From Thermodesulfobacteriota bacterium (GTDB lineage Bacteria > Desulfobacterota_D > UBA1144 > Nemesobacterales > CSP1-2), in contig DATMAT010000063.1 of assembly GCA_035559815.1 (NCBI GenBank), positions 1 to 64,000 of the forward strand: DNA of 64,000 nucleotides, in the 5' to 3' direction. A program made the position numbers and the translations under genes. The notes under the pieces were generated by a model. It made no database searches and was not told the origin of the DNA. It saw only the letters and a program-made list of their open reading frames with translations. Positions 1 to 64,000 of the stretch are shown here, piece after piece (the first letter of the stretch is position 1; every line of letters starts with the position of its first letter).

Positions 1-224
1 AAATTCCACCATGGTTCGATTCTAGTTGACGATCATATAGAGGAAGCATCTGTTGTTATTGAGTTTAAATTCCACCATGGTTCGATTCTAGTATTTGCCT
101 TGCTTCCATCTCAGCCTGATTTGTTCAAGTTTAAATTCCACCATGGTTCGATTCTAGTACCTTATTAGGGCCGGTATCGATTGTTATATGACAAGTTTAA
201 ATTCCACCATGGTTCGATTCTAGT
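1..224 (-). CRISPR. CRISPR array, type I-B, continuing beyond the left edge
   Basis: Three complete identical 30-base repeats lie at 63-92, 129-158 and 195-224. A fourth at 1-26 lacks its first four bases because of the window edge. The three spacers (27-62, 93-128, 159-194) are each 36 bases, so the period is 66. The plus strand reads GTTTAAATTCCACCATGG at the start of each repeat. The minus strand therefore ends in ATTTAAAC, which resembles the ATTGAAAC 5' handle of type I crRNAs. This, and the cas2 gene 106 bases away, indicates transcription on the minus strand with the leader at 225-330. No spacer matches anything I could see elsewhere in the window. Confidence 0.97.
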
Positions 225-330
225 CCTAGTTCTAACTTGCTGATACCAATCGAAAAACTTAAAAATTTTAGCCTGCTTTTTAAGTCGCTCGTCAAAATGC
301 ATAAAACCCCAGTCCACGACTAAAAACCCT
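225..330 (-). promoter_or_regulatory. CRISPR leader with promoter candidate
   Basis: This AT-rich, gene-free stretch separates cas2 from the first repeat, where a leader is expected. Read on the minus strand it contains TTGACG (plus 290-295) and TAAAAT (plus 265-270), separated by 19 bases. The spacing is slightly long for a sigma-70 promoter, so the assignment is tentative. The leader-proximal repeat at 195-224 is identical to the others, consistent with an intact integration end. I saw no longer coding sequence here; a 60-codon minus-strand reading frame that enters the array is an artefact of the repeats. Confidence 0.5.
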
Positions 331-591
331 TCATATAATCGTTCCAATCTCCTTCTTCTCCAACCCTATGATATCCCGTGCTAACCACTTTGATTCCATC
401 GCATAGATTATAACAGAGTCCTCATTAGACTTAATAATATCCTTGATCTCATGTTTTAATCTTTCCAATTGGGAATCACTGAGTTCTCCCTCGAAAACAG
501 AGTTCTGCACCCAGTTTAGATACTTCCTGAGCAACTTAAGCATCTTATTGACCCGCTTCACATTTACATCATAAACCATTATGTAGTACAT
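331..591 (-). CDS. cas2: CRISPR-associated endoribonuclease/integration factor Cas2
   Basis: The 86-residue product has the length and ferredoxin-like start of Cas2, with the conserved Asp near residue 8 in the motif YDVN and a hydrophobic strand VIIYAM near residue 60. Cas2 forms the Cas1-Cas2 integrase that inserts new spacers at the leader end. It is the last gene of the cas operon, starts 4 bases after the cas1 stop and lies 106 bases from the array. Family assignment rests on length, motif and position beside cas1. Confidence 0.93.
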   Translation of the reverse strand: MYYIMVYDVNVKRVNKMLKLLRKYLNWVQNSVFEGELSDSQLERLKHEIKDIIKSNEDSVIIYAMESKWLARDIIGLEKKEIGTII

Positions 592-595
592 AGCT

Positions 596-1630
596 TCACC
601 ACCACATTCTAAATCCTTTAAATTCTTCTTCTCCTAGAATATGCTTAACTAGCTTATAACACTCCAACTTTATCAACTGACGATAGCTCACATTCCGCTT
701 AAGGCTCGGATGCTTTACTGTGGTTTTTAGCTTCTCGTCAAATTGCTCCGTAAAAGTTCTTCTTCCCTTCTCGTTCAGATAACAAAATTCCAAATTGCTC
801 TCAAAGTGATTCTCGCGAATTTGGTTATGGTTAATCATGCTAAAAATCAGCCTATCAACCAGGAGCGGCTTAAATATCTCGGCTAAATCCAAACTCAAAG
901 AGAAACGCTTTGTACTCGGCTGGTGCAAGTAACTTATAGCCGGATTGAGCTGTGTTTTATAAATCTCGCTTAAAGCAGTTGCATATACCATAGAATTACC
1001 AAATGAAATAAGCGCATTTATGGGATTATCCGGCGGCATTCTAGTGCGCTTATCGAATAGGAACGTTTCAGATTTTAGAATCTTATTCCAGGCCTCGAAG
1101 TAACGCTTGTGGATTTGCCCCTCAAATCCCATGAGTTCCTCTATTGATCTTGAACTGCCCATCTCTCTGTTTTTATTCTCTATATGCGAAATGAAACCGC
1201 TCAGGTCTCCGTACCTGCGCTCATAATACTTCAGGTTTTTGAGTATGTTGTGATTTGAAGATTGTATGATTTCCTGCGCTATGGCAAAGCGCAGGCCTGG
1301 ATCTACGTAATGTGATACCTGCTTTACTAAAATATGGCCCGAAACCGCGTACTCCCTTGGATAAAAAGTTCCCGTGTAGTAGCCGTAGTAGTTAAAGAAA
1401 TGAATCGGTATATGATTTTGTCCGAGAAAGTTTATAACTTTATTATTCAGGTCAACTTCACCAAAAAGGTAGATCGAATCTATCGTCTCTACCGGAACCG
1501 CGCGCCTGTTTGCAGGCTTTGATTCCTTTTCTTCTTGGGATTCGTCGTTAGAATCGCCATATTCGAAAAAGACCGTGTTATCCTTTCTCCTTATCCGCCC
1601 GTTGCTAAAGATATAGAACGGTTTTTCCAT
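596..1630 (-). CDS. cas1: CRISPR integrase Cas1 (type I-B)
   Basis: The 344-residue protein matches Cas1 in length and layout. It has an N-terminal beta domain beginning FYIFSNGRIRRKDNT and a helical C-terminal domain with the metal ligands Glu170 (GFEG), His236 (YLHQP) and the DLAEIFKP segment at 248-255. Cas1 is the catalytic subunit that joins prespacers to the array. Residues 25-40 form an acidic, charged stretch that looks longer than the usual loop. The gene follows cas4 after a 135-base gap holding two repeat copies, the widest gap within the cas operon. Confidence 0.96.
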   Translation of the reverse strand: MEKPFYIFSNGRIRRKDNTVFFEYGDSNDESQEEKESKPANRRAVPVETIDSIYLFGEVDLNNKVINFLGQNHIPIHFFNYYGYYTGTFYPREYAVSGHILVKQVSHYVDPGLRFAIAQEIIQSSNHNILKNLKYYERRYGDLSGFISHIENKNREMGSSRSIEELMGFEGQIHKRYFEAWNKILKSETFLFDKRTRMPPDNPINALISFGNSMVYATALSEIYKTQLNPAISYLHQPSTKRFSLSLDLAEIFKPLLVDRLIFSMINHNQIRENHFESNLEFCYLNEKGRRTFTEQFDEKLKTTVKHPSLKRNVSYRQLIKLECYKLVKHILGEEEFKGFRMWW

Positions 1631-1647
1631 TTAAACCATCCATTTTA

Positions 1648-1752
1648 ACCACAAAGGCACCAAGACACGAAGTTTTGTATTAGGAATTCAGTGGCCATAA
1701 GAAAACCTTGTGTTCATAAATTTTTCTTTGTGCCTTAGTGACTTCGTGGTGG
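1648..1752. repeat. Inverted pair of a dispersed intergenic repeat in the cas4-cas1 gap
   Basis: Positions 1648-1673 on the minus strand read CTTCGTGTCTTGGTGCCTTT, and 1726-1752 on the plus strand read CTTTGTGCCTTAGTGACTTC. They are opposite-facing copies of the same unit, roughly 26 bases each. A third copy lies at 38657-38680, in front of an alpha/beta hydrolase gene. Many bacterial genomes carry such dispersed units between genes. The pair may form a stem in the cas mRNA, since it sits inside a transcribed operon. Confidence 0.75.
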
Positions 1753-1765
1753 AGTCTACAAAAAT

Positions 1766-2275
1766 CTACACCCAGCAAAATTCAAAATAACTGCACGACC
1801 TGCAGGCCGGAATTCTTACTTTCTCTGGGATCTCATCCCTCGGAAGAATCTCTTCGATTTCCTTTATCACTTCTTTTAGATACTCCCTGTCCGAGTCGAT
1901 AAGCTCAATGAGTTCGCGCTTATGAAACTTGGGATAGTTTATCTCCGCCCTAAATCCCTGGACGCCCTTTGATTCAAGAAAATAGAGGTAATACTTCACC
2001 TGCCAAAGGTGTGCTTCTTCGAGTTTATCCGACTTTTTTACCTCATGAATGACCTTGTTCCTGAAATCAATCCAATCAATCGAGATCATTTCGTCAATTT
2101 TAATTTCTTTCTTTTGGCGGTCGTAGGAAATCTCAGATAACAACCTCCCGAGTGCAACCGTGTCAGACTCTGTTTCAAAATTTATCTGATGCGCAAAAAG
2201 CCACAGCTTCCGTTTGCAGACGAAGTAGTAGTTAACGAGGGTTCCGGTGTGTTTTAGCTGCTGGTCCAGGGTCAT
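1766..2275 (-). CDS. cas4: CRISPR-associated exonuclease Cas4
   Basis: The 169-residue protein has the four cysteines that hold the iron-sulphur cluster of Cas4: Cys20 (FVCKRKLW) and Cys158, Cys161 and Cys167 at the C-terminus. Between them lies a RecB-like nuclease core with IDWIDF and the EVKKSDK motif. Cas4 trims prespacers and sets their PAM orientation together with Cas1-Cas2. Its start overlaps the cas3 stop by 4 bases, so the two are probably translationally coupled. A stand-alone Cas4 between cas3 and cas1 is the standard I-B order. Confidence 0.95.
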   Translation of the reverse strand: MTLDQQLKHTGTLVNYYFVCKRKLWLFAHQINFETESDTVALGRLLSEISYDRQKKEIKIDEMISIDWIDFRNKVIHEVKKSDKLEEAHLWQVKYYLYFLESKGVQGFRAEINYPKFHKRELIELIDSDREYLKEVIKEIEEILPRDEIPEKVRIPACRSCSYFEFCWV

Positions 2276-5190
2276 ATTATGTTGCTTTCTGCATCCTCAG
2301 TTTCTTGATTTTCCTTATTATCGCTCTCTCCGGTCTTACTTTTGCTCTCTCTAATGCCCAAGCTCTCATCATATTGAACTGGAAGGGCAAAAATGCCCGA
2401 CAGCCATCTTTTAAGTTTCCTTTCAAAGTCATCTTGTTTGTAATTCCTGTATCCATAGATCTTTCCTAATTTTTCAAGGATTTCCTCAATATCATTGTTA
2501 TTCAACTTTTCAAAAACTTTATAAAACACCCAATCATCGGGGGATAGGTTCTTGCGATGTTTAAAATAACCATCTGAAACGACAAACTGTGAAAGGACTT
2601 GCTTTTTAAAAAGTGTGAAAAGATGCTTTGACTCTTTTATTTCATCACTTTTGAAAAATTCTTTAATCTTTTTTATGAAATCACTGACTTTACTTTCAGG
2701 TATAAGCTGAATATCGTAAATCTCTCTAAAGATTTTGTGTGCCTCCTCTTTCCTGTCCGACATAAAGCCAGCGTCTAAGATGTCTAAAGTTTTCCTGAAT
2801 TCACTCAAATAGCTGTGGTCATCCGGCAAGGATAAATAAAGCAGTTTGACCATCTCGTACTTATCGTATTCGGATAGGGCGGCGTAAGGGTTCTTGAGTT
2901 GTTGATGCGGCAAAACTAGCTTTTTCTTCTTGCCTTTTGCAGGCTGCTTAACCTCACCTAAAAGCTCATCTAGGATTTCATTTGTATCTTTTTTCTCCAT
3001 ACTCTTCAGCCAATCTTTTAAATTTTGAGGTTCAAGACTTTTCCGGTCGCTACACTCCTTTAGAATCTTCAAACTTAAAAGTAGAAGGTCTTTATCATAG
3101 AAGTTGGCATTTCCCGATTCCAAACCATTTTCAAAAGTCCAAACGGTAACATTAGTCTCGGACTGTTCAAATCCATTTCCATAATTTTTAAACTCAACGG
3201 TACTTTTCGCTTGCTCATCGTAACGATAACGATATTCAACAACTTCACCTTCAGGATTGTGTTTGATACGTCTTAACACCCTTCCCATCCTCTGAACAAG
3301 CGCATCGAGAGGTGCGATTTCTGTAAATAGCACATCCGCATCAATGTCTAAAGATGCTTCGACAACTTGAGTCGCAATGAGGATTCTAGGTTGATTTCCA
3401 TTCAGAGATTTCGGATTCTTGAATTCGGCTGCAAGAACCTTTTCATTATTTTCCCTATCCTTCAATGTAAATCGGGAATGAATAAGATAGACAGGAGTAT
3501 TTCCAGCTAGCCTTTTAACCTGATCGTATAAGTCTTGAGCCATTCTAACTGTGTTTAAGATTACAAGAACTCTTTTGTTTCCTTTAGCTTCTTGAATAAC
3601 TCGCCAACTAATTCTTTGGATGATTTGCTCCAGTTGCTCATCTGAAAGTTCAAACAGCGACTTTTTCGTGTCCCCTACACCTTCAACTCTCACAAGTTCA
3701 ATCTTATGCTTCTTCAAATTGCTAAAATTTCTTTTACTTTCCTTTTTGTCGGTGTAGACATCGACTATCCTATAATCTGCTTTTTTAATCCTTTTCTCTA
3801 ATTCCTCTTTCACAAACTTCGGCAATGTAGCCGTCATAAGAAGAAACTTCCCACCCATAAGGACCATATCCTCTATAAATTTCACAATGATAGCGGCGGA
3901 TTTGGGATTGTAAGCCTGCACCTCGTCAATCACAAGACGTGAATAAGACATAGTAGCATAGGTTTTCTCATAAGATGGGGGCTTTAGAGCATAGGGGAAG
4001 AACTGGTCGCCAGTCGAAACAATTACAGGATGAGAAAGCTGGCGGGCAAAATCGTAAACCTTTAAACTGTCTGTTTCGGCTCCGTCCCCTAGAAGATAGA
4101 CATCCGCATCGGAGTGAAGCAATCCTGTTTTCTCTTCTGTGAAGATGTTTTTTGCCCTCTTAAATATTTGATTCACAGCCGAACGGAGCGGCAGTGTGTA
4201 GAAGAACTTATCTCCATTCGACCAGAGGAAAGCAAACTCGGTTTTTCCGTAGCCAGTGGGAGCAATTAGGATAACGCTTTTATCTTTACAATCTTTTACT
4301 TTATCTACTTGCCATATTGAAGCGTTTGGGCTTGATGATTTGTCCTTAATGTATTTCTCGACTTCTTCTTCCAGTTTGTTATCTAAACCTGAGATCTCGA
4401 TTTTATTCGTGTCTTCGTTCTCTTCTTCGCAGAATGAAGCAAAGTGGTCTGAGCGCATGAGCAAACCGCTTATTAATATCCATTTCTTTTTCTCTTCTTT
4501 TGATAGTTCAGCACGTTGTGGTAGAAGAGTATTTAAGTAGGGTGGCATAACGTAATGAGCCAAAGACAAGCCGTTTACAATCCCGCTTGCCCATTCCTCA
4601 TTAAAGAGGATATAGTCTTTCGGGTTGAATCCGTCTTGAAAGTTCTCAAATTCACTCGCTAGGTTTTCAAATAGTGCTTCTCGAAATGACCTATGTTCAA
4701 TTAGTTTGCTAAGAAATTCACACAAATCTTTATCACTCCAGTTGATAAGCTGGTCAAAGTTGCCGCGCCAGTGGTGAAATGCCACAGCGGAGTAAATAAA
4801 CTGAGTAAGGTGTTCTAATTCTTCTTGGGTAGGTTTTACATTCTTTAACTGTTCATTTATCTTCTCTCCATCCATCCAGAAGACTGAAAAAAGAGAATGT
4901 GGAATATTATTGTAGGGATAAAGAGGTTTGTAATCAATGTTTCCGAGGGTTCTTTGCTGAAATGCAGGAAGAACTTTTCCGAAGTCATGGCACATTATGG
5001 CAATCTGGATTGCCAGTTTTACTGCTTCATCTATGTGTTTGTCAGGGAGGTTTTTAGAATTAGAGAGATTTTCAAAGGCATCCCAAACATCACGAGTATG
5101 TTCCTTGAGATATATTTCACCTTTCTCCTGACTATCTGTTTCTTTATGCTTTTTGATGCTTTTAGCCAGGATTCTATGTGGTCGATCCAT
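2272..5190 (-). CDS. cas3: CRISPR-associated nuclease-helicase Cas3 (HD + SF2 helicase)
   Basis: The 972-residue protein combines both Cas3 activities. The HD nuclease domain occupies about residues 25-250, with His31, the His68-Asp69 pair in MCHDFGK, and further histidines in NIPHSLF and AFHHWRG. The helicase domain has Walker A APTGYGKTEF near residue 310, the DEVQ box near 420, TATLP near 453 and QRMGRVLRR near 635. Cas3 is recruited by the R-looped Cascade complex and degrades the target. The ORF overlaps cas5 by 17 bases and cas4 by 4. The C-terminal 250 residues are charged and poorly conserved in appearance. Confidence 0.96.
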   Translation of the reverse strand: MDRPHRILAKSIKKHKETDSQEKGEIYLKEHTRDVWDAFENLSNSKNLPDKHIDEAVKLAIQIAIMCHDFGKVLPAFQQRTLGNIDYKPLYPYNNIPHSLFSVFWMDGEKINEQLKNVKPTQEELEHLTQFIYSAVAFHHWRGNFDQLINWSDKDLCEFLSKLIEHRSFREALFENLASEFENFQDGFNPKDYILFNEEWASGIVNGLSLAHYVMPPYLNTLLPQRAELSKEEKKKWILISGLLMRSDHFASFCEEENEDTNKIEISGLDNKLEEEVEKYIKDKSSSPNASIWQVDKVKDCKDKSVILIAPTGYGKTEFAFLWSNGDKFFYTLPLRSAVNQIFKRAKNIFTEEKTGLLHSDADVYLLGDGAETDSLKVYDFARQLSHPVIVSTGDQFFPYALKPPSYEKTYATMSYSRLVIDEVQAYNPKSAAIIVKFIEDMVLMGGKFLLMTATLPKFVKEELEKRIKKADYRIVDVYTDKKESKRNFSNLKKHKIELVRVEGVGDTKKSLFELSDEQLEQIIQRISWRVIQEAKGNKRVLVILNTVRMAQDLYDQVKRLAGNTPVYLIHSRFTLKDRENNEKVLAAEFKNPKSLNGNQPRILIATQVVEASLDIDADVLFTEIAPLDALVQRMGRVLRRIKHNPEGEVVEYRYRYDEQAKSTVEFKNYGNGFEQSETNVTVWTFENGLESGNANFYDKDLLLLSLKILKECSDRKSLEPQNLKDWLKSMEKKDTNEILDELLGEVKQPAKGKKKKLVLPHQQLKNPYAALSEYDKYEMVKLLYLSLPDDHSYLSEFRKTLDILDAGFMSDRKEEAHKIFREIYDIQLIPESKVSDFIKKIKEFFKSDEIKESKHLFTLFKKQVLSQFVVSDGYFKHRKNLSPDDWVFYKVFEKLNNNDIEEILEKLGKIYGYRNYKQDDFERKLKRWLSGIFALPVQYDESLGIRESKSKTGESDNKENQETEDAESNII

Positions 5191-5998
5191 TATCCCGTCT
5201 TCCTGAGAAAAATACAGGCATTCTGATTTTCACGTTGTTTTCTTCAAATTCGTCAAAGTAACCTTTTAGTCCGATAATCTTTCCATCATTTAAGAAAGCG
5301 TCTTCGTACTCAAAGTTTCTGACGCCGTTGGTTAATTTATAGAAGGTTGGCACTCTGTAGCGGAGCCCCGGTGTTTGCCCATTGCGAACATAATGTTTAG
5401 GTATCCAGAAAAAGTTGCGGTAATTGCCGTCTTGGATTTTTTCTTTGTATTCTAGTTCAAAAATACTAGATATTTCCTCAAAAACTATCCAATCCTCCGC
5501 TCTTCCCAAATGGATGGGATAAAGACGTTGTGTAGGATTCTCTAAACTGGTTTTTATCTTTTTTAAAAAAACTTCATCATTGTTTGCCAGGTAAATGAAC
5601 AGTTTTACCTCACTAAGAATGTCAATTAGAACAGGGCTTTGACCACCTATATGTTCGATATGACCGTTGATTTCTCTGATATTTGTAGAGCCAAACCTTA
5701 TTATATGACTGTCTTTGGAAAGATTTCTAAGCCACGTGTATTCAGTTGTTTTGCTTTCAAACCTTCCGGCTATGGAGATTTTTAGTTCTTTTAATTTCTT
5801 ATAATTCGCATCTTCTTTAGGTTCCCCTTGTGTCTTCAGATTCCTTATTCCCAACACATTGCATAAAAGTCCAATCACTGTAGAGTAAGGCGGGATGGGG
5901 TAAGTATGTCTCCGTTGATAGGTAAACGGAACACGATAGTGTGCTTGTGGTTGGTAGATTCTTATACGTAAGGCTTTTGTGGTTGACTCTTTATTCAT
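5174..5998 (-). CDS. cas5: Cascade subunit Cas5 (Cas5t/Cas5b)
   Basis: The 274-residue protein starts with a RAMP-type strand followed by QAHYRVPFTYQRRHTYPIPP and PYSTVIGLLCN, the N-terminal signature of Cas5 proteins. Cas5 caps the 5' handle of the crRNA and contacts the large subunit. The gene follows cas7 after 24 bases and overlaps cas3. It has no sign of the Cas6-like catalysis seen in Cas5c, and a separate cas6 is present, so a structural role is expected. Confidence 0.93.
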   Translation of the reverse strand: MNKESTTKALRIRIYQPQAHYRVPFTYQRRHTYPIPPYSTVIGLLCNVLGIRNLKTQGEPKEDANYKKLKELKISIAGRFESKTTEYTWLRNLSKDSHIIRFGSTNIREINGHIEHIGGQSPVLIDILSEVKLFIYLANNDEVFLKKIKTSLENPTQRLYPIHLGRAEDWIVFEEISSIFELEYKEKIQDGNYRNFFWIPKHYVRNGQTPGLRYRVPTFYKLTNGVRNFEYEDAFLNDGKIIGLKGYFDEFEENNVKIRMPVFFSGRRDNGSTT

Positions 5999-6022
5999 TG
6001 CAAGATTTGCCTAATTTTTTCT

Positions 6023-7132
<1,110 letters not shown>

Positions 7133-7675
7133 TCATTCTTCTTGCTCTCCTAACACACCACTTAAGAAGGAAAGAATAAGCACTTTGAATAATTCATCTG
7201 AGTAAACGGGTTTGAATGCTTCAGCTAAGTCTAGGCGGAATTGGAGTTTGAATGACCAGAAGATTCTCAAGAGTCCATAAAAAACTTCATCTCTTTTACC
7301 AAGCCTAGTTAATTCCATAAGGCGATAGCCTTGCCGTTTTACAAATACTTCCTTCAATTCGTTCTTTTTCTTACTCTGCTCACTAGTATCCTTTTCTGAA
7401 GGAGTTACCAGACTATAGCCGTATTTTCTCAATGATTCGGCTAGATCGCTTGTGTTCTCATAAGATACTTGTTTGTATAATCTGTAAATACCTTTATCTT
7501 GAGGCTTTGCCTCTTTTGCCCATTCAAGCAAGCTTTGAAGTTTTTTATAATTAGCTTTTAACTCCTTTATTCCTTTACCGAAATCATCTTTTGTTATTGA
7601 ACCGTTCCTTATTTTGCTTTCTAAATCCGCGAAGATTTGTTCAAGTGTCTCATTTCGATTGGTTTCTGTACTCAT
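7133..7675 (-). CDS. Separate Cas8b C-terminal/small-subunit (Cas11-like) protein candidate
   Basis: This 180-residue protein is predicted from composition to be almost all helical and charged. Its C-terminus has a hydrophobic helix run with GLLRIFWSFKL and FKVLILSFLSG. The start overlaps the stop of the preceding Cas8b-like gene by 4 bases. In type I-B the large subunit Cas8b is usually one polypeptide of about 500-600 residues whose C-terminal helical bundle can also be made separately as the small subunit Cas11. The 377-residue neighbour plus this 180-residue protein add up to that length. I infer that this gene is a split-off C-terminal domain acting as Cas11. An unrelated accessory factor remains possible. 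Confidence 0.6.
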   Translation of the reverse strand: MSTETNRNETLEQIFADLESKIRNGSITKDDFGKGIKELKANYKKLQSLLEWAKEAKPQDKGIYRLYKQVSYENTSDLAESLRKYGYSLVTPSEKDTSEQSKKKNELKEVFVKRQGYRLMELTRLGKRDEVFYGLLRIFWSFKLQFRLDLAEAFKPVYSDELFKVLILSFLSGVLGEQEE

Positions 7676-8805
7676 AGGATTACCTCTTTTTTGTTTTTCT
7701 CTTCAATTGATGCATAAAGTTTGAGCATTTTTTGGGCTACTAAAAATGGTTTACTTCTATTTGTTGATAACCTAAGATAGTCATTCAAAAACTCCTTCTC
7801 ACTTTTATTTCGTTCATTGAAAGGTTTTAAACCAATTCTCAACATCCTATATGCATCCTCCACCAATTTTGTAAGCTTTCCATCTAACACAATATTTAGC
7901 ACCTTGAACTCACCTATACTATTCAAAAGGTTTGCAATTTCCTTATCCGAAAGAATTCTGATGATTTCATAAGGCAAACTAAAAAAATCTATTTCAACTT
8001 TGTAATCCTGGTTTGGGTTACCTGTATTTGCAACTTTTTTCCTGTATTTGCTCACGACCTCAATATTCATTCCTGTCCATTCGCCAAGCGTAGCCTGTAT
8101 TTTGGTGGCGTATTCGATAACGCTCATGCCGAGTATCTGCCTTACATCTTTTGCTCCTTGCTTGGTGTAAATATCTCCAAGAAATTTATTGAGGTGATAC
8201 ATCACTTTAAAAGATGGAGCATTTATGAAGATTTGGGAGTTATCTTGAAGTGTTGTGAGGGCAAGGTGGTGGTGGACGATTATAAAACTACATAGATAAC
8301 ATATAGGAATACTTGAATTCAAATTCCAAAAGCCATTGGGAAACTTTTGAGAAGGCGCTATATCATTATGAAATCTTACATCCAACTTGGTTATACCCTC
8401 TAAAAACTTGGATAGTCCTTGATTTTTAAGAAAATCTATTTCAGCTTGGTCAAAACTGAATTTTTGAAGACATAATCCACAGTTTATATTGCTATTCTCT
8501 CGAATATTCCTCAGGGATTTTACAAAGTGGGGAAAAGCATCTTTCCAACTTGATTGTAAATAATTTCTATAAATCGGTGCGTTTCCAATTATTGATGAAA
8601 TTTTGTCTTCTGAGAAATATCTTCTCTTAACATCTAATTCATCAAATAGTTGAGCTTCTATATGAGCTCTGCCATCTGTATCTAAATAAGTCTTGTCTAA
8701 TTGATTTTCGATAATCTCGATAGACCGAACGAACCCCACCACTCCCGCATTGTAAAGCCAGTTTGATGGGTAAAGAGTTATTTTGTTTTCCTTCTCTTCA
8801 TTCAT
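7672..8805 (-). CDS. cas8b: Cascade large subunit Cas8b (Cst1-like), short form
   Basis: The 377-residue protein opens with YPSNWLYNAGVVGFVRSIE, which I recognise as the Cst1-type large-subunit signature. It has paired cysteines (CGLCLQKF near residue 108 and CYLCSF near 171), consistent with the zinc-binding knuckle of this family. The large subunit recognises the PAM and recruits Cas3. It is shorter than usual for Cas8b, and the missing C-terminal part seems to be encoded by the next gene. A GGGAGAT Shine-Dalgarno precedes the ATG, which overlaps the cas6 stop by 4 bases. Confidence 0.85.
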   Translation of the reverse strand: MNEEKENKITLYPSNWLYNAGVVGFVRSIEIIENQLDKTYLDTDGRAHIEAQLFDELDVKRRYFSEDKISSIIGNAPIYRNYLQSSWKDAFPHFVKSLRNIRENSNINCGLCLQKFSFDQAEIDFLKNQGLSKFLEGITKLDVRFHNDIAPSQKFPNGFWNLNSSIPICYLCSFIIVHHHLALTTLQDNSQIFINAPSFKVMYHLNKFLGDIYTKQGAKDVRQILGMSVIEYATKIQATLGEWTGMNIEVVSKYRKKVANTGNPNQDYKVEIDFFSLPYEIIRILSDKEIANLLNSIGEFKVLNIVLDGKLTKLVEDAYRMLRIGLKPFNERNKSEKEFLNDYLRLSTNRSKPFLVAQKMLKLYASIEEKNKKEVIL

Positions 8806-9575
8806 ATCTCCCTCACCACCTCAACCATCCCGAAGCCCTGTCCACGTCTCGAGCCGAGACCAACTAGGTTTATAAGGTTTAGAATGCCTGGGTCTGATTT
8901 CAGAGAAAAAGTACCAACAAATCCCGGGAGCTTTAGCCCCATGTGTTTGATGACGAGTTTCCTTAACTTGATAGGATTGAATATAACCTCGGTGGCGTCA
9001 TTCAAGCTGAGGAGATTCCGACAAAGCTCATCCATATTGAACTTGAAGGCTTCCTCAAAATCGTTATCTCCCTCAAAGTTGAAGCACTTCGGACAAACAT
9101 AGTGTCTTTCATTTTTGTGACTTCTTATGAGTATAGGAGAGATGGTCCTGAGAATAACCTCATTTTTCTCCAGTCTTTTAGGCTTGATGATGTCGTTATG
9201 TTCTACCCTAAATGTAACATTGCGTATTGGGAATTCCTTAGTTTTCAAGAGATGGTTATAAACCATGATGAGTATGTCCGGATGGTTGCTGCTGAATTTA
9301 AACTCTATTGGGCTTTTGAAAAAAAGCTCATCGTTTTCTACCCTCACTTCATTTCCAAAAGATACGGCAAATGTATAGGGCTTTACCGTCCTTTTTTCAA
9401 AGAGGGTTTTGTAAAGCTCTGGAGCCGAGCTTTCTATCGCCCCCTTGATGATAGACATGAATCCTTCTCTGAAATCAACTTTAAGAGAAGCGGTTTCCGA
9501 GTGTTCGTTGACGGCCGATAATCTGGATACCAGCACTAAACCAAAATCATTTGACGAATTCATGGCAGTGGTCAA
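8802..9575 (-). CDS. cas6: crRNA-processing endoribonuclease Cas6
   Basis: The 257-residue product ends with the glycine-rich loop LVGLGSRRGQGFGMVEVV typical of Cas6 and has two ferredoxin-like halves. Cas6 cuts each repeat to leave the 8-base handle. I use the TTG at 9575: a GGAGG on the minus strand lies 8 bases before it, while the ATG at 9563 lies too far from that site. The TTG overlaps the TGA stop of a 51-codon ORF, suggesting coupled translation. A CPKC motif near residue 150 is an extra feature of unknown use. Confidence 0.92.
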   Translation of the reverse strand: MTTAMNSSNDFGLVLVSRLSAVNEHSETASLKVDFREGFMSIIKGAIESSAPELYKTLFEKRTVKPYTFAVSFGNEVRVENDELFFKSPIEFKFSSNHPDILIMVYNHLLKTKEFPIRNVTFRVEHNDIIKPKRLEKNEVILRTISPILIRSHKNERHYVCPKCFNFEGDNDFEEAFKFNMDELCRNLLSLNDATEVIFNPIKLRKLVIKHMGLKLPGFVGTFSLKSDPGILNLINLVGLGSRRGQGFGMVEVVREI

Positions 9576-9727
9576 AAAGGGAACCTCCAGATCTTTTTTA
9601 CTATACTCCTGCCGACCAGCTTGTTCTTTGCACGCCTGCCGATTCTCTTGGGATCACCGCCGAGAAGGGTAGTTATATCGTTTAGAATCCTGGCGAGTTT
9701 GTAAAGGAAACTTACGAAACTCCGCAT
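9572..9727 (-). CDS. Small basic protein of 51 residues heading the cas operon
   Basis: This short minus-strand gene translates to a basic peptide beginning MRSFVSFLYKLARILND and containing GGDPKRIGRRAKNKLVGR. The ATG at 9727 follows GGGGAG at about 7 bases, and the stop overlaps the cas6 start. A promoter candidate lies 25 bases upstream. The layout (hydrophobic amphipathic helix, then an Arg/Lys-rich segment) resembles small uncharacterised basic proteins seen in other bacteria, but I cannot name a family. Expression with cas6 looks likely from spacing; function is unknown. It might be unrelated to CRISPR and simply sit first in the transcript. Confidence 0.7.
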   Translation of the reverse strand: MRSFVSFLYKLARILNDITTLLGGDPKRIGRRAKNKLVGRSIVKKIWRFPF

Positions 9728-9751
9728 AATCGCTCTCCCCAGTCTCAGCCC

Positions 9752-9780
9752 ATTTTAGCACAAATTCAAAAACAGTTGAA
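9752..9780 (-). promoter_or_regulatory. Promoter of the cas operon
   Basis: On the minus strand TTCAAC (plus 9775-9780) and TAAAAT (plus 9752-9757) are separated by exactly 17 bases. Transcription would start near 9745, about 20 bases before the ATG of the 51-codon ORF. No other good promoter is visible before cas6. The decayed CRISPR repeats begin 39 bases upstream of the -35 element. Confidence 0.55.
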
Positions 9781-9818
9781 GCATCAATCGAGACACCCCA
9801 TGGCATGTCTCCACATTA

Positions 9819-9980
9819 GTTTTATCCACCATGTTTTAACCATAGTATAAGTACTAACCTGGACAAAAACTGTCCATCAAGAGCCAGATTTAAACACCAT
9901 GGTTAGATTCTAGTTCAAACCCGCTAACACGGTAACTCGCTAACCGCTTAGTTTAAATTCCAATGTGGTCCAATTCTAGC
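9819..9980 (-). CRISPR. Decayed CRISPR mini-array upstream of the cas promoter
   Basis: Three degenerate copies of the active repeat lie at 9819-9846, 9887-9914 and 9951-9980, in the same orientation as the main array. The third keeps all 30 bases with several substitutions. The second lost 2 bases but still reads CACCATGG and GATTCTAGT. The first is weakest, with TCCACCATG and TAGT retained. The intervening segments are 40 and 36 bases. Start-to-start distances are 68 and 64, which sum to twice the 66-base period of the active array. This is a relic array or a retained crRNA-like regulatory RNA gene; the sequence alone cannot tell. Confidence 0.8.
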
Positions 9981-10062
9981 GTGAATCAAAAGCTCTTAAA
10001 TCCGCATCATAAATCTATGTGAGTTCATCGTTTGTCACCTCCAGCCAATGGAGGAAAGAACA

Positions 10063-10389
10063 ATGACCGAGATTCCCTCGAACATCTATCTTGCCATCCT
10101 GGTTCTAATATTAGGCTTAGCTATGGTTTCTTGGAGTTTATCCTGGGGAGTGAAGAAGGTGCTCCAAGAGTCACTCGACCCAATGAGAGCACTGGCCCTA
10201 GTGCGATCTATGCGTATCGGACTTGTCGGCTTGAGCTTAGTCGGTATCGGAGCCGGTTGGATATGGAATATGGAGAGCCTACTTTTTCTCTCCATCATTT
10301 TCGGCTGTGAAGAGCTCTACGAGACCTCACTTGTTATTGCCCTATTGAAAAGATCCCCGCTCGATAGCTCCAAACAGGCGCAAGCTTAA
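10063..10389 (+). CDS. Small membrane protein, unrecognised
   Basis: The 108-residue protein has about three hydrophobic segments: IYLAILVLILGLAMVSW near residues 9-25, IGLVGLSLVGIGAGW near 52-67, and LLFLSIIFG followed by TSLVIALL near 73-95. I chose the ATG at 10063 because GGAGG lies about 8 bases before it; an in-frame ATG at 10048 has no ribosome site. It lies directly before tRNA-Glu. I do not recognise the family. An inner-membrane location is the only supported statement. Confidence 0.65.
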   Translation: MTEIPSNIYLAILVLILGLAMVSWSLSWGVKKVLQESLDPMRALALVRSMRIGLVGLSLVGIGAGWIWNMESLLFLSIIFGCEELYETSLVIALLKRSPLDSSKQAQA

Positions 10390-10402
10390 ATTCAGTTTTA
10401 TA

Positions 10403-10430
10403 TTGATTTCATCCTTCGGTATGCTAAATT
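10403..10430 (+). promoter_or_regulatory. Promoter candidate for tRNA-Glu
   Basis: TTGATT (10403-10408) and TAAATT (10425-10430) are 16 bases apart. The tRNA begins 17 bases after the -10 element, a normal distance for a tRNA promoter. Confidence 0.4.
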
Positions 10431-10446
10431 ACCATGTAACCGATAA

Positions 10447-10524
10447 GGCCCCTTCGTCTAGCCCGGCCTAGGACGTTGCCCTCTCAAGGCAGAAACACGG
10501 GTTCGAATCCCGTAGGGGCCGCCA
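10447..10524 (+). tRNA. tRNA-Glu (anticodon CTC)
   Basis: The cloverleaf is complete. The acceptor GGCCCCT (10447-10453) pairs with AGGGGCC (10514-10520). The anticodon arm has the loop CTCTCAA, giving anticodon CTC, and the T-arm carries GGTTCGAATCC. The discriminator G and an encoded CCA end at 10524. A CTC anticodon reads GAG. The 3' end is the probable insertion site of a former integrative element: an integrase relic follows at 10635 and a degraded 3' copy lies at 12351-12394. Confidence 0.95.
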
Positions 10525-10634
10525 TCAATTATCACTTAATTGCGGCTAGATACGGTACAGTTTCAAAATAAGGAGATTCCGCCTTTTTAAGAGATGTGCC
10601 CGAAGAGGTGCCCATCCTTTCAAAATTGAGACCC

Positions 10635-10770
10635 TCAACGGCCTTCTTTTTTTAGCTCTAGAGTTGAATGCGAATACCGCCTCGTCATCACAATTGATTT
10701 ATGGCATAACAACTCTTGAACCATTGTAAGATCAACACCTTTCATAACCAGGTTAGTTGTAAATCCGACA
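10635..10770 (-). pseudogene. Relic of a tyrosine recombinase (integrase), C-terminal end only
   Basis: The minus strand encodes a recognisable tyrosine-recombinase C-terminus. It contains TNLVMKGVDLTMVQELL, then CHKS in place of the usual GHKS, and MTRRYSHSTLELKKE with the catalytic tyrosine before the stop. The upstream HxLRH box is degraded and no integrase-like sequence is visible beyond about 10770, where the reading frame becomes meaningless and overlaps the permease start. It lies 110 bases past the tRNA-Glu 3' end and points toward it, the classic place for an integrase at a tRNA-borne attachment site. About 45 codons remain, so it is inactive. Confidence 0.75.
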
Positions 10771-10863
10771 AATCCTTTCATAAGAAACATACTTGGACAT
10801 TCCCTTTCCATCATAAATAGCATATTATTTAGGATACTATTATCGTTCGGGGCGTAGAGACTT

Positions 10864-12324
10864 ATGCACAGACGATTTCTGGCGAAGAAGACTATCGCTG
10901 AATTGGTGGAACAAGCAGAGGACCAAAAGTACAGTCTGAAACGCGTGCTGGGTCCTTTTAATCTGATAACCCTTGGTATCGGTATCATCGTCGGCGCCGG
11001 TATTTTCGTGCTAACTGGTCAGGCAGCCGCACAGTATGCAGGACCGGCCATAGTACTATCCTTCATTATATCGGGTATCGGCTGTGCGTTGACCGGCTTG
11101 TGCTATGCAGAAATGGCTTCGATGATTCCCGTCGCTGGCAGTGCCTACACTTATTCGTATGCAACTCTGGGTGAGTTTTTTGCATGGATCATCGGATGGG
11201 ATCTTATTCTGGAATACCTATTCGGCACGGCTACTGTAGCCGTCGGCTGGTCCGGATATGTGGTAAGTTTCCTCAAAGACTTTGGCATTGTAATTCCCGA
11301 GCAACTTTCAAATTCTCCATTGGCATTCGATGCAACCATGGGTTGGATACGCACAGGCGCCATTATCAATCTACCTGCCGTCTTCGTTATTGTAGTGATG
11401 ACTTTTCTCCTGGTGGTGGGAATTCAGGAATCGGCCGCCGCAAATAACGTGATGGTATTTGTCAAGATCTCTGTGTTACTGCTTTTTATCGGTGTGGGTC
11501 TATTTTTCATCAATACGGAGAACTGGAAACCTTTCATACCACCAAATCAGGGAACCTTTGGACACTTTGGCTGGAGTGGTATATTACGGGGTGCTGGCGT
11601 GATATTCTTTGCTTACATCGGTTTTGACGCTGTTTCCACGGCAGCGCAGGAGGCGCGAAACCCCCAGCGAGATATGCCGATTGGCATTCTAGGCTCACTC
11701 GGGGTTTGCACACTGTTATATATAGCTGTGGCACTGGTGTTGACTGGCATCGTGAAGTATGACCAGCTACTGGTGCCGGACCCCATTGCAGTGGCTGTGG
11801 ACTCAGTAGGTTCAGAGCTTTTCTGGTTACGTCCCCTTGTTAAAATCGGGGCAATTGCCGGACTCAGCTCCGTGATCCTCGTATTTCTCTTGGGACAGCC
11901 TCGAATCTTTTATTCCATGGCCAGGGACGGTTTGCTGCCGAAACAGTTTGCAGCGGTGCATCCCCGGTTCCGAACGCCGTATATTACAACGATAGTGACA
12001 GGTATTTTAGCGGCTTTCTTTGCCGGCCTATTCCCCATCGGCATTCTGGGTGAGCTCGTTTCTATTGGTACCCTACTCGCCTTCGTTATAGTCAGTATAA
12101 GCGTGCTGGTGCTACGTTATACCCGTCCGGAACTTCCACGCCCGTTCAAGACGCCGCTAGTTCCTCTGGTGCCAATTCTGGGCGCTGCCCTGAGTTTATT
12201 GCAAATGCTTTCACTGCCGGGTGATACATGGTTACGGCTGATTATCTGGATGGCCATAGGACTGGTAATTTACTTCGCTTACGGCCTCCGGCACAGCCTG
12301 GTTCGGTCGGTAACTCGCCGATAA
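10864..12324 (+). CDS. APC-family amino-acid permease (cationic amino-acid transporter-like)
   Basis: The 486-residue protein has about 12 hydrophobic segments. It carries the APC signature [16 protein letters not shown] near residues 37-53 and [20 protein letters not shown] near 83-102. The N-terminal tail, ending in [10 protein letters not shown], is typical of the bacterial CAT branch, which exchanges or imports amino acids across the inner membrane. The substrate cannot be read from the sequence. The gene lies alone between the integrase relic and a degenerate tRNA-Glu 3' copy, so it may be island cargo. No clear ribosome site precedes the ATG. Confidence 0.9.
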
Positions 12325-12350
12325 AAGCCGCTCGCCTCAAAAAGCACGTG

Positions 12351-12394
12351 CACTCGACGAAGAAACGCCGGTTCTGATCCCGTAGGTGTTGCCA
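12351..12394 (+). pseudogene. Degenerate 3' half of tRNA-Glu (attachment-site copy candidate)
   Basis: The segment follows the 3' half of the tRNA-Glu at 10447. About 25 of the last 33 positions agree, including GAAAC, CGGTTC, ATCCCGTAGG and the terminal GCCA. It lacks the 5' half. A duplicate of a tRNA 3' end in the same orientation is what integration at a tRNA leaves at the far end of an element. The mismatches indicate an old event. A chance or independently decayed tRNA copy is the alternative. Confidence 0.55.
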
Positions 12395-12609
12395 GCGGAT
12401 TCTACTTTATCTATCCATGTACATTCTAAAAAGTAGAAGATTCCATTTCGCCCCACCGGCCGGGAATCCACCGGTGGAAAGGACCTCGAAAAAAGGGGGG
12501 GCATCCTTTTCCTTAAGCCTGAATTCTCGGTTCAAGACCTGACCCTCGGGTTTCCGGGTTCCGTTTTTTATAACCCGCAAACTCGCAAACACGTTAACCC
12601 CTGAACATT

Positions 12610-12876
12610 TCACTTTACCGGAGTCGCTTTATCCAGGTCCTCTATGGTAACGGTTGTTTCCTTCTGTCTATTGGATAGAGCGAGCATGGCTCCCCACCTT
12701 AGGTCCTGGCATTTTAGTATATCGGAGCTATACATGAGGCATCCTAAATAGGCCTGGGTTATTCCTTCCTGGCTTGTTTGAACGGAATTCTTTCCAGACA
12801 TGCCGCAGCCAGATAAAACCAGAGCAAACAAAAAGAACAATATCTTTTTTATGTTCTTTTCAAATATTATCCCCAA
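12610..12876 (-). CDS. Small predicted lipoprotein
   Basis: The 88-residue product has a basic start (EKNIKK), a hydrophobic stretch and the lipobox LVLSGCG, so Cys24 would be lipidated after signal peptidase II cleavage. The mature part is about 65 residues, polar, with two further cysteines. The start is TTG at 12876 with GGGGTGG upstream; no ATG lies before the signal. I do not recognise the family. The next gene starts on the opposite strand. Confidence 0.6.
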   Translation of the reverse strand: MGIIFEKNIKKILFFLFALVLSGCGMSGKNSVQTSQEGITQAYLGCLMYSSDILKCQDLRWGAMLALSNRQKETTVTIEDLDKATPVK

Positions 12877-12965
12877 TTTTATCCACCCCTGAAATTAGTA
12901 TAACACGCTGTCAAGGCGTTAGAGAAAGTTTTGAGTCGGTAATAGTGCTTCCGTGGCGCCTATTG

Positions 12966-12971
12966 TATAAT
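12966..12971 (+). promoter_or_regulatory. -10 element candidate for the GH13 gene
   Basis: A perfect TATAAT lies 47 bases before the GH13 ATG. The sequence 17 bases further upstream does not match a -35 box well, so the call rests on the -10 alone. Confidence 0.3.
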
Positions 12972-13018
12972 AGCCAGCGGTAACGAAACCGAGCTTCGCC
13001 TAAAGAAAGGGAATCGAG

Positions 13019-14944
13019 ATGCCGCTTTCCCAAGAACATATCAACGATGAGACCCCGATGGGAGGGAACCTGCTGCCAGCGGGGGGAGCCACATTCCGGG
13101 TCTGGGCCCCCGGGGCGTTGGAAGTACATGTGATGGGAAGCTTTAATAATTGGGCACGAGACGAATCAACCGCGCTGTTTAAACGCCCAGACGGCCGCTG
13201 GACCGGATTTGACGCCGAAGCTAAAGAGGGCGATGAATACATGTTCTATGTGGTGGGAGAGGGGTCCGAGGGCAGAAAAAGGGACCCCTACGCCCGTGAA
13301 TTGACGCCAGATTGGCCTCAATCTAACTGCATCCTGCGAGACCCGAACTTGTATCCGTGGCACGACAGTCAATACCGCACACCCTATTTCCACAACATGA
13401 TTATTTACCAGTTACATGTGGGCTGCTATTATGGCCCGGACAGGCCCAACCGGGTGGCCAAGTTTCTGGACGTGGTAAAGCGAGTAGAATACCTGGCGGG
13501 GCTCGGCATCACTGCCGTTCAGCTCATGCCCATCGTCGAATTCCAGACCATGTTCAGCATGGGGTATAACGGCACCGATTATTTTTCCCCGGAGATGGAC
13601 TACGGAGTGGATGACGAGGAAGAGCTAGGCCAATACCTTACCTTCGTTAATGACCTCCTTTCCCGAAAGGGTAAGGAGACCCTTTCCCTAGACCACGCGC
13701 GCGGCTCCATGAACCAGCTCAAGATTCTGGTCGACCTCTGCCACGTTTATGGCCTTGCCGTGATTCTGGACGTGGTCTACAACCATGCAGGCGGCGATTT
13801 CGGCGATGAGAGCATCTATTTCTTTGACCGCCGGAAAAACGGCGACCAGAATAACAGCCTTTACTTCACCGACCAGGGATGGGCCGGAGGACTGGTTTTT
13901 GCGTTCTGGAAAGGAGAAGTAAGGCAATTCCTGATCGACAACGCCGTGTATTACCTAAAAGAATTCCACATTGACGGACTTCGCTACGACGAGGTCAGCG
14001 TGATCGACCACATGAGCCAGTCCGGCTGGCTCTTTTGTCAGGACCTGACCAGCACGGTTCGCCACACCAAGCCCGAAGCGCTTCAGAACGCCGAATACTG
14101 GCCGGTCAATACAGCGGTGGTCCGTCCCCGAATTCATGGCGGAGCCGGCTTTGATACGACCCAGCACGATGGGCTTCGCAATACACTTCGTGCTGCAATT
14201 GGACAATCCTCTTATGGAATGAATGCTGCCGTTAATCTTGACCATATAGCTTCCTCATTGGTGCTACCGGGGTTTGAGCATCAGTGGAACGCCGTGACCT
14301 GTGTGGAGAACCATGACATAGTTTACAAAGACCGCGGGCAACGTTTGCCGGCTCTGGCCGACCCCGGTAATCACCGGTCGTGGTATGCGCGCAGCCGAGC
14401 TAGGGTAGCCAATGGTCTCCTTCTGACCGCCCCCGGTATCCCGATGATTTTCATGGGACAGGAATTGCTGGAGGACAAGCAGTGGCACGATTCCCGCTCC
14501 CCTGACCACCTGATTTGGTGGGGAGGGCTGGAAAGCGGCGATAAAACGGTAGTCGACCACCTCCACTTCATGAAGGACCTGATCCGGCTCAGGCATAAAC
14601 ATCCGGCCTTGAGGGTGGGAGCGGTCAACGTCTTTCACGTTCACAACCGGAACCGAATTCTAGCCTTTCACCGTTGGATCGAAGGAGCGGGGCGAGATGT
14701 CATTGTAGTGGCCAGCCTGAACGATAATACATTTTATAATTACACACTGGGGTTTCCTGTGGAAGGCGATTGGATTGAGTCATTCAACAGCGATTTTTAT
14801 GAAGATCTTCCCAATCCCGGAGTGGCTGGCAACGGCGGCCGGATATTCGTAGGCGGAGTCCCATTACATGGTTTGCCTGCGTCGGCCTCGATCGTCATAC
14901 CGGCTAACTCCTTGCTCGTATTTACCCGCGACCACGGAGATTAG
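13019..14944 (+). CDS. GH13-family alpha-glucan enzyme with N-terminal CBM48 (branching-enzyme/amylase-like)
   Basis: The 641-residue protein has an N-terminal CBM48-type domain (GATFRVWAPGALEVHVMGSF, residues about 22-100) followed by a GH13 barrel. The three catalytic acids are visible: the nucleophile Asp in FHIDGLRYDEV near residue 324, the acid Glu in NAEYWP near 360, and the transition-state Asp in VENHD near 428. DVVYNHAGG is the conserved first barrel motif. Family members act on alpha-1,4 glucans such as glycogen or maltodextrins; branching, trehalohydrolase-like and amylase activities cannot be separated here. No secretion signal is visible, so it is probably cytoplasmic. Confidence 0.85.
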   Translation: MPLSQEHINDETPMGGNLLPAGGATFRVWAPGALEVHVMGSFNNWARDESTALFKRPDGRWTGFDAEAKEGDEYMFYVVGEGSEGRKRDPYARELTPDWPQSNCILRDPNLYPWHDSQYRTPYFHNMIIYQLHVGCYYGPDRPNRVAKFLDVVKRVEYLAGLGITAVQLMPIVEFQTMFSMGYNGTDYFSPEMDYGVDDEEELGQYLTFVNDLLSRKGKETLSLDHARGSMNQLKILVDLCHVYGLAVILDVVYNHAGGDFGDESIYFFDRRKNGDQNNSLYFTDQGWAGGLVFAFWKGEVRQFLIDNAVYYLKEFHIDGLRYDEVSVIDHMSQSGWLFCQDLTSTVRHTKPEALQNAEYWPVNTAVVRPRIHGGAGFDTTQHDGLRNTLRAAIGQSSYGMNAAVNLDHIASSLVLPGFEHQWNAVTCVENHDIVYKDRGQRLPALADPGNHRSWYARSRARVANGLLLTAPGIPMIFMGQELLEDKQWHDSRSPDHLIWWGGLESGDKTVVDHLHFMKDLIRLRHKHPALRVGAVNVFHVHNRNRILAFHRWIEGAGRDVIVVASLNDNTFYNYTLGFPVEGDWIESFNSDFYEDLPNPGVAGNGGRIFVGGVPLHGLPASASIVIPANSLLVFTRDHGD

Positions 14945-15022
14945 GGTTTATGTCATTTCCAATATAAAATAGTTCGAGCTTCGATGACCGGAGGGTTACT
15001 CCACAAAGACGATACCAAAATT

Positions 15023-15050
15023 GTAGGGAACGCAGATCTGCGTTCCCTAC
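15023..15050. repeat. 28-base perfect palindrome, intergenic
   Basis: The arms GTAGGGAACGCAGA and its exact complement meet without a loop. The same type of unit, in degraded or interrupted form, lies at 29763-29802 and 43821-43868. A sister type with GTAGAGACGCA arms lies at 28776-28803 and 40756-40783. It follows the GH13 gene by about 80 bases and precedes TTT, so it could weakly end transcription on either strand. The stretch 14945-15189 otherwise holds nothing I recognise. Confidence 0.85.
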
Positions 15051-15189
15051 TTTAAGCCTGGACACGAAGCCAAGAAGCCCTTCCATATCAGAAGAGATAT
15101 GTCTACCAGCGAATAATCAGGAAGCAAGGATACTCATGATGACGGATTCGCCCGCATGCGCAACTCGCTCACGGCACTTCAGGTAATCG

Positions 15190-15630
15190 TCAACTCTTTG
15201 GAATTTCGCCGCAGGCGGCATATGCTGACATCTCCTTCTCCGACTTGTGAACATTTATGGCCAGGTCTCCGGTGGTAAGGTCGCTGATCTTGGCCTCTAC
15301 AGTCGTCTCGGACTTCCCATTTTCGACCGCACTAAGCGGATACTTTGGCGCGCCGAGTTTTTCACAGGTTCCCTGGTGAATATGCGCAGGTTGAGCAACA
15401 CCCTCGGGGGCTCCGGTCAGGGTTATAGAGACCATGGTTTTATCGCCCATAGGCATCAGAGACGCTTGACCAGACACACCGGAGTCACCGACAGCTTTTA
15501 GTTCCACAGTAACACTTCCGGGTGCCGCCGTTTTCTCTTCTTCGGCTTGAGTATAGGTGAATGAAACCGCAAGCATAAAAACCGCTACAATTAACCAAAC
15601 TAATGAGCTCAAAAAATTTAAACTCCTCAT
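15190..15630 (-). CDS. Secreted CHRD-like/SOD-like beta-domain protein
   Basis: The product is about 146 residues with a Sec signal peptide (hydrophobic LVWLIVAVFMLAVSF, cleavage probably after TQA near residue 28). The mature domain has HIHQGTC, INVHKS and YAACGEIP, a pattern of the CHRD or copper/zinc-SOD-like fold. The ATG at 15630 is chosen over the TTG at 15636 because AAGGAGGT lies 8-9 bases before the ATG. The two histidine motifs could bind metal, but I cannot show that. An extracytoplasmic location is well supported. Confidence 0.75.
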   Translation of the reverse strand: MRSLNFLSSLVWLIVAVFMLAVSFTYTQAEEEKTAAPGSVTVELKAVGDSGVSGQASLMPMGDKTMVSITLTGAPEGVAQPAHIHQGTCEKLGAPKYPLSAVENGKSETTVEAKISDLTTGDLAINVHKSEKEMSAYAACGEIPKS

Positions 15631-15813
15631 GGGCAATTACCTCCTTAAACCGTATATATATCATTATATCCGATTGTGTTTTGGAAATTCAAAAAATGGG
15701 ATAGGCGTTGGTGAAGCGTTTTCTTAGTTCTATGAAGTTCTAGACAGTTCCGTGGCGATGCGAAAATTCTCCTGCTTGGATGATATACGGAAGTTAGGAC
15801 GGCTTAGTTTCTT

Positions 15814-15900
15814 CACCCCTCTATAATTCCCCCTGCTTCGACCTTGCTCAGCACAGGCCCTTCGACCGAGCTCAGGACGGGCTTAGTAAGGGGGGAAACA
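15814..15900 (+). repeat. ~85-base dispersed intergenic repeat, copy 1
   Basis: It reads from CACCCCTCTATAATTCCCCC through CCTTCGACCGAGCTCAGGAC to a G-run. A closely similar copy in the opposite orientation lies at 23401-23483. By eye roughly 85 percent of positions agree. A short piece of the same unit is nested at 43833-43857, and related fragments lie near 30137-30253. Confidence 0.8.
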
Positions 15901-15907
15901 CAAAGGG

Positions 15908-16522
15908 TTAGACTCGGAGCCCTTTCAAGAACCGTCGTAATCCCTTCTTGGCGCCTCCAATCCAAGGCTCGCCATGGGCGAAGAGCAAGTGGTCAAACTC
16001 CAGTTCAAGGTGCGATAGGAAAACCTTCCGTAAGCCGCGCTTAACCGCCTTGGGGTCATCACCCATTAAATAGTCTGGGACAAAACCCAGCTCGCCATCC
16101 TCACGTATTAACGCATCTCCAATGGAGAGGATCCCGGCATTTAAGGGGATATAAAAGGCTGTCTCCTCCGGACACAATACTCCGACCTCAAGCGCCAGTA
16201 TTCCGCCGGGCAGTTCGTCTCCATGATTGAACGCTTTCACCTTTTCTCCCCGGGTGAACTCGTGGAGTCCTTCTTTATGGCACCACACCTTTGCTCCGTA
16301 GTAATCAGCAAACCTTCCGCTGTGGCGATAATGGTGCCGGTTAGTTAAGTAAACGTGCCTGGGCGGCTTCTTCTTTTTGAACCAGCCTATCCCCTCCACA
16401 GAGACTCTGGGATCAATCAAGAATGCCGGTCTGGTAACAGCGATGTAGTACGAATGAACGTCCTGTTCGATTCCCTCATGGAACGTCGCCCAATGAAAGA
16501 TGCCGGGAAGGATTTCCTGCAT
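15908..16522 (-). CDS. Metallo-beta-lactamase-fold protein, atypical metal motif
   Basis: The product is 204 residues from the ATG at 16522, chosen because GGAGGA lies a few bases upstream; a longer frame to 16588 has no support. The sequence resembles the MBL fold, with an initial FHWATFHEG, FLIDPRVS, a metal-loop equivalent VYLTNRHHYRHS, then GGILALEVG and a C-terminal LLFAHGEPW. The usual HxHxDH motif is replaced by NRHHYRHS, so metal binding may differ or be lost. The substrate is unknown. The gene lies divergently from the acyl-CoA ligase gene. Confidence 0.6.
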   Translation of the reverse strand: MQEILPGIFHWATFHEGIEQDVHSYYIAVTRPAFLIDPRVSVEGIGWFKKKKPPRHVYLTNRHHYRHSGRFADYYGAKVWCHKEGLHEFTRGEKVKAFNHGDELPGGILALEVGVLCPEETAFYIPLNAGILSIGDALIREDGELGFVPDYLMGDDPKAVKRGLRKVFLSHLELEFDHLLFAHGEPWIGGAKKGLRRFLKGLRV

Positions 16523-16652
16523 GATTCCTCCGGTACAGTTTCCGTCTTTAAGGAATATACTTCTAATTAAATGTACTGGATTTACCATTCGTCGTCGATC
16601 GTAATAAAGCGCTAAGCGGAAGCTTAACCAACCCCGTCATCGCACTATTTTC

Positions 16653-16682
16653 TTGACAGGGGTTCAGTCCTTGTGAAATAAT
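16653..16682 (+). promoter_or_regulatory. Promoter of the acyl-CoA ligase gene
   Basis: A perfect TTGACA (16653-16658) and AATAAT (16677-16682) are separated by 18 bases. The start codon follows 67 bases later with AGGAG about 7 bases before it. Confidence 0.5.
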
Positions 16683-16748
16683 CGCTAGACGTGGCTCATT
16701 CACAGGGTAGGATAAAAACGCTGTTAAGTCATATATAGGAGTTCGTGT

Positions 16749-18278
16749 ATGTTACTTCACGATCTATTTGCAGAAGCGCTCAAGAATACTCCCGATAAAG
16801 AGGCGATTATCTTTAAGGGCAGGTCAACCTCGTATCGAGAACTTTATGATTTGATGAATAGGTCGGCGCGCGCCCTTTTAAGCCTGGGCATTGTCCGCGG
16901 CGATAGGGTAGCTATTTTCATGGAAAACCGTGTCGAATTAGTCGAACTTTATTTTGCCTGCTTCAGAATTTGTGCTATAGCGGTTCCGTTAAACCACCGT
17001 TATCAAACCGACGAGGTAATCTATGCAGTCAATCACTGTGGAGCTAAGGTGCTGATAGCAGATGGAAGTTTATTTCCCAGAGCCGAAGGCATAAAGGATT
17101 CAGTGCAATCCCTTCAAGGGATCTACGTATTCGGCGATGAACCCACAAATATGGAAAATTCCTGGAGCAGGATTCTAAAAAATCTGCCGGAGAATGCGGA
17201 ATGGCCATTAGTCCAGGAGAACGACCCGGCAATGATTCTATATACCTCCGGCAGCACCAATAAACCAAAAGGGGTCACCCATACTCACGGTTCGATTTTC
17301 CATACCGCTTCGAGCCGTAAAATCTCGCAGTGCCTAACCGAAGAAGATGTCTCTTTGGCGGCCACGGCGATTTGTCATGCCGGGGCGTCAATTGGAGTGA
17401 CCTTCCCTACTCTATATGCAGGTGGTACAGTGGTCATATTAGAAAAAACCGACCCGGTTCTATTTCTCGAAGCCTTGATAAAGCACCGTCCAACCCGCAC
17501 CGTGATTCTCCCTGCGCAATTACTTGATGCAGTAGAACATCCCCAGGCCCAGTCGGTTGATTTTAACTGCCTCAAGGAAGTAGAATGCGGAGGAGACCAG
17601 ATATCGCATGATTTATATGAACACTTCAACAAGGTTGCCGGTTATGAATTGAACCAGCTATATGGTCTCACCGAATGCGAGGGTGCTTGCATAAACCCAC
17701 CGTTCGGGTTGATTAAGCGAGGATCAATAGGGAAGCCCAGGGAGGGCGTCGAAATTCGCCTAGTTAATCCGGATGGTAAAGATGTTCCTGATGGGGAGAT
17801 CGGAGAAATCCTGATTAAAAGCGCTTCGGTGATGATTGGATACTGGAATGACCCCGAGAACACGAAAAAAACATTCTTGGACGGCTGGCTCAGGACAGGC
17901 GATTTGGGGCGAAGGGATGAAGACGGCTACCACCATTTTAACGGAAGGATAAAGGAAGTAATCATAAAAGGCGGCTCAAACGTTGCACCCGGTGAAGTAG
18001 AGGAAGTAATCGATGACCACCCGGATGTGATTATAAGCGGGGTGGTCGGGACGCCCGACCCGCGCTACGGACAGCTTATACACGCCTTCATCGAATTAAA
18101 ACCAGGTTTAGAGAACCCTCCCGGAGAAAAAGAGCTTTCTGCCTACGCGGCCAAAAGATTGGCGGCCTACAAGGTGCCCGACCGCTGGACATTTGTCGAA
18201 GAACTCCCCAGGAACGAAGTGGGCAAGATTGACCGGAGAGGCTTACACGCGCTTGCGGCCAAGCTTGATTCTAAATAG
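16749..18278 (+). CDS. AMP-forming acyl-CoA synthetase (ANL family)
   Basis: The 509-residue protein has the ANL motifs in order: the phosphate loop YTSGSTNKPKGVTHTH near residue 164, QLYGLTECEG near 301, WLRTGDLGRRDEDGYHHF near 379, the hinge GRIKEVIIKGG near 400, and the catalytic lysine in EVGKIDRR near 496. Such enzymes activate a carboxylic acid with ATP and pass it to coenzyme A. Length and motifs fit medium- or long-chain fatty-acid ligases, but the substrate is not readable. It is cytoplasmic or membrane-associated and transcribed alone. Confidence 0.92.
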   Translation: MLLHDLFAEALKNTPDKEAIIFKGRSTSYRELYDLMNRSARALLSLGIVRGDRVAIFMENRVELVELYFACFRICAIAVPLNHRYQTDEVIYAVNHCGAKVLIADGSLFPRAEGIKDSVQSLQGIYVFGDEPTNMENSWSRILKNLPENAEWPLVQENDPAMILYTSGSTNKPKGVTHTHGSIFHTASSRKISQCLTEEDVSLAATAICHAGASIGVTFPTLYAGGTVVILEKTDPVLFLEALIKHRPTRTVILPAQLLDAVEHPQAQSVDFNCLKEVECGGDQISHDLYEHFNKVAGYELNQLYGLTECEGACINPPFGLIKRGSIGKPREGVEIRLVNPDGKDVPDGEIGEILIKSASVMIGYWNDPENTKKTFLDGWLRTGDLGRRDEDGYHHFNGRIKEVIIKGGSNVAPGEVEEVIDDHPDVIISGVVGTPDPRYGQLIHAFIELKPGLENPPGEKELSAYAAKRLAAYKVPDRWTFVEELPRNEVGKIDRRGLHALAAKLDSK

Positions 18279-18288
18279 TTTTACAGTT

Positions 18289-18426
18289 TATTAAGTTTCG
18301 TGATGAGTTGGAGGAACAGATTAAGTAGTCAAAAGAGGAAACCGAACTGTTGATGCAGGAGGTTCTGAGGGAAGCGTTTGAGGGAAAGGATATGGAAGAA
18401 AGCAATGCGGAAGTTTTTGTAGCTTA
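18289..18426 (+). pseudogene. Possible remnant of a short charged protein
   Basis: One frame is open from 18289 to 18426 except for a single TAG. It reads as a charged, helical peptide (FRDELEEQIK, stop, KEETELLMQEVLREAFEGKD). The codon choice looks coding-like, but no start or ribosome site is visible and I recognise no family. It may be the tail of a former small gene. Confidence 0.25.
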
Positions 18427-18459
18427 GTTGCTCTCAAGTAAAAACGCAAAGCCAGTAGA

Positions 18460-18741
18460 TTATACGTTCGGAGATGCCAGAGGATATTTCCTTTTAAAAC
18501 TCTCTAACAGTTCTCTAGAGTACATTCCAGCTTCGTCATCTTTTGATGCGATTTGCCCCAGAGTATTTGCAATACGGTTGCGAACATATAGAGGTGTATA
18601 GGTTGATCCTAAGTTGAAAGGAGATGCCATTAATAGATTTAGTGCAAGGGCCTCATTTGCAATAGCTGAGAAAGGTCTTTCAAACCATTTATCCTTTAGG
18701 TAGTTGGCTGTTTTTAGTAAATCATCTACGCCGCTGTTCAT
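18460..18741 (-). CDS. Hypothetical protein of 93 residues
   Basis: The product is soluble and mainly helical, with LLKTANYLKDKWFERPFSAI near the start. It has no motif I recognise. It lies 39 bases downstream of the 396-residue unknown gene on the same strand and probably shares its transcript. The ribosome site before the ATG is weak (AGGGG 2 bases away), so the start is uncertain. Position suggests it belongs to the cluster containing the AbiE-like pair; that is inference only. Confidence 0.5.
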   Translation of the reverse strand: MNSGVDDLLKTANYLKDKWFERPFSAIANEALALNLLMASPFNLGSTYTPLYVRNRIANTLGQIASKDDEAGMYSRELLESFKRKYPLASPNV

Positions 18742-18780
18742 AACCCCTTTGATGGTATTTATATTTCCTCCCCTGGCGCA

Positions 18781-19971
18781 TCAGGAACTGACCATCAAGG
18801 TTGTTGCCAATCCTCGCAAGTTAATAAGTATTCCACCCTGATAAGGAATTGTACTTTCACTCGATAACTTAAGACGTGCTCTGCTTGCGAGGTCATAACA
18901 ACGGGTTAAATTTTCATACCATAAATTTTCTTTTTCTTGTTTCTGGGCACGAGATAAGAAATTAGTTGCATACCAAATTTCTACATGATGCCTTTCGGAT
19001 ATATAAGACAAAACATCCTGGAAGCAATGATCAGCAGCTTCATAATCTCCCAATTCTTCTAGCTCTAGTCCTCTCTCCCAGCTTCTTTTAGCTCTTTTAT
19101 CTCCTATAGTGTCCCTTATAAATCCATACATTTTCTTGCTGCTATTATATGCGAGGATCGCTGCCATCATTTCCCAAGAATTTATAGTAAGTAAGTCCGC
19201 AGCTGCTTCGGAAGAAATTCCTAATTCACATAACCATTCATAAACTGAACCGCTTCCGCTGGGTAAATACGGTACGCCGGCAGGTGTCCAGAAGTCTCTT
19301 AAGGCTATATGATTAAACCATGCCATAACACCCTCTAGCTCATGTTTTTCGAACAAGTGAACTAAAGCTTCTATGTCGTGCCCATGTTCTATTCTATGAT
19401 ACATTCCTCCCACTGTCTCTTTTCCAGGCACTTTATCGATCCAAGTATTAATCTTTGTTAGTTGTTGAGCGTCGAAAAAAGTAGAAATGATTCTTTGCAA
19501 TGAAGAGGAATCGCTATCCATAACATCTCTTGATAGGCGGGCAAGCTCGAGTTCGTTTATTTTTAGACCCATTGCTACAGCGGCATAAATAGCGGACTGT
19601 ATTACTACGGGTGGTAATTTGTTTTCTTTCCACTCGTTCAGTAGCGAGCATTCACTCTTGATCAGCTCTATATCATCCTTAAATTTGAGTTTTACATTTC
19701 TTGGATAGACCTTAATTAATTCAGCTTTATCATCCAGGACTTCTTTTCCTTTATCCACTACAAAATCAACAGATGTATTTATTTTCTCTTTGGCTTCTTC
19801 AAAGTTTTTAGGTACGGCTTCCTTCACCGATTCTGAAACTCCTGAAACTGTTTTTTTAGCCTGTTCCCAAGCCCTTTTGAATGAAGAGAAATAATCTTTC
19901 TTATCTTTCTTTATTATTATCTTTTTGCCGATTTTCGTTTTCTTCGGATTGGTTTTTTTGTCATCCTTCAT
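18781..19971 (-). CDS. Unrecognised 396-residue protein in the AbiE-like cluster
   Basis: The first 75 residues are very basic, then amphipathic, with a lysine-rich tail (KKIIIKKDKKD) and a helical segment. The middle has glycine-rich and histidine-rich stretches (GGMYHRIEHGHDIEALVHLF near 190-210 and GVPYLPSGSGS near 240). The C-terminal 120 residues look like TPR-type helices (RSWERGLELEELGDYEAADH). There is no signal peptide. GGGGAGGT lies about 5 bases before the ATG. I recognise no family. The gene follows the AbiEii-like gene on the same strand after a 144-base gap, so a link to that system is possible. Confidence 0.7.
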   Translation of the reverse strand: MKDDKKTNPKKTKIGKKIIIKKDKKDYFSSFKRAWEQAKKTVSGVSESVKEAVPKNFEEAKEKINTSVDFVVDKGKEVLDDKAELIKVYPRNVKLKFKDDIELIKSECSLLNEWKENKLPPVVIQSAIYAAVAMGLKINELELARLSRDVMDSDSSSLQRIISTFFDAQQLTKINTWIDKVPGKETVGGMYHRIEHGHDIEALVHLFEKHELEGVMAWFNHIALRDFWTPAGVPYLPSGSGSVYEWLCELGISSEAAADLLTINSWEMMAAILAYNSSKKMYGFIRDTIGDKRAKRSWERGLELEELGDYEAADHCFQDVLSYISERHHVEIWYATNFLSRAQKQEKENLWYENLTRCYDLASRARLKLSSESTIPYQGGILINLRGLATTLMVSS

Positions 19972-20115
19972 AGCTTACCTCCCCAATTCTTCTCTTCTGA
20001 CATCACTTGTTTTCTCATTATAATTTAATTTCTCTATCCAGAGAATGCTTTTTAAATCTTCATCCAGATTTGAGTCCTCTTCAGGATCACACCCTTTGCT
20101 ATTAAAGATTCTTTT

Positions 20116-20976
20116 TTATCTTTCCTTAAGACCTTTTTTCAGAGCATTAAGTTGATTTAATCTTTGCTCAAATATTTTTTCTGAATCAATTTCACGAGCA
20201 GTCACTTGGCTCAAAAATCGAAACTGACCTTTATCGTCTGTTTCATTTTCAAGTATTTCTAGTAGTTTATTCTTAATATTATTATCTATAATTTTTGCTA
20301 TATCCCTCCCGAGTAGTCTGGCACTTGCTACAGGTAAAGTAAAATCTTCTTCTTCCAATATATCTGGATTTTTCTCATAAAGGTGATCTTCATTTCCAGC
20401 TTCCCAGTAATGATCAAATATTAGAATCAAATCTTTAGCGTCTTTATCACTCCCTGATGAGCGATCATTGAATGATATTAATTTCAAAATAGTCAAACCT
20501 GCAAGAGAAGCAACACGTATATCCAGTACCGGATCTGAACTTAATCTAACCATAGTAGCGCTTTTATATGCTTCTTCAAAACCTAATACATTTAAAATAG
20601 CTTCATCCTCTGGTGGCCATGTTATTTGATTGCCTTTGGTTTCAATATTACCGAAAGGAATAAAATCTATGGGGATACTATTATTGAAGAGAAACCTTTG
20701 AGATTCTCTTGATTTAGTAAATCTTCCCGTTTGGACTAAATCCTTTGATAATTTTTTATAATCTTCCCAGCTTGATACTTGTATTCCTATATCTATATCA
20801 ACTGTAGCTCTAGTTGTATTAATTCCATAACCATAGCTTAGGATCATATCTCTTGCCGAAGCACCTACAATGAAATACTTTATTCCGGAAGAATCGGCTA
20901 CCTTTGCTATGGTTTCGTAAATAGAAACCGTTAAAGGGTCAATCTTCCCCGATAAGTCTAGCAAGTTCTCGCTCAT
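20116..20976 (-). CDS. AbiEii-like nucleotidyltransferase (type IV toxin candidate)
   Basis: The 286-residue protein has the nucleotidyltransferase core: YFIVGASARDMIL near residues 34-46, then ATVDIDIGIQV with the DxD pair near 58-68, and a third acidic position in PIDFIPFG near 105. A lysine-aspartate segment SDKDAKDLILI near 177 matches the helical part of AbiEii-type enzymes. AbiEii toxins transfer nucleotides to target RNA and are held in check by AbiEi. The start lies inside the preceding antitoxin-like gene (38-base overlap). Housekeeping nucleotidyltransferase activity is the alternative. Confidence 0.75.
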   Translation of the reverse strand: MSENLLDLSGKIDPLTVSIYETIAKVADSSGIKYFIVGASARDMILSYGYGINTTRATVDIDIGIQVSSWEDYKKLSKDLVQTGRFTKSRESQRFLFNNSIPIDFIPFGNIETKGNQITWPPEDEAILNVLGFEEAYKSATMVRLSSDPVLDIRVASLAGLTILKLISFNDRSSGSDKDAKDLILIFDHYWEAGNEDHLYEKNPDILEEEDFTLPVASARLLGRDIAKIIDNNIKNKLLEILENETDDKGQFRFLSQVTAREIDSEKIFEQRLNQLNALKKGLKER

Positions 20977-21988
20977 ATATTATTTTGGCAGTTTCAGTAT
21001 TTCTGGCATCGCCAGTTGCAATTAAATCCGCGTAAATCAAAATTGGTGGAACTAAATCTTTATAAGGCCAGTTATACTCTATTTCCCAAAAAGCTTTAAG
21101 GATCTCAACGTTACCGTTTGGTTTCTTTGCAAGTTTCTTTTGTAGTAATAATCTTGTTGGATCGTTCTTTACATAAATAGTAACAATTTCTGGTCTCAAA
21201 TATTGGGTTGTTTTCGCCGCTGCTACTTCACCACCCCAATAGGCATCAAAATCTTGTATTTGAGTAAACTTCCACCATTCATCTTCATTGGCTTGGAATC
21301 TACCAAGCATTAATTTCGGTCTTAGGTTTTCAGGATAGGTTTCTGTCCATCGATCCAATAGTTTTCTCTTATTTATGAGCCTCCTGCCTCGCTTTTTAGT
21401 CCCGATTAAAAAGCCTGCCGCATTTAGGTCTCTTATTGCCCAGCCGACTGTTCCTAATGCAACTTTTGCTTTCTTGGCAATTTCTCTATATGGGGCATTC
21501 ACTAATTCCGGCTGACACAGAAAAGCAAATACGACCTTTAATCCTGTAGGTTGAAAAGCCCTTATCTTTCGTTTCTTAGTAAGAACTTCAATTGCTTGTT
21601 TATTACCCTTGATAAATATAAACACCGGAGGTTCATTTATATATGCGTTGCCCGCCATGTCGATGAAGGGTATATCCAATTTCCTTAATTGCTCAGCTAA
21701 ATTTGGGTTTATATAATCTGTAACAATTATTCTCTTTAGGTGGAACTGTGCAAATTTCGCAAGAAAGATTAAATGAATTTTGACTGGTGTAAGAAATTTT
21801 TCAATCTCAGCAACATATCTAATAACTTTTCCATCCACTGCTAGGCTAATGACATCAGCTTGGCGACCTTCAATATCTACTTCTCTCCCTTCAACCACAA
21901 AACCCAAGCCGGTTAATTTATTGAAAGCCTCTAAAGCTCTTTCAAGAATTTCAGCCTCTTTATTATGAGTTTCCTTTGGCATCACCAT
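20939..21988 (-). CDS. AbiEi-like antitoxin/autorepressor with winged-helix segment
   Basis: The 349-residue protein begins with a nuclease-like alpha/beta domain. A winged-helix stretch follows near residues 165-200 (YREIAKKAKVALGTVGWAIRDLNAAGFL), and a C-terminal domain contains WWKFTQIQDFDAYWGGEVAA. This layout matches proteins annotated as AbiEi-type antitoxins, which pair with an adjacent nucleotidyltransferase. The winged helix and the palindromic operators directly upstream support autorepression. The ATG is at 21988 with an alternative ATG two codons later; no clear ribosome site is seen. Confidence 0.72.
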   Translation of the reverse strand: MVMPKETHNKEAEILERALEAFNKLTGLGFVVEGREVDIEGRQADVISLAVDGKVIRYVAEIEKFLTPVKIHLIFLAKFAQFHLKRIIVTDYINPNLAEQLRKLDIPFIDMAGNAYINEPPVFIFIKGNKQAIEVLTKKRKIRAFQPTGLKVVFAFLCQPELVNAPYREIAKKAKVALGTVGWAIRDLNAAGFLIGTKKRGRRLINKRKLLDRWTETYPENLRPKLMLGRFQANEDEWWKFTQIQDFDAYWGGEVAAAKTTQYLRPEIVTIYVKNDPTRLLLQKKLAKKPNGNVEILKAFWEIEYNWPYKDLVPPILIYADLIATGDARNTETAKIIYERELARLIGED

Positions 21989-21992
21989 ACTT

Positions 21993-22116
21993 TGTTCACT
22001 TTATCCAGATGTTCATTATTAATGAACATATCAATTTAGTGAACATTTGTCAATAATAAATTTGTACACTATTATTTAATGTTCACAAATAATGAACGAA
22101 GATAAATAGTGAACAG
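21993..22116 (-). promoter_or_regulatory. Promoter and operator array of the AbiE-like pair
   Basis: On the minus strand TTGACA (plus 22048-22053) and TATGTT (plus 22025-22030) are 17 bases apart. A perfect 21-base palindrome at 22009-22029 with arms ATGTTCATTA covers the -10 box. Further half-sites are GTTCACT near 21995, AGTGAACAT at 22038-22046 between -35 and -10, an inverted pair GTTCA/TGAAC at 22081-22097, and AGTGAACA at 22109-22116. Repressor binding here would block the promoter. The AbiEi family is known to bind inverted repeats at its own promoter; that this protein does so is inferred. Confidence 0.75.
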
Positions 22117-22207
22117 AAATTTGGAATGTGTCTTAGTGGACGTCAACAATAGTCAGGAATCACAGTGAGTTAGACAAATAAGTGCGGAATTATATCCCTT
22201 TCCTTGC

Positions 22208-23215
22208 TCATTTATTGGCAGCCATAAAAGCATCAAGCTCGGCGATGTATTTCCGCTTCTCTGTCTCCGGCAGGAAACTGGCCTGAAAAGAGTTTTTGGC
22301 TAGACGGTAGATATCCTCCTTGGTTAGATTGAAAGTAGATTGAACGGCTAGATAATTATCCCCCACATAACCTCCGACATAGGCCGGGTCGTCGGAATTA
22401 ATAGTTACGAGGAGACCCTGGTCCATGAGATATTTGACGTTGTGTTTCTCCATGCTCGGGAAAACACACAACTTCACGTTGGAAATGGGACAGACCGTAA
22501 GAGGAATCTCTTCTTTAGCCAGTTCTTGCACCAGCTCCGTGTCTTCCACACAGCGCACTCCATGGTCTATGCGGAGGACCTTCAGCTTGTCGAGTGCTTC
22601 GCGGATGTACTCGGCCGGGCCTTCTTCGCCTGCATGAGCTACAGGTAGAAAGCCCGCTTGCCGTGCCTTCTCAAAAACCTGGGTAAACTTACCGGGAGGA
22701 TTACCCATCTCGTCGGAATCCAAGCCCACACCGATTATTTTATCCTTAAACGGTAGCGCTAGTTCCAGTGTGCTCATGGCGTCTTCACTGCTCAAGTCCC
22801 TCAAGAAGCACAGAATCAGATAGGAGGAAATATTAAGCTCTCTCCGCCCGTCGACCAACGCACCATATATACCGTCTATTACCGTCTCGAAGGGAATACC
22901 ACGCCTGGTATGAGTTTGCGGGTCGAAGAAGATCTCCGTATGCCTTACGTTGTCCTGAGACACCCGTTTGAGATAAGACATAGTTAGGTCGTAGAAATCC
23001 TCCTCATTTTTTAAAACCTGAGCACCAGCATAGTAAACGTCGAGAAAGGACTGCAGGTTTTCAAACTGGTAAGCCTGCTTTACCTCTTCCACCGAACGGT
23101 AAGGAAGTTTTATCCCGTTTCTCCCGGCCATCATGAACATCATCTCCGGCTCTAAGGTTCCTTCGATATGGATGTGAAGTTCCGCCTTTGGAATTTTTTT
23201 GGTGAAATCCTCCAC
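22208..23215 (-). CDS. Adenine deaminase-like enzyme (adenosine deaminase superfamily)
   Basis: The 335-residue protein has the superfamily zinc and catalytic motifs: [12 protein letters not shown] near residue 12, HAGEEGP near 196, RIDHGVRC near 218 and [11 protein letters not shown] near 274. The segments [11 protein letters not shown] and the final [10 protein letters not shown] fit the adenine-deaminase branch better than classical adenosine deaminase, so adenine to hypoxanthine is the likelier reaction. The start is GTG at 23215 with GGAGA about 8 bases upstream. It acts in cytoplasmic purine salvage and stands alone downstream of the AbiE promoter. Confidence 0.82.
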
Positions 23216-23400
23216 GCGCTTTTCTCCGTTTTATTAAAATTTAGCGAAATTATGAGTCGAGAATAACATGGCGTCAATCTCAGCTTGTAGAAAGCAAATC
23301 TCTGGCAAGTTATTAATGTTTTGCTCAACAGTAGTAACACACCTAACGCTGTGCTAACCTTATTCATTGAAATAGTCTTTTGATCCTACTCCCCCTTGTT

Positions 23401-23483
23401 CTTCCCCACTTACTAAACCGGTCCTGAGCTTGGTCGAAGGGCCTGTGCTGATGAAGTCGAAGCAGGGGGAATTAAAGAGGGGA
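23401..23483 (-). repeat. ~85-base dispersed intergenic repeat, copy 2 (inverted)
   Basis: On the minus strand this reads like the copy at 15814-15900, with AATTCCCCCTGCTTCGAC, CAGCACAGGCCCTTCGACC and AGCTCAGGAC shared. It fills part of the 364-base gap between the deaminase start and the cupin gene. The rest of that gap (23216-23400 and 23484-23579) holds nothing I recognise. Confidence 0.8.
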
Positions 23484-23579
23484 TGCTTCCTCTTGTCCGT
23501 AATTGGAGCCATTTGATTAGTACCGGACGAACTCTTATGATCAATCTCTTATTTGGGACAAGCTTGATAGCGCTATTAT

Positions 23580-23879
23580 TCAGATGCAATCGGATAGATG
23601 TTCATCATCGATGTGAAAAGGCGGGGCGCTAATCACACAAAGACGGTTACTCTGCGTCGCCCCGGTGATCTTGTGATGGCTTCCTTTGGTGATAAGGCAC
23701 AGGTCATTAGCGCCCAGATGTTCAGTCCAGATTTTGTTTTCCTGGGGGTCGTAAAGCTCTAGCATTACTTCGCCGTCCAGGACGAAGTAAATCTCATCAA
23801 AACCTTTATGGTAGTGTGCAATAGTAGGTTTGATGTCTAAAGCGATGGCAACACCCAGCGGCTGATAATCAATGTATAC
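23580..23879 (-). CDS. Cupin-domain protein, start unclear (possibly truncated)
   Basis: About 100 residues form a single cupin barrel: AHYHKGFDEIYFVLDGEV with the first metal histidines, then a second motif around KGSHHKITG, and a tail PPFHIDDEHLSD. Small cupins are often isomerases, dioxygenases or sensors; the role here is open. No ATG, GTG or TTG lies near the expected N-terminus. The frame stays open into the divergent hydrolase gene, but that extension is antisense to a better gene. The 5' end may have been lost by rearrangement, or a CTG near residue 66 of the open frame is used. Confidence 0.6.
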   Translation of the reverse strand, partial: VYIDYQPLGVAIALDIKPTIAHYHKGFDEIYFVLDGEVMLELYDPQENKIWTEHLGANDLCLITKGSHHKITGATQSNRLCVISAPPFHIDDEHLSDCI

Positions 23880-23891
23880 TGTTAGCCGAAC

Positions 23892-24965
23892 ATGCGACTT
23901 TATGAAGAGGAAGAAATACGGATTGGCGGTGGCTTTCCATCTCTGATTAGATTTTTCCCCGGGGACGTTGCCAAACCCTTGGTCGTTTTTTTCCCCGGAT
24001 GGGCCCATTTGGGGAGAATCAGCTACGGCTTTCCTGGTTGTAACAAAGAGCACTTTCTAGCTCACTGGATTAATCGGAAGGGTTATCCTTTTTTGGCAAC
24101 GTCTTATCCAATCGATCACCCGGTCTACAGCAAGGTGTATCCCCACTTTACTTTTACCGACTGGGGAAAGATGGCCGCCGAGATTGTGGACCGGTTTATA
24201 TCTGAAAAAGGCCTCGGCAAAGATGTGATAGGCATAAGCTGGAGCGCCGCCGGGCAGGTGATAAGGCCATTCAACGTCGCCTGCAGTTCATTGGGAATAA
24301 AAGTCCTTTTCCACCTCGGTTTAGAATCTTCCCCGGCCCTCCAGATCCCGTCAGACCGCACAATCGGTATGAAGAAGACAGAAAAAAGCATGGTGTCACT
24401 GGAAGACTCTCATTACGATTTATTCTGGAAGGAAATAGAGGATCAAAATCACTTAAATAGCGATGATATCATCCCGAAGGAGGTTTACTTCAGGGGTTTT
24501 TTGGGAGACATTCCCGTAGCTCTAATGGGAACGAATGAGCGCTTCGAGAATGGCCAATTTGTTGTGAATATAGAAAAGAGCTTTGAGGATAAGAATTTCT
24601 TTGCCTTTACCGAGTACCCGCTGGTTGCCAACATCTCCGGAGATTCAAAAATAGCCCCTTACCATCCTCTAGTTGATAAAGGAACCTGGGGATTTCTGGT
24701 CACTCGAAAGATCTACCACGACTATTTTGTTAAGAATAAAGAGTGGATTTCTCAGGCATCGAACTCCGAGTTCAACGAATTTGTCGGCTATATCAACAAT
24801 CTTCCAAATCGCCTGTTAAAAGCGATTCCAGGAAATCATTTTTTACCCATAGGCAAGCACGGAGCGCAAAGAATTGCGGATTACGTTGAATATTTTGAGA
24901 ACGAGATAAATCTCATCAAACAGGAACTTGCCGCATTTTTCGGAATCAAGTCTCTAGAGGATTAA
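23892..24965 (+). CDS. Alpha/beta-hydrolase-like protein, unassigned
   Basis: The 357-residue protein has PLVVFFPGWAHLG near residues 30-42, which fits an oxyanion-region loop, and GISWSAAG near 117, which fits a nucleophile elbow (GxSxxxG) of the alpha/beta-hydrolase fold. A histidine late in the sequence (PGNHFLPIGKHG near 316-327) could complete a triad. No signal peptide is visible and no ribosome site precedes the ATG. The start lies within a few bases of the cupin gene, head to head. The substrate is unknown. Confidence 0.6.
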   Translation: MRLYEEEEIRIGGGFPSLIRFFPGDVAKPLVVFFPGWAHLGRISYGFPGCNKEHFLAHWINRKGYPFLATSYPIDHPVYSKVYPHFTFTDWGKMAAEIVDRFISEKGLGKDVIGISWSAAGQVIRPFNVACSSLGIKVLFHLGLESSPALQIPSDRTIGMKKTEKSMVSLEDSHYDLFWKEIEDQNHLNSDDIIPKEVYFRGFLGDIPVALMGTNERFENGQFVVNIEKSFEDKNFFAFTEYPLVANISGDSKIAPYHPLVDKGTWGFLVTRKIYHDYFVKNKEWISQASNSEFNEFVGYINNLPNRLLKAIPGNHFLPIGKHGAQRIADYVEYFENEINLIKQELAAFFGIKSLED

Positions 24966-25107
24966 GCAAAACAGTGCACATTCTGATTATAGATGATCTT
25001 CTCAGCCCGCTGATTTGCCCACTTTCACAGAATCTGGTAGATTCAAGCGTTGTATTTAGGTTAACAGCGAATCTGCAATCGATTCTATAAAGAGGAATAA
25101 CCAAGAA

Positions 25108-25476
25108 ATGAAAACATTAGAGGATATTCGCCAGGACAAAGACCTCCAATCTCAAATCCGTTGGGACTTAAAGCCCCGGGAAAGGTACCGGCGTACCGGT
25201 GCGGAAACCCTGGAAGAAATGGACCGGATTCAAAAGGAATTGGAAGCCCGGGTTGGCCATTATTTCTACATAGATGTACGGTATCAACAAGCCGCACTCT
25301 ACCTCTACGAAAATTACCCGGACGGCTCGGGCAAATTCGTCGCAGAAATAACGGAGATTCCGGAACAAATGCTTCGTGAAGCGGTGGAGGAAGCTGGTGC
25401 CGATTTGGAAAAAGACGGGCGATACCCTATAAACGACCCCATAAAAACCTGGCTAAAAAGCCGCCTGGCGGAGTAG
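25108..25476 (+). CDS. Hypothetical protein of 122 residues
   Basis: The product is acidic and soluble, with a helical N-terminus (KTLEDIRQDKDLQSQIRWDL) and a central YFYIDVRYQQAALYLYENYP. AGAGGAATAACCAAGAA precedes the ATG, giving a reasonable ribosome site. I recognise no family. It stands alone between the hydrolase and plsC genes. Confidence 0.6.
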   Translation: MKTLEDIRQDKDLQSQIRWDLKPRERYRRTGAETLEEMDRIQKELEARVGHYFYIDVRYQQAALYLYENYPDGSGKFVAEITEIPEQMLREAVEEAGADLEKDGRYPINDPIKTWLKSRLAE

Positions 25477-25570
25477 ATGACATAGATAATATCGTGTAAC
25501 CTTCCGTACCTACCGAAATCTACAGCGTTTAGGACTAGAACCCTAGCCCTACAATCGGATATGCTTTTTC

Positions 25571-25599
25571 TTGACAAGACCCTGGGTTAATGATTAATT
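25571..25599 (+). promoter_or_regulatory. Promoter upstream of plsC
   Basis: TTGACA (25571-25576) and TTAATT (25594-25599) are separated by 17 bases. The plsC ATG follows 33 bases later. Confidence 0.5.
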
Positions 25600-25631
25600 T
25601 AGCTTACAAGTAATCAGGCTAAAAAAAACAT

Positions 25632-26357
25632 ATGTTCAGAACGTTTTATTGTTGGGTTGCCATAGTTTTTTGGACATTTTTTTGGGGCGTAATTGGTGTT
25701 TTTTTATCATTAACCTTTCCCCGATGGGTGAATAGATACGCCATAAGACCATGGGGACGGTTCATACTTTCATCCTGTGGCATTAAAGTGGAGCTGGAGG
25801 GAAAGGAAAACCTTCCCCAAGAACCCTCCGTAATCATGTACAACCATCAGAGCTCATTCGATATATTCGCATTCTGCGGCTATCTCCCTATCGAGTGGAA
25901 GGCGGTTATGAAAAAAGAGGTGGCCAGCGTTCCTTTCGTCGGATGGGTGTCGAGAATAACCGGAAACTATTTTGTGGAGAGGGACGGCTCGAGCAGGGAT
26001 ACACAGGAGATCAGAAAAATTGCGGAGAGAATCAGGTCAGGCCCCTCGGTTTTAATAGCGCCAGAGGGAACAAGAAGCCCGGACGGCAAGTTGCTTCCGT
26101 TCAAAAAGGGCGGGTTTGTGGTGGCTATTTATGCCAAAGTACCGGTTGTACCTATGGTTATAACCGGAGGGAAAGAGATTATGTCCAGGGGCTCGAAAAG
26201 GATAAACCGTGGCAATATGAAGATCAAAATCCTTCCACCGATCGATGTAAAGCATCTTCCCCCGGGAAAGGAGGGTAGGGAAATACTGATGGAACGGGTA
26301 AGGAATGAGATGCTTAGGGCCCTAGGACAGGGTGAAAGGGTGAAGGTAGCCTTATAA
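25632..26357 (+). CDS. plsC: 1-acyl-sn-glycerol-3-phosphate acyltransferase
   Basis: The 241-residue protein has the PlsC acyltransferase motifs: NHQSSFD (HX4D) near residues 70-76, the block FVERDG near 112, EGTRSPDG near 146 and VPVVPMVITG near 172. An N-terminal hydrophobic segment (about residues 5-28) anchors it in the inner membrane. It adds the second acyl chain in phosphatidic-acid synthesis. It starts a plus-strand run with an unknown gene, a histidine phosphatase and a lipid kinase, so a lipid-linked set is plausible. Confidence 0.9.
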   Translation: MFRTFYCWVAIVFWTFFWGVIGVFLSLTFPRWVNRYAIRPWGRFILSSCGIKVELEGKENLPQEPSVIMYNHQSSFDIFAFCGYLPIEWKAVMKKEVASVPFVGWVSRITGNYFVERDGSSRDTQEIRKIAERIRSGPSVLIAPEGTRSPDGKLLPFKKGGFVVAIYAKVPVVPMVITGGKEIMSRGSKRINRGNMKIKILPPIDVKHLPPGKEGREILMERVRNEMLRALGQGERVKVAL

Positions 26358-26464
26358 GCACCTAGTAAAAATTCTAGAACGGCTTGAATAAGACGATAAA
26401 GTAGACTAAATTATTTCGTTTTGTCATCAGCATGCAGAAGGAAGGCATAGAGAGGTCAGAGGGA

Positions 26465-28108
26465 ATGAACGACACCCAGCTTGCAGATTTAGATTTAGAA
26501 ACCATCATAAGCCTAACCGGCATCCCGCCCCAGAAAGATATAGTTAACCCTAAAAATCCACTGGAAATGGCCAAGAGGGTGAGGGTGACTTTCAGGCCGT
26601 TGCCGAACGGATACGGAAACGAGACCATTATTAAATTCCGAAAAACCCTTGAGGAAAAATTAAAAGATTATGGTGTTCAGGTGGTGTCCTGGAAGGAGGC
26701 GGCAGAGATAGTGCCGAACAGCTTCACGGCCAAAATCCTGAGAATCAGAAAGGTGAAAAGCAGCATAGATGCGGTGATCGACGTCGACCGGCCCTATTCG
26801 CTTTTGAGAAAGATGATAAGCAATATGGCTGAGGCGATTTACCGGCAGGTACGTTCGCCGGATATGTCGGTCATGGAAATACTGAGGACGAGCGGATGGG
26901 CCGATAACATCACCGCGAAGTACCTTCAGGATCCTTACAACACCCAGATTATAACCATGACCTCCTTGAACAAGGAATTCGTGGATGAAAATACCCCTTA
27001 TGACCAGAAGATAGCATTAGGCTTGAAAGACCTGATAAGAACGATGTCCGAGATCGTGATCGGGGTTTCGGAAGACAAGTTCTCCATTATCAACATGAAC
27101 CTTTCCGACTCCATTTTTCCGGCGGAGCAACTCGATGAATTTATCCGTAATTCCTTGATACCAAAGATTTATGCCCCTATAAAACCCCCGGTGCTAAAGA
27201 GATTCGAGATCGGCGAGTACAATCCGGGCGAGTCTAGCTATGCCATTCAACTGGCCCGCTTGGGCAGCCAGTTAAAGAATACCGACCTTTTCCCCTCCGG
27301 CTCGAAATTCAGCGAAAAGATCACCAGGCTCTCTCATCGGGACGTGGTAGAAAAAATCCTGGAAGGAAGGACCGGGGTTTCTTACGGGTTCATCGCCATC
27401 GCCGAAGCCCCCAGGTACGAAGGTCCCAAAGAGGTCACTAGAAACGAATGGGAATCTATGCCCGGAGTAGATGGTTTCAGCAGGGAAGTATTGAGGCAGA
27501 GCGAAAACGGCCGATGGTACTTAAAAACAGTAGTGAAGGAGCAAGAAATATACCAGCAGGTCCCCGATATATGGATAGTAACATCTCGCTCCGGGTGCGA
27601 TAAGACTAATTTAGACCCCGGTAGCGATGTAATCCGAATAGGGCTGATAAAAGGAAAGCTTTATTTACAGGTCCCCGAAGGGATCAACCTCAACAGAAGG
27701 GATATCCGGCCCTCATTTGACACCTATGTCATACTGGCCCAGGCCCTCGCCTCCGCGCTTTACACACCGGAGTTGATCAAAGAAGGGCTGCCCATAGTTC
27801 ATTTCCACGGATATCCGGACCCGGATTGGTTTAAGCACAACGAATATCATTCCGGGGCAAAAAACCCATCCATGCCCTGCGGAACAGTGGAGGCGGCTTT
27901 GTTGAATTATTCAGCTATTTACAAACTGGCCAACCAAAACGGTGGCAGTATGAACCTCCTCTGTTTAGTGGAATCGGACCACGGTGTCAACATCTTAGGA
28001 GCGAACAAGGAATACATAGTAGCCAGGTTGACCGAAGGGTCGGACCAGGGCCGCATCTTGTTAGGCGGCAGATATTTACCCTACCTTAAAAAAAGCGAGT
28101 TGAATTAA
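26465..28108 (+). CDS. Unrecognised 547-residue protein in a lipid-gene run
   Basis: The protein is soluble-looking, without a signal peptide. It has a short N-terminal region, a long mixed alpha/beta middle, and a C-terminal block with HFHGYPDPDWFKHNEYHSG and NPSMPCGTVEAALL near residues 455-485, rich in His, Asp and Cys and possibly a metal site. The ATG at 26465 is preferred to the one at 26432 because GAGGT lies about 9 bases before it. I recognise no family. It sits between plsC and the histidine phosphatase, about 60 bases before the latter. Confidence 0.7.
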   Translation: MNDTQLADLDLETIISLTGIPPQKDIVNPKNPLEMAKRVRVTFRPLPNGYGNETIIKFRKTLEEKLKDYGVQVVSWKEAAEIVPNSFTAKILRIRKVKSSIDAVIDVDRPYSLLRKMISNMAEAIYRQVRSPDMSVMEILRTSGWADNITAKYLQDPYNTQIITMTSLNKEFVDENTPYDQKIALGLKDLIRTMSEIVIGVSEDKFSIINMNLSDSIFPAEQLDEFIRNSLIPKIYAPIKPPVLKRFEIGEYNPGESSYAIQLARLGSQLKNTDLFPSGSKFSEKITRLSHRDVVEKILEGRTGVSYGFIAIAEAPRYEGPKEVTRNEWESMPGVDGFSREVLRQSENGRWYLKTVVKEQEIYQQVPDIWIVTSRSGCDKTNLDPGSDVIRIGLIKGKLYLQVPEGINLNRRDIRPSFDTYVILAQALASALYTPELIKEGLPIVHFHGYPDPDWFKHNEYHSGAKNPSMPCGTVEAALLNYSAIYKLANQNGGSMNLLCLVESDHGVNILGANKEYIVARLTEGSDQGRILLGGRYLPYLKKSELN

Positions 28109-28167
28109 CTAATGCAAAGGCCGGTGTATTCTTTCTGGGATGAGCCGAGAGCATAACGAAGTATAAA

Positions 28168-28776
28168 ATGAATGACCTTGATAAGTTAGCTAAGATTTAT
28201 TTGGGACGACATTGCAAGGTAATATGGAACCTGGAGGGAAGGCTGATAGGGACCACCGACCTGCCCTTGTGTGAAGAGGGATTAATCGAGGCAAAGTCAA
28301 ACCTATCCCAGATCGAGAATCTAGGTATCGAGAGAATCATATGCAGTAGTCTCAAAAGGGCTCATCAGACGGCTCAGATATACGCAGAGCATCTGGGGGT
28401 CCCGCTCCACGTGTGCCCGGGGCTACGAGAAATAGACCACGGTATATGGAATGGCCAGAAGACAGACGAACTATTAGATGATAAGAACTCCGACTTCAAA
28501 ATATGGTTTGATGACCCCACCAGCATTCCCATACCGGAAGGTACAGAGCCAATACCAATGGCCCAGAAACGAATTGTAGAGACAATCAAGAAAATTGCCC
28601 TGAGATATCCCGGAGAAACCCTGCTGGTTATCATGCATAAGCACATAAGGTCTATATTAAGATGCACTCTTCTGGGTATCGGGCTTAAACACTTTAGGGA
28701 AAACATAGACGAAAGCGTCATCCCATTTGAAATCCCCAGGGAGCAGCTCTTAAAACTGTGGGAGATTGAACTTTAG
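28168..28776 (+). CDS. Histidine phosphatase superfamily protein with altered RHG motif
   Basis: The 202-residue protein resembles the cofactor-independent branch of the phosphoglycerate-mutase superfamily: LGRHCKVIWNLEGRLIG near residue 12, SSLKRAHQTAQIY near 65, and a second catalytic histidine in IMHKHIRS near 152. The usual RHG is RHC, with Cys after the catalytic histidine, and Lys follows. The catalytic His and the arginine are kept, so activity is likely retained. The stop codon overlaps the first base of the palindrome at 28776-28803. Confidence 0.75.
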   Translation: MNDLDKLAKIYLGRHCKVIWNLEGRLIGTTDLPLCEEGLIEAKSNLSQIENLGIERIICSSLKRAHQTAQIYAEHLGVPLHVCPGLREIDHGIWNGQKTDELLDDKNSDFKIWFDDPTSIPIPEGTEPIPMAQKRIVETIKKIALRYPGETLLVIMHKHIRSILRCTLLGIGLKHFRENIDESVIPFEIPREQLLKLWEIEL

Positions 28777-28803
28777 TAGAGAAGCATTGCAATGCGTCTC
28801 TAC
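28776..28803. repeat. 28-base intergenic palindrome overlapping a stop codon
   Basis: The arms GTAGAGAAGCATTG and CAATGCGTCTCTAC pair with one mismatch. It begins at the last base of the phosphatase stop codon. A perfect palindrome of the same type lies at 40756-40783, also covering a stop codon. It could act as an mRNA 3' stem. Confidence 0.8.
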
Positions 28804-28819
28804 TTACGTTAAACACTCT

Positions 28820-29713
28820 TTGAATAGAGAAAAATATCTACTCATCATAAACCCAGTCTCGGGGCGCGGAAGAACCGGAAGGCTGATTCCCTACCTGCAA
28901 ACACTACTCGATGCGAACAAGATTCCTTACGAGTTTCGTATTACCACCGGGCCTGGACAGGCCACAGAGCTAGCCAAAGATGCGGTGGGCCTGGGATTTG
29001 GCCAAATCGTGTCCGTCGGAGGGGACGGTACCGCACATGAGGTTGTGAACGGCCTCATCGGGTCAAGGGTAGTTTTCGGCATGATACCCACCGGAGGGGG
29101 TAACGACTTCCCCAAGGCGGCCGGAATACCGCTCGAAATCTCCAAAGCCGTCGAAACCCTGGCCAACGGCTTCCGTAGGCGAGTGGACGTCGGCTTACTC
29201 GGAGGACGCTACTTCATAAACGGCCTGGGCATCGGTCTAGACGGTGCGGTATCCTATCGCTACCGTAGCATGAAGCTACTTCGAGGAGAAGTTGGATATA
29301 TTTGGGGAGCAGTCCAGGAAGCGCTGATTTTCAAGGGCTTTCCGGTGGAGATTGCCATTCCCGACTGGAGTTACAACGGGCTGGTCCTTCTTATAGGTGC
29401 ATCTAACGGCCCGTCACAGGGGGGAGATTTTAAGATAGCGCCCGACGCTACTATTGACGACGGCCTGCTGGACATACATGTGATCAGGGATATGCCGCCT
29501 TTAAGACGCCTTATTCAAATCCCTAAGGTTCGCCAGGGTAAGCACTTGAGCCTCGAAGAAGTGATAATAAAACGCGCCCCCTGGATGGAAATCGGCCTTG
29601 AGCACATGCTGCCTGCTCATCTCGACGGTGAATCCTTTCTTCTGGAACCAGGAAAGCATAGGGTAGAAGTGGTGCCTAAGGCATTAGAGGTCATATCTAG
29701 TATTAAAGAATAG
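28820..29713 (+). CDS. YegS/BmrU-type lipid kinase (diacylglycerol kinase family)
   Basis: The protein has the family motifs YLLIINPVSGRGRTGR at its N-terminus, SVGGDGTAHEVVNG near residue 66 and IPTGGGNDFPKAAGIP near 90, and about 297 residues in all. Family members phosphorylate diacylglycerol or similar lipids. An upstream TTG at 28766 would place the palindrome in the coding region. The TTG at 28820 gives the usual short N-terminus and is preferred, but no ribosome site supports either. It follows the phosphatase gene in the lipid run. Confidence 0.85.
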   Translation: MNREKYLLIINPVSGRGRTGRLIPYLQTLLDANKIPYEFRITTGPGQATELAKDAVGLGFGQIVSVGGDGTAHEVVNGLIGSRVVFGMIPTGGGNDFPKAAGIPLEISKAVETLANGFRRRVDVGLLGGRYFINGLGIGLDGAVSYRYRSMKLLRGEVGYIWGAVQEALIFKGFPVEIAIPDWSYNGLVLLIGASNGPSQGGDFKIAPDATIDDGLLDIHVIRDMPPLRRLIQIPKVRQGKHLSLEEVIIKRAPWMEIGLEHMLPAHLDGESFLLEPGKHRVEVVPKALEVISSIKE

Positions 29714-29762
29714 ATGCAAGGTAGTTAGAGAATACCGGTTTTTAGTTTATACAAGTAAGATC

Positions 29763-29802
29763 AGGAACGCATTCCTCTCCCTAGTGAAGATTCTGCGTTC
29801 CT
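29763..29802. repeat. Interrupted GTAGGGAACGCA-type palindrome
   Basis: The arms AGGAACGCA (29763-29771) and TGCGTTCCT (29794-29802) flank a 22-base non-pairing centre. It is a relative of the 28-base palindrome at 15023-15050. Confidence 0.6.
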
Positions 29803-29811
29803 ACATTGATT

Positions 29812-30045
29812 TTAGCCCACGACGAAGCAGGTAACCGTGTTTGTCACGCCCTGGGTCTTTCTAATCCTGGATATGACCAGTTCGCCGATTTCTTCCTGAC
29901 TCTTCCCTTCTACGAAGACTATGAGGTCAAACGGGCCGGCAACTATATGTGCGGATTTTACCCCCTTTACTTTTCTGATCTTTCCTACAGCCCCCTTGGT
30001 CTGCGGGCCGGAGATATTCACCAGAACATAGGCACTCGCCGCCAT
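29812..30045 (-). CDS. Stand-alone Lrp/AsnC ligand-binding domain protein
   Basis: The 77-residue product begins at the ATG at 30045, preceded by AAAGGAGG about 8 bases upstream; a longer frame has no such site. It consists of one ferredoxin-like RAM domain (AYVLVNISGPQTKGAVGKI, then VAGPFDLIVFVEG), as at the C-terminus of Lrp/AsnC regulators, without the DNA-binding half. Such single-domain proteins bind amino acids and may modulate partner regulators. It is cytoplasmic. The nearest amino-acid genes are far away. Confidence 0.8.
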   Translation of the reverse strand: MAASAYVLVNISGPQTKGAVGKIRKVKGVKSAHIVAGPFDLIVFVEGKSQEEIGELVISRIRKTQGVTNTVTCFVVG

Positions 30046-30264
30046 AGATGCTTCCTCCTTTGGGTTTATTTTTGAAAACAAAAAGATTATAGTAAATCAA
30101 GAATTTAGCAAATGAAAGGAAAAAGCTTTATCCGCTCATCTTGAACAGGTCGAAGGCACGGTACTTTCAAAATTGATCTATGTTTTCGTCCTTTGTCAGG
30201 CATATCCTTGGCAACGCCTGCACCGAGCTATGCCGAAAGGTCGAAGGACCAGGCAGCATAAACT

Positions 30265-32679
30265 CTACTTCGGACTCAACCTAAGCTCTTTCCATTTATT
30301 TTTTTCAATGTCGCTTTCCTCGAAATAAAGAGGATGATATTCTACATCGGCCCAGCTTTGAATTACATTCGAATAATGCCTGCAAAGGGGATTTCCCCAC
30401 TGCCCGGTTGAATTCATCGCCACGGCATTACCGATGTCCGATAAATCCACTATGAAACGGTAGGAGGGTATCACGGTTGCATCATAGGTTTCGCCGTCAG
30501 AGTAATAATGTCTTTTATACCCGAAATAGGAATTGTTTATGGTGTCCCTGTCTCCCGGGGCGGGGATTGGTTTGGGATTGAATAACTTGTCTAAAAATCT
30601 CACTCGACCCAGCGGGTGCGTAAAGCGATATTTGTGAAGCTGGCCCCATCTCCAGTTTTCTCTATGAACTCCCATTGTCTCTCTTATTTCTCGAAGAGCA
30701 TCTTCTATGCTCTTTACGACTATTTGATCTCTAGTTTCTTCAACAGCGGTGCTAATATCATCCCACCAACGTGAGCCCGGTTCATCCATTATCTTGTCCA
30801 TCATGTTGTAGTTGAAATTGAGGGTGTATAGAAACTCCGGGTATAGTTCCCGAAGCTCATCCTCGAAGGTGTTTCTGATGAGATTTGACCTAATCACCTC
30901 GTATAGAAGTGCGGGGAGACTCCCGGATGTCACTTCATAATTCCACCTGTTTAGCTCCTTCTGAGCCCATTTTACCCCTGGGTCATTTGTCTCGACTTCG
31001 ATAATCTCATTCACAAATTTTTGGGCGGGAATAGAATAAACATCGGCTTGCATCTGCTTGAAATCCTGGAGCGAGAGCTTTTCCTTTTGCTCCAGGAGAG
31101 AAACGATTCTCTCATACCGATAAGGAGGAGCCCAGGTATTTGATATTAAATACGTAAAGGTGTCATCGATGATTTTATTATTGGCCGTGGCAATGAAGTG
31201 GGTGGGAGGATTAGAGAGGTTTGGAAGTTCACCGTGGGGAATGAATCCCTTCCACTCATATTGCCCCGACCAGCCGGGAACCGGAATTTTGCCCTGAAGT
31301 GAATCCGGCAGTATCCCTGTACCTTTTCCCCTCACCGGAATGCCGCCGATAAGTTGGTATCCTATATTGCCGTCTACGTCGGCATACACCATGTTTAAGG
31401 TATATATCCTGGCGTATTTCCTACCCTCTTTTGCCTCCTCTACATTCTTCGCCCGGTTTAGGATGGAGAGCCCTTTAATCGATTGATCCTCGACTACACC
31501 TCCTGCCCACTTCATGGACAGAACTCCTTCAACCTCTATATCGGTGGAGCTAATAACTGGCCCGTGTTTGGTGTATTTAATCTCCCTGATTATGGTTTTA
31601 TAATCGCCTCCATCTTTAACCTTTATTTCTACATTTTCTGTCCTCATGCGCTCCCAATTATCCTGGTACCAATACTCATAAGGATCCTTCGGGTTAATTC
31701 TCTCGATGTAAAGGTCAATCCGGTCTGCCATGGCGTCGGTGAACCCCCAGGCTACGTTCTGGTTATGGCCGATGAGCACGTATGGGGAGCCGGGGAATGT
31801 AGCTCCGACCACGTTTATTCCGGGGGCGTTTAGATGAACCTCATGCCAAACCGAAGGAATCTGGATCCTTAAATGCGGGTCGTTGGCCAGCATCGGCTTT
31901 CCGCTCTTAGATTTTGCCCCGTCGATTACCCAGTTATTGCTCGCACCTTTCGATTGAAACAATCCAAATCTCTCTTTTGCCATTTTGTATCCACGGGGTA
32001 AGTTCAAGTCGAGATTAAGCTTATTTACTTCATCTATTATTGTGTTCCCTCCCTCCGGATAGCGGGGAAAAAGTTCCTTCGTCATATCCTCTCCCAGCTT
32101 CCTCAAAGCCTTCAGGGCAAATATCTCCTCATCCATGTTGATGGAGAGGTCAAAAGCGGAAAGTAGGTGAATGGAGATGGAATCAATCGGCCTCCATGGC
32201 TCGATATCGTACCGCAGGATGACCGACTCGATCGTTTTTTTGCCCGAATTTATGTAGGCATTCACCCCGCTCGCATAGGCGATGAGGTCATTTCTATTTT
32301 CCTGGTCAAGGTTAGCATAAATCTTTTCTGCAATTCGTCCTATCCCCAGAGAACGAAAAAAATAATCGATCTCCACCGTGCGTTCACCAAATATTTCCGA
32401 TAGCCTGCCGGTAGCTATTCTTCTCGATAAATCCATCTGCCAGAGCCGGTCTTGAGCGGTGACGTAGCCTTGTGCAAAAAGGAGGTCATGGCCGCTCTCC
32501 GCATATATGTGTGGAATGGCGTAGATGTCCCGGATAATGCGGACGGGGGATTTAAGCCTTTCTAATCTAATCTCCCCCTCGATGATTGGCTGAATATCCC
32601 TAAAGGTCTTATAACCTAGGGCGGAAAGTAGCATCCCCAGAATAATTAGTATCGCTAGCATCCATTTCACTAAAGTCAT
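30265..32679 (-). CDS. Penicillin-acylase-family hydrolase (Ntn fold)
   Basis: The 804-residue precursor has an N-terminal membrane or signal segment (residues 5-22, WMLAILIILGMLLSALG) and an alpha-subunit region with RDIYAIPHIYAES and QDRLWQMDLSRR. The self-cleavage site is SKGASNNWVIDG, in which the serine near residue 246 becomes the catalytic N-terminus of the beta subunit. Homologues split amides such as penicillins or acyl-homoserine lactones. The substrate is not readable. It is periplasmic by its signal, monocistronic, and its length is usual for the family. Confidence 0.9.
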   Translation of the reverse strand: MTLVKWMLAILIILGMLLSALGYKTFRDIQPIIEGEIRLERLKSPVRIIRDIYAIPHIYAESGHDLLFAQGYVTAQDRLWQMDLSRRIATGRLSEIFGERTVEIDYFFRSLGIGRIAEKIYANLDQENRNDLIAYASGVNAYINSGKKTIESVILRYDIEPWRPIDSISIHLLSAFDLSINMDEEIFALKALRKLGEDMTKELFPRYPEGGNTIIDEVNKLNLDLNLPRGYKMAKERFGLFQSKGASNNWVIDGAKSKSGKPMLANDPHLRIQIPSVWHEVHLNAPGINVVGATFPGSPYVLIGHNQNVAWGFTDAMADRIDLYIERINPKDPYEYWYQDNWERMRTENVEIKVKDGGDYKTIIREIKYTKHGPVISSTDIEVEGVLSMKWAGGVVEDQSIKGLSILNRAKNVEEAKEGRKYARIYTLNMVYADVDGNIGYQLIGGIPVRGKGTGILPDSLQGKIPVPGWSGQYEWKGFIPHGELPNLSNPPTHFIATANNKIIDDTFTYLISNTWAPPYRYERIVSLLEQKEKLSLQDFKQMQADVYSIPAQKFVNEIIEVETNDPGVKWAQKELNRWNYEVTSGSLPALLYEVIRSNLIRNTFEDELRELYPEFLYTLNFNYNMMDKIMDEPGSRWWDDISTAVEETRDQIVVKSIEDALREIRETMGVHRENWRWGQLHKYRFTHPLGRVRFLDKLFNPKPIPAPGDRDTINNSYFGYKRHYYSDGETYDATVIPSYRFIVDLSDIGNAVAMNSTGQWGNPLCRHYSNVIQSWADVEYHPLYFEESDIEKNKWKELRLSPK

Positions 32680-32876
32680 TTCGATAAAAGTGGCAACAGT
32701 TTTTAAAAACCAATCGACTCTTAATTATATTCCCTTATTATCAGACGATTCTCCAAGCCATATTAGAAAGTATTTAGTCTAAGAATTTAAGCCCTTTTTC
32801 AAAATCCATTAGCAAAGGCGCCAGTAGAAGATAACGTTACCTTGAAAGGTCTCAAATACTAGATTAATATAAAAAC

Positions 32877-33131
32877 ATGGACCCAAAAGAAATTAAAGCC
32901 ATGGTCGAAGCGGGATTACCCGGCTCAAGCGTGGTTGTGGAGGGCGATGGTACCCACTTCGAGGCGGTGGTAGTTTATTCCGGGTTTGAGGGAAAGGCTT
33001 TACTGGAACGCCACCAGATAGTTTACAATACCCTTGGCGAGGCAATGAAGCAGCGCATACACGCCCTTTCCCTAAAAACCTACACTCCCGAGCAGTGGGA
33101 GAGTGCCCGTACAAAACAAGCCAGGATCTAA
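32877..33131 (+). CDS. bolA: BolA-family protein
   Basis: The 84-residue protein has the BolA class-II fold: an N-terminal helix, VVVEGDGTHFEAVVVYSGFEG, and the conserved HALSLKTYTPEQW near the C-terminus. BolA partners monothiol glutaredoxin in iron-sulphur cluster trafficking. The next gene is exactly such a glutaredoxin, 90 bases downstream on the same strand, so the pair is probably co-transcribed. No strong ribosome site precedes the ATG. Confidence 0.88.
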   Translation: MDPKEIKAMVEAGLPGSSVVVEGDGTHFEAVVVYSGFEGKALLERHQIVYNTLGEAMKQRIHALSLKTYTPEQWESARTKQARI

Positions 33132-33221
33132 AGCAAGAGGGCTTGATGTTCAACCCTACTTAGAATTGTTTTTCATATTCCCATCTGTAAAATATTAATA
33201 ATCAAATCGAGGAGTCTGAAA

Positions 33222-33542
33222 ATGGCTGAAGATATAATGAAAAAAATTAAGTCGCAAATAGATGAGCACAAAATCCTTCTATACATGAAAGGCACAAAAG
33301 AGATGCCCCAGTGCGGCTTCTCCGCCCGTGTGGTACAAATCCTTAATTCGTATGGCGTTCCTTATGAAAGCGTCGACGTACTTGCTGACCCGGAGTTAAG
33401 GCAGGCATTAAAGGAGTTCTCCAACTGGCCCACCTTTCCACAGCTTTATGTGAACGGCCAGTTGATAGGCGGATGTGATATCTGCGTGGAGATGGATCGG
33501 TCGGGAGAGCTAGAGCCAATAGTAAAATCCGCTGTTGAATAG
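33222..33542 (+). CDS. grxD: Monothiol glutaredoxin (Grx4/GrxD type)
   Basis: The 106-residue protein carries the CGFS active site (QCGFSARV near residue 30), the cis-proline segment WPTFPQLYVNG near 70 and GGCDI near 84, all typical of the CGFS class. It binds a shared [2Fe-2S] cluster and works with BolA. GAGGAG lies about 7 bases before the ATG. Confidence 0.93.
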   Translation: MAEDIMKKIKSQIDEHKILLYMKGTKEMPQCGFSARVVQILNSYGVPYESVDVLADPELRQALKEFSNWPTFPQLYVNGQLIGGCDICVEMDRSGELEPIVKSAVE

Positions 33543-33688
33543 CAACTCGTATATCTTCATAAACATTCGGCCGGGACCCGTTGTCATATGTTCGAAAACC
33601 CCTTTTCAAAACCATTCCGACCTTAGAATATCAAAAGCCTTTTCTTATTCGTCACTATTTCCTCGTCCTACCGTATTCACAAATTGGG

Positions 33689-34375
33689 TTATTTTTTAAA
33701 ATCATAAAAATAATCCGAGAGCTTATCTCTCAAGAATAGCCTGGCTCTTAGAACCCTGGACTTAACTGCAGGAAGAGTGAGGCCTAAAACTTTAGCCACC
33801 TCTTCGTTCGTCAATCCTTCAACATCCCTTAGCTGAAAGACTACCCGGTAGGGCAAGGGAAGGTCATTGACCGCCCGCTCTATTATTTCCTTGCCTTCCC
33901 AGCTCAGAAGGGCTTCATCCGGTCTATCGCTCCAGTCTTTTACTTGAATGCCCTCAAGCTTGCCCGATTCGTGGTAAGGCTTGTAGTTCTCGATATCTAA
34001 CTCGTTTTCCTGTTTTCTCTTCTCACTCCTTATAAGCATGTAGCTGGCATTTGTCGTAACCCGATAGAGCCAAGTCGAGAATTTAGATTCTTGACGAAAG
34101 GTATCCAGCTTTCCTACCAGGGTTAAAAACACCTCCTGCAGGACCTCCTCGGCATCGTTGGGATTATGGGTGATCCTTAAAGCCAGCCTGAAAATTCTGT
34201 CACCGTATCGGCTTACCAGCTCATTGAAAGCACTTTCATCCTTGGTTTGAACGAATATTTTTACCAGTTCCTCGTCGGATAATTCATTATGACTTTTTAG
34301 CCCAAATCCCTTTTCACCTCCGGGAAACCGCTCACTAAACCGGGCTGTCTTCTTATCAGCTGTGGTTAGCAACAT
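33689..34375 (-). CDS. ECF-type RNA polymerase sigma factor (sigma-70 family)
   Basis: The 228-residue protein has sigma region 2 (about residues 40-105, FNELVSRYGDRIFRLALRIT and DAEEVLQEVFLTLVGKLDTF) and region 4 (about 165-222, LPLPYRVVFQLRDVEGLTNE and KSRVLRARLFLRDKL). This is the ECF layout. The ATG follows AAGGAGGT. No anti-sigma gene is adjacent. A TTGACCAGTTGGT site between this gene and the TetR gene suggests control by TetR. The N-terminal 25 residues, before the sigma-2 domain, look unstructured. Confidence 0.9.
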   Translation of the reverse strand: MLLTTADKKTARFSERFPGGEKGFGLKSHNELSDEELVKIFVQTKDESAFNELVSRYGDRIFRLALRITHNPNDAEEVLQEVFLTLVGKLDTFRQESKFSTWLYRVTTNASYMLIRSEKRKQENELDIENYKPYHESGKLEGIQVKDWSDRPDEALLSWEGKEIIERAVNDLPLPYRVVFQLRDVEGLTNEEVAKVLGLTLPAVKSRVLRARLFLRDKLSDYFYDFKK

Positions 34376-34391
34376 GATTTTACCTCCTTAG

Positions 34392-34404
34392 TTGACCAGT
34401 TGGT
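34392..34404. promoter_or_regulatory. TetR operator-like site upstream of the sigma gene
   Basis: TTGACCAGTTGGT matches the site at 35087-35099 in 12 of 13 positions. Both lie in front of the two genes, and both resemble an ACC...GGT operator of TetR-type repressors. Confidence 0.5.
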
Positions 34405-34428
34405 TTACAATTAGACAAAAAATAATAT

Positions 34429-35073
34429 TTAAGAACTCAGGGTATTCTCTTTCGTTTCTATACATCGATTAGAATTACTGCATATAGCTAGCTGAACTAC
34501 CCCTTGCCCGAGACGCCGGATCAAGTTCGGGTCATTGAATGTTTTACCCAAAAGCAGAATGCCCTCTATATAGGCTAGGATCGCTTGAGCCGTGGTGCGA
34601 GGGTCTGTTTCCGGTGGCAACTGACCGGCGGCAATAGCCTCTTTGAGAACCCTCTCGCAATAACCGGTCCATTGCTCGAATATCTCCTGTATTCTTTGCC
34701 GAATTACCTCGTCCTGGGTGCTTAGCTCGACAGCCAGATTACCCATCTGGCAACCGGTCATGGCACCGGTGCAGTCCTTAGTGGAACAGTGGCGCTCGTA
34801 GGATATGTCTAGAAACCGATTAAATTTCTCAAGAGGCGGCAGGTCGGAGTTAAATATAGGCTCTAAAACCTGGTCCCGAAATCCTTTCCAAACTGTGTCT
34901 AACGCCGCCAACGTCAAATCGCGCTTGGACTGGAAAAAATGATAAAAACTCCCTTTCTTCACACCGGCATGTTCGCATAACTCCTGAACACCGACGGCTG
35001 TATAGCTCCGGGCGCTTATAAGCTCTATTGCACTATTTATCAGCCTTTCCCTGGCGTTACTTGTACGTCCCAT
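34429..35073 (-). CDS. TetR-family transcriptional regulator
   Basis: The 214-residue protein has the TetR N-terminal helix-turn-helix: RERLINSAIELISARSYTAV and GVQELCEHAGVKKGSFYHFF near residues 8-50. The ligand domain has several cysteines (CSTKDCTGAMTGCQMGNLA near 112), which recall the redox- or electrophile-sensing NemR branch. It is probably a repressor of itself and of the sigma gene. The start ATG has AGAGGAG about 6 bases upstream. Confidence 0.9.
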   Translation of the reverse strand: MGRTSNARERLINSAIELISARSYTAVGVQELCEHAGVKKGSFYHFFQSKRDLTLAALDTVWKGFRDQVLEPIFNSDLPPLEKFNRFLDISYERHCSTKDCTGAMTGCQMGNLAVELSTQDEVIRQRIQEIFEQWTGYCERVLKEAIAAGQLPPETDPRTTAQAILAYIEGILLLGKTFNDPNLIRRLGQGVVQLAICSNSNRCIETKENTLSS

Positions 35074-35086
35074 AATCTCCTCTTAT

Positions 35087-35131
35087 TTGACCAGTCGGTA
35101 AAATATTAATATAGGTATGATGCCTTGTCAA
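35087..35131 (-). promoter_or_regulatory. Promoter and operator of the TetR gene
   Basis: On the minus strand TTGACA (plus 35126-35131) and TAATAT (plus 35103-35108) are separated by 17 bases, a near-consensus promoter. Immediately downstream lies the operator-like TTGACCAGTCGGT (plus 35087-35099), where bound repressor would block transcription. Confidence 0.7.
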
Positions 35132-35300
35132 GGGGAAAATTCTAGCAAACTTATAACTCTATATCCTGGTCAGCATTCAAGGCATGCTGGTCAAAAACTT
35201 GAAAGATAGGATCTATCTGAAAACATTGAGAATTTTGTTAAGGCTACTAGGGCATTATCTAAATTTAAAAATTTGTGCCAATGGGCTTGATGCTAATAGC

Positions 35301-36890
35301 CTAATTCCCGCAACTTATGTTGGTTTCCCCACCGATGCACGCATCAATACCGGGGCCGCCGTTTAGATTGTCTGATTCCGGCCCGCCATTAAGTACATCG
35401 CCACCCTTGTCCCCTTTCAAAACGTCATTTCCGTCTTCACCGACAAGGGTATCATGCCCACGACCCCCGATAAGGGTGTCATCACCCGCACCTCCTAAGA
35501 GTACATCCCTCCCTGTATTACCCCTAAGGGTGTCGTTCCCATCTCCCCCATCGATGCAGTCGTTGCCGCCTAGACCCCTTATCGTGTCATTGCCACCCTG
35601 ACCGCATATAATATCATTACCTGGGGTTCCGTCTATCATGTTATCGTTTTCATCTCCATTTATAGCGTCAGGGGCGTTGCAATCACAGCTTGCCTCGATA
35701 ACCCGGTAAATGGCTCCCCTTGCCCCGTGGTAGTGTGCGACGTATAAATTACCAGCTTCGTCCTCGCCGAAAGTGCTTATAGAAAGGTTAGTGTCCAAGA
35801 GGAGGGTGCTGGTCCAGTCGCTTTTTCCGTCAGGCAGTGCTCCCCAGACCATGCCGCTGCAAAAGTCTCCATAAAAATAGTAGCCAAAAAGTGTGGTATC
35901 CGGCCCGCGGTAGCGGAATCCTCCGGTAACTGAGCAACCCTGAGCATGGGTGTAATCGATTATTGGGAATACGTAATCATCCGCCTCCCCACACCCATCC
36001 AGGTTGAACTCTTCGTTCCCCTCGTAGCATCGCCAGCCGTAGTTCTCGCCACCGGTGCTGGAAGCGGGCTGAAAGTTGACCTCCTCACGACTGTTTTGCC
36101 CCACATCGCCGATGAATAGGTCACCGGTCTCCCGGTCAAAACTGAACCGCCATGGATTCCTTAGTCCATAAGCCCAGATTTCATCCAGGGCTGAAGCACC
36201 GACGAAAGGATTATCAGATGGTATAGAGTAATTGCGATTCGGGTCGCCCGGAAAATCATCCCCATCCACATCAATCCGAAGTATCTTACCTAGGAGAGTT
36301 CCCAAGTCCTGGCCGTTGTCATTGGGGTCGCCGCTACCCCCGCCGTCTCCGGATGCTATATAAAGATATCCGTCTGGGCCGAAGGCCAAGTGTCCGCCGT
36401 TGTGGTTGGAAGCTGGCTGGGTAAAGGTCAGCAATATCTGAGCAGAGCTTGGGTCGGCAACGTTGGGGTTGTTCGACACGGAGTAACGAGCGATAACCGT
36501 GTTTCCGCTGGTATTGGTGTAGTTAACATAGAAAAAGCCGTTCGTGTCGTATTCCGGATGGAATGCAAGGCCCAGGAGTCCCCTCTCCCCACAGCACGAA
36601 ACAATCGAAGCGATGTTAAGAAATGGTGTAGGCAGTATCTTTGTTCCGTCATATATTAGAATCCGTCCGTTCTGTTCCGTGATGAATAGCCTTCCCGACC
36701 CGTCGCCCGGGTCCGTTATCCCGAGAGGGTTGTTAAGTCCGGTAGCAATAGCTTGAAAAGCGATGTCAGGCGACTGCAGAGCGGTAAACGAGGCATCCAC
36801 TTGCTCGCTTTTCGATAAAGATACAAGGTAGCCCAGGCTCGAGAGAGACAGTAGCAAAAATATCAGGACTGGACCAAGTCGTTTCAACAT
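35301..36890 (-). CDS. PQQ-type sugar dehydrogenase with C-terminal RTX repeats, secreted
   Basis: The 529-residue product has a signal peptide (about residues 3-24) and then a six-bladed dehydrogenase domain of the glucose/sorbosone type: [40 protein letters not shown] and [20 protein letters not shown]. Residues about 410-520 are at least ten RTX-like GGxGxD nonapeptides ([16 protein letters not shown]). Such repeats fold on calcium outside the cell. A type I-style RTX tail on a signal-peptide protein is unusual. I use the ATG at 36890, as an upstream start to 36935 lacks a hydrophobic reason. No PQQ synthesis genes are in view. Confidence 0.85.
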
Positions 36891-37068
36891 AAAAACTAAA
36901 CCGGAGAATCGGAAACTAGAATTGATTTTACACACGCTCTATAAGCATAAACGGCACATATGTGAAAGACGGTGCAATAAGCAAGCATAATATATCACGG
37001 TCTCTCGACTATGCTATACTTAATTTTAAAGCTATTGCCCTTAAAGGATAGAGCAAACTTAAAAGTAA

Positions 37069-37770
37069 ATGAGTGAATTAACTATAGACCTCAGTGGCGT
37101 TGCCGACCTCTCCAACTTCTCCGGTTTAGTACCTCTTTTTCCCCTGGCCACCGTTGTTTTCTTCCCAAACACACTCCTCCCCCTTCACGTATTCGAGCCC
37201 CGGTACAAACAGATGATAAACGACGTGATTAATGACGAGCGCATAATAGGGATGGTGCTTCTGAAACCTCAATGGGAGAAGAACTATTACGGTAATCCCG
37301 AAATATACGACGTTGCCTGCATGGGAAGGATAGTAAGCTCCGAGCCGGTTGAAGATGGAAAATTTAATATTGTCCTTTACGGTCTAAAAAGGATAAGAAT
37401 TGTTGAAATCGTGAAAAACCATCCTTACCGGGTCGCCCGTGTCAAAATCCTGGAAGATATACACGAAGCGAACGAAGAGTTTTGCCGGGAAAGTATAACC
37501 AAACTCATAACCGCCTGGAACGGAATGCTCGGAAAGGAGCAGGAATCCCACAAGATCAAAATCGACCTACAACTGCCCCTTGAATGCCTGACTGATGCTC
37601 TCGCTTCTCTGATCGTGTCCAACATCTTCGACCGACAGGAACTTTTAGCAGAGCCTAATGTTAAAAGAAGAGCTGAGAAGATAATTAGCTATCTAGAAAC
37701 GAGATTACAGGTCGTCTCCATAACCTCGAAGAAAAGGAACGAAATTTTAGAGAAGCGAAACCTTAATTGA
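37069..37770 (+). CDS. LON-domain (Lon N-terminal substrate-binding-like) protein
   Basis: The 233-residue protein matches the N-terminal domain of Lon protease: LVPLFPLATVVFFPNTLLPL at residues 20-40, FEPRYKQMINDV near 42, and the GRIV and GLKRIRIVE strands near 94-112. It lacks the AAA+ and protease domains. Single-domain proteins of this kind are common; their function is unknown, perhaps protein binding. The start is plausible because the LON core begins at residue 20. Confidence 0.85.
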   Translation: MSELTIDLSGVADLSNFSGLVPLFPLATVVFFPNTLLPLHVFEPRYKQMINDVINDERIIGMVLLKPQWEKNYYGNPEIYDVACMGRIVSSEPVEDGKFNIVLYGLKRIRIVEIVKNHPYRVARVKILEDIHEANEEFCRESITKLITAWNGMLGKEQESHKIKIDLQLPLECLTDALASLIVSNIFDRQELLAEPNVKRRAEKIISYLETRLQVVSITSKKRNEILEKRNLN

Positions 37771-37834
37771 AGCCCAAACCATGATGCACGATACAGGATT
37801 AAGGATCATTAAGATAACGTTCATGCCTTATTTA

Positions 37835-38644
37835 TCATATATCTTGAATCATAGAAGCTTCGAGCAAAAAGTCCAATACCAATCTGTCAACTTCTTCTTG
37901 CCTCTCTCTCCAGAATCCATGCCCGACCCCTTCAAATATTTTCACTCTGGCGTTCGGTATCAGTTCGGCTAGCTCACCAGAGCGCTTTGGTGAGGTAATC
38001 AGGTCCCGTTCACCGAGCATAACCAGAGTCGGCGCTTTTATTCTCCTTACCAGGTCTCTGGCGTCGTGTTCCTGGCAGGCCAGGCTTTGTCTAATATAGC
38101 CGGTAAGTGCTTCCGGATTCTCTGGTATAGCCGCTAAAGCTTCCTTTATAGAGCCGATGTTGTCCTCTAGGTAATCTCTAGTGTAACCAAGGAAGAGCGC
38201 AGTAAGCCATACCGCCCTCATCCCCACTTTAGTTGCTATTTCCCTACCCATCCTGAGAATCTCGTTCCCCACCTGGTCGCGGGATGCAGACGTACATCCA
38301 AGGACGAGCTTTTTCACTTTCTCCGGATACTTTATAGCAAGCCATTGTCCTATCATTCCCCCCATAGATTTCCCGACGACATGCGCGGAATCTATGCCCA
38401 GTGCATCAAGAAGCCCGGCGGTGTCATCCGCCATAAGCTCAATCGAGTAGGGAACATCGGGTTTGTCGGATCTTCCCGCACCGCGGTTGTCGAAAACTAT
38501 CACTCGAAAGTGTTTTGAATAAAGGGGAATCTGGGTGGCCCAGCTTTGCAACTGGCTTCCCAGACCTCCGATGAGGACTACCGGAGTCCCGTCACCGTAT
38601 GTTTCGTAGTATATTTTGATACCATTTGCTCCAGCGTAAGGCAT
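37835..38644 (-). CDS. Alpha/beta hydrolase
   Basis: The product is 269 residues with the fold's motifs: GGLGSQLQSW at the oxyanion loop, VFDNRGAGRSDKPDVPY, nucleophile elbow VVGKSMGGMIG near residue 89-98, acid in LGERDLITS and histidine in GVGHGFW near the end. This matches C-C or ester hydrolases of the esterase type. The ATG at 38644 is chosen because the eight residues upstream are encoded by the dispersed repeat at 38657-38680. The substrate is unknown. Confidence 0.88.
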   Translation of the reverse strand: MPYAGANGIKIYYETYGDGTPVVLIGGLGSQLQSWATQIPLYSKHFRVIVFDNRGAGRSDKPDVPYSIELMADDTAGLLDALGIDSAHVVGKSMGGMIGQWLAIKYPEKVKKLVLGCTSASRDQVGNEILRMGREIATKVGMRAVWLTALFLGYTRDYLEDNIGSIKEALAAIPENPEALTGYIRQSLACQEHDARDLVRRIKAPTLVMLGERDLITSPKRSGELAELIPNARVKIFEGVGHGFWRERQEEVDRLVLDFLLEASMIQDI

Positions 38645-38656
38645 GTTAATTTTTTG

Positions 38657-38680
38657 CCACAGAGACACTAAGTCACGAAG
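38657..38680 (-). repeat. Dispersed CTTCGTGACTTAGTG repeat, copy 3
   Basis: On the minus strand this 24-base unit reads CTTCGTGACTTAGTGTCTCT, then GTGG. It is the same unit as the two copies at 1648-1673 and 1726-1752. It lies just upstream of the hydrolase start. Confidence 0.75.
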
Positions 38681-38708
38681 TAAGAATTTAGAAGCCAGTA
38701 GTCAGAAT

Positions 38709-39164
38709 TCAGACGTCTTCTCCTGTATTCCGGCTTCTGACTCCTGACCTCTCGCTTCTCTTGCTCTCCAAGTATTCCTCGAGTATAAAAACAGCGGCCA
38801 TTTTATCAATTACCTTTTTTCTCTTCTTCCTGCTGAGGTCCGCTTCCAATAATACCTCCTCCGCACTAACGGTAGAGTAACTCTCATCCCAGAATTCAAC
38901 CGGTATCGAAAACGCCTTCTTTAGCTCCTCGGCGAACTTCAATATTTCCCCACCCCTTTTCCCTACCGTTCCATCAGAACTGTAGGGAACCCCGACCAGC
39001 ATCTCACAAGGTTTGTATTCGTCAATTAATTTACGGAGGGCTTCAAGGTCACGCTTCAATTCCTTCCTTTTTATGGTAGTGACCCCATGAGCGGCTATAC
39101 CAAGCTCGTCGCTCACTGCAACCCCTATTGTTTTTGTGCCTACGTCTAGTGCCAGAATGCGCAT
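38709..39164 (-). CDS. ruvX: Putative Holliday-junction resolvase / pre-rRNA nuclease RuvX (YqgF)
   Basis: The product is about 151 residues from the ATG at 39164. It has the RNase H-fold motifs ILALDVGTKTIGVAVSDE near the start, EMLVGVPYSSDGT in the middle and EFWDESYST with acidic residues near residue 100. The family makes the 5' end of 16S rRNA. The last 10 residues (SERSGVRSRN) are encoded by a repeat-like intergenic sequence, so the tail is probably not functional. An upstream start to 39209 has no support. Confidence 0.85.
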   Translation of the reverse strand: MRILALDVGTKTIGVAVSDELGIAAHGVTTIKRKELKRDLEALRKLIDEYKPCEMLVGVPYSSDGTVGKRGGEILKFAEELKKAFSIPVEFWDESYSTVSAEEVLLEADLSRKKRKKVIDKMAAVFILEEYLESKRSERSGVRSRNTGEDV

Positions 39165-39278
39165 TTGAGATATTATCAAGCCTTTCCCTATTGTTATGGA
39201 ATTATGCAATTACTTGAAATAAAATACCAGCGTCTCACTTGAATTGTAAAAAGCTAACCCTACAAAAGAAGGTGGATT

Positions 39279-39538
39279 ATGAAAATTCTATGGCAAATTG
39301 AGGAGAATGACATTCAAAAAGTTAAGGAATTTTACAAAAAACATAAGAAGAATGTTTTTGCTTTGGATTTCCAATAAAACTATCTGCAGAAGCATTAGGG
39401 GATAAAAACTACTATAATTTTGTCTTAGATGGTTTTCAGAAAGTTTGCACGGCATGTAAAATTTATCCTTGTGTCATGGCTGCAGCTATCTTTGCAAGTT
39501 TTGACCTGGAGTGGCCAGAAAACAGGCTGATATGGTGA
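39279..39538 (+). pseudogene. Frameshifted small gene, unrecognised
   Basis: An ATG with AAGGTGG upstream opens a frame of 32 codons (KILWQIEENDIQKVKEFYKK) that stops at 39375-39377. After a T5 run in TGTTTTTGC, the third frame stays open from about 39362 to TGA at 39536, giving LGDKNYYNFVLDGFQKV and CTACKIYPCVMAAA. Adding one T would join them into an 86-residue protein with three cysteines. The second half looks protein-like. It may be a recent frameshift or a sequencing error. The 39210-39786 gap holds nothing else I recognise. Confidence 0.55.
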
Positions 39539-39786
39539 AGATGTGAGCTATAACCAGTTTATAAGATTAAGATCCAGGGATATTTAGTATCTTTTTCTCT
39601 CACTACCGCGTCTCTTCGCTCGATTCAAAAAGGCTATAGCAATATTTCTAAACAGAAGTTTTTCCGAAATTTGTATAATTTCGGACAGATATGATAAGCT
39701 TCATTGAAGAGTATTGAGATATGAACCCGTTTTATTAAACGCGAATCAGGTGCAAGAAATTTTAAGAGGTTAGGGAGTAAAGTAAA

Positions 39787-39969
39787 ATGAGGAAAAAGAA
39801 GCAACTTAGGTTAACAGTTCTAATTGAGCAGGATGAAGATGGATACTTCGTAGCTACAGTTCCCTCATTGAAGAGCTGCTACACTCAAGCCAAAACCCTT
39901 GAAGAACTTTATCCACGAATTGAAGAAGTCGTCGAACTTTGCCTTGAAGAAAATAGCAGGTTTCCTTGA
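39787..39969 (+). CDS. HicB-like antitoxin-fold protein, orphan
   Basis: The 60-residue protein has the HicB partial RNase H core: LRLTVLIEQDEDGYFVATVP and QAKTLEELYPRIEEVVELCL. It lacks the C-terminal DNA-binding domain of long HicB proteins. No HicA-like toxin is visible on either side, so it is an orphan or a single-domain relative. TTAGGG, weakly Shine-Dalgarno-like, lies in front of the ATG. Its role is unknown. Confidence 0.65.
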   Translation: MRKKKQLRLTVLIEQDEDGYFVATVPSLKSCYTQAKTLEELYPRIEEVVELCLEENSRFP

Positions 39970-40036
39970 AATTCCATTTTTAAATAATTAAAAATTTATC
40001 GACCGCTTGTAGCCGCATACAGGAGAGGATTAGAAC

Positions 40037-40759
40037 ATGACTGCAGAGAAACAAGAAACGGTGGTCTGTCAGATCTGTAAGGAACAAAAAAAGATAAGCG
40101 AGGTTTTGCCGGCGGAGCTGGTGCGCTCGCACATCGTCGAGCTCATTCGGAAAAAATACCCAGAATGGTCTTCTGACGGGTTTATATGTCTTCCCGACCT
40201 CAATCACTTCAGGACCGAATACGTCGAAGACGTCCTCGAAGAGGAAAAGGGGGAGTTATCCGCCCTGGAAGAAGGGGTAGTAACCAGCTTAAAAGAGCAC
40301 GAATTGCTGTCCAAAAATATTAATATTGTATTCGACCGTGAGCTGACCTTCGGGGAAAAGGTAGCAGATAAAGTTGCCGAATTCGGGGGAAGCTGGCGCT
40401 TCATAATTATCTTTGCCATTATTCTGGCAATATGGGTGGCAATCAACTCTGCCGCGCTTATTGGAAATGCCTTCGACCCCTACCCTTTTATACTGCTTAA
40501 CCTTGTCCTCTCCTGCCTTGCCGCTATCCAGGCCCCGATAATCATGATGAGCCAGAACAGGCAGGAGGCAAGGGACCGTTTGCGTGCTGAGCACGATTAC
40601 CAAGTCAACCTGAAAGCGGAACTGGAAATTCGCCATTTAAACGCCAAACTCGATTTGTTGCTCACACACCAATGGCACCGGTTACTGGAGATTCAGCAAA
40701 TTCAGATGGAGCTGATCGAAGAGCTTGTCAGCAAATCCTCACCGAGACAGGGAAGGTAG
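40037..40759 (+). CDS. DUF1003-family membrane protein
   Basis: The 240-residue protein has an N-terminal CxxC segment (VCQICKEQKKI), then an amphipathic region, and two transmembrane segments near residues 118-140 (WRFIIIFAIILAIWVAINSA) and 148-170 (YPFILLNLVLSCLAAIQAPI). A coiled tail follows. This is the DUF1003 arrangement, of unknown function. The stop codon lies inside the perfect palindrome at 40756-40783. Confidence 0.85.
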   Translation: MTAEKQETVVCQICKEQKKISEVLPAELVRSHIVELIRKKYPEWSSDGFICLPDLNHFRTEYVEDVLEEEKGELSALEEGVVTSLKEHELLSKNINIVFDRELTFGEKVADKVAEFGGSWRFIIIFAIILAIWVAINSAALIGNAFDPYPFILLNLVLSCLAAIQAPIIMMSQNRQEARDRLRAEHDYQVNLKAELEIRHLNAKLDLLLTHQWHRLLEIQQIQMELIEELVSKSSPRQGR

Positions 40760-40783
40760 AGACGCAAAATTTTGCGTCTCTAC
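40756..40783. repeat. Perfect 28-base palindrome (GTAGAGACGCA type)
   Basis: The arms GTAGAGACGCAAAA and their exact complement form a stem of 14 pairs with no loop. The TAG at 40757-40759 is the stop of the DUF1003 gene. A one-mismatch relative lies at 28776-28803. Confidence 0.9.
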
Positions 40784-40933
40784 AAAGCCTGATATCTCGA
40801 GGGAGAAAAGAATTTATCAAGTATAGCAATAATAATTAACCAGAGTTCGGTATAATTTCTTAAAAGTAAGAGGCATGGAACCTGAAGGTTTCCGCAACAC
40901 TTGCTATTTAGTAAAACTTCTTTTTATCATAGA

Positions 40934-41090
40934 TCTTCCCTCCCTTGACGGGAGGGTATTCAGCCCATGAGATATGAAACACATGAGATAGTGAAACTTA
41001 TCTCACGTGTTGAAGTTAGCTCACGGGCTAAAGTGGAGGGTGAAAACCTCTTCAATCACCCCCATCCCGACCCCGTCAAGGGGGAAGGGA
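40934..41090. repeat. MITE-like element with terminal inverted repeats and internal hairpin
   Basis: The ends TCTTCCCTCCCTTGACGGG (40934-40952) and CCCGTCAAGGGGGAAGGGA (41072-41090) are near-perfect inverted repeats. An inner imperfect hairpin, AGCCCATGAG to CTCACGGGCT, spans 40962-41029. There is no open reading frame. The element is about 157 bases, the usual size of a non-autonomous element or structured RNA. The surrounding gap 40784-41128 holds nothing else I recognise. Confidence 0.65.
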
Positions 41091-41128
41091 CGATAATTAT
41101 CAAGTTAAGATAGAGGTCATGTCCATTT

Positions 41129-41740
41129 TTGACTGAAATAATCAAGGAAGATACACCGGAAAAGGCAGCATCGGTGCTCAAAAGGGGCGGGGTCATCATA
41201 TATCCCACCGAAACGCTATATGGTATGGGTGCGCTCGCTCAAAATGAAAAGGCGGTGGAAAGGATATTCGACATAAAGGGAAGGCCGGAGGGCAAACCGA
41301 TCCCGATTTTGGTGAAGGATAAGACAATGCTTGACGAATTCGCCGAGGTCAGCGATGAGGGATCGATACTAATCGATAAATTTCTGCCCGGCCCGCTAAC
41401 CCTGGTGTTTAAGGAGAAGAGAAAGTTGCCGAACCTTATATCCGCCGGAACGGGGAAAATAGCGGTCAGGATATCCAGGCATCCATTTGTTAAAAATCTG
41501 TTCGAATTAATAGACCAGCCTATAACCTCAACCAGCGCAAACATAAGCGGGAATGAGAACCTCTTCGATTTCAGAGAAATCCATGAGACATTCAAAAGCA
41601 AGGTTGAACTTATAGTAGATTCAGGTACGCTTCCCCCGTCAAAGGGTTCGACAATAGTAGATTTAACTGCCAGCCCCCCACTCCTCATAAGAGGAGGGGA
41701 TATAAGCAAAGAGGAATTGGGTAATTTTATCAAATGGTAA
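41129..41740 (+). CDS. L-threonylcarbamoyladenylate synthase (TsaC/Sua5 family)
   Basis: The 203-residue protein has the family core: GGVIIYPTETLYGMGALA near residue 20, GRPEGKPIPILV near 50 and SAGTGKIAVRISRHP near 107, then TSTSANISG near 135. The enzyme makes the threonylcarbamoyl-AMP used for the t6A modification of tRNAs. It begins with TTG at 41129 and no good ribosome site is seen. It overlaps the next gene by 7 bases at ATGGTAATG. Confidence 0.9.
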   Translation: MTEIIKEDTPEKAASVLKRGGVIIYPTETLYGMGALAQNEKAVERIFDIKGRPEGKPIPILVKDKTMLDEFAEVSDEGSILIDKFLPGPLTLVFKEKRKLPNLISAGTGKIAVRISRHPFVKNLFELIDQPITSTSANISGNENLFDFREIHETFKSKVELIVDSGTLPPSKGSTIVDLTASPPLLIRGGDISKEELGNFIKW

Positions 41741-42960
41741 TGGTAAACGCCTTTCGGGGGGTTCGTTATAACCCCGATAAAATAAACGACTTCGGCTCCG
41801 TGCTTGCCCCGCCTTACGATGTCATAAGTCCCGAGGAACAGAGCGAGCTTTATGAGAAGGACCCCTACAACGTCATCCGCCTAATACTCAGGAAGGGCGA
41901 AGATGACCGGAAGTATGCCGAAGCCAGCGAAACCTTCAGAAGATGGATAGAGGAAGAAGTACTTATACAGGATAGAGAACCTTGCATTTACCCCTATTAT
42001 CAGGAATTCGAAGAGAACGGAAAAATGGTAACCAGGAAGGGCTTCATCGCCGCGGTCAGGCTCGAAGACTTTTCTTCTAAACGCATTCTCCCGCACGAAC
42101 AAACCTTTCCCAAGCACAAGCAGGATAGGCTCAAGCTCACTATAGCTTGCAAGGCAAACCTGAGCCCGGTATTTTCCATATACTCCGACCCTGAAGGCAC
42201 CGTCGAAAAATCCATCGAAGAAAATCTTTCCAAAAGGCCGATAATCGAGGCTGTCAACAAAGAGGGGGTGAAAAACCGGCTGTGGAGGGTTTTCGACCCC
42301 GATTTAATAGCCGAAATTAAGAACCAGATGTTAAATCGCAACCTACTCATAGCCGACGGACATCATCGCTACGAGACGGCACTAGAATATAGAAACATTC
42401 AGAGAAGAAAATACGGAAATTCTTCCGGTGATAAAGCCTATGATTTTGTGTTGATGTACCTATCCCGTGCGGAAGGAGAAGGCCTCATAATTAAGCCCAC
42501 CCACAGGGTAGTAAAGAATCTCGGTTCTCTGGATGTGGAATCGCTTCTTAAAAAGTTAAATGAGCGGTTTAACCTGGAAAAGGTTTCATTTGCTGAAGGA
42601 ATATCTGAGATAGGCCATCGGGCATTCGCGGTGGTTACAAAAGACCACGACCTTGTATTCCGTGTGTCTTCAAAGAGTTCTTTCTCCGTTTCGTACGATA
42701 ACCTCGGGGTCATGCTTCTTCATAAACTGGTGTTCGGAGAGATTTTAAAAGAAGAGGAAGCTCAAATTCTATACACCAAATCGACGGAAGAGGTTGTCAG
42801 CCTTGTAAGGAGCGGTGAGTATAAACTCGGATTCATACTTCCCAATATTTCACCGCTGGACATATTCGATGTCTCGATGGCCGGGGAAAAAATGCCTCAC
42901 AAGACTACCTATTTCCACCCAAAGTTACTTTCCGGCTTGGTTTTTCGTCTCTTGGATTGA
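41734..42960 (+). CDS. DUF1015-family protein
   Basis: The 408-residue protein shows the DUF1015 pattern from its start: VNAFRGVRYNPDKINDFGSV, LAPPYDVISPEEQ, and YVIRLIL-like NVIRLILRKGEDD, then ILPHEQTFPKHKQDRLKL near residue 111 and IADGHHRYETALEY near 205. The family is of unknown function and often neighbours serine or tRNA-modification genes. Its start overlaps the tsaC stop, so translation is probably coupled. Confidence 0.9.
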   Translation: MVMVNAFRGVRYNPDKINDFGSVLAPPYDVISPEEQSELYEKDPYNVIRLILRKGEDDRKYAEASETFRRWIEEEVLIQDREPCIYPYYQEFEENGKMVTRKGFIAAVRLEDFSSKRILPHEQTFPKHKQDRLKLTIACKANLSPVFSIYSDPEGTVEKSIEENLSKRPIIEAVNKEGVKNRLWRVFDPDLIAEIKNQMLNRNLLIADGHHRYETALEYRNIQRRKYGNSSGDKAYDFVLMYLSRAEGEGLIIKPTHRVVKNLGSLDVESLLKKLNERFNLEKVSFAEGISEIGHRAFAVVTKDHDLVFRVSSKSSFSVSYDNLGVMLLHKLVFGEILKEEEAQILYTKSTEEVVSLVRSGEYKLGFILPNISPLDIFDVSMAGEKMPHKTTYFHPKLLSGLVFRLLD

Positions 42961-42962
42961 GG

Positions 42963-43670
42963 TCAACAACTGCACAGTTTCCTTTCCCTAAGCGCCTCAT
43001 AGCCTTCCCTTACCAGGTAAGCCACAATAACCAGCCCCACAACCGGGTCTGCCCACCAGAGGCCATATAGGTAATTAAGTCCGAGCCCTAAGAGGAGGGC
43101 GAATGATAAAAACACGCAGGCCAGGGTCTGCTTTGAATCCACGACCAGGCTCCTGCTGCCGATTGATTTGCCCGTTTTGTACTTGAGGTAAAACAAAATA
43201 GGCATAACTATTATCGACACAACGGCAATGATTATTCCTAACAAGCTGGGCTCCGGGGGTTCCTGGTAATAAAGCTTCTTTATAGATTCGTATAAGACAT
43301 AAGCCCCAAAAATAAAGAATGTATATGCGACGAGCCCTATTGCTTTTTTCTCTATTCTCTCTTCTTCCTCGTCTGAAATATGTCCATGCTTACCGAAGCG
43401 CCATATCATAACCCCGCCGGAAAGTGACTCGATGAAGCTATCAAGCCCAAATCCGACAAGCGCAATACTCCCAGAGAGCACCCCGGCAAAAACCGACACT
43501 AGCCCCTCCAGAAAATTGTACCCAACGGTGAAATAAGAGAGAAAAAGCGCCCTTTTATGAAGCTTAGAATTGCCGGTGGTAAAATCTGCTGAAGTTTCTA
43601 TGGTTCTGCCGCTACACTCTGGACACTGGTCACAATTACATGCGCAGATTAAAGCTATCGGTGATTTCAT
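42963..43670 (-). CDS. Cation transporter (cation diffusion facilitator-like)
   Basis: The 235-residue protein has five or six hydrophobic segments, a DSFIESLSGG motif near residue 75 and VDSKQTLAC with WADPVVGLVI near the second transport site. These resemble the D-x(3)-D metal sites of the CDF fold, though the usual HxxxD is changed. Cysteine clusters lie at both ends (CACNCDQCPEC and CSC) and may bind metal. It is an inner-membrane protein; the metal cannot be read. Confidence 0.78.
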   Translation of the reverse strand: MKSPIALICACNCDQCPECSGRTIETSADFTTGNSKLHKRALFLSYFTVGYNFLEGLVSVFAGVLSGSIALVGFGLDSFIESLSGGVMIWRFGKHGHISDEEEERIEKKAIGLVAYTFFIFGAYVLYESIKKLYYQEPPEPSLLGIIIAVVSIIVMPILFYLKYKTGKSIGSRSLVVDSKQTLACVFLSFALLLGLGLNYLYGLWWADPVVGLVIVAYLVREGYEALRERKLCSC

Positions 43671-43820
43671 TGTTCTTTCTATTTCGCTAGTGAATCTTCC
43701 CTCCCTACTATATCCATTTTATCAAATACCTGCCTGAAAGAAAATATTTGCCTGTTTGAAAACCCGATCCGACAAGAAAGAGTATTATGCTATGTCTTTG
43801 TTGTGTGAATTATAGATTTT

Positions 43821-43868
43821 GTAGGGAACGCACGCCTGTCCTGAGCCTAGCCGAAGGATCTGCGTTCC
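43821..43868. repeat. Composite repeat: palindrome interrupted by a second repeat family
   Basis: The outer arms GTAGGGAACGCA (43821-43832) and TGCGTTCC (43861-43868) belong to the 28-base palindrome family. The centre CCTGTCCTGAGC, then CTAGCCGAAGG, matches the CCTTCGACCGAGCTCAGGAC repeat in reverse. This indicates one repeat inserted in the loop of another, or recombination between them. Confidence 0.65.
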
Positions 43869-43989
43869 AGGCGTTAACTGCTCTTTCTATCATGCTTAAA
43901 GGTGAGATAAACCACAAATCAAATAACAGGCGGAGAAAATATACATATGTGTACAATAAGGTATATACTATATTGCGGTTATATATTCT

Positions 43990-44715
43990 TTAGCCCGTCA
44001 AGAGCCGGTTTTCCAAAAAGCTAAAATAACCGTCTTTCCCCACGACAACATGGTCTAACACCCGGATGTCCAGGGTGCGCGCCGCCTCGATGATGTCCCG
44101 TGTAATTTTCTTGTCTTCCTCCGAGGGCTCCGGGTGGCCGCTGGGATGGTTATGAACCAGGATGAGCCCGGTGGCATGATTGGATAGGGCGGATTCTATT
44201 ATTCTCCGCGGGTAGATAGCCACGCTGTCCACAGTCCCCTCATTTATGATTTCATGATCCAGAATCTCGTTTTTTACATTCAAATAAACCACCATGAAGG
44301 CCTCGTGGGGTAGGCCGGAAAGTTTCAATCTAGCAAAGTCTACTACCAGTTTGGGAGAAGAAAGGGCGTCCCTTTGCTTCATCCTTTCCGCCAGGTATGC
44401 AGTACATAGCTCTTTGACCAGCCTGATCAGGGTCGCCGATATCGAGCCTAATCCGAAAACCTGTTCCAGGTCCTTCTGGCTTGCATCCAAGACACCAGAT
44501 ACACCACCAAACCGTTCTACCAGCTTCTTGGCAACGGGTTTTACATCCCTTCTAGGCAGAGCGTAGGTTAAAAGAAGCTCGAGTAGCTCATAGTCATGCA
44601 TTCCCTCGGACCCGGTTTTCTGAAACCGCTCCCTTAGCCGTTTTCTATGCTGTAGGTAATGTGGTTTTTCCGTCACCCGGGCAAACCCCTTATCTTTTAT
44701 CTTTACGGTTTTCAA
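43990..44715 (-). CDS. radC: RadC-family JAB/MPN-domain protein
   Basis: The 241-residue protein has an N-terminal helix-hairpin-helix (about residues 45-95, DASQKDLEQVFGLGSIS). A C-terminal JAMM domain follows with EIINEGTVDSVAIYPR, then LILVHNHPSGHPEPSEED at about 165-190, including the HxH...SxxD metal motif, and LDHVVVGKDGYFSF. This is the standard RadC layout. The name is historical; the biochemical role is not established. The gene stands alone. Confidence 0.92.
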   Translation of the reverse strand: MKTVKIKDKGFARVTEKPHYLQHRKRLRERFQKTGSEGMHDYELLELLLTYALPRRDVKPVAKKLVERFGGVSGVLDASQKDLEQVFGLGSISATLIRLVKELCTAYLAERMKQRDALSSPKLVVDFARLKLSGLPHEAFMVVYLNVKNEILDHEIINEGTVDSVAIYPRRIIESALSNHATGLILVHNHPSGHPEPSEEDKKITRDIIEAARTLDIRVLDHVVVGKDGYFSFLENRLLTG

Positions 44716-44900
44716 ATTCTAACCCGGAAATAGTCCTTTTTTCAATTTCAGGTAGTTGAAAGTAAAACCCCGTTCAATAATAATTCCTTACCCGTTCCCT
44801 GACTGCTGATAGAGCCCTTTATCTCCAGGCTATACTAGTCAACACTGCGGTGTACTCCTTAATAGCACCCCCGGGGAGAATGTGTTAGATTATTGAAAAT

Positions 44901-46304
44901 ATGGTTCGGATTTCGCTTCCCCATCAGGATACAATAGCAGCGATAGCCACGCCGCCCGGGGAAGGTGGCATCGCCATTATCAGGATAAGCGGTCCTCGCA
45001 CGCTAGAACTCCTGAATAAGATATTTAAGAGGGTAAACAATAAAAGTGTATTTGAAATGAGCTCTCACCGGCTATACCGAGGCCGGGTAATCGACCCGGC
45101 CTCGGAAAGGGTTTACGACAATGTCTTATCTGTCTTCATGAAGTCTCCCCGCTCCTATACCGGAGAGGATGTAGCGGAGATACATACCCACGGCGGCCAC
45201 CTGGTCCCCAAAAAAGTATTGGAGCTTCTATTCAGATATGGAGCGAGGCCGGCTAGCCCCGGCGAATTCACCCTGAGAGCCTTCCTCAACGGAAGAATGG
45301 ACTTGGCCCAAGCTGAGGCCGTTTCCGATGTAGTAAATGCGCAAACCGAAGAGAGTTTGAAGCAGGCGGAGTTGCAAATGGAGGGCGTTCTTTCGAGAAG
45401 GATCTGGGGGTTTAGAGACACCGTTCTGGACATACTGGCCGAAGTGGAGGCGCAGGTGGACTTCCCCGAGGAGGATATCGACCCTATCATCAAAACGACG
45501 ATGATAGAGCGTACCACCGACCTTATAGCCCAAATGGATAATCTACTGGCTTCGTATGAAGAGGGAAGGATACTCAAATATGGGGTTTATACCGCCATCT
45601 TGGGAAAGCCAAATGTGGGAAAATCAAGCCTTTTAAACCGGCTACTGATGAAAGAGAGGGCGATTGTAAGCCCGCATCCCGGAACCACCAGAGACTTTAT
45701 AGAGGAAACACTGGACGTGAGAGGAATTCCTCTCAGGCTTGTGGATACCGCTGGACTTAGAGCCACTGCCGATGAGGTGGAAAAGGTAGGAGTGGAGCTG
45801 GCAAAGAAAAAGGGCAGCGAGGCTGAACTAGTCATTGCGGTAGTAGATGGGAGCTTAGGCCTTGACGGAGACGACCTCGAGGTTATAAAATGCTTAGACC
45901 TTAAAAAATCCATCCTGATTATAAACAAAACCGACCTTCCGCCACAAATTTCTGAGGAAGACGTTTCCAAATTCTATCCTCGAGAGTTAATCGTCAAGAC
46001 CTCGGCAAAGTCCGGGCTGGGCATAGAAGAACTCAAAACCAAGATACATGAGGTTATCCTGGGTAAAAACAACCGCTCCGAGTCTGCGGAAATCGTCTTG
46101 ACCGAGCAGAGACATAAAGTAGCGATTCAAAAAGCTAGGGTAAGCCTGCTCTCTTTCCTGAAAGCCCTTGACCGCTCCGAATCGCCCGAATTTCTGGCTA
46201 TCGACCTGCGTAGCGCCCTAGATTCACTGGGTGAAATCACCGGGGAAACCACAACCGAGGACGTCCTGGGAAGGATATTCAGCAAATTCTGTATCGGGAA
46301 ATAA
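44901..46304 (+). CDS. mnmE: tRNA uridine-5-carboxymethylaminomethyl modification GTPase MnmE
   Basis: The 467-residue protein starts with the TrmE N-domain (DTIAAIATPPGEGGIAIIRI). The G-domain carries GKPNVGKSSLLNRLL near residue 235, DTAGLR near 280 and NKTD near 340, and the C-terminus is the conserved FSKFCIGK whose cysteine is family-specific. It works with MnmG on wobble uridines, but mnmG is not in this window. A parS site and DnaA-box-like sequences follow directly. Confidence 0.95.
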   Translation: MVRISLPHQDTIAAIATPPGEGGIAIIRISGPRTLELLNKIFKRVNNKSVFEMSSHRLYRGRVIDPASERVYDNVLSVFMKSPRSYTGEDVAEIHTHGGHLVPKKVLELLFRYGARPASPGEFTLRAFLNGRMDLAQAEAVSDVVNAQTEESLKQAELQMEGVLSRRIWGFRDTVLDILAEVEAQVDFPEEDIDPIIKTTMIERTTDLIAQMDNLLASYEEGRILKYGVYTAILGKPNVGKSSLLNRLLMKERAIVSPHPGTTRDFIEETLDVRGIPLRLVDTAGLRATADEVEKVGVELAKKKGSEAELVIAVVDGSLGLDGDDLEVIKCLDLKKSILIINKTDLPPQISEEDVSKFYPRELIVKTSAKSGLGIEELKTKIHEVILGKNNRSESAEIVLTEQRHKVAIQKARVSLLSFLKALDRSESPEFLAIDLRSALDSLGEITGETTTEDVLGRIFSKFCIGK

Positions 46305-46317
46305 GTGGCTTAGCTAA

Positions 46318-46333
46318 TGTTTCACGTGAAACA
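46318..46333. promoter_or_regulatory. parS site (ParB-binding)
   Basis: TGTTTCACGTGAAACA is a perfect 16-base palindrome and a perfect match to the bacterial parS consensus. It lies 14 bases after the mnmE stop. parS sites cluster near the replication origin, and mnmE and dnaA-dnaN are in the same window. parA and parB are not visible here. Confidence 0.9.
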
Positions 46334-46436
46334 TTCACAGGCTGTGAATAAAATTTTACACGACTATGGACAATAACGGAAAATAAAATTCAATGTCTTA
46401 TGATACTTAGATAAATTCATTTTCTTGGTCTCAAAA

Positions 46437-46488
46437 CTATCCACAATTCATCCACAAGAAAATTCGGTTTGTGCACATATTTCCCACA
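46437..46488 (+). other. Cluster of DnaA-box-like sequences downstream of parS
   Basis: CTATCCACA (46437-46445) and TCATCCACA (46448-46456), 11 bases apart, plus TTGTGCACA at 46469-46477 and TTTCCCACA at 46480-46488 differ from TTATCCACA by one or two bases. The preceding 46334-46436 is AT-rich. This looks like an origin-type region, possibly a second site besides the dnaA-dnaN gap. Confidence 0.4.
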
Positions 46489-46551
46489 ACTTTTATACCG
46501 GTAAGAATGGTAGATAAGCCCAAATAAAACTGATCGAAGGTCTAGCTCCAG

Positions 46552-47373
46552 TCATATCTTTAATGGCCATTCGAGTCTATCACAAAGGGCCTTTCTGATA
46601 GCTAAAAATTCCTTTGACTCGGGCATAAACTCGATCCCATATATATGTGTGGCTGGTATCACCCCTACCAAAGAATTAGAAAAAAATGCCACTTGGGCCG
46701 AGATTAAACTAGTTAAATCAAACCTTCCTTCCACAACTTCGATACCGAGATCGGCCGCTAGCTCGACGACGAGGCCTCGAATAACCCCTGGAAGTAGCCC
46801 GCATTCCAAAGACGGCGTAAAAAGTACACCCTCTTTTAACCAAAAAATATTGCTCGTGCATCCTTCGCTAATTTCTCCCCTTTCATTAAGGAATATAGCC
46901 TCGTCAAAACCGAGTCTAATAGCCTCCCTCCTAGCAATTATGTTCTCTAGGTAATTCAGGGACTTAATACCCACGATAGGCGAAGAAGAGCCACGACTAA
47001 AAGTAGAAACGAAGGCCTTAATCGGCGCTTTCGGAGGCCTAAACTCCCTTAAAACGATGAGAAGTGAAGAATTCCCTGGATATTCATGAAAGTGGGTACT
47101 TCCACCAGAAAGTAGGCATATTTTTACATAAGCATCGGAGATCCCAGACTCTGAAACGGCGTCTTCGACCAGTTTTTCTATGCGCTCAGGCCCTGGAAAG
47201 GGGATCCCCAAAAACTCGGCACCCCTACCCATCCTAGAGAGGTGTCTATCCCATAGAACCGGAAGGCTTGACCTCAATCTGAAGGTCTCAAATACACCTT
47301 CTCCATAAGAAAGAGATCTTATGGGTAATCGGTCTGGTATAGGCTCTCCGTTTAAAGAAATATATTCCTTCAT
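46552..47373 (-). CDS. pabC: Aminotransferase class IV, aminodeoxychorismate lyase-like (PabC)
   Basis: The 273-residue protein belongs to the PLP class-IV fold: SYGEGVFETFRL near residue 24, SLNYLENIIARREA near 140, and NERGEISEGCTSNIFW near 165, with the Lys at the Schiff-base position (KSLNYLE). Proteins of this type include PabC, D-amino acid and branched-chain aminotransferases. Adjacency to pabB on the same strand makes PabC, which forms p-aminobenzoate for folate, the best choice. Confidence 0.82.
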   Translation of the reverse strand: MKEYISLNGEPIPDRLPIRSLSYGEGVFETFRLRSSLPVLWDRHLSRMGRGAEFLGIPFPGPERIEKLVEDAVSESGISDAYVKICLLSGGSTHFHEYPGNSSLLIVLREFRPPKAPIKAFVSTFSRGSSSPIVGIKSLNYLENIIARREAIRLGFDEAIFLNERGEISEGCTSNIFWLKEGVLFTPSLECGLLPGVIRGLVVELAADLGIEVVEGRFDLTSLISAQVAFFSNSLVGVIPATHIYGIEFMPESKEFLAIRKALCDRLEWPLKI

Positions 47374-47530
47374 GACTCTACCTTGGGTGAACTCATCGCC
47401 TTATGCTGCCGTGTTCGCCCGTAATAAGCAGTTTTAAAGAAGCAGGCAATTCGATCTTGGCTGTATAGGGACAACATTTTTGCGCATCCATTCCGGGTAA
47501 CATTTGGGGTTGAAATGGCCCAATTAACAT

Positions 47531-48850
47531 CTATTCTTCTATTCCCAGGGCTTTATTTATAGCCCGGGCCTTAATTAAAGTCTCCTGGTATTCCTTTTCC
47601 GGGTCTGAGTCCCATACAATACCGCCTCCCACCCAGAATGTCCCTTCGGCTTTGTTTAGGACGGGTTCATCGGCCCTGCTTATCCTGAGCGAAGTCGGCA
47701 CATCTGACCCGTTTAATTCCCTTATTGTTAAAATCCTTATAGCCACGCTCAGGGTAAAATCCCCATTCGGCATAAATATGCCTAGAGCACCGCAGTAAGG
47801 ACCTCTAAGGTGCGGCTCGAGCTCATCTATGACCTCCATGGCTCTCCTTTTAGGGGCCCCAGTTACCGAGCCAGGGGGAAAGGTAGCGTTTATTATATCG
47901 CCGGTCTTGATTCCGTCATTTAGGAGTCCCTCCACCTCCGATACCAACTGATGCACCGTGGAATAAGACTCCACCCGAAATAGGCCGCTCACTTTGACCG
48001 TCCCGTATTGGCATATCCTGCCCAAATCGTTCCTCATCAGGTCGACTATCATCAGATTTTCTGCCCTTTCCTTATCACTGCTGAGTAGTTCTGCCCGAAG
48101 TAGTGCGTCCTCCTCGGTCGTAAAGGCCCTTTTCCTGGTCCCTTTAATCGGTTTTGTAGCCACTTTCCTCCCTATTTTTCTCACAAATAGCTCCATAGAA
48201 CCGCTTACAAGCAGAAAGTAGCCAAAGTCTATGTAGCAACCGAAGGGAACGGGCTGCACATTGTACAAGTCAAGTAAGTAAGAAATAGGGGGAGAATTAA
48301 AATTAAGTAGAGTTGTAAACCGCTGGGAAAGGTTGACCTGATAAACGTCGCCGCTGGCGATGTACTCCTTCACACTCAAGACCATCTCAACATATTTATC
48401 CTTTGTCATATTGCTGTACAGGCTGCCCAGCCGGGCGTCTCTACTACCCAAACCAACGCGTTTTTGTGAAGGAGTTTCGATAATAAGGGGTATCAAGTCC
48501 TTGATCTCGCCCGAAATCATGTCCTCCTGCTTATAAAATAGAAAGTAGGTGTCCGGGAAGCGGTACCCCTCTTTTTGGCGGGATACCGTAAGACCATTTT
48601 CAGTAAACCTGGAAAACTCATAGCCTAGATATCCCACGGCGATGTACCCCTCGCCCAAGTAACCATCCAGGAGGGAAAGAGGACTACGGCTGGTATTAAA
48701 CCGCCCCTCGGGCAAAACAACTGTGGTAGATCCCTCAATGGTAAATAGGGAAAGGGAAGGGCTCTTGAATAGGATAAAGGCTTCTTCCTCGCCGTTTAGC
48801 CAACCGCCGCCCGAGTCGAGAAAAAGTGAAGAGAAAGGCTTGGGATGCAT
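47531..48850 (-). CDS. pabB: Aminodeoxychorismate synthase component I (PabB)
   Basis: The 439-residue protein has the chorismate-binding core: DVYQVNLSQRFTTL near residue 168, KPIKGTRKRAFTTEED near 233, LMIVDLMRNDLGRICQYGTV near 260 and FPPGSVTGAPKRRAMEVIDE near 314. The PIKGT motif, where anthranilate synthases have PIAGT, marks the PabB branch. It makes 4-amino-4-deoxychorismate with a glutaminase partner that is not next to it. pabC follows 157 bases downstream. Confidence 0.88.
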   Translation of the reverse strand: MHPKPFSSLFLDSGGGWLNGEEEAFILFKSPSLSLFTIEGSTTVVLPEGRFNTSRSPLSLLDGYLGEGYIAVGYLGYEFSRFTENGLTVSRQKEGYRFPDTYFLFYKQEDMISGEIKDLIPLIIETPSQKRVGLGSRDARLGSLYSNMTKDKYVEMVLSVKEYIASGDVYQVNLSQRFTTLLNFNSPPISYLLDLYNVQPVPFGCYIDFGYFLLVSGSMELFVRKIGRKVATKPIKGTRKRAFTTEEDALLRAELLSSDKERAENLMIVDLMRNDLGRICQYGTVKVSGLFRVESYSTVHQLVSEVEGLLNDGIKTGDIINATFPPGSVTGAPKRRAMEVIDELEPHLRGPYCGALGIFMPNGDFTLSVAIRILTIRELNGSDVPTSLRISRADEPVLNKAEGTFWVGGGIVWDSDPEKEYQETLIKARAINKALGIEE

Positions 48851-48979
48851 TTTCGGTAAAGGCCTCTAAGTTTAAACACCGTAAGCGAGGCTAAAATTAA
48901 AGGGATGATGAAACTCTTACAGTCCGACGAGGGTCAAACGGCCGCTAGGACATGCTCAGTTTTGCCCTTTCCGCCGCTA

Positions 48980-50671
48980 TCATGTCTGCGTATATTCAGG
49001 ACCGCTTCCGCCCTCAGGAGGGGTCAGACGTAATCCCTTGGCGTTTATCGCCCCACATTGCACGCAGTTAGTGGGGTCGGTTCTTATCACCTTGTGTCCC
49101 CCCTCCTCATGCCATTCATAAACCTGCGCTGGGCACATGTTAATCCAAGCTTCCCCAATCACCTCCGGCACCTCGGCTTTGTAAATTATGTGATTCGGCT
49201 GGTTATCCCTGCTTCTGTTGCCGCTGACATAAACGCTGGACAGCTTATCAAACGTGTAGCTATTATCCGGCTTTGGGTACTTCCGGTCACCCAGAAACAT
49301 AGGCTGTTCGCTATCGGCATGGGACTTAAACCGCCAACCGGGGAATAAACCGCCGGTAACGGTCATCAGCCCGGCGAGTATGAAACCGGGTACAAAGCCG
49401 TATTGGAATGCCTGTCTCATATTCCGCACCCGATAAAGGTCCTTCCATATAAAACTGTTTTTTACTGCCTGGTCGTACTTGACCAAGGATTTAGGTGCTG
49501 CCGGGTCGCGGCCTTCCTTCAAAGCGGCAAATATGGTCTCGGCCGCCAGGATCCCAGACCACATGGCATAATGAATTCCTTTTAGCGCAGGGACATTGAC
49601 GAACCCAGCGCAATCACCTATAAACACCCCGCCCGGTACATGCAAACGGTCGGGAAGAGAATAAAAGCCTCCTTCCGGAATGGTCTTGGCGCCCCAGCCG
49701 CTCTCCGACCTCTTTCCACCCTCTAAAATCCGCTTGATCAAGGGGTGCAATTTCAATTCCTGTAAAAGATCATGCACCGAAAGAGACGCATCAGCGTAGT
49801 CCAAGCCCACTACCAGGCCAATAGAAACCCTATCCTGCCCCATGGGATAAATAAAACTCCCTCCAAATTCCTTATACTTTTTCGCTCCGCGAAGGGGCCA
49901 ACCCATGGTATGAATGACTCGATCAAGCGGCTTCGGCACCTCCCACACCTCTTTTACCCCGAGTGCATAGATCTGTGGATTCGGCCTCTTCAGATTGAAG
50001 TAATTTATGGCCGCCTGGGTGAGGTGCCCGGTAGTGCCCTCGCCGAATACGGTAATCTTCGCCAGGACATCAGAGCCTGGCTGATAATTCTCCATAGGCT
50101 TGCCATCACGGTCGAGGCCCTTATCGTCGGTACGGACGCCTTTCACCACCCCGTCTTCTACGACCACCTTCACCCCGGCCATTTCGTTGAAAATCATGAC
50201 CCCCTTCTCTTCCGCCTTCTGAGCCAACCACTGGGTCATTTTGCTGATTGATGCCACATAGTTGCCGTGATTATTCATGGTGGGCGGGGTGGGCAGGCGG
50301 AGATAACTGCTCTCGGTCAAAAAGTAAACCGCCTCTTTGGTCACTTGGTCGAAGAAGGGAAACTCAAACTTGGGAAGGTCGGGAAATAGCTTTCTGAAGG
50401 CCACCGGGTTGACTACGGCTCCGGAGACCAGATGCGCTCCCGGATACTTACCCTTTTCCAGGACGGCGATGGGGATTTCACCGAGCGACTCCATCACCCC
50501 TGGCTCCTCCTCTAAGAGCTGCGCCAGCCGAATCGCACCAGCAAGGCTGGCCGGCCCGGCGCCGACGAAGAGAATACCTACTTCCACTCGCTCATCTGGG
50601 CTTCCGGTGATGCCGGAAACGAATCTATCCTCTTTTATCTCTGGCTTAAACTCTGCTGGTATATTAGACAT
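48980..50671 (-). CDS. Electron-transfer-flavoprotein:ubiquinone oxidoreductase, with an altered iron-sulphur motif
   Basis: The 563-residue protein has the FAD-binding start VGILFVGAGPASLAGAIRLA, then PGAHLVSGAVVNP near residue 94, GAKTIPEGGFYSLPDRL near 350 and CAGFVNVPALKGIHYAMWSG near 374. The C-terminal cluster motif has CPAQVYEW and NCVQCGAINAKG. In characterised family members a fourth cysteine follows (CxxCxxC), but here the position is isoleucine, leaving three. GGAGGG precedes the ATG. It feeds electrons from fatty-acid oxidation into quinone; ETF genes are not in view. Confidence 0.88.
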   Translation of the reverse strand: MSNIPAEFKPEIKEDRFVSGITGSPDERVEVGILFVGAGPASLAGAIRLAQLLEEEPGVMESLGEIPIAVLEKGKYPGAHLVSGAVVNPVAFRKLFPDLPKFEFPFFDQVTKEAVYFLTESSYLRLPTPPTMNNHGNYVASISKMTQWLAQKAEEKGVMIFNEMAGVKVVVEDGVVKGVRTDDKGLDRDGKPMENYQPGSDVLAKITVFGEGTTGHLTQAAINYFNLKRPNPQIYALGVKEVWEVPKPLDRVIHTMGWPLRGAKKYKEFGGSFIYPMGQDRVSIGLVVGLDYADASLSVHDLLQELKLHPLIKRILEGGKRSESGWGAKTIPEGGFYSLPDRLHVPGGVFIGDCAGFVNVPALKGIHYAMWSGILAAETIFAALKEGRDPAAPKSLVKYDQAVKNSFIWKDLYRVRNMRQAFQYGFVPGFILAGLMTVTGGLFPGWRFKSHADSEQPMFLGDRKYPKPDNSYTFDKLSSVYVSGNRSRDNQPNHIIYKAEVPEVIGEAWINMCPAQVYEWHEEGGHKVIRTDPTNCVQCGAINAKGLRLTPPEGGSGPEYTQT

Positions 50672-51198
50672 TTTGCTACTCCCTCCAAATTGAGATTAAA
50701 CGGTAAGTGGTGCTCTAATTGCAAAAGGGCTTCTCAAATAACATAAACAAAAGTTGATGCTAAAGTCAAGGTGAGTATGAGCCGAAAATAGCATATGCAG
50801 TATGCAAAGAGGGATTGGAATCCAGAAGGGTACTTAATACTGTATATATCATATATAAAGTATAGCTAATATATTAATCAGAACTCGACTCCGATGTGGG
50901 TTAGGCCGAAAGCATGGCCGTAACCGAATTTCCGGGTTTTAGATTATTAAAAGAGAATCTGGTAATAAACGAGCTTTTCCTTTATATTCAGATTAAGCTG
51001 ACAGCAAGCCTGCCCGGAACAAGAGATTGCTTCGCCGGCAAACGAATTATGATTTTTGAGGGGTTCATTCTTCTCCCGGTTTAACCGGTGGACCCGCTAA
51101 GAGTGAACGGTTTTATTACTTTTTTCTAGTGGATGCAGCACCCGCTGGGAATGAGGAATAAAAACCTTCACCCTGAGTCCTGGGGCAAAGTTTCCCCA
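50672..51198. other. 527-base gene-free region
   Basis: No open frame, RNA or repeat that I can name. The part 50843-50880 is AT-rich with a TATATA-type imperfect palindrome, which may bend. It separates the ETF-QO gene start from the transglycosylase gene end. Confidence 0.4.
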
Positions 51199-52308
51199 TC
51201 ATCGGTTTGATGTGACCAGCACCTCTTCTATTCCCAGTTCACCGCTTTTTAGGGATTCTCCGTATAGCTTAGCCTGCTCAAGAGTGGCAAATGTTCCCAC
51301 CCTCACCCTGTACCAGGTCCCTTTGCCCGGTAAATCGGTTTTTTGTATGTATGCCGGAAGTGATTTTGCCTTCAATGACTGCTCCATCCTTTGAGCCTCT
51401 TCCAATTGCGGAAAGGAAGCTATTTGAACGGTAAACCTGCCGGTTGCGGAGTCAGCCGGAACGACCGACGGTGCAGTTTTAACCGCAGCGTCGCTTATCA
51501 CTGCCTCTGCTACCAGGTTATTATCGGCGGTTGAAGGTTTTTTATCTTCTTTTTTTGCCTCGTCGGCAGAAAACTTCTCTTCCTTTGTTGGCTCGGAATT
51601 CTTCTTGATACCCGGTCCAATGTTGTTAACTGTATACTTCTGGTCCACTTTTTCATCCTTGTTATCGGCTTGCCCGATAAGGCTATTTTTAAGATTATTG
51701 TAGTGAACTAGCACCTTGTCCACATAATCCATGGTTTCGTTGTAAGGAGGGATGGCGTATCCGTACTTAACCACTGCATTCTCTCCGGCATTGTAACCGG
51801 CAAGGGCAAGGCTTATGTTTCCGTTAAACATGTCTATTAATTTCTTCAGGTATCTCACTCCCCCCATTATGTTTTCAGAAGGGTCAAAAGGGTTAGTTAC
51901 GCCCTGGTTCCTGGCCGTCTCGGGCATGAGTTGCATGACACCCATAGCTCCCTTTGGAGACACGGCCTTGGCATTAAAATTCGATTCCACCTTTATAATT
52001 GCTTTTACCAGGTAGGGGTCTATCCCATGCCAATTCGCCGTCTTATTGATATGGTCATCGTACTCTTTTGAGTACTTGAAGCTGCCAAAAAGACCTTTCC
52101 TTTTGGGGTTATAATCCTCATGCTTTATGATTATGCGTTTATAACCCTTTTCGATAGGCGGTATATTCGTATACACGATAACGCCACCCTTGTATTTATG
52201 GTAATAGGTAGCGGCAGGTGATGAAGAAGTTGGGAAATTTAGGGTAAGAAAAGAAACTGAAAGAACAAAAGCAAACGAAGAAACAAGCCTGGTCGTGCTT
52301 CTCTTCAT
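51199..52308 (-). CDS. Lytic transglycosylase (SLT) with C-terminal SPOR domain
   Basis: The 369-residue protein has a signal peptide (about residues 8-32), an SLT domain with the catalytic Glu108 in IIKVESNFNAKAVS and the motifs GAMGVMQLMPETA and ALAGYNAGENAV, then a lysine-rich linker and a SPOR domain (about 290-365, FTVQIASFPQLEEAQRMEQS and WYRVRVGTFATLEQA). SPOR binds denuded glycan at division sites. It cleaves periplasmic peptidoglycan. The length is usual for the family. Confidence 0.92.
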   Translation of the reverse strand: MKRSTTRLVSSFAFVLSVSFLTLNFPTSSSPAATYYHKYKGGVIVYTNIPPIEKGYKRIIIKHEDYNPKRKGLFGSFKYSKEYDDHINKTANWHGIDPYLVKAIIKVESNFNAKAVSPKGAMGVMQLMPETARNQGVTNPFDPSENIMGGVRYLKKLIDMFNGNISLALAGYNAGENAVVKYGYAIPPYNETMDYVDKVLVHYNNLKNSLIGQADNKDEKVDQKYTVNNIGPGIKKNSEPTKEEKFSADEAKKEDKKPSTADNNLVAEAVISDAAVKTAPSVVPADSATGRFTVQIASFPQLEEAQRMEQSLKAKSLPAYIQKTDLPGKGTWYRVRVGTFATLEQAKLYGESLKSGELGIEEVLVTSNR

Positions 52309-52466
52309 AAGCTCCCCATCCTCCTTAACCCAAAGCGTAAGCTACCCTTTCGGCTAAGACTATTTATTCTCCGGCAAGTTTATATCTGATGTTTTATTAT
52401 GTCAATAACCATCGGGGGTTAGAAAGAAAAAGTATTCAGGAGGGAAAAGCCCTTTACGGTCAAGCA

Positions 52467-53225
52467 CTAGCTTTTATTTTCTTCCAGGAGCTTATCGATC
52501 TGAGTCTTGAATACTGGAAAAGGCATCGAGCCCCTTATGTAGTAGCCGACTAACTCGTTTCCGTCCTCGGTTTTGCCCACAAAAAAGCTGGGAGTGCCCC
52601 TAACCCCATACTTCCGGCCGTCCTCGAGATCCTTGTTTATCTTGGCTTCGAATTTTTTCTCGTTGACGCATTTCTCGAATTGTTCATAGTCGAGGCCCTC
52701 TACCCCTTTGGCAAAACTTAGCGTGTTTGCAGTGTCCAGCTTATCCGGATTCTCGAATAAGAAGTCGTTGAACTCCCAGTACTTTCCCTGTTCGCCGGCA
52801 CAGTTCGCCGCGTGCGCTGCGGGCACGGCCTGTTTATGAAAATCTAAGGGATAGTCTCTGAACACATATCTTACCTTTCCCTTGTTTATGTATTCCTCCT
52901 CAATCTGGGGAAGTGTTTGCTGGTGGAACCTTCTACAGAACGGACACTGGTAATCGCTAAACTCCACAATAGTCACCGGCGCCTTGGGGTCGCCCTTCAT
53001 TGGGGCGTTTTCGATGCTTACCCTGACCTCACTCGGCTGCTCCGGCTGGGCTGGGGCGGCAGCCTTTGGAGATTGTATCTTTTTCATTTCCTGTAGGGCA
53101 GTAGCTATTTGATTTTTCTGGTCACTAAGATCGTTCTTGAGATTGATAAGGTCTTTCGCTATCCAGGCGTTAAGCCCTAAGGTAAGCAATACCAGGATGA
53201 GAATCGCTATATTTATCGCCTTCAT
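52467..53225 (-). CDS. DsbA-family thioredoxin-like protein, membrane-anchored
   Basis: The 252-residue protein has an N-terminal membrane segment (residues 5-22), a coiled linker, and a thioredoxin-fold domain with CPFC (Cys94 and Cys97) in EFSDYQCPFCRRFHQQ, RDYPLDFHKQAVPAAHAA and a cis-proline YGVRGTPSFFVG near 207. CPFC/DsbA-like proteins exchange disulphides in the periplasm. It is the last gene of the tyrA-hisC run, 35 bases after tyrA. Confidence 0.88.
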   Translation of the reverse strand: MKAINIAILILVLLTLGLNAWIAKDLINLKNDLSDQKNQIATALQEMKKIQSPKAAAPAQPEQPSEVRVSIENAPMKGDPKAPVTIVEFSDYQCPFCRRFHQQTLPQIEEEYINKGKVRYVFRDYPLDFHKQAVPAAHAANCAGEQGKYWEFNDFLFENPDKLDTANTLSFAKGVEGLDYEQFEKCVNEKKFEAKINKDLEDGRKYGVRGTPSFFVGKTEDGNELVGYYIRGSMPFPVFKTQIDKLLEENKS

Positions 53226-53260
53226 GGTTTCTAAACTTTAACCCAACTATACAAACTATG

Positions 53261-54130
53261 TCAAGGAATTGTTTTTTTATTTATACGTTCTCTAACCCCT
53301 GCCGCTAGTCTAAGCTCCTCCGTCAAGCCCTTCAAATCTTCTTCCTCGACCATCCTTTCTATCACTCCTAGAGCCTTCTTGAATTCTTTTATAGTTGTCA
53401 ATACGTTCTCCTTGTTGCTGAGAAATATCTCACCCCACATGCCAGGAGAGCTTGCGCCGATTCTGGTGTAGTCCCTTAGCCCTCCGCCGGCAAATTCGAG
53501 CATATTCTCGGACTCTTCTTGAGATGCGATCGAGTTCAACAGGGCGTAGGCAACCACATGAGGAAGGTGACTGACGAAGGCAAAGACCCGGTCATGGGTT
53601 TCTACGTCCATCGAGAAAACCCGAGACCCGACAGACTCCCAGAGATTTTTCACCTTAGCCAAAGCATCCGGGTTGGTTTTCGGAGTGGGCGTCAGAATAC
53701 ATCTCTTTCCACGAAAAAGGCCGGAATCGGCAGCCTCGACCCCAGAGCGCTCCGTTCCGGCTATGGGATGTCCGCCCACAAAATAAAGATGAGGCGGTAA
53801 AAAGCCCTCGATCTCATTAACTACCTTTCCCTTGACGCTTCCCACGTCTGTGACGATTGTTCCCTCAGAAGCTAAGGATGAAACCGTCCTAGCTATCGTG
53901 GGAATAGTGGATACATAAGTAGCGACCACCACGACTTCCGAATGTTTGACCGCATCTTCAAGTTCTTTAGAGCCGGAGTCGATTATCCCCTTTCTGGCAG
54001 CATATTCCAGAGTCTCTTCATTTATATCAACCCCACAAACCTCGCCCACCTGTCCTGTCTTTTTTAAAGCCCAGGCTAGCGAACTTCCTATGAGGCCGAG
54101 ACCGACTATGCCGATCTTTTTCCACTTCAT
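53261..54130 (-). CDS. tyrA: Prephenate dehydrogenase (TyrA)
   Basis: The 289-residue protein begins with an NAD-binding motif KIGIVGLGLIGSSLAWALKK, then VDINEETLEYA near residue 35. The prephenate domain includes GGHPIAGTERSGVEAADSGL near 119 and FVSHLPHVVAYAL near 190. It converts prephenate to 4-hydroxyphenylpyruvate for tyrosine. It follows hisC by 7 bases and probably shares its transcript. Confidence 0.93.
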   Translation of the reverse strand: MKWKKIGIVGLGLIGSSLAWALKKTGQVGEVCGVDINEETLEYAARKGIIDSGSKELEDAVKHSEVVVVATYVSTIPTIARTVSSLASEGTIVTDVGSVKGKVVNEIEGFLPPHLYFVGGHPIAGTERSGVEAADSGLFRGKRCILTPTPKTNPDALAKVKNLWESVGSRVFSMDVETHDRVFAFVSHLPHVVAYALLNSIASQEESENMLEFAGGGLRDYTRIGASSPGMWGEIFLSNKENVLTTIKEFKKALGVIERMVEEEDLKGLTEELRLAAGVRERINKKTIP

Positions 54131-54137
54131 CTCGAAT

Positions 54138-55226
54138 TCATCTCTCTAGCACCTTTTTAATAGCCTTGATAAACCTCTTGTTCTCCCGGGGCAATCCAAT
54201 TGTCACCCGGATATGGGTTTTAAGTCCGTATCCCCCAACAGGTCTTACTATCACCCCTTCCCTAAGGAGGGCATCGTAAACAGGGATTGCGTCAGAACCC
54301 AAATCCACCAGTATGAAGTTGGTGAAGGATGGGGCAAAGGGAAGATTTATTTTTCTAAGCTCATCGGTTAAATAGGCCAGTCCCTCCTTGTTAATATCCC
54401 TGGACCTGGCCACATGCTCATTATCGTCAAGGGCGGCATAGGCGGCCACCTGCGCCAGGGAATTTACGTTAAAAGGCTCCCTTACCCGATTCATGTAAGA
54501 GATAATCTCCTCCGAAGAAACCCCAAATCCTAGCCTCAGTCCGGCAAGTCCATAAATTTTGGAGAAGGTTCTGACCGTAATAATGCACTTCCCGAGCTTA
54601 TGATAGTCAAGCGAATTGGGATAACCCGGGTCATCCACATAGTCAAAGTAGGCCTCGTCTATGACCACGATTATGTCTTCCGATACCCTATCCAAAAACC
54701 ACTCTAGCTCTTCTCTTCTTACCATAGTGCCGGTAGGATTATTCGGGTTTGCGATAAACACCGTCTTTGTCCTAGCGGTGATTCGCTTAAACATATCCCG
54801 GAGGTCGTGAGTAAGGTCGGGCATCGGGGATATAACCGCCTTTGCCCCGACTGCCTGCGTGACTATTGGAAAAACAATAAATGCAAACTCTCCCATGACC
54901 GCCTCATCACCGGGTTTCATGAAGGTCCGGGCAACTAGTTCTATTATCTCATTCGAGCCGTTTCCGAAAATGAGCTCATCCGGTTTTACCCCTAGCCTCT
55001 CGGCAAGCTTGTGCCTGAGATAAAATGTATCCCCATCCGGGTAGCGGTGCATTTTAACCAAGGCCTCTGATACGGCACTCATCGCCAGCGGAGATGGGCC
55101 GATAGGGTTTTCATTCGAGGCAATCTTTATTGCATCCTTAATCCCCAGCTCGCGCTCCAGCTCTTCAACCGGCTTTCCCGGAACGTACGGAATCAGGTCT
55201 TTTACGTATTCATTTGGCTTTATCAA
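54138..55226 (-). CDS. hisC: Histidinol-phosphate/aromatic aminotransferase (HisC-like)
   Basis: The 362-residue protein has the class-I/II PLP features IKIASNENPIGPSPLA near residue 32, FIANPNNPTGTMVRREELEW near 155, and the Schiff-base lysine in TVRTFSKIYGLAGLRLGFG near 217. The start is TTG at 55226 because GGAGG lies 5 bases before it. Between pheA and tyrA, it most likely supplies the phenylalanine/tyrosine transamination; a histidine role is also possible since HisC proteins can do both. Confidence 0.9.
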   Translation of the reverse strand: MIKPNEYVKDLIPYVPGKPVEELERELGIKDAIKIASNENPIGPSPLAMSAVSEALVKMHRYPDGDTFYLRHKLAERLGVKPDELIFGNGSNEIIELVARTFMKPGDEAVMGEFAFIVFPIVTQAVGAKAVISPMPDLTHDLRDMFKRITARTKTVFIANPNNPTGTMVRREELEWFLDRVSEDIIVVIDEAYFDYVDDPGYPNSLDYHKLGKCIITVRTFSKIYGLAGLRLGFGVSSEEIISYMNRVREPFNVNSLAQVAAYAALDDNEHVARSRDINKEGLAYLTDELRKINLPFAPSFTNFILVDLGSDAIPVYDALLREGVIVRPVGGYGLKTHIRVTIGLPRENKRFIKAIKKVLER

Positions 55227-55411
55227 TGAGTCCTCCAGAAGTAGCGTAGACGGTTTGAGATCGGTCTATATAATACCAGAAAGGTATCTCAATTTAGAAT
55301 CCGGAAGGAAGCTTAGTCTTATTAGTTGGAAGGCGTTTTGCTCTCTTGTAGAGAATACAGCCCTTCGCTTCTACTAATCCTTTCAAAAAATATTAGCCAA
55401 TTTCTTCTAGT

Positions 55412-56494
55412 TCACTCGCTTTTCCCACTGGGATAAGAGCCCAAGACCTTCAAGAAAATACAGTTTTTCTCCACTGCGGAAAGAACACTCCGAATCCCTT
55501 CGTCTTCACTATGACCCTCGAAATCGACGAAGAAAACGTACTCCCACGGCCTTCCTTTGGATGGCCTAGATTCGATCTTGGTCAGATTTATCTGAGCTTC
55601 AGCAAAGGGTAGGAGTGCTTTTTGAAGCGCGGCCGGTTCATCCTTTAGAGAAAACACTATCGATGTTTTGTCCGACCCGGTTGGGCAGGAATGCATACGT
55701 CCGATTACCAGAAACCTAGTCGTATTCCCCGGGTTGTCCTCTATGTGTCGCTCCAGTATTTTCAGCTTGTAAATAGTTGCGGACAGCTCTCCGGCTATGG
55801 CCGCTATTTTCTTATCGCGTGAGGCAAGCTGCGCCGCTTTTGCCGTACTGGTGGTCTCACGGAGTTCTACATGTTTAAGGTTATGGCTCAGCCATCTCTT
55901 GCATTGTCCAAGGGCTTGTGGGTGTGAGGCAACCACTTCGATGTTTTTTATATCGTCAGTCTTAGACAGTAGGAAATGGCTGACCCTTTCGAAAAACTCC
56001 GATGAAACACTGAGGTCAGATGCTATAAAACGGTCGAGAACTCCCCCCACCGAACCTTCCATGGAGTTTTCCACGGGCACAACCCCGAAAGACGCCCTAT
56101 GTTTCTCCACCTCCTCAAAAACCTCCTCAAAGCTAGGAACCGGGTCAAAATCGACCGATGCTCCGAACTCATGAAAAGCCGCCTGGTGCGAGAAGCTGCC
56201 CTCCGGTCCCAGATAGGCAATCCTGACCCGATTCTGAATGGAACGGCAACCGGAGATAATCTCCCGGAAAATAGAAATTATTGACTCTTTAGATAGAGGG
56301 CCCCTGTTTATCTTTGTGATATTTTTCTCAATCTCTCTCTCCCTGGCCGGGTCATATACACTGAACGAGTTCTCCTTCTTGAGCTTACTTATCTCGATAG
56401 CAACCCGCCCTCGCTCGCTCAGGAGTTCGAGTAACTTTCTATCTATCTCATCTATCCTTTTTCGCAGATTTTCTAAAGCTTCTGAAGAACTCAT
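55412..56494 (-). CDS. pheA: Bifunctional chorismate mutase/prephenate dehydratase (P-protein)
   Basis: The 360-residue protein has an AroQ-type mutase domain (residues about 1-85, LENLRKRIDEIDRKLLELLS), a dehydratase domain (about 95-270, RIAYLGPEGSFSHQAAF and PVENSMEGSVGGVL), and an ACT domain (about 285-358, SIVFSLKDEPAALQKAL and ESRPSKGRPWEYVFFVDFEG) for phenylalanine feedback. It makes phenylpyruvate from chorismate. The ATG at 56494 is favoured over a TTG at 56506. It lies 185 bases upstream of hisC. Confidence 0.93.
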   Translation of the reverse strand: MSSSEALENLRKRIDEIDRKLLELLSERGRVAIEISKLKKENSFSVYDPAREREIEKNITKINRGPLSKESIISIFREIISGCRSIQNRVRIAYLGPEGSFSHQAAFHEFGASVDFDPVPSFEEVFEEVEKHRASFGVVPVENSMEGSVGGVLDRFIASDLSVSSEFFERVSHFLLSKTDDIKNIEVVASHPQALGQCKRWLSHNLKHVELRETTSTAKAAQLASRDKKIAAIAGELSATIYKLKILERHIEDNPGNTTRFLVIGRMHSCPTGSDKTSIVFSLKDEPAALQKALLPFAEAQINLTKIESRPSKGRPWEYVFFVDFEGHSEDEGIRSVLSAVEKNCIFLKVLGSYPSGKSE

Positions 56495-56507
56495 TATTTT
56501 TCTCAAT

Positions 56508-56572
56508 TTTAGAATTCGGATTGCGGAATAAAGATTTTAAAGCCGAAATCTAAAACCTGCAATCCGCAATCG
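56508..56572. repeat. Low-complexity GCAATCCGAAATC-type intergenic repeat
   Basis: The segment carries AATTCGGATTGCGG and GCAATCCGCAATCGC around a short AT stretch and can fold on itself. A second stretch of the same type fills 61524-61601. Confidence 0.6.
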
Positions 56573-57091
56573 CTAAGTTCCTCTTTTCTCACCCTCCGTT
56601 TCTGGAGGTGCCGCCCTCTCTAAAACCGACTTCTTCACGAATATCGGCGCCCCCATACGGGATGCCAGGGCTATGGCATCGCTGGGACGAGCATCCACCT
56701 TCGATACCGAGCCGTTCAAAGACACCTCAATCTGAGCGTAGAAAACCTGGTCGCGTAGGTCTACAATTACTATTCTCTCTACTTTTCCCTTCATTGCCCT
56801 CACTATTGCCGCAAACATGTCGTAAGTGAGCGGACGAGGCGCTACCTCACCGGAAAGGCCGAGCTCTATGGACCTTGCCTCACAGAGGCCTATCCAGATG
56901 GGTAAAACCTTTTTATTCTCCTTGTCCGAAAGGAGCACGACCGGGGTTTGGGCCTGCGGGTCAAATCCCAGCCCCTTTATAGTCATTTCCTCCTCCTCCA
57001 CTGTAACCCCCTTCTCCTCGGCTCGAGTGAAAACACTGAACATAAGTACTAAAAATACAAAAATTGCCTTAAATAGAGAATACTTATTCAT
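56573..57091 (-). CDS. Bifunctional-nuclease (BFN/DUF151) domain protein, secreted
   Basis: The 172-residue protein has a signal peptide (about residues 5-24, ending FTRA) and a BFN domain with DPQAQTPVVLLSDKENKKVLPIWIG, RPLTYDMFAAIVRAMKGKVER and the acidic DARPSDAIALASRMGAPIFV. Family members have been described as nucleases in plants and as domains of UvrC-like bacterial proteins. A secreted copy is less usual. It lies upstream of pheA on the same strand. Confidence 0.8.
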   Translation of the reverse strand: MNKYSLFKAIFVFLVLMFSVFTRAEEKGVTVEEEEMTIKGLGFDPQAQTPVVLLSDKENKKVLPIWIGLCEARSIELGLSGEVAPRPLTYDMFAAIVRAMKGKVERIVIVDLRDQVFYAQIEVSLNGSVSKVDARPSDAIALASRMGAPIFVKKSVLERAAPPETEGEKRGT

Positions 57092-57335
57092 GATCTATAC
57101 CTCCTCAGAGTTAGCATAGCATAAAATGACGGGAAAAGTATGGAAAAATATAGTCGGTTGACTTACACTAGCCACCCAGTCAAATGCTCAAAGAATGTTT
57201 TGCGTAATTGCACCAAAGCTCCAGTCAGTATACAAAAAGAATCCCATCATGAGTAGGTCGGACACCTTAGGTTTTTAAGTTATGGATTCCCGCTAGGAAA
57301 CCACGGTACTGACGGTTGCCGTCAATTATGGTCGG

Positions 57336-57599
57336 CTACTTTTCAGCGATTACATAGCGGCAGCCCTCGGGGCCTATCTTGGCCGAATGTACGGTTTCCT
57401 TTGGAACATCAAACCGGTCTCCGGCCTTGTATGTCCTGGTGACTCCTTGACAGGTGACAGTGATTTCACCCTCCAAGACTATGTGGGCGGTTACGCCGGA
57501 ATGTGTATGGTCGGGATAAAAGGCGTTCGGACGGTCCTGCCATACAAAGATGTTCGAGAAACCTTCCCTACGAAGCTTTTTCTCCAATTCTCTATCCAT
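57336..57599 (-). CDS. Small cupin-domain protein
   Basis: The 87-residue protein has one cupin barrel: FYPDHTHSGVTAHIVLEGEI with the metal-binding HTH, and a second motif GDRFDVPKETVHSAKIGPEG with a histidine. The ATG at 57599 is chosen; an in-frame TTG at 57608 has no better ribosome site. It is probably soluble; function is open. It follows the gspN gene end by about 20 bases on the same strand. Confidence 0.75.
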   Translation of the reverse strand: MDRELEKKLRREGFSNIFVWQDRPNAFYPDHTHSGVTAHIVLEGEITVTCQGVTRTYKAGDRFDVPKETVHSAKIGPEGCRYVIAEK

Positions 57600-57620
57600 A
57601 GTAATCAATCAAGCCCAGGG

Positions 57621-58529
57621 CTAAAACCGGCTCGGGTTGCTCGACTCCTTCACTAATCTGGGATTGAAAAAGGTACCGGCGATCTTGGCTCCAAGACTTC
57701 CATCGTCCTGCGGAGCCAGGTACGATGCTAGAAACTTCTTGAAGACCTCCTGCTTGGGCCCGGTTAGCTGAAGTTGCATCCAGAGATCGACCTTGCCCCC
57801 CTTCTCTATGCTCCAAAGAATAGGCGCAGTCCCGGTAAGCATGAGGTCAACGCCGTCTCCCTTGAACCTTAACTCCTCAATTTTAGTAATGTTACCCTCT
57901 ATGCTACCCCTCAAGTTGGACTGGATATCATCAAAATCGGGGAGCACTAGGCCTTTAATCCTCAATTTTTTAATCCCCAGGCTACTGACTTTGAAGGCGA
58001 ATTCCCCATCTGCCGGAGGCAGGAATGTGACAGAAAAATCCCCCTCCAGAAGGCCATGGAAGGACGGTGTCTCCCTGCCAAAATCAATCGCAATTATAGA
58101 GGGAATCGTTTCTACATTAATACCGGTTATCCTTGCCTGAGCCTCCTCTAACTTGTTTGTTTTTGGATTATAAACTATCGTCCCGATGGTCTTCCCTCCC
58201 AAAAGATGAGCCTCAAAAGGAAGCTTTAATTTATCAGAGATGAGAAGACCGAAAAGTGACGGGGCAAGTTTCAACTCCTCAATGCCCAGGACAGGTTTTT
58301 CGGCCTTGTAGAGCGTAATGTTATGGATTTTCATGTTGAAAATGGGGGAAACGCTTACCCTATCTATCTGGGCTTCGAGACTGGTCCTGGCCTCTATTTC
58401 ACCAGCGATTCTATCCTTCAGGTCTTCTAAGGGTATAGTCAGGTAAAAGGACACCAAAAATGCAAACAGGAAGAATAGGGCGTATAATGAACGGCCAAGG
58501 TATCTGGATTTTAATAATTTTTCTTTCAT
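57621..58529 (-). CDS. gspN: Type II secretion system protein GspN
   Basis: The 302-residue protein has a hydrophobic N-terminal segment (residues 12-30) and a beta-rich body with SPIFNMKIHNITLYKAEKPV and LGIKKLRIKGLVLPDF. This fits GspN, an inner-membrane-anchored protein found in some type II secretion operons. Its ATG lies one base after the gspM stop. The position after gspL and gspM supports the call. Confidence 0.78.
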   Translation of the reverse strand: MKEKLLKSRYLGRSLYALFFLFAFLVSFYLTIPLEDLKDRIAGEIEARTSLEAQIDRVSVSPIFNMKIHNITLYKAEKPVLGIEELKLAPSLFGLLISDKLKLPFEAHLLGGKTIGTIVYNPKTNKLEEAQARITGINVETIPSIIAIDFGRETPSFHGLLEGDFSVTFLPPADGEFAFKVSSLGIKKLRIKGLVLPDFDDIQSNLRGSIEGNITKIEELRFKGDGVDLMLTGTAPILWSIEKGGKVDLWMQLQLTGPKQEVFKKFLASYLAPQDDGSLGAKIAGTFFNPRLVKESSNPSRF

Positions 58530-58530
58530 C

Positions 58531-59121
58531 TTAGCTTACCTGTTTGAATTTAAAAGTAGACACTCGGAAAGAAGCATCGAGCAAATTGGGGTTATCAAAC
58601 CTGGTCCGTATTCGAAATTTGGACACTTTTAGAAAATTGGGATTTGTCTGAATCTTGTAGAGCAGCTCCACCGCCTTGTTGAGGGGTATTTTCTTTATAT
58701 CCACGTCTACGCTTTTTTCGTCGTATAAATCACCGGAAGTGTCGGTACGGGAACTAATGGAAAAGTTGCTTCTGTCGACCTGGACATCCACCAAAACCTT
58801 CTCCACGACCGATATTAAAGCCACATCCTCCGTTTTTATCTTGCTTGTAACCTCTTCTAGCCTGCGCTTAGACTCGACGTATTCCTGCCGGAGTGACTGG
58901 ATTCTTTTTAAGTCCGCTTCCAGCGCAATTGCCTTCTTCTCCAGCCTCGCTTTTCCCGATGAAAAAGACTGAAAGATTATGTAGATGATTAATATGAAGA
59001 GTACTCCCGCGCCTAAAAGTACCGCCTTTCTGTCCCTCTCCGATGCCAGCAGACGCTGTATCCTTTCACTCCACTGATTTGAAAGATTTTTAATAGATTC
59101 AAAAAAATTATTTATGTCCAT
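58531..59121 (-). CDS. gspM: Type II secretion system GspM/PilO-like protein
   Basis: The 196-residue protein has one membrane segment near residues 33-52 (VLLGAGVLFILIIYIIFQSF), a coiled coil (RLEKKAIALEADLKRIQSLR), and a C-terminal ferredoxin-like domain with SVVEKVLVDVQVDRSNFSIS. This is the GspM/PilO fold. It assembles with GspL in the inner membrane. Its ATG directly follows the gspL stop codon. Confidence 0.78.
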   Translation of the reverse strand: MDINNFFESIKNLSNQWSERIQRLLASERDRKAVLLGAGVLFILIIYIIFQSFSSGKARLEKKAIALEADLKRIQSLRQEYVESKRRLEEVTSKIKTEDVALISVVEKVLVDVQVDRSNFSISSRTDTSGDLYDEKSVDVDIKKIPLNKAVELLYKIQTNPNFLKVSKFRIRTRFDNPNLLDASFRVSTFKFKQVS

Positions 59122-60615
59122 TTATCTCAATACCAGGGATATTTGAAATTTTATCGTATTATTCACCGCAGTCTCGGTGGAGTCCCTATTCACTTTTTTG
59201 AACAAGCCTGAGTCGGAAAGAGCCTTCTCTATCCGAGCAACCTCATCGTATGAATTGCACTTGCCTTGAACCTTCACCGTCGAATCATCCAGAAAATTGA
59301 CCTCGTCCACCGTCAATTTCACTCTTTGTGGAATATTTGCCGATATGTCCCTTAGAATATTCAGCGGGGTGGAGCTTCCCTGTATCCCTTCGATCAACCC
59401 CAACTGTTCCCTCACCTTCTTGACCTCGCTCTCCATGAACGCCGCCGGCTTCGGAATTATCTTTACATCGGGAAAGGTCTCTCTCACGTTTTGTTCGATC
59501 TGTGCTTCCATCTTGCTTATCCTGTCCTTAAGCTCAAAATAGCCAGCGCCCGATTGGTACATGGACAACAACAATAAAACTAGAAAGAGCACGGCTGGCG
59601 CCAAGAAGGTTTTTCTGAGCTCTTCATTCTTACCCGTGTATTTGAATTCCCCCTTTCTCAAGTCCAGGTTACCCTTGCTGAATGTGCATCCGTATAGAGC
59701 GAGGGCGAAGGACTCGGCAAAAACGGTGGAATCATCACCCAGCTCCGGGATGAAGAGCTTCTTCACATCCTTCTTAAGTTCCTTCCCCATGAAGTTGGTG
59801 ATACCAGGCATTAGCGACGTTCCCCCGGATAGAAGGATAGTTTTAACCTCTTCCCTAAGCTCAACTTCAAAAAATTGAATGGTCTTTTTTACCTCGCCGA
59901 GCAAGGGAGTAAGCGCTTCCCTAACCACCTCCGGGTTATACCCCTCAAGCCCGCCTAGCTTTATGGACTCTGCCTCTTCCAAAGGGACTCGGAGTGTCTT
60001 GCTTATTGTCTCTGTGACTGCATTTCCAGCCTTTGAAGAAGACCTTACCCGTTTAACCCCGCCCTTATCAAAAAGAGTAAAGTTCATGTCGCTGGCCCCA
60101 ATATCTATCAAGACCAGAGGCCTCTCCTGCACAAGAAAACTGTCCAGCGAGCTAAAAGCAACCGGGGCATAAGTCACTACCCTCGGGTCAATCCCTCCCC
60201 GGTCAAAAAATTCCATTAGTCCTTTCAGGCTTTCCTTCTCGAACATACAGACTATGACTTCGCTACCCTTCTCGGTTTTGACAATTTGATATCCGTGGAC
60301 CTTATCCAGAGGGTCAAATGTGGTCACGTTTTCTAGCTCAAACTGGTATACCTGGTCGATTTTCCTGGGGTCGGAAAAGGGAAAGTTTAGCACCCGGATA
60401 GATATGGGGTGATTGAGGATGGAAGTGGCAATATCTCCCCGGGGAAAAGAATTTTGCGTGAATATGGCGTCGACTAGTTCCGATACCTGGTTAGGTGACT
60501 CTGGGGTCTTAATCTTCACCCTGGTGAGTAGTTTTGTTTCCCGGAGTCCCCTTTTAACGAGAGCGATTTTTATAGAGTCGCTTCCAATGTCCAGTCCTAG
60601 GTATTTACCATACAT
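59122..60615 (-). CDS. gspL: Type II secretion system GspL (PilM-PilN-like)
   Basis: The 497-residue protein joins an actin-like PilM domain (about residues 1-300, YLGLDIGSDSIKIALVKRG and LVLIDIGASDMNFTLF, SGGTSLMPGI) to a membrane segment near 330-350 (LAPAVLFLVLLLLSMYQSG) and a PilN-like periplasmic part with FLDDSTVKVQGKCNSYDEVA. This matches GspL. It couples the cytoplasmic ATPase to the membrane complex. The first gene of the gspL-gspM-gspN run, its upstream AT-rich region holds TATAAT on the minus strand (plus 60678-60683). Confidence 0.85.
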   Translation of the reverse strand: MYGKYLGLDIGSDSIKIALVKRGLRETKLLTRVKIKTPESPNQVSELVDAIFTQNSFPRGDIATSILNHPISIRVLNFPFSDPRKIDQVYQFELENVTTFDPLDKVHGYQIVKTEKGSEVIVCMFEKESLKGLMEFFDRGGIDPRVVTYAPVAFSSLDSFLVQERPLVLIDIGASDMNFTLFDKGGVKRVRSSSKAGNAVTETISKTLRVPLEEAESIKLGGLEGYNPEVVREALTPLLGEVKKTIQFFEVELREEVKTILLSGGTSLMPGITNFMGKELKKDVKKLFIPELGDDSTVFAESFALALYGCTFSKGNLDLRKGEFKYTGKNEELRKTFLAPAVLFLVLLLLSMYQSGAGYFELKDRISKMEAQIEQNVRETFPDVKIIPKPAAFMESEVKKVREQLGLIEGIQGSSTPLNILRDISANIPQRVKLTVDEVNFLDDSTVKVQGKCNSYDEVARIEKALSDSGLFKKVNRDSTETAVNNTIKFQISLVLR

Positions 60616-60728
60616 CTATTATATTAATTAATATTCCAATTTTTAGGTCGAACAATTCAATTTAAGTAAATAACTTAATTATAGCAAATAACTCTAAAGC
60701 AAATAGTTTTTAAAGTCAATAAAGTAAA

Positions 60729-61523
60729 TTATCTCTGGGAAGCCCTCAAGAGAGTTAAGACTTGTACTTTAGAAGCCCCTCCTTGAAGAAGCACCCGGGC
60801 ACATTCGTTCACGGTGGAACCGGTAGTGAATATGTCGTCTACCAGCAGTAAAGATTTTCTATTAATCGCAACCGGATTTACCACGGAGAAAACACCCTTA
60901 ACGTTTCTCCTTCTCTCCCCTTCGTCAGAAACCTCGACCTGAGGCCTTGTTTCCCTGAGTTTTACCATTACGAACGGGTCAAGGGGTACACCCAGCTTCC
61001 TGGTTAAGCCTGAGGCTAGAATCACCGATTGATTGAACTCTCTTTTTCTCAGTTTGCTTACATGAAGGGGAACGGTGACTATTAACTCCACCTCCTCCAT
61101 GTCTTTTGGATAGTTTTCGCTCATCAAACGTGAAAGAACTCGTCCCAAGCTTAGCTTTCCATTGTATTTAAACTTGTGGAGCATATCCCGTAACAATCCA
61201 TCATAGTAGGCTACCGAACGGGCCTTTAGAAAATTAAACTCTCCCCGAAGACATCTTCCGCAAAAATGTCTATCGGCTATATCTCTAGGGATCACTGCGT
61301 CAACCCGGTGTGGTTGCCCATCTGCCGGACAATCACCGGGGCTCGAACCGGTAAAGTGATCCACGTTGGATGGTTCGGCCACGCGGAATGGAACCCCGCA
61401 GCTTAGACAGACGGATCTCTCGTTTATGTAAACTATAAGGCCCTTGCATCTCTTGCATACTTCTCTGTCTCCTGAAGGGTATTCACAAAATGGACAGACA
61501 TTTGGGAAGATGAGGTCCAGCAT
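60729..61523 (-). CDS. comF: ComF-family phosphoribosyltransferase-like protein with an inserted segment
   Basis: The 264-residue protein has an N-terminal zinc-finger pair (CPFCEYPSGDREVCKRC and CLSCG) and a C-terminal PRTase domain with LLVDDIFTTGSTVNECARVL near residue 230. Between CGVPF and FCGRCL lies an extra stretch of about 35 residues (about 53-85) with SPGDCPADGQPHRVDAVI that normal ComF proteins lack. It maps to a palindromic DNA unit at 61289-61362. ComF proteins help DNA uptake or repair; the biochemical role is unsettled. It lies 79 bases after dnaN. Confidence 0.9.
   Translation of the reverse strand: MLDLIFPNVCPFCEYPSGDREVCKRCKGLIVYINERSVCLSCGVPFRVAEPSNVDHFTGSSPGDCPADGQPHRVDAVIPRDIADRHFCGRCLRGEFNFLKARSVAYYDGLLRDMLHKFKYNGKLSLGRVLSRLMSENYPKDMEEVELIVTVPLHVSKLRKREFNQSVILASGLTRKLGVPLDPFVMVKLRETRPQVEVSDEGERRRNVKGVFSVVNPVAINRKSLLLVDDIFTTGSTVNECARVLLQGGASKVQVLTLLRASQR
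61289..61362. repeat. Palindromic element apparently inserted in frame within comF
   Basis: GGATCACT (61289-61296) and AGTGATCC (61355-61362) are perfect inverted repeats. Inner arms CCCGGTGTGGTTG and CAATCACCGGGG also pair in part. The unit encodes the non-conserved insertion in ComF and keeps the reading frame. It resembles the coding palindromic elements described in Rickettsia. Confidence 0.55.
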
Positions 61524-61601
61524 TTAATTGCGGATTTCGGATTTGGAATTTCGGATTTAAATTTTTTAATCCGTATTCCGCAATCCGAAATCTAAAATCA
61601 A
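61524..61601. repeat. GCAATCCGAAATC-type repeat filling the dnaN-comF gap
   Basis: The sequence ATTGCGGATTTCGGATTT and, facing it, AATCCGTATTCCGCAAT can pair. The same unit, in shorter form, lies at 56508-56572. Confidence 0.65.
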
Positions 61602-62702
61602 TTATACCCTCATTGGCATAATCACGGATATATAATTCTCTTCTCCAACCGGCTTGATTACCGCCGGGCTTAAGTCATCGGTAATTCCCAGAAGAACTTC
61701 CTCTTGCCCAATGACTTCTAAAACGTCCATCAAGTATCGAGCGTTAAATCCTACTTCGATTTGGTCGCCCTTAAACCCTACCGGGACGACCTCCTTGGCC
61801 TCGCCTATCTCTGGAGATACCGACGCCAATGTCATCTCGTCGTCGCTTAGGCTGAGCTTTACACTCTTTGTTTTATCTGAAGAAAGTAAGGAAACCCTCC
61901 TCAACGCACTCAAAAACTCAGCTTGTTTTACCGTAATTGTACTCTTGGTAGCCTCAGGAATAACCTGCTTATAGTCCGGAAATTCAGCGTCTATAAGCCT
62001 GACAATGAGTATTATTTCGTCGCTCTCTGCCACAAAAAAGTTCTTGGCAAAACCTATCTGCATGGTTTCAGATAGCTTCACTATCTTTCTAAGCTCTGCC
62101 ACCCCTTTTTTAGGAACTACCGCATTACAATCCGGCCGGATATCGCTTTTGGTGTTTCTATCGACAAGTGAAAGCCTGTGGCCATCGGTAGCCACTAATC
62201 TCAGACTCTTTTTACCGATCTTTTGAAAATAAATCCCGGCTAGATTCCTTCTGAGGTCATCAGGGGAAACAGCAAAAATGGTCTTATTTACCATATCGTC
62301 AATAACAGAACTCTCGATAGAGAAAAGATGTTCAGAGGAAACCGATGGAATCGACGGGAAATCTTCGCTGGGTAGACCGGCTATTTTAAACATCGCCGAT
62401 GACGTACTTAAGCGGGCCCAGTGGTTTCCGACTTCCTCGACTTCAACCTCGCCGTGCGGTATCTCCTTCACAATCTCGTAGAGCTTTTTCGCCGGTAAAG
62501 CAATGCTGCCTGTCTTGGTAACTTCGGCATTGCACCAGGCGCACATGGTTGTTTCTAGGTCGGTAGCAGTAAGCCCTAGCTTATTCTTGGATGCATCGAC
62601 CAAGACATGCGAGAGAACAGGCATGGTTGCCCTTCTTTCCGTGATTCCTTGAATTAGTCCAAGCCTTTCTGAAAATCTCGACGCATCTACTTTGAATTTC
62701 AT
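61602..62702 (-). CDS. dnaN: DNA polymerase III sliding clamp, beta subunit
   Basis: The 366-residue protein has the three-fold clamp layout: MPVLSHVLVDASKNKLGLTA at the start of domain 1, DDLRRNLAGIYFQ and RLVATDGHRLSLVDRNT in domain 2, and a C-terminal end ENYISVIMPMRV typical of DnaN. It encircles DNA and tethers the polymerase. AGAGGT lies about 7 bases before the ATG. The dnaA gene lies upstream on the same strand across a DnaA-box-rich gap. Confidence 0.97.
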   Translation of the reverse strand: MKFKVDASRFSERLGLIQGITERRATMPVLSHVLVDASKNKLGLTATDLETTMCAWCNAEVTKTGSIALPAKKLYEIVKEIPHGEVEVEEVGNHWARLSTSSAMFKIAGLPSEDFPSIPSVSSEHLFSIESSVIDDMVNKTIFAVSPDDLRRNLAGIYFQKIGKKSLRLVATDGHRLSLVDRNTKSDIRPDCNAVVPKKGVAELRKIVKLSETMQIGFAKNFFVAESDEIILIVRLIDAEFPDYKQVIPEATKSTITVKQAEFLSALRRVSLLSSDKTKSVKLSLSDDEMTLASVSPEIGEAKEVVPVGFKGDQIEVGFNARYLMDVLEVIGQEEVLLGITDDLSPAVIKPVGEENYISVIMPMRV

Positions 62703-62926
62703 TTTTTCTACCTCTGCTGATTTAGCTATTATATTAAAAGATCGTAGTAGCAGTAGTAGTGGCTGTGATATTGTGGATAAGTATTTTAACCTGCCTATAT
62801 CACGACATTTTTGGTGTTGATTAGCCTGTTGACAAGCTCATTATTGCATCCACATCCATCCACAGTTTTTTTACGCACAATTTCTTCCACAGTTTTTCCC
62901 ACAGCTTTTTCCACGCATTATCCACT
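62703..62926. other. dnaA-dnaN gap with DnaA boxes (oriC candidate)
   Basis: The gap is about 215 bases. TGTGGATAA (62772-62780) is a perfect DnaA box, and TTATCCACT (62918-62926) is a one-mismatch box in the end of dnaA. CCATCCACA (62856-62864), GCATCCACA (62846-62854) and TTACGCACA (62871-62879) are further near matches. Such a cluster between dnaA and dnaN is a common place for oriC. No separate AT-rich unwinding element stands out. Confidence 0.6.
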
Positions 62927-64000
62927 TCTCAAAGCCTCGATTTTTCTGGATACCAAATCTACTCTGCTCTTGAGGGTTGAGTTTTGGCCCATCTGTGTCT
63001 CTATTTTTCTGACGGCGTGGATTACCGTAGAGTGGTCTTTGCCGCCGAATTTTTCTCCTATCTCCGGGAAGGATGCCCCGGTATATCTTCTGGCTAGATA
63101 CATGGCAATTTGCCTAGGTTCGGCGATGTTTTTCTGTTTCCTCTCCGATTTTAAGTCTTGAATTTTAATCCCGAAGAAGTTAGCTACCTCTTTTTGGATG
63201 GACTCTATACTCAGTATTCTTCTACCCTGTTCCTTTATTATGTTTTTGAGCGCCTCTTTGGCCAGGTCTGTGTTGATTTCTGTGTTAAGGAGTCTGGTGT
63301 AGGCAATTATATTATTTAGGGTTCCTTCTAGTTCCCGGACGTTTGATGTAATGCTCTCGGCCAAGAATATGGCCACGTCGTTGGGAAGCGATACCCCAGC
63401 GGATTCGGCCCTGTTTTTGAGTATCGCCACCTTCGTTTCTATCTCCGGAGGTTGAATATCCGCTATCAATCCCCACTCAAACCTCGATTTCAGTCTTTCT
63501 TCCAGATAGGTCATGTCCTTAGGGGATTTATCACAAGTAATTACTATCTGCTTTTTTGATTCGTATAGCGTGTTGAAGGTATGGAAAAACTCCTCTTGAG
63601 TGCTTTCCTTACCAGCGATGAATTGTATGTCGTCTATCAGCAGTACATCGCAGCCGAACCGGTAAGTATTCCGAAAGTGCTCCATCTTGTTGGACTTGAT
63701 GCTGTTAATAACCTGGTTGGTGAAGTGTTCAGCGGATATGCAGCACACCCGGGCCATTCTGGACGTGTTCCTGAGTACGTAGTTACCGATGGCATTGATT
63801 AAATGGCTCTTCCCCAGGCCTACGCCGCCGTAAATAAAAAGTGGGTTGTAGATTTCTCCCGGCCTTCCGGCCACGGCAGTGGAAGCAGCGTGGGCAAATT
63901 GGTTGCTGGGTCCCACGATAAAGCGCTCAAAAACGTAATTCGGGTTAAGGATGCCGGTGAACAGGGCTTCCTTGTATGGTCCTCTCGGCGCCGAGTCTTC
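62918..64000 (-). CDS. dnaA: Chromosomal replication initiator DnaA, 5' end outside the window
   Basis: The frame is open to the right edge and encodes 360 residues of DnaA: LNPNYVFERFIVGPSNQFAH, Walker A YGGVGLGKSHLINAIGN, Walker B DVLLIDDIQFIAGKE, the sensor EERLKSRFEWGL, and the C-terminal domain IV with IAMYLARRYTGASFPEIGEK and GGKDHSTVIHAVRKI. Only the N-terminal region of about 90-100 residues is missing. The initiator binds DnaA boxes at the origin and melts the DNA. Confidence 0.97.
   Translation of the reverse strand, partial: EDSAPRGPYKEALFTGILNPNYVFERFIVGPSNQFAHAASTAVAGRPGEIYNPLFIYGGVGLGKSHLINAIGNYVLRNTSRMARVCCISAEHFTNQVINSIKSNKMEHFRNTYRFGCDVLLIDDIQFIAGKESTQEEFFHTFNTLYESKKQIVITCDKSPKDMTYLEERLKSRFEWGLIADIQPPEIETKVAILKNRAESAGVSLPNDVAIFLAESITSNVRELEGTLNNIIAYTRLLNTEINTDLAKEALKNIIKEQGRRILSIESIQKEVANFFGIKIQDLKSERKQKNIAEPRQIAMYLARRYTGASFPEIGEKFGGKDHSTVIHAVRKIETQMGQNSTLKSRVDLVSRKIEALRSG

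Follow-up and report, generated by a model that had tools for sequence, protein, structure and literature searches.

The window, by which we mean the whole 64-kb stretch of DNA analysed here, opens inside a CRISPR array, at the point where its contig (C63) begins. On the minus strand the active repeat of this array reads ACTAGAATCGAACCATGGTGGAATTTAAAC, with copies at 63-92, 129-158 and 195-224 and an incomplete one at the end of the contig; the spacers are 36 nt long. The active repeat has only these four copies genome-wide, and the assembly lacks the part of the array farthest from the leader. The array and its leader lie at the cas2 end of a complete type I-B cas operon, in which cas6 and all the other genes have full open frames; cas8b1 is weakly recognised (Table 1). 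The first gene of the operon is not cas6 but a basic ORF of 51 aa; cas6 itself probably starts at the TTG at 9575, overlapping the stop of this ORF. In the cas promoter proposed in the sequence-only reading of this DNA the '-35' element is poor; the promoter rests on an extended -10 element picked out by eye, and a consensus scan did not call it. Between this -35 element and the features described below lies an operator-like, imperfect palindrome of 22 bp (9790-9811, 18/22), one of 17 in the window that are equally good or better. Upstream of the presumed promoter are three degenerate copies of the active repeat (ΨR1 to ΨR3, numbered from the host side), separated by two spacer-like segments (ΨS1 and ΨS2).

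Table 1. Features of the type I-B locus and of the adjoining host DNA, in window coordinates
Feature	Position	Strand	Remarks
Active array	1..224	-	truncated by contig end
Leader of active array	about 225-330	-	cas2 side
Type I-B cas operon	331..9575	-	cas6, cas8b1, 180-aa ORF, cas7, cas5, cas3, cas4, cas1, cas2
51-aa basic ORF, first gene of operon	9572..9727	-	protein begins MRSFVSFLYKLARILNDITTLLGGDPKRIGRRAKNKLVGR; good ribosome site
Presumed cas operon promoter	9752..9785	-	weak -35 TTCAAC at 9780; extended -10 TGCTAAAAT at about 9760-9752
ΨR3, third and most decayed repeat	9819..9846	-	ACTATGGTTAAAACATGGTGGATAAAAC; supported mainly by phase
ΨS2, spacer-like segment, about 40 nt	9847..9886	-	contains TGGACAGTTTTTGTCCA
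ΨR2, second degenerate repeat	9887..9914	-	ACTAGAATCTAACCATGGTG---TTTAAATC; 3-base deletion disrupts 3' handle
ΨS1, spacer-like segment, 36 nt	9915..9950	-	TAAGCGGTTAGCGAGTTACCGTGTTAGCGGGTTTGA; same length as active spacers
ΨR1, first degenerate repeat	9951..9980	-	GCTAGAATTGGACCACATTGGAATTTAAAC; 24/30 against active repeat
Ancestral host DNA (probable)	9981..10389	+	upstream region and 113-aa membrane-type gene common to relatives

That mutated copies of the resident repeat lie here in the orientation of the active array was claimed earlier from the letters alone, and our analysis bears this out: ΨR1 and ΨR2 stand far above background, and ΨR3 is supported by its phase. On the minus strand of the 64 kb, the array aside, ΨR1 and ΨR2 are the top two matches to the repeat. 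ΨR1 differs from the active repeat at positions 1, 9, 11 and 16-18 and keeps the last 12 bases unchanged, and with them the whole 8-base handle; under random placement of the six changes, 12 unbroken 3' bases have P of about 0.03, a value calculated post hoc. ΨR2 agrees with the active repeat at 19 of the first 20 bases and has its 8-base handle broken; it scores 19/30 ungapped (drawn as 9885-9914) and 17 when gaps are allowed, and the next-best place in the 64 kb reaches 19/30 ungapped (one on the plus strand) or a gapped score of 10. The gapped score of ΨR3 is likewise 10, which is chance level, as three such places occur in the 128 kb of both strands; its position in phase, 68 bases from ΨR2, has an estimated chance of about 1e-4. 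The third repeat claimed earlier is better drawn as in Table 1. The regular spacing also holds, at 66 and then 68 bases from the 5' edges; the values of 68 and 64 given before had been measured from other edges. The degenerate copies therefore keep both the orientation and the period of the array, with decay greatest in ΨR3, at the leader-distal end. A BLAST search of the whole genome (3.97 Mb) with a repeat-spacer-repeat query returned the array and then ΨR1 only (E 0.051). A structured repeat was sought in ΨR1 to ΨR3 and none was found, except for a hairpin of chance type in ΨR3.

The DNA on the far side of ΨR1 appears to be of host origin. The 113-aa gene (10048-10389, with a probable start at ATG 10064) has relatives at 68% identity in two genomes of one genus (G013 and G023), and more distant ones in G006 and G003. 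The DNA upstream of the gene is likewise shared: the corresponding regions of G013 and G023 align to the window with scores of 47.5 and 49, where shuffled sequences reached at most 18 and 19.5. In G013 the homology ends at 9982, two bases outside ΨR1; the alignment with G023 wanders further, to 9942, but this raises its score by only about 1.5. The repeats thus seem to mark where an acquired island ends, with the host part starting about two bases past ΨR1, at a junction defined by these two relatives only. Host homology starts so close to ΨR1 that a leader of the stub's own would not fit, and transcription of the unit could begin only in host DNA, where a consensus promoter scan upstream of ΨR1 called no promoter. 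A search of 57 further genomes from the phylum detected no Cas7, which fits an acquired island. The left end of the island was not found, as the contig starts within the array.

The host site homologous to ΨR1 in G023 (L036, about 804-833) itself resembles a CRISPR repeat in the same orientation (18/30); the corresponding site in G013 reaches only 15/30. The likeness in G023 may be due to chance, or it may mark a landing site for the island. An origin of ΨR1 and ΨR2 by ectopic duplication of a host site was rejected, because ΨR2 resembles ΨR1 less than it does the active repeat.

Searches of the phylum, of plasmids and of viral contigs gave no close relative that carries the same operon. Five distantly related operons were identified, with Cas7 at about 50% identity, and two of these are informative. 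In L009 cas6 and cas8 are separated by an array; in L011 arrays flank the operon on both sides, with a shared leader and in one orientation. The terminal repeats of these arrays (6121 and 14962 in L011, 5714 in L009) keep their 5' part and have a lost or changed 3' end, as in ΨR2. To judge from these loci, an array arm on the cas6 side is a normal variant among such loci, so that the stub described here reads as a remnant of one. The leader-distal array ends of L009 and L011 resemble it in orientation, in their place beside or inside the cas genes and in the retained 5' half of the terminal repeat. In contrast to them, the stub is decayed throughout, lacks a leader and upstream units, and lies at an island edge.

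We therefore favour the view, at a probability of about 0.68, that the unit is a relic of an old array arm at the edge of the island. The sequence-only reading had offered a relic as the plainer explanation, and the island junction at ΨR1, the missing leader, the arrays of related operons, the near disappearance of ΨR3 and the lack of a target above chance all speak for it. A type I-B locus with arrays of the same orientation at both ends of its operon would have been acquired beside the 113-aa gene and tRNA-Glu. The arm on the cas6 side would then have been stripped of its leader and cut back to its last two spacers, and the shortened arm, ending at a repeat that abuts host DNA, would have decayed. 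Being leaderless, the stub would gain no more spacers, and it probably yields little or no crRNA. The order of these events, the neutrality of the decay and the absence of function are what we infer. The clean end of the island at a CRISPR repeat is relevant to how cas loci with arrays of the same orientation on either side are trimmed and become fixed in new hosts.

Counting against a relic are the intact 3' end of ΨR1, the 5' bases kept in ΨR2 and the length of ΨS1, which is exactly that of an active spacer. The two repeat halves needed by Cas6 and Cas5 are both retained, the handle in ΨR1 and the 5' part in ΨR2, and ΨS1 is thus flanked by both of the halves that a crRNA requires. These features, together with the full open frames of cas6 and the other genes of the operon, would also suit a small living array, in which ΨR1-ΨS1-ΨR2 is transcribed from the host-derived DNA at 9981-10060 (minus strand) and Cas6 frees an immune crRNA that has no part in regulation. 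We consider this unlikely, as the upstream DNA is host sequence with neither a leader nor a called promoter, and ΨS1 had no useful match in phages, plasmids or viral contigs. The active spacers likewise found no protospacer in the viral contigs, so that no PAM could be derived from either.

Degenerate repeat units that encode crRNA-like regulators offer a different comparison. In haloarchaeal CreTA genes the last eight bases are kept in the first repeat but lost from the second (PMC9458426), and the unit of Haloarcula hubeiense lies directly upstream of cas (PMC8501985). The unit studied here resembles CreA of the H. hubeiense CreTA, also of type I-B, in its divergent repeats around a spacer-like segment, in its place immediately upstream of cas and in the handle kept in ΨR1 and lost in ΨR2; this likeness to the published CreA repeats is genuine. 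It differs in having three repeats rather than two, a candidate toxin only, and no seed match found in a neighbouring promoter. The regulatory reading put forward earlier draws some support from this CreA-like pattern of handles (PMC9458426), but the partial target it calls for was not found above chance. For a CreA or CreR function Cas6 would have to cut ΨR1 ahead of ATTTAAAC, and ΨR2 at the corresponding position. The half-loss of repeats is seen also in the ordinary arrays of related operons, and the decay pattern therefore does not discriminate between the readings. This calls for caution in predicting CreR or CreA, since a repeat with its 5' half intact and its 3' handle lost, the mark of a CreA second repeat, also occurs at the ends of ordinary arrays; position and decay are insufficient without a seed match.

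A partial target is the computable prediction of CreR and CreTA alike, and none above chance was found in the promoters of cas and the small ORF, in the array leader or in the genome. Scans of ΨS1 and ΨS2 in several frames covered the promoter DNA of cas and the small ORF (9560-9818) and the divergent promoter (9981-10064); the best seed scores were 7-8/10, which shuffled spacers equal in 28-92% of trials. Matches to the array leader and to the rest of the window were at chance level, and genome-wide the ΨS1 seed has eight matches besides itself, against seven in a reversed control. The best genome-wide match of ΨS1 (15/17, after TTC, in L028) was set aside, because it falls within a coding sequence of sigma-factor type and, by our estimate, chance alone would give about 0.6 such matches. 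A weak target that depends on a PAM, or a seed below the reach of these scans, may have been missed. CreR is a crRNA-like repressor of the cas promoter, reported in type I systems (PMC12737573) as well as in type V-A, and here the RNA of ΨS1 (or ΨS2) would take Cascade to the cas promoter through a partial seed and lower cas expression. The degenerate unit just upstream of the cas promoter and the CreA-like decay of ΨR1 and ΨR2 are what such a repressor would lead one to expect; however, complementarity to the cas promoter does not exceed chance and the unit has no leader, and we hold CreR to be quite improbable. A broader reading is that ΨR1-ΨS1-ΨR2 is a living bacterial crRNA-like regulator of this Cas8b1 type I-B system, transcribed from a host promoter where the island begins. 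Such a regulator would control cas or the small ORF of mobile-element type, and would have escaped our scans through the shortness of its seed or the distance of its target; to this we give a rather low probability.

The 51-aa ORF lies in the right place, between the unit and cas6, and is small and basic, as a toxin repressed by a CreTA or CrePA unit might be; an RNA toxin could be controlled in the same way. Its promoter, which falls within the scanned 9560-9818, has no match to ΨS1 or ΨS2 above shuffles. Homologues of the ORF occur in mobile-element settings in G003 and in a viral contig (L039), in the latter immediately after a tyrosine recombinase, and G007 has a further one; this points to an ancestry in mobile elements. 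Searches of Pfam and PHROG gave no match, so that it belongs to no known family there, and nothing marks it as a toxin. The KilA-N domain, which is typical of CreP proteins (PMC12737573), was not found here. Control of a toxin by the unit is therefore very improbable. Elsewhere in the window (20116-21988, minus strand) is a type IV toxin-antitoxin pair that resembles AbiEi/AbiEii.

Beyond the 113-aa gene lies a tRNA-Glu (10447-10524, plus strand), the sole match in an Rfam search; in G006 a tRNA-Glu likewise follows the homologue of the 113-aa gene. Beside it, at 10635-10988 on the minus strand, is a C-terminal fragment of a phage-type integrase, which suggests that this tRNA was long ago a site of integration. 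At 12353-12394 the tRNA's 3' part (10483-10524) recurs as a 76% copy, perhaps a tRNA remnant or the trace of an attachment site.
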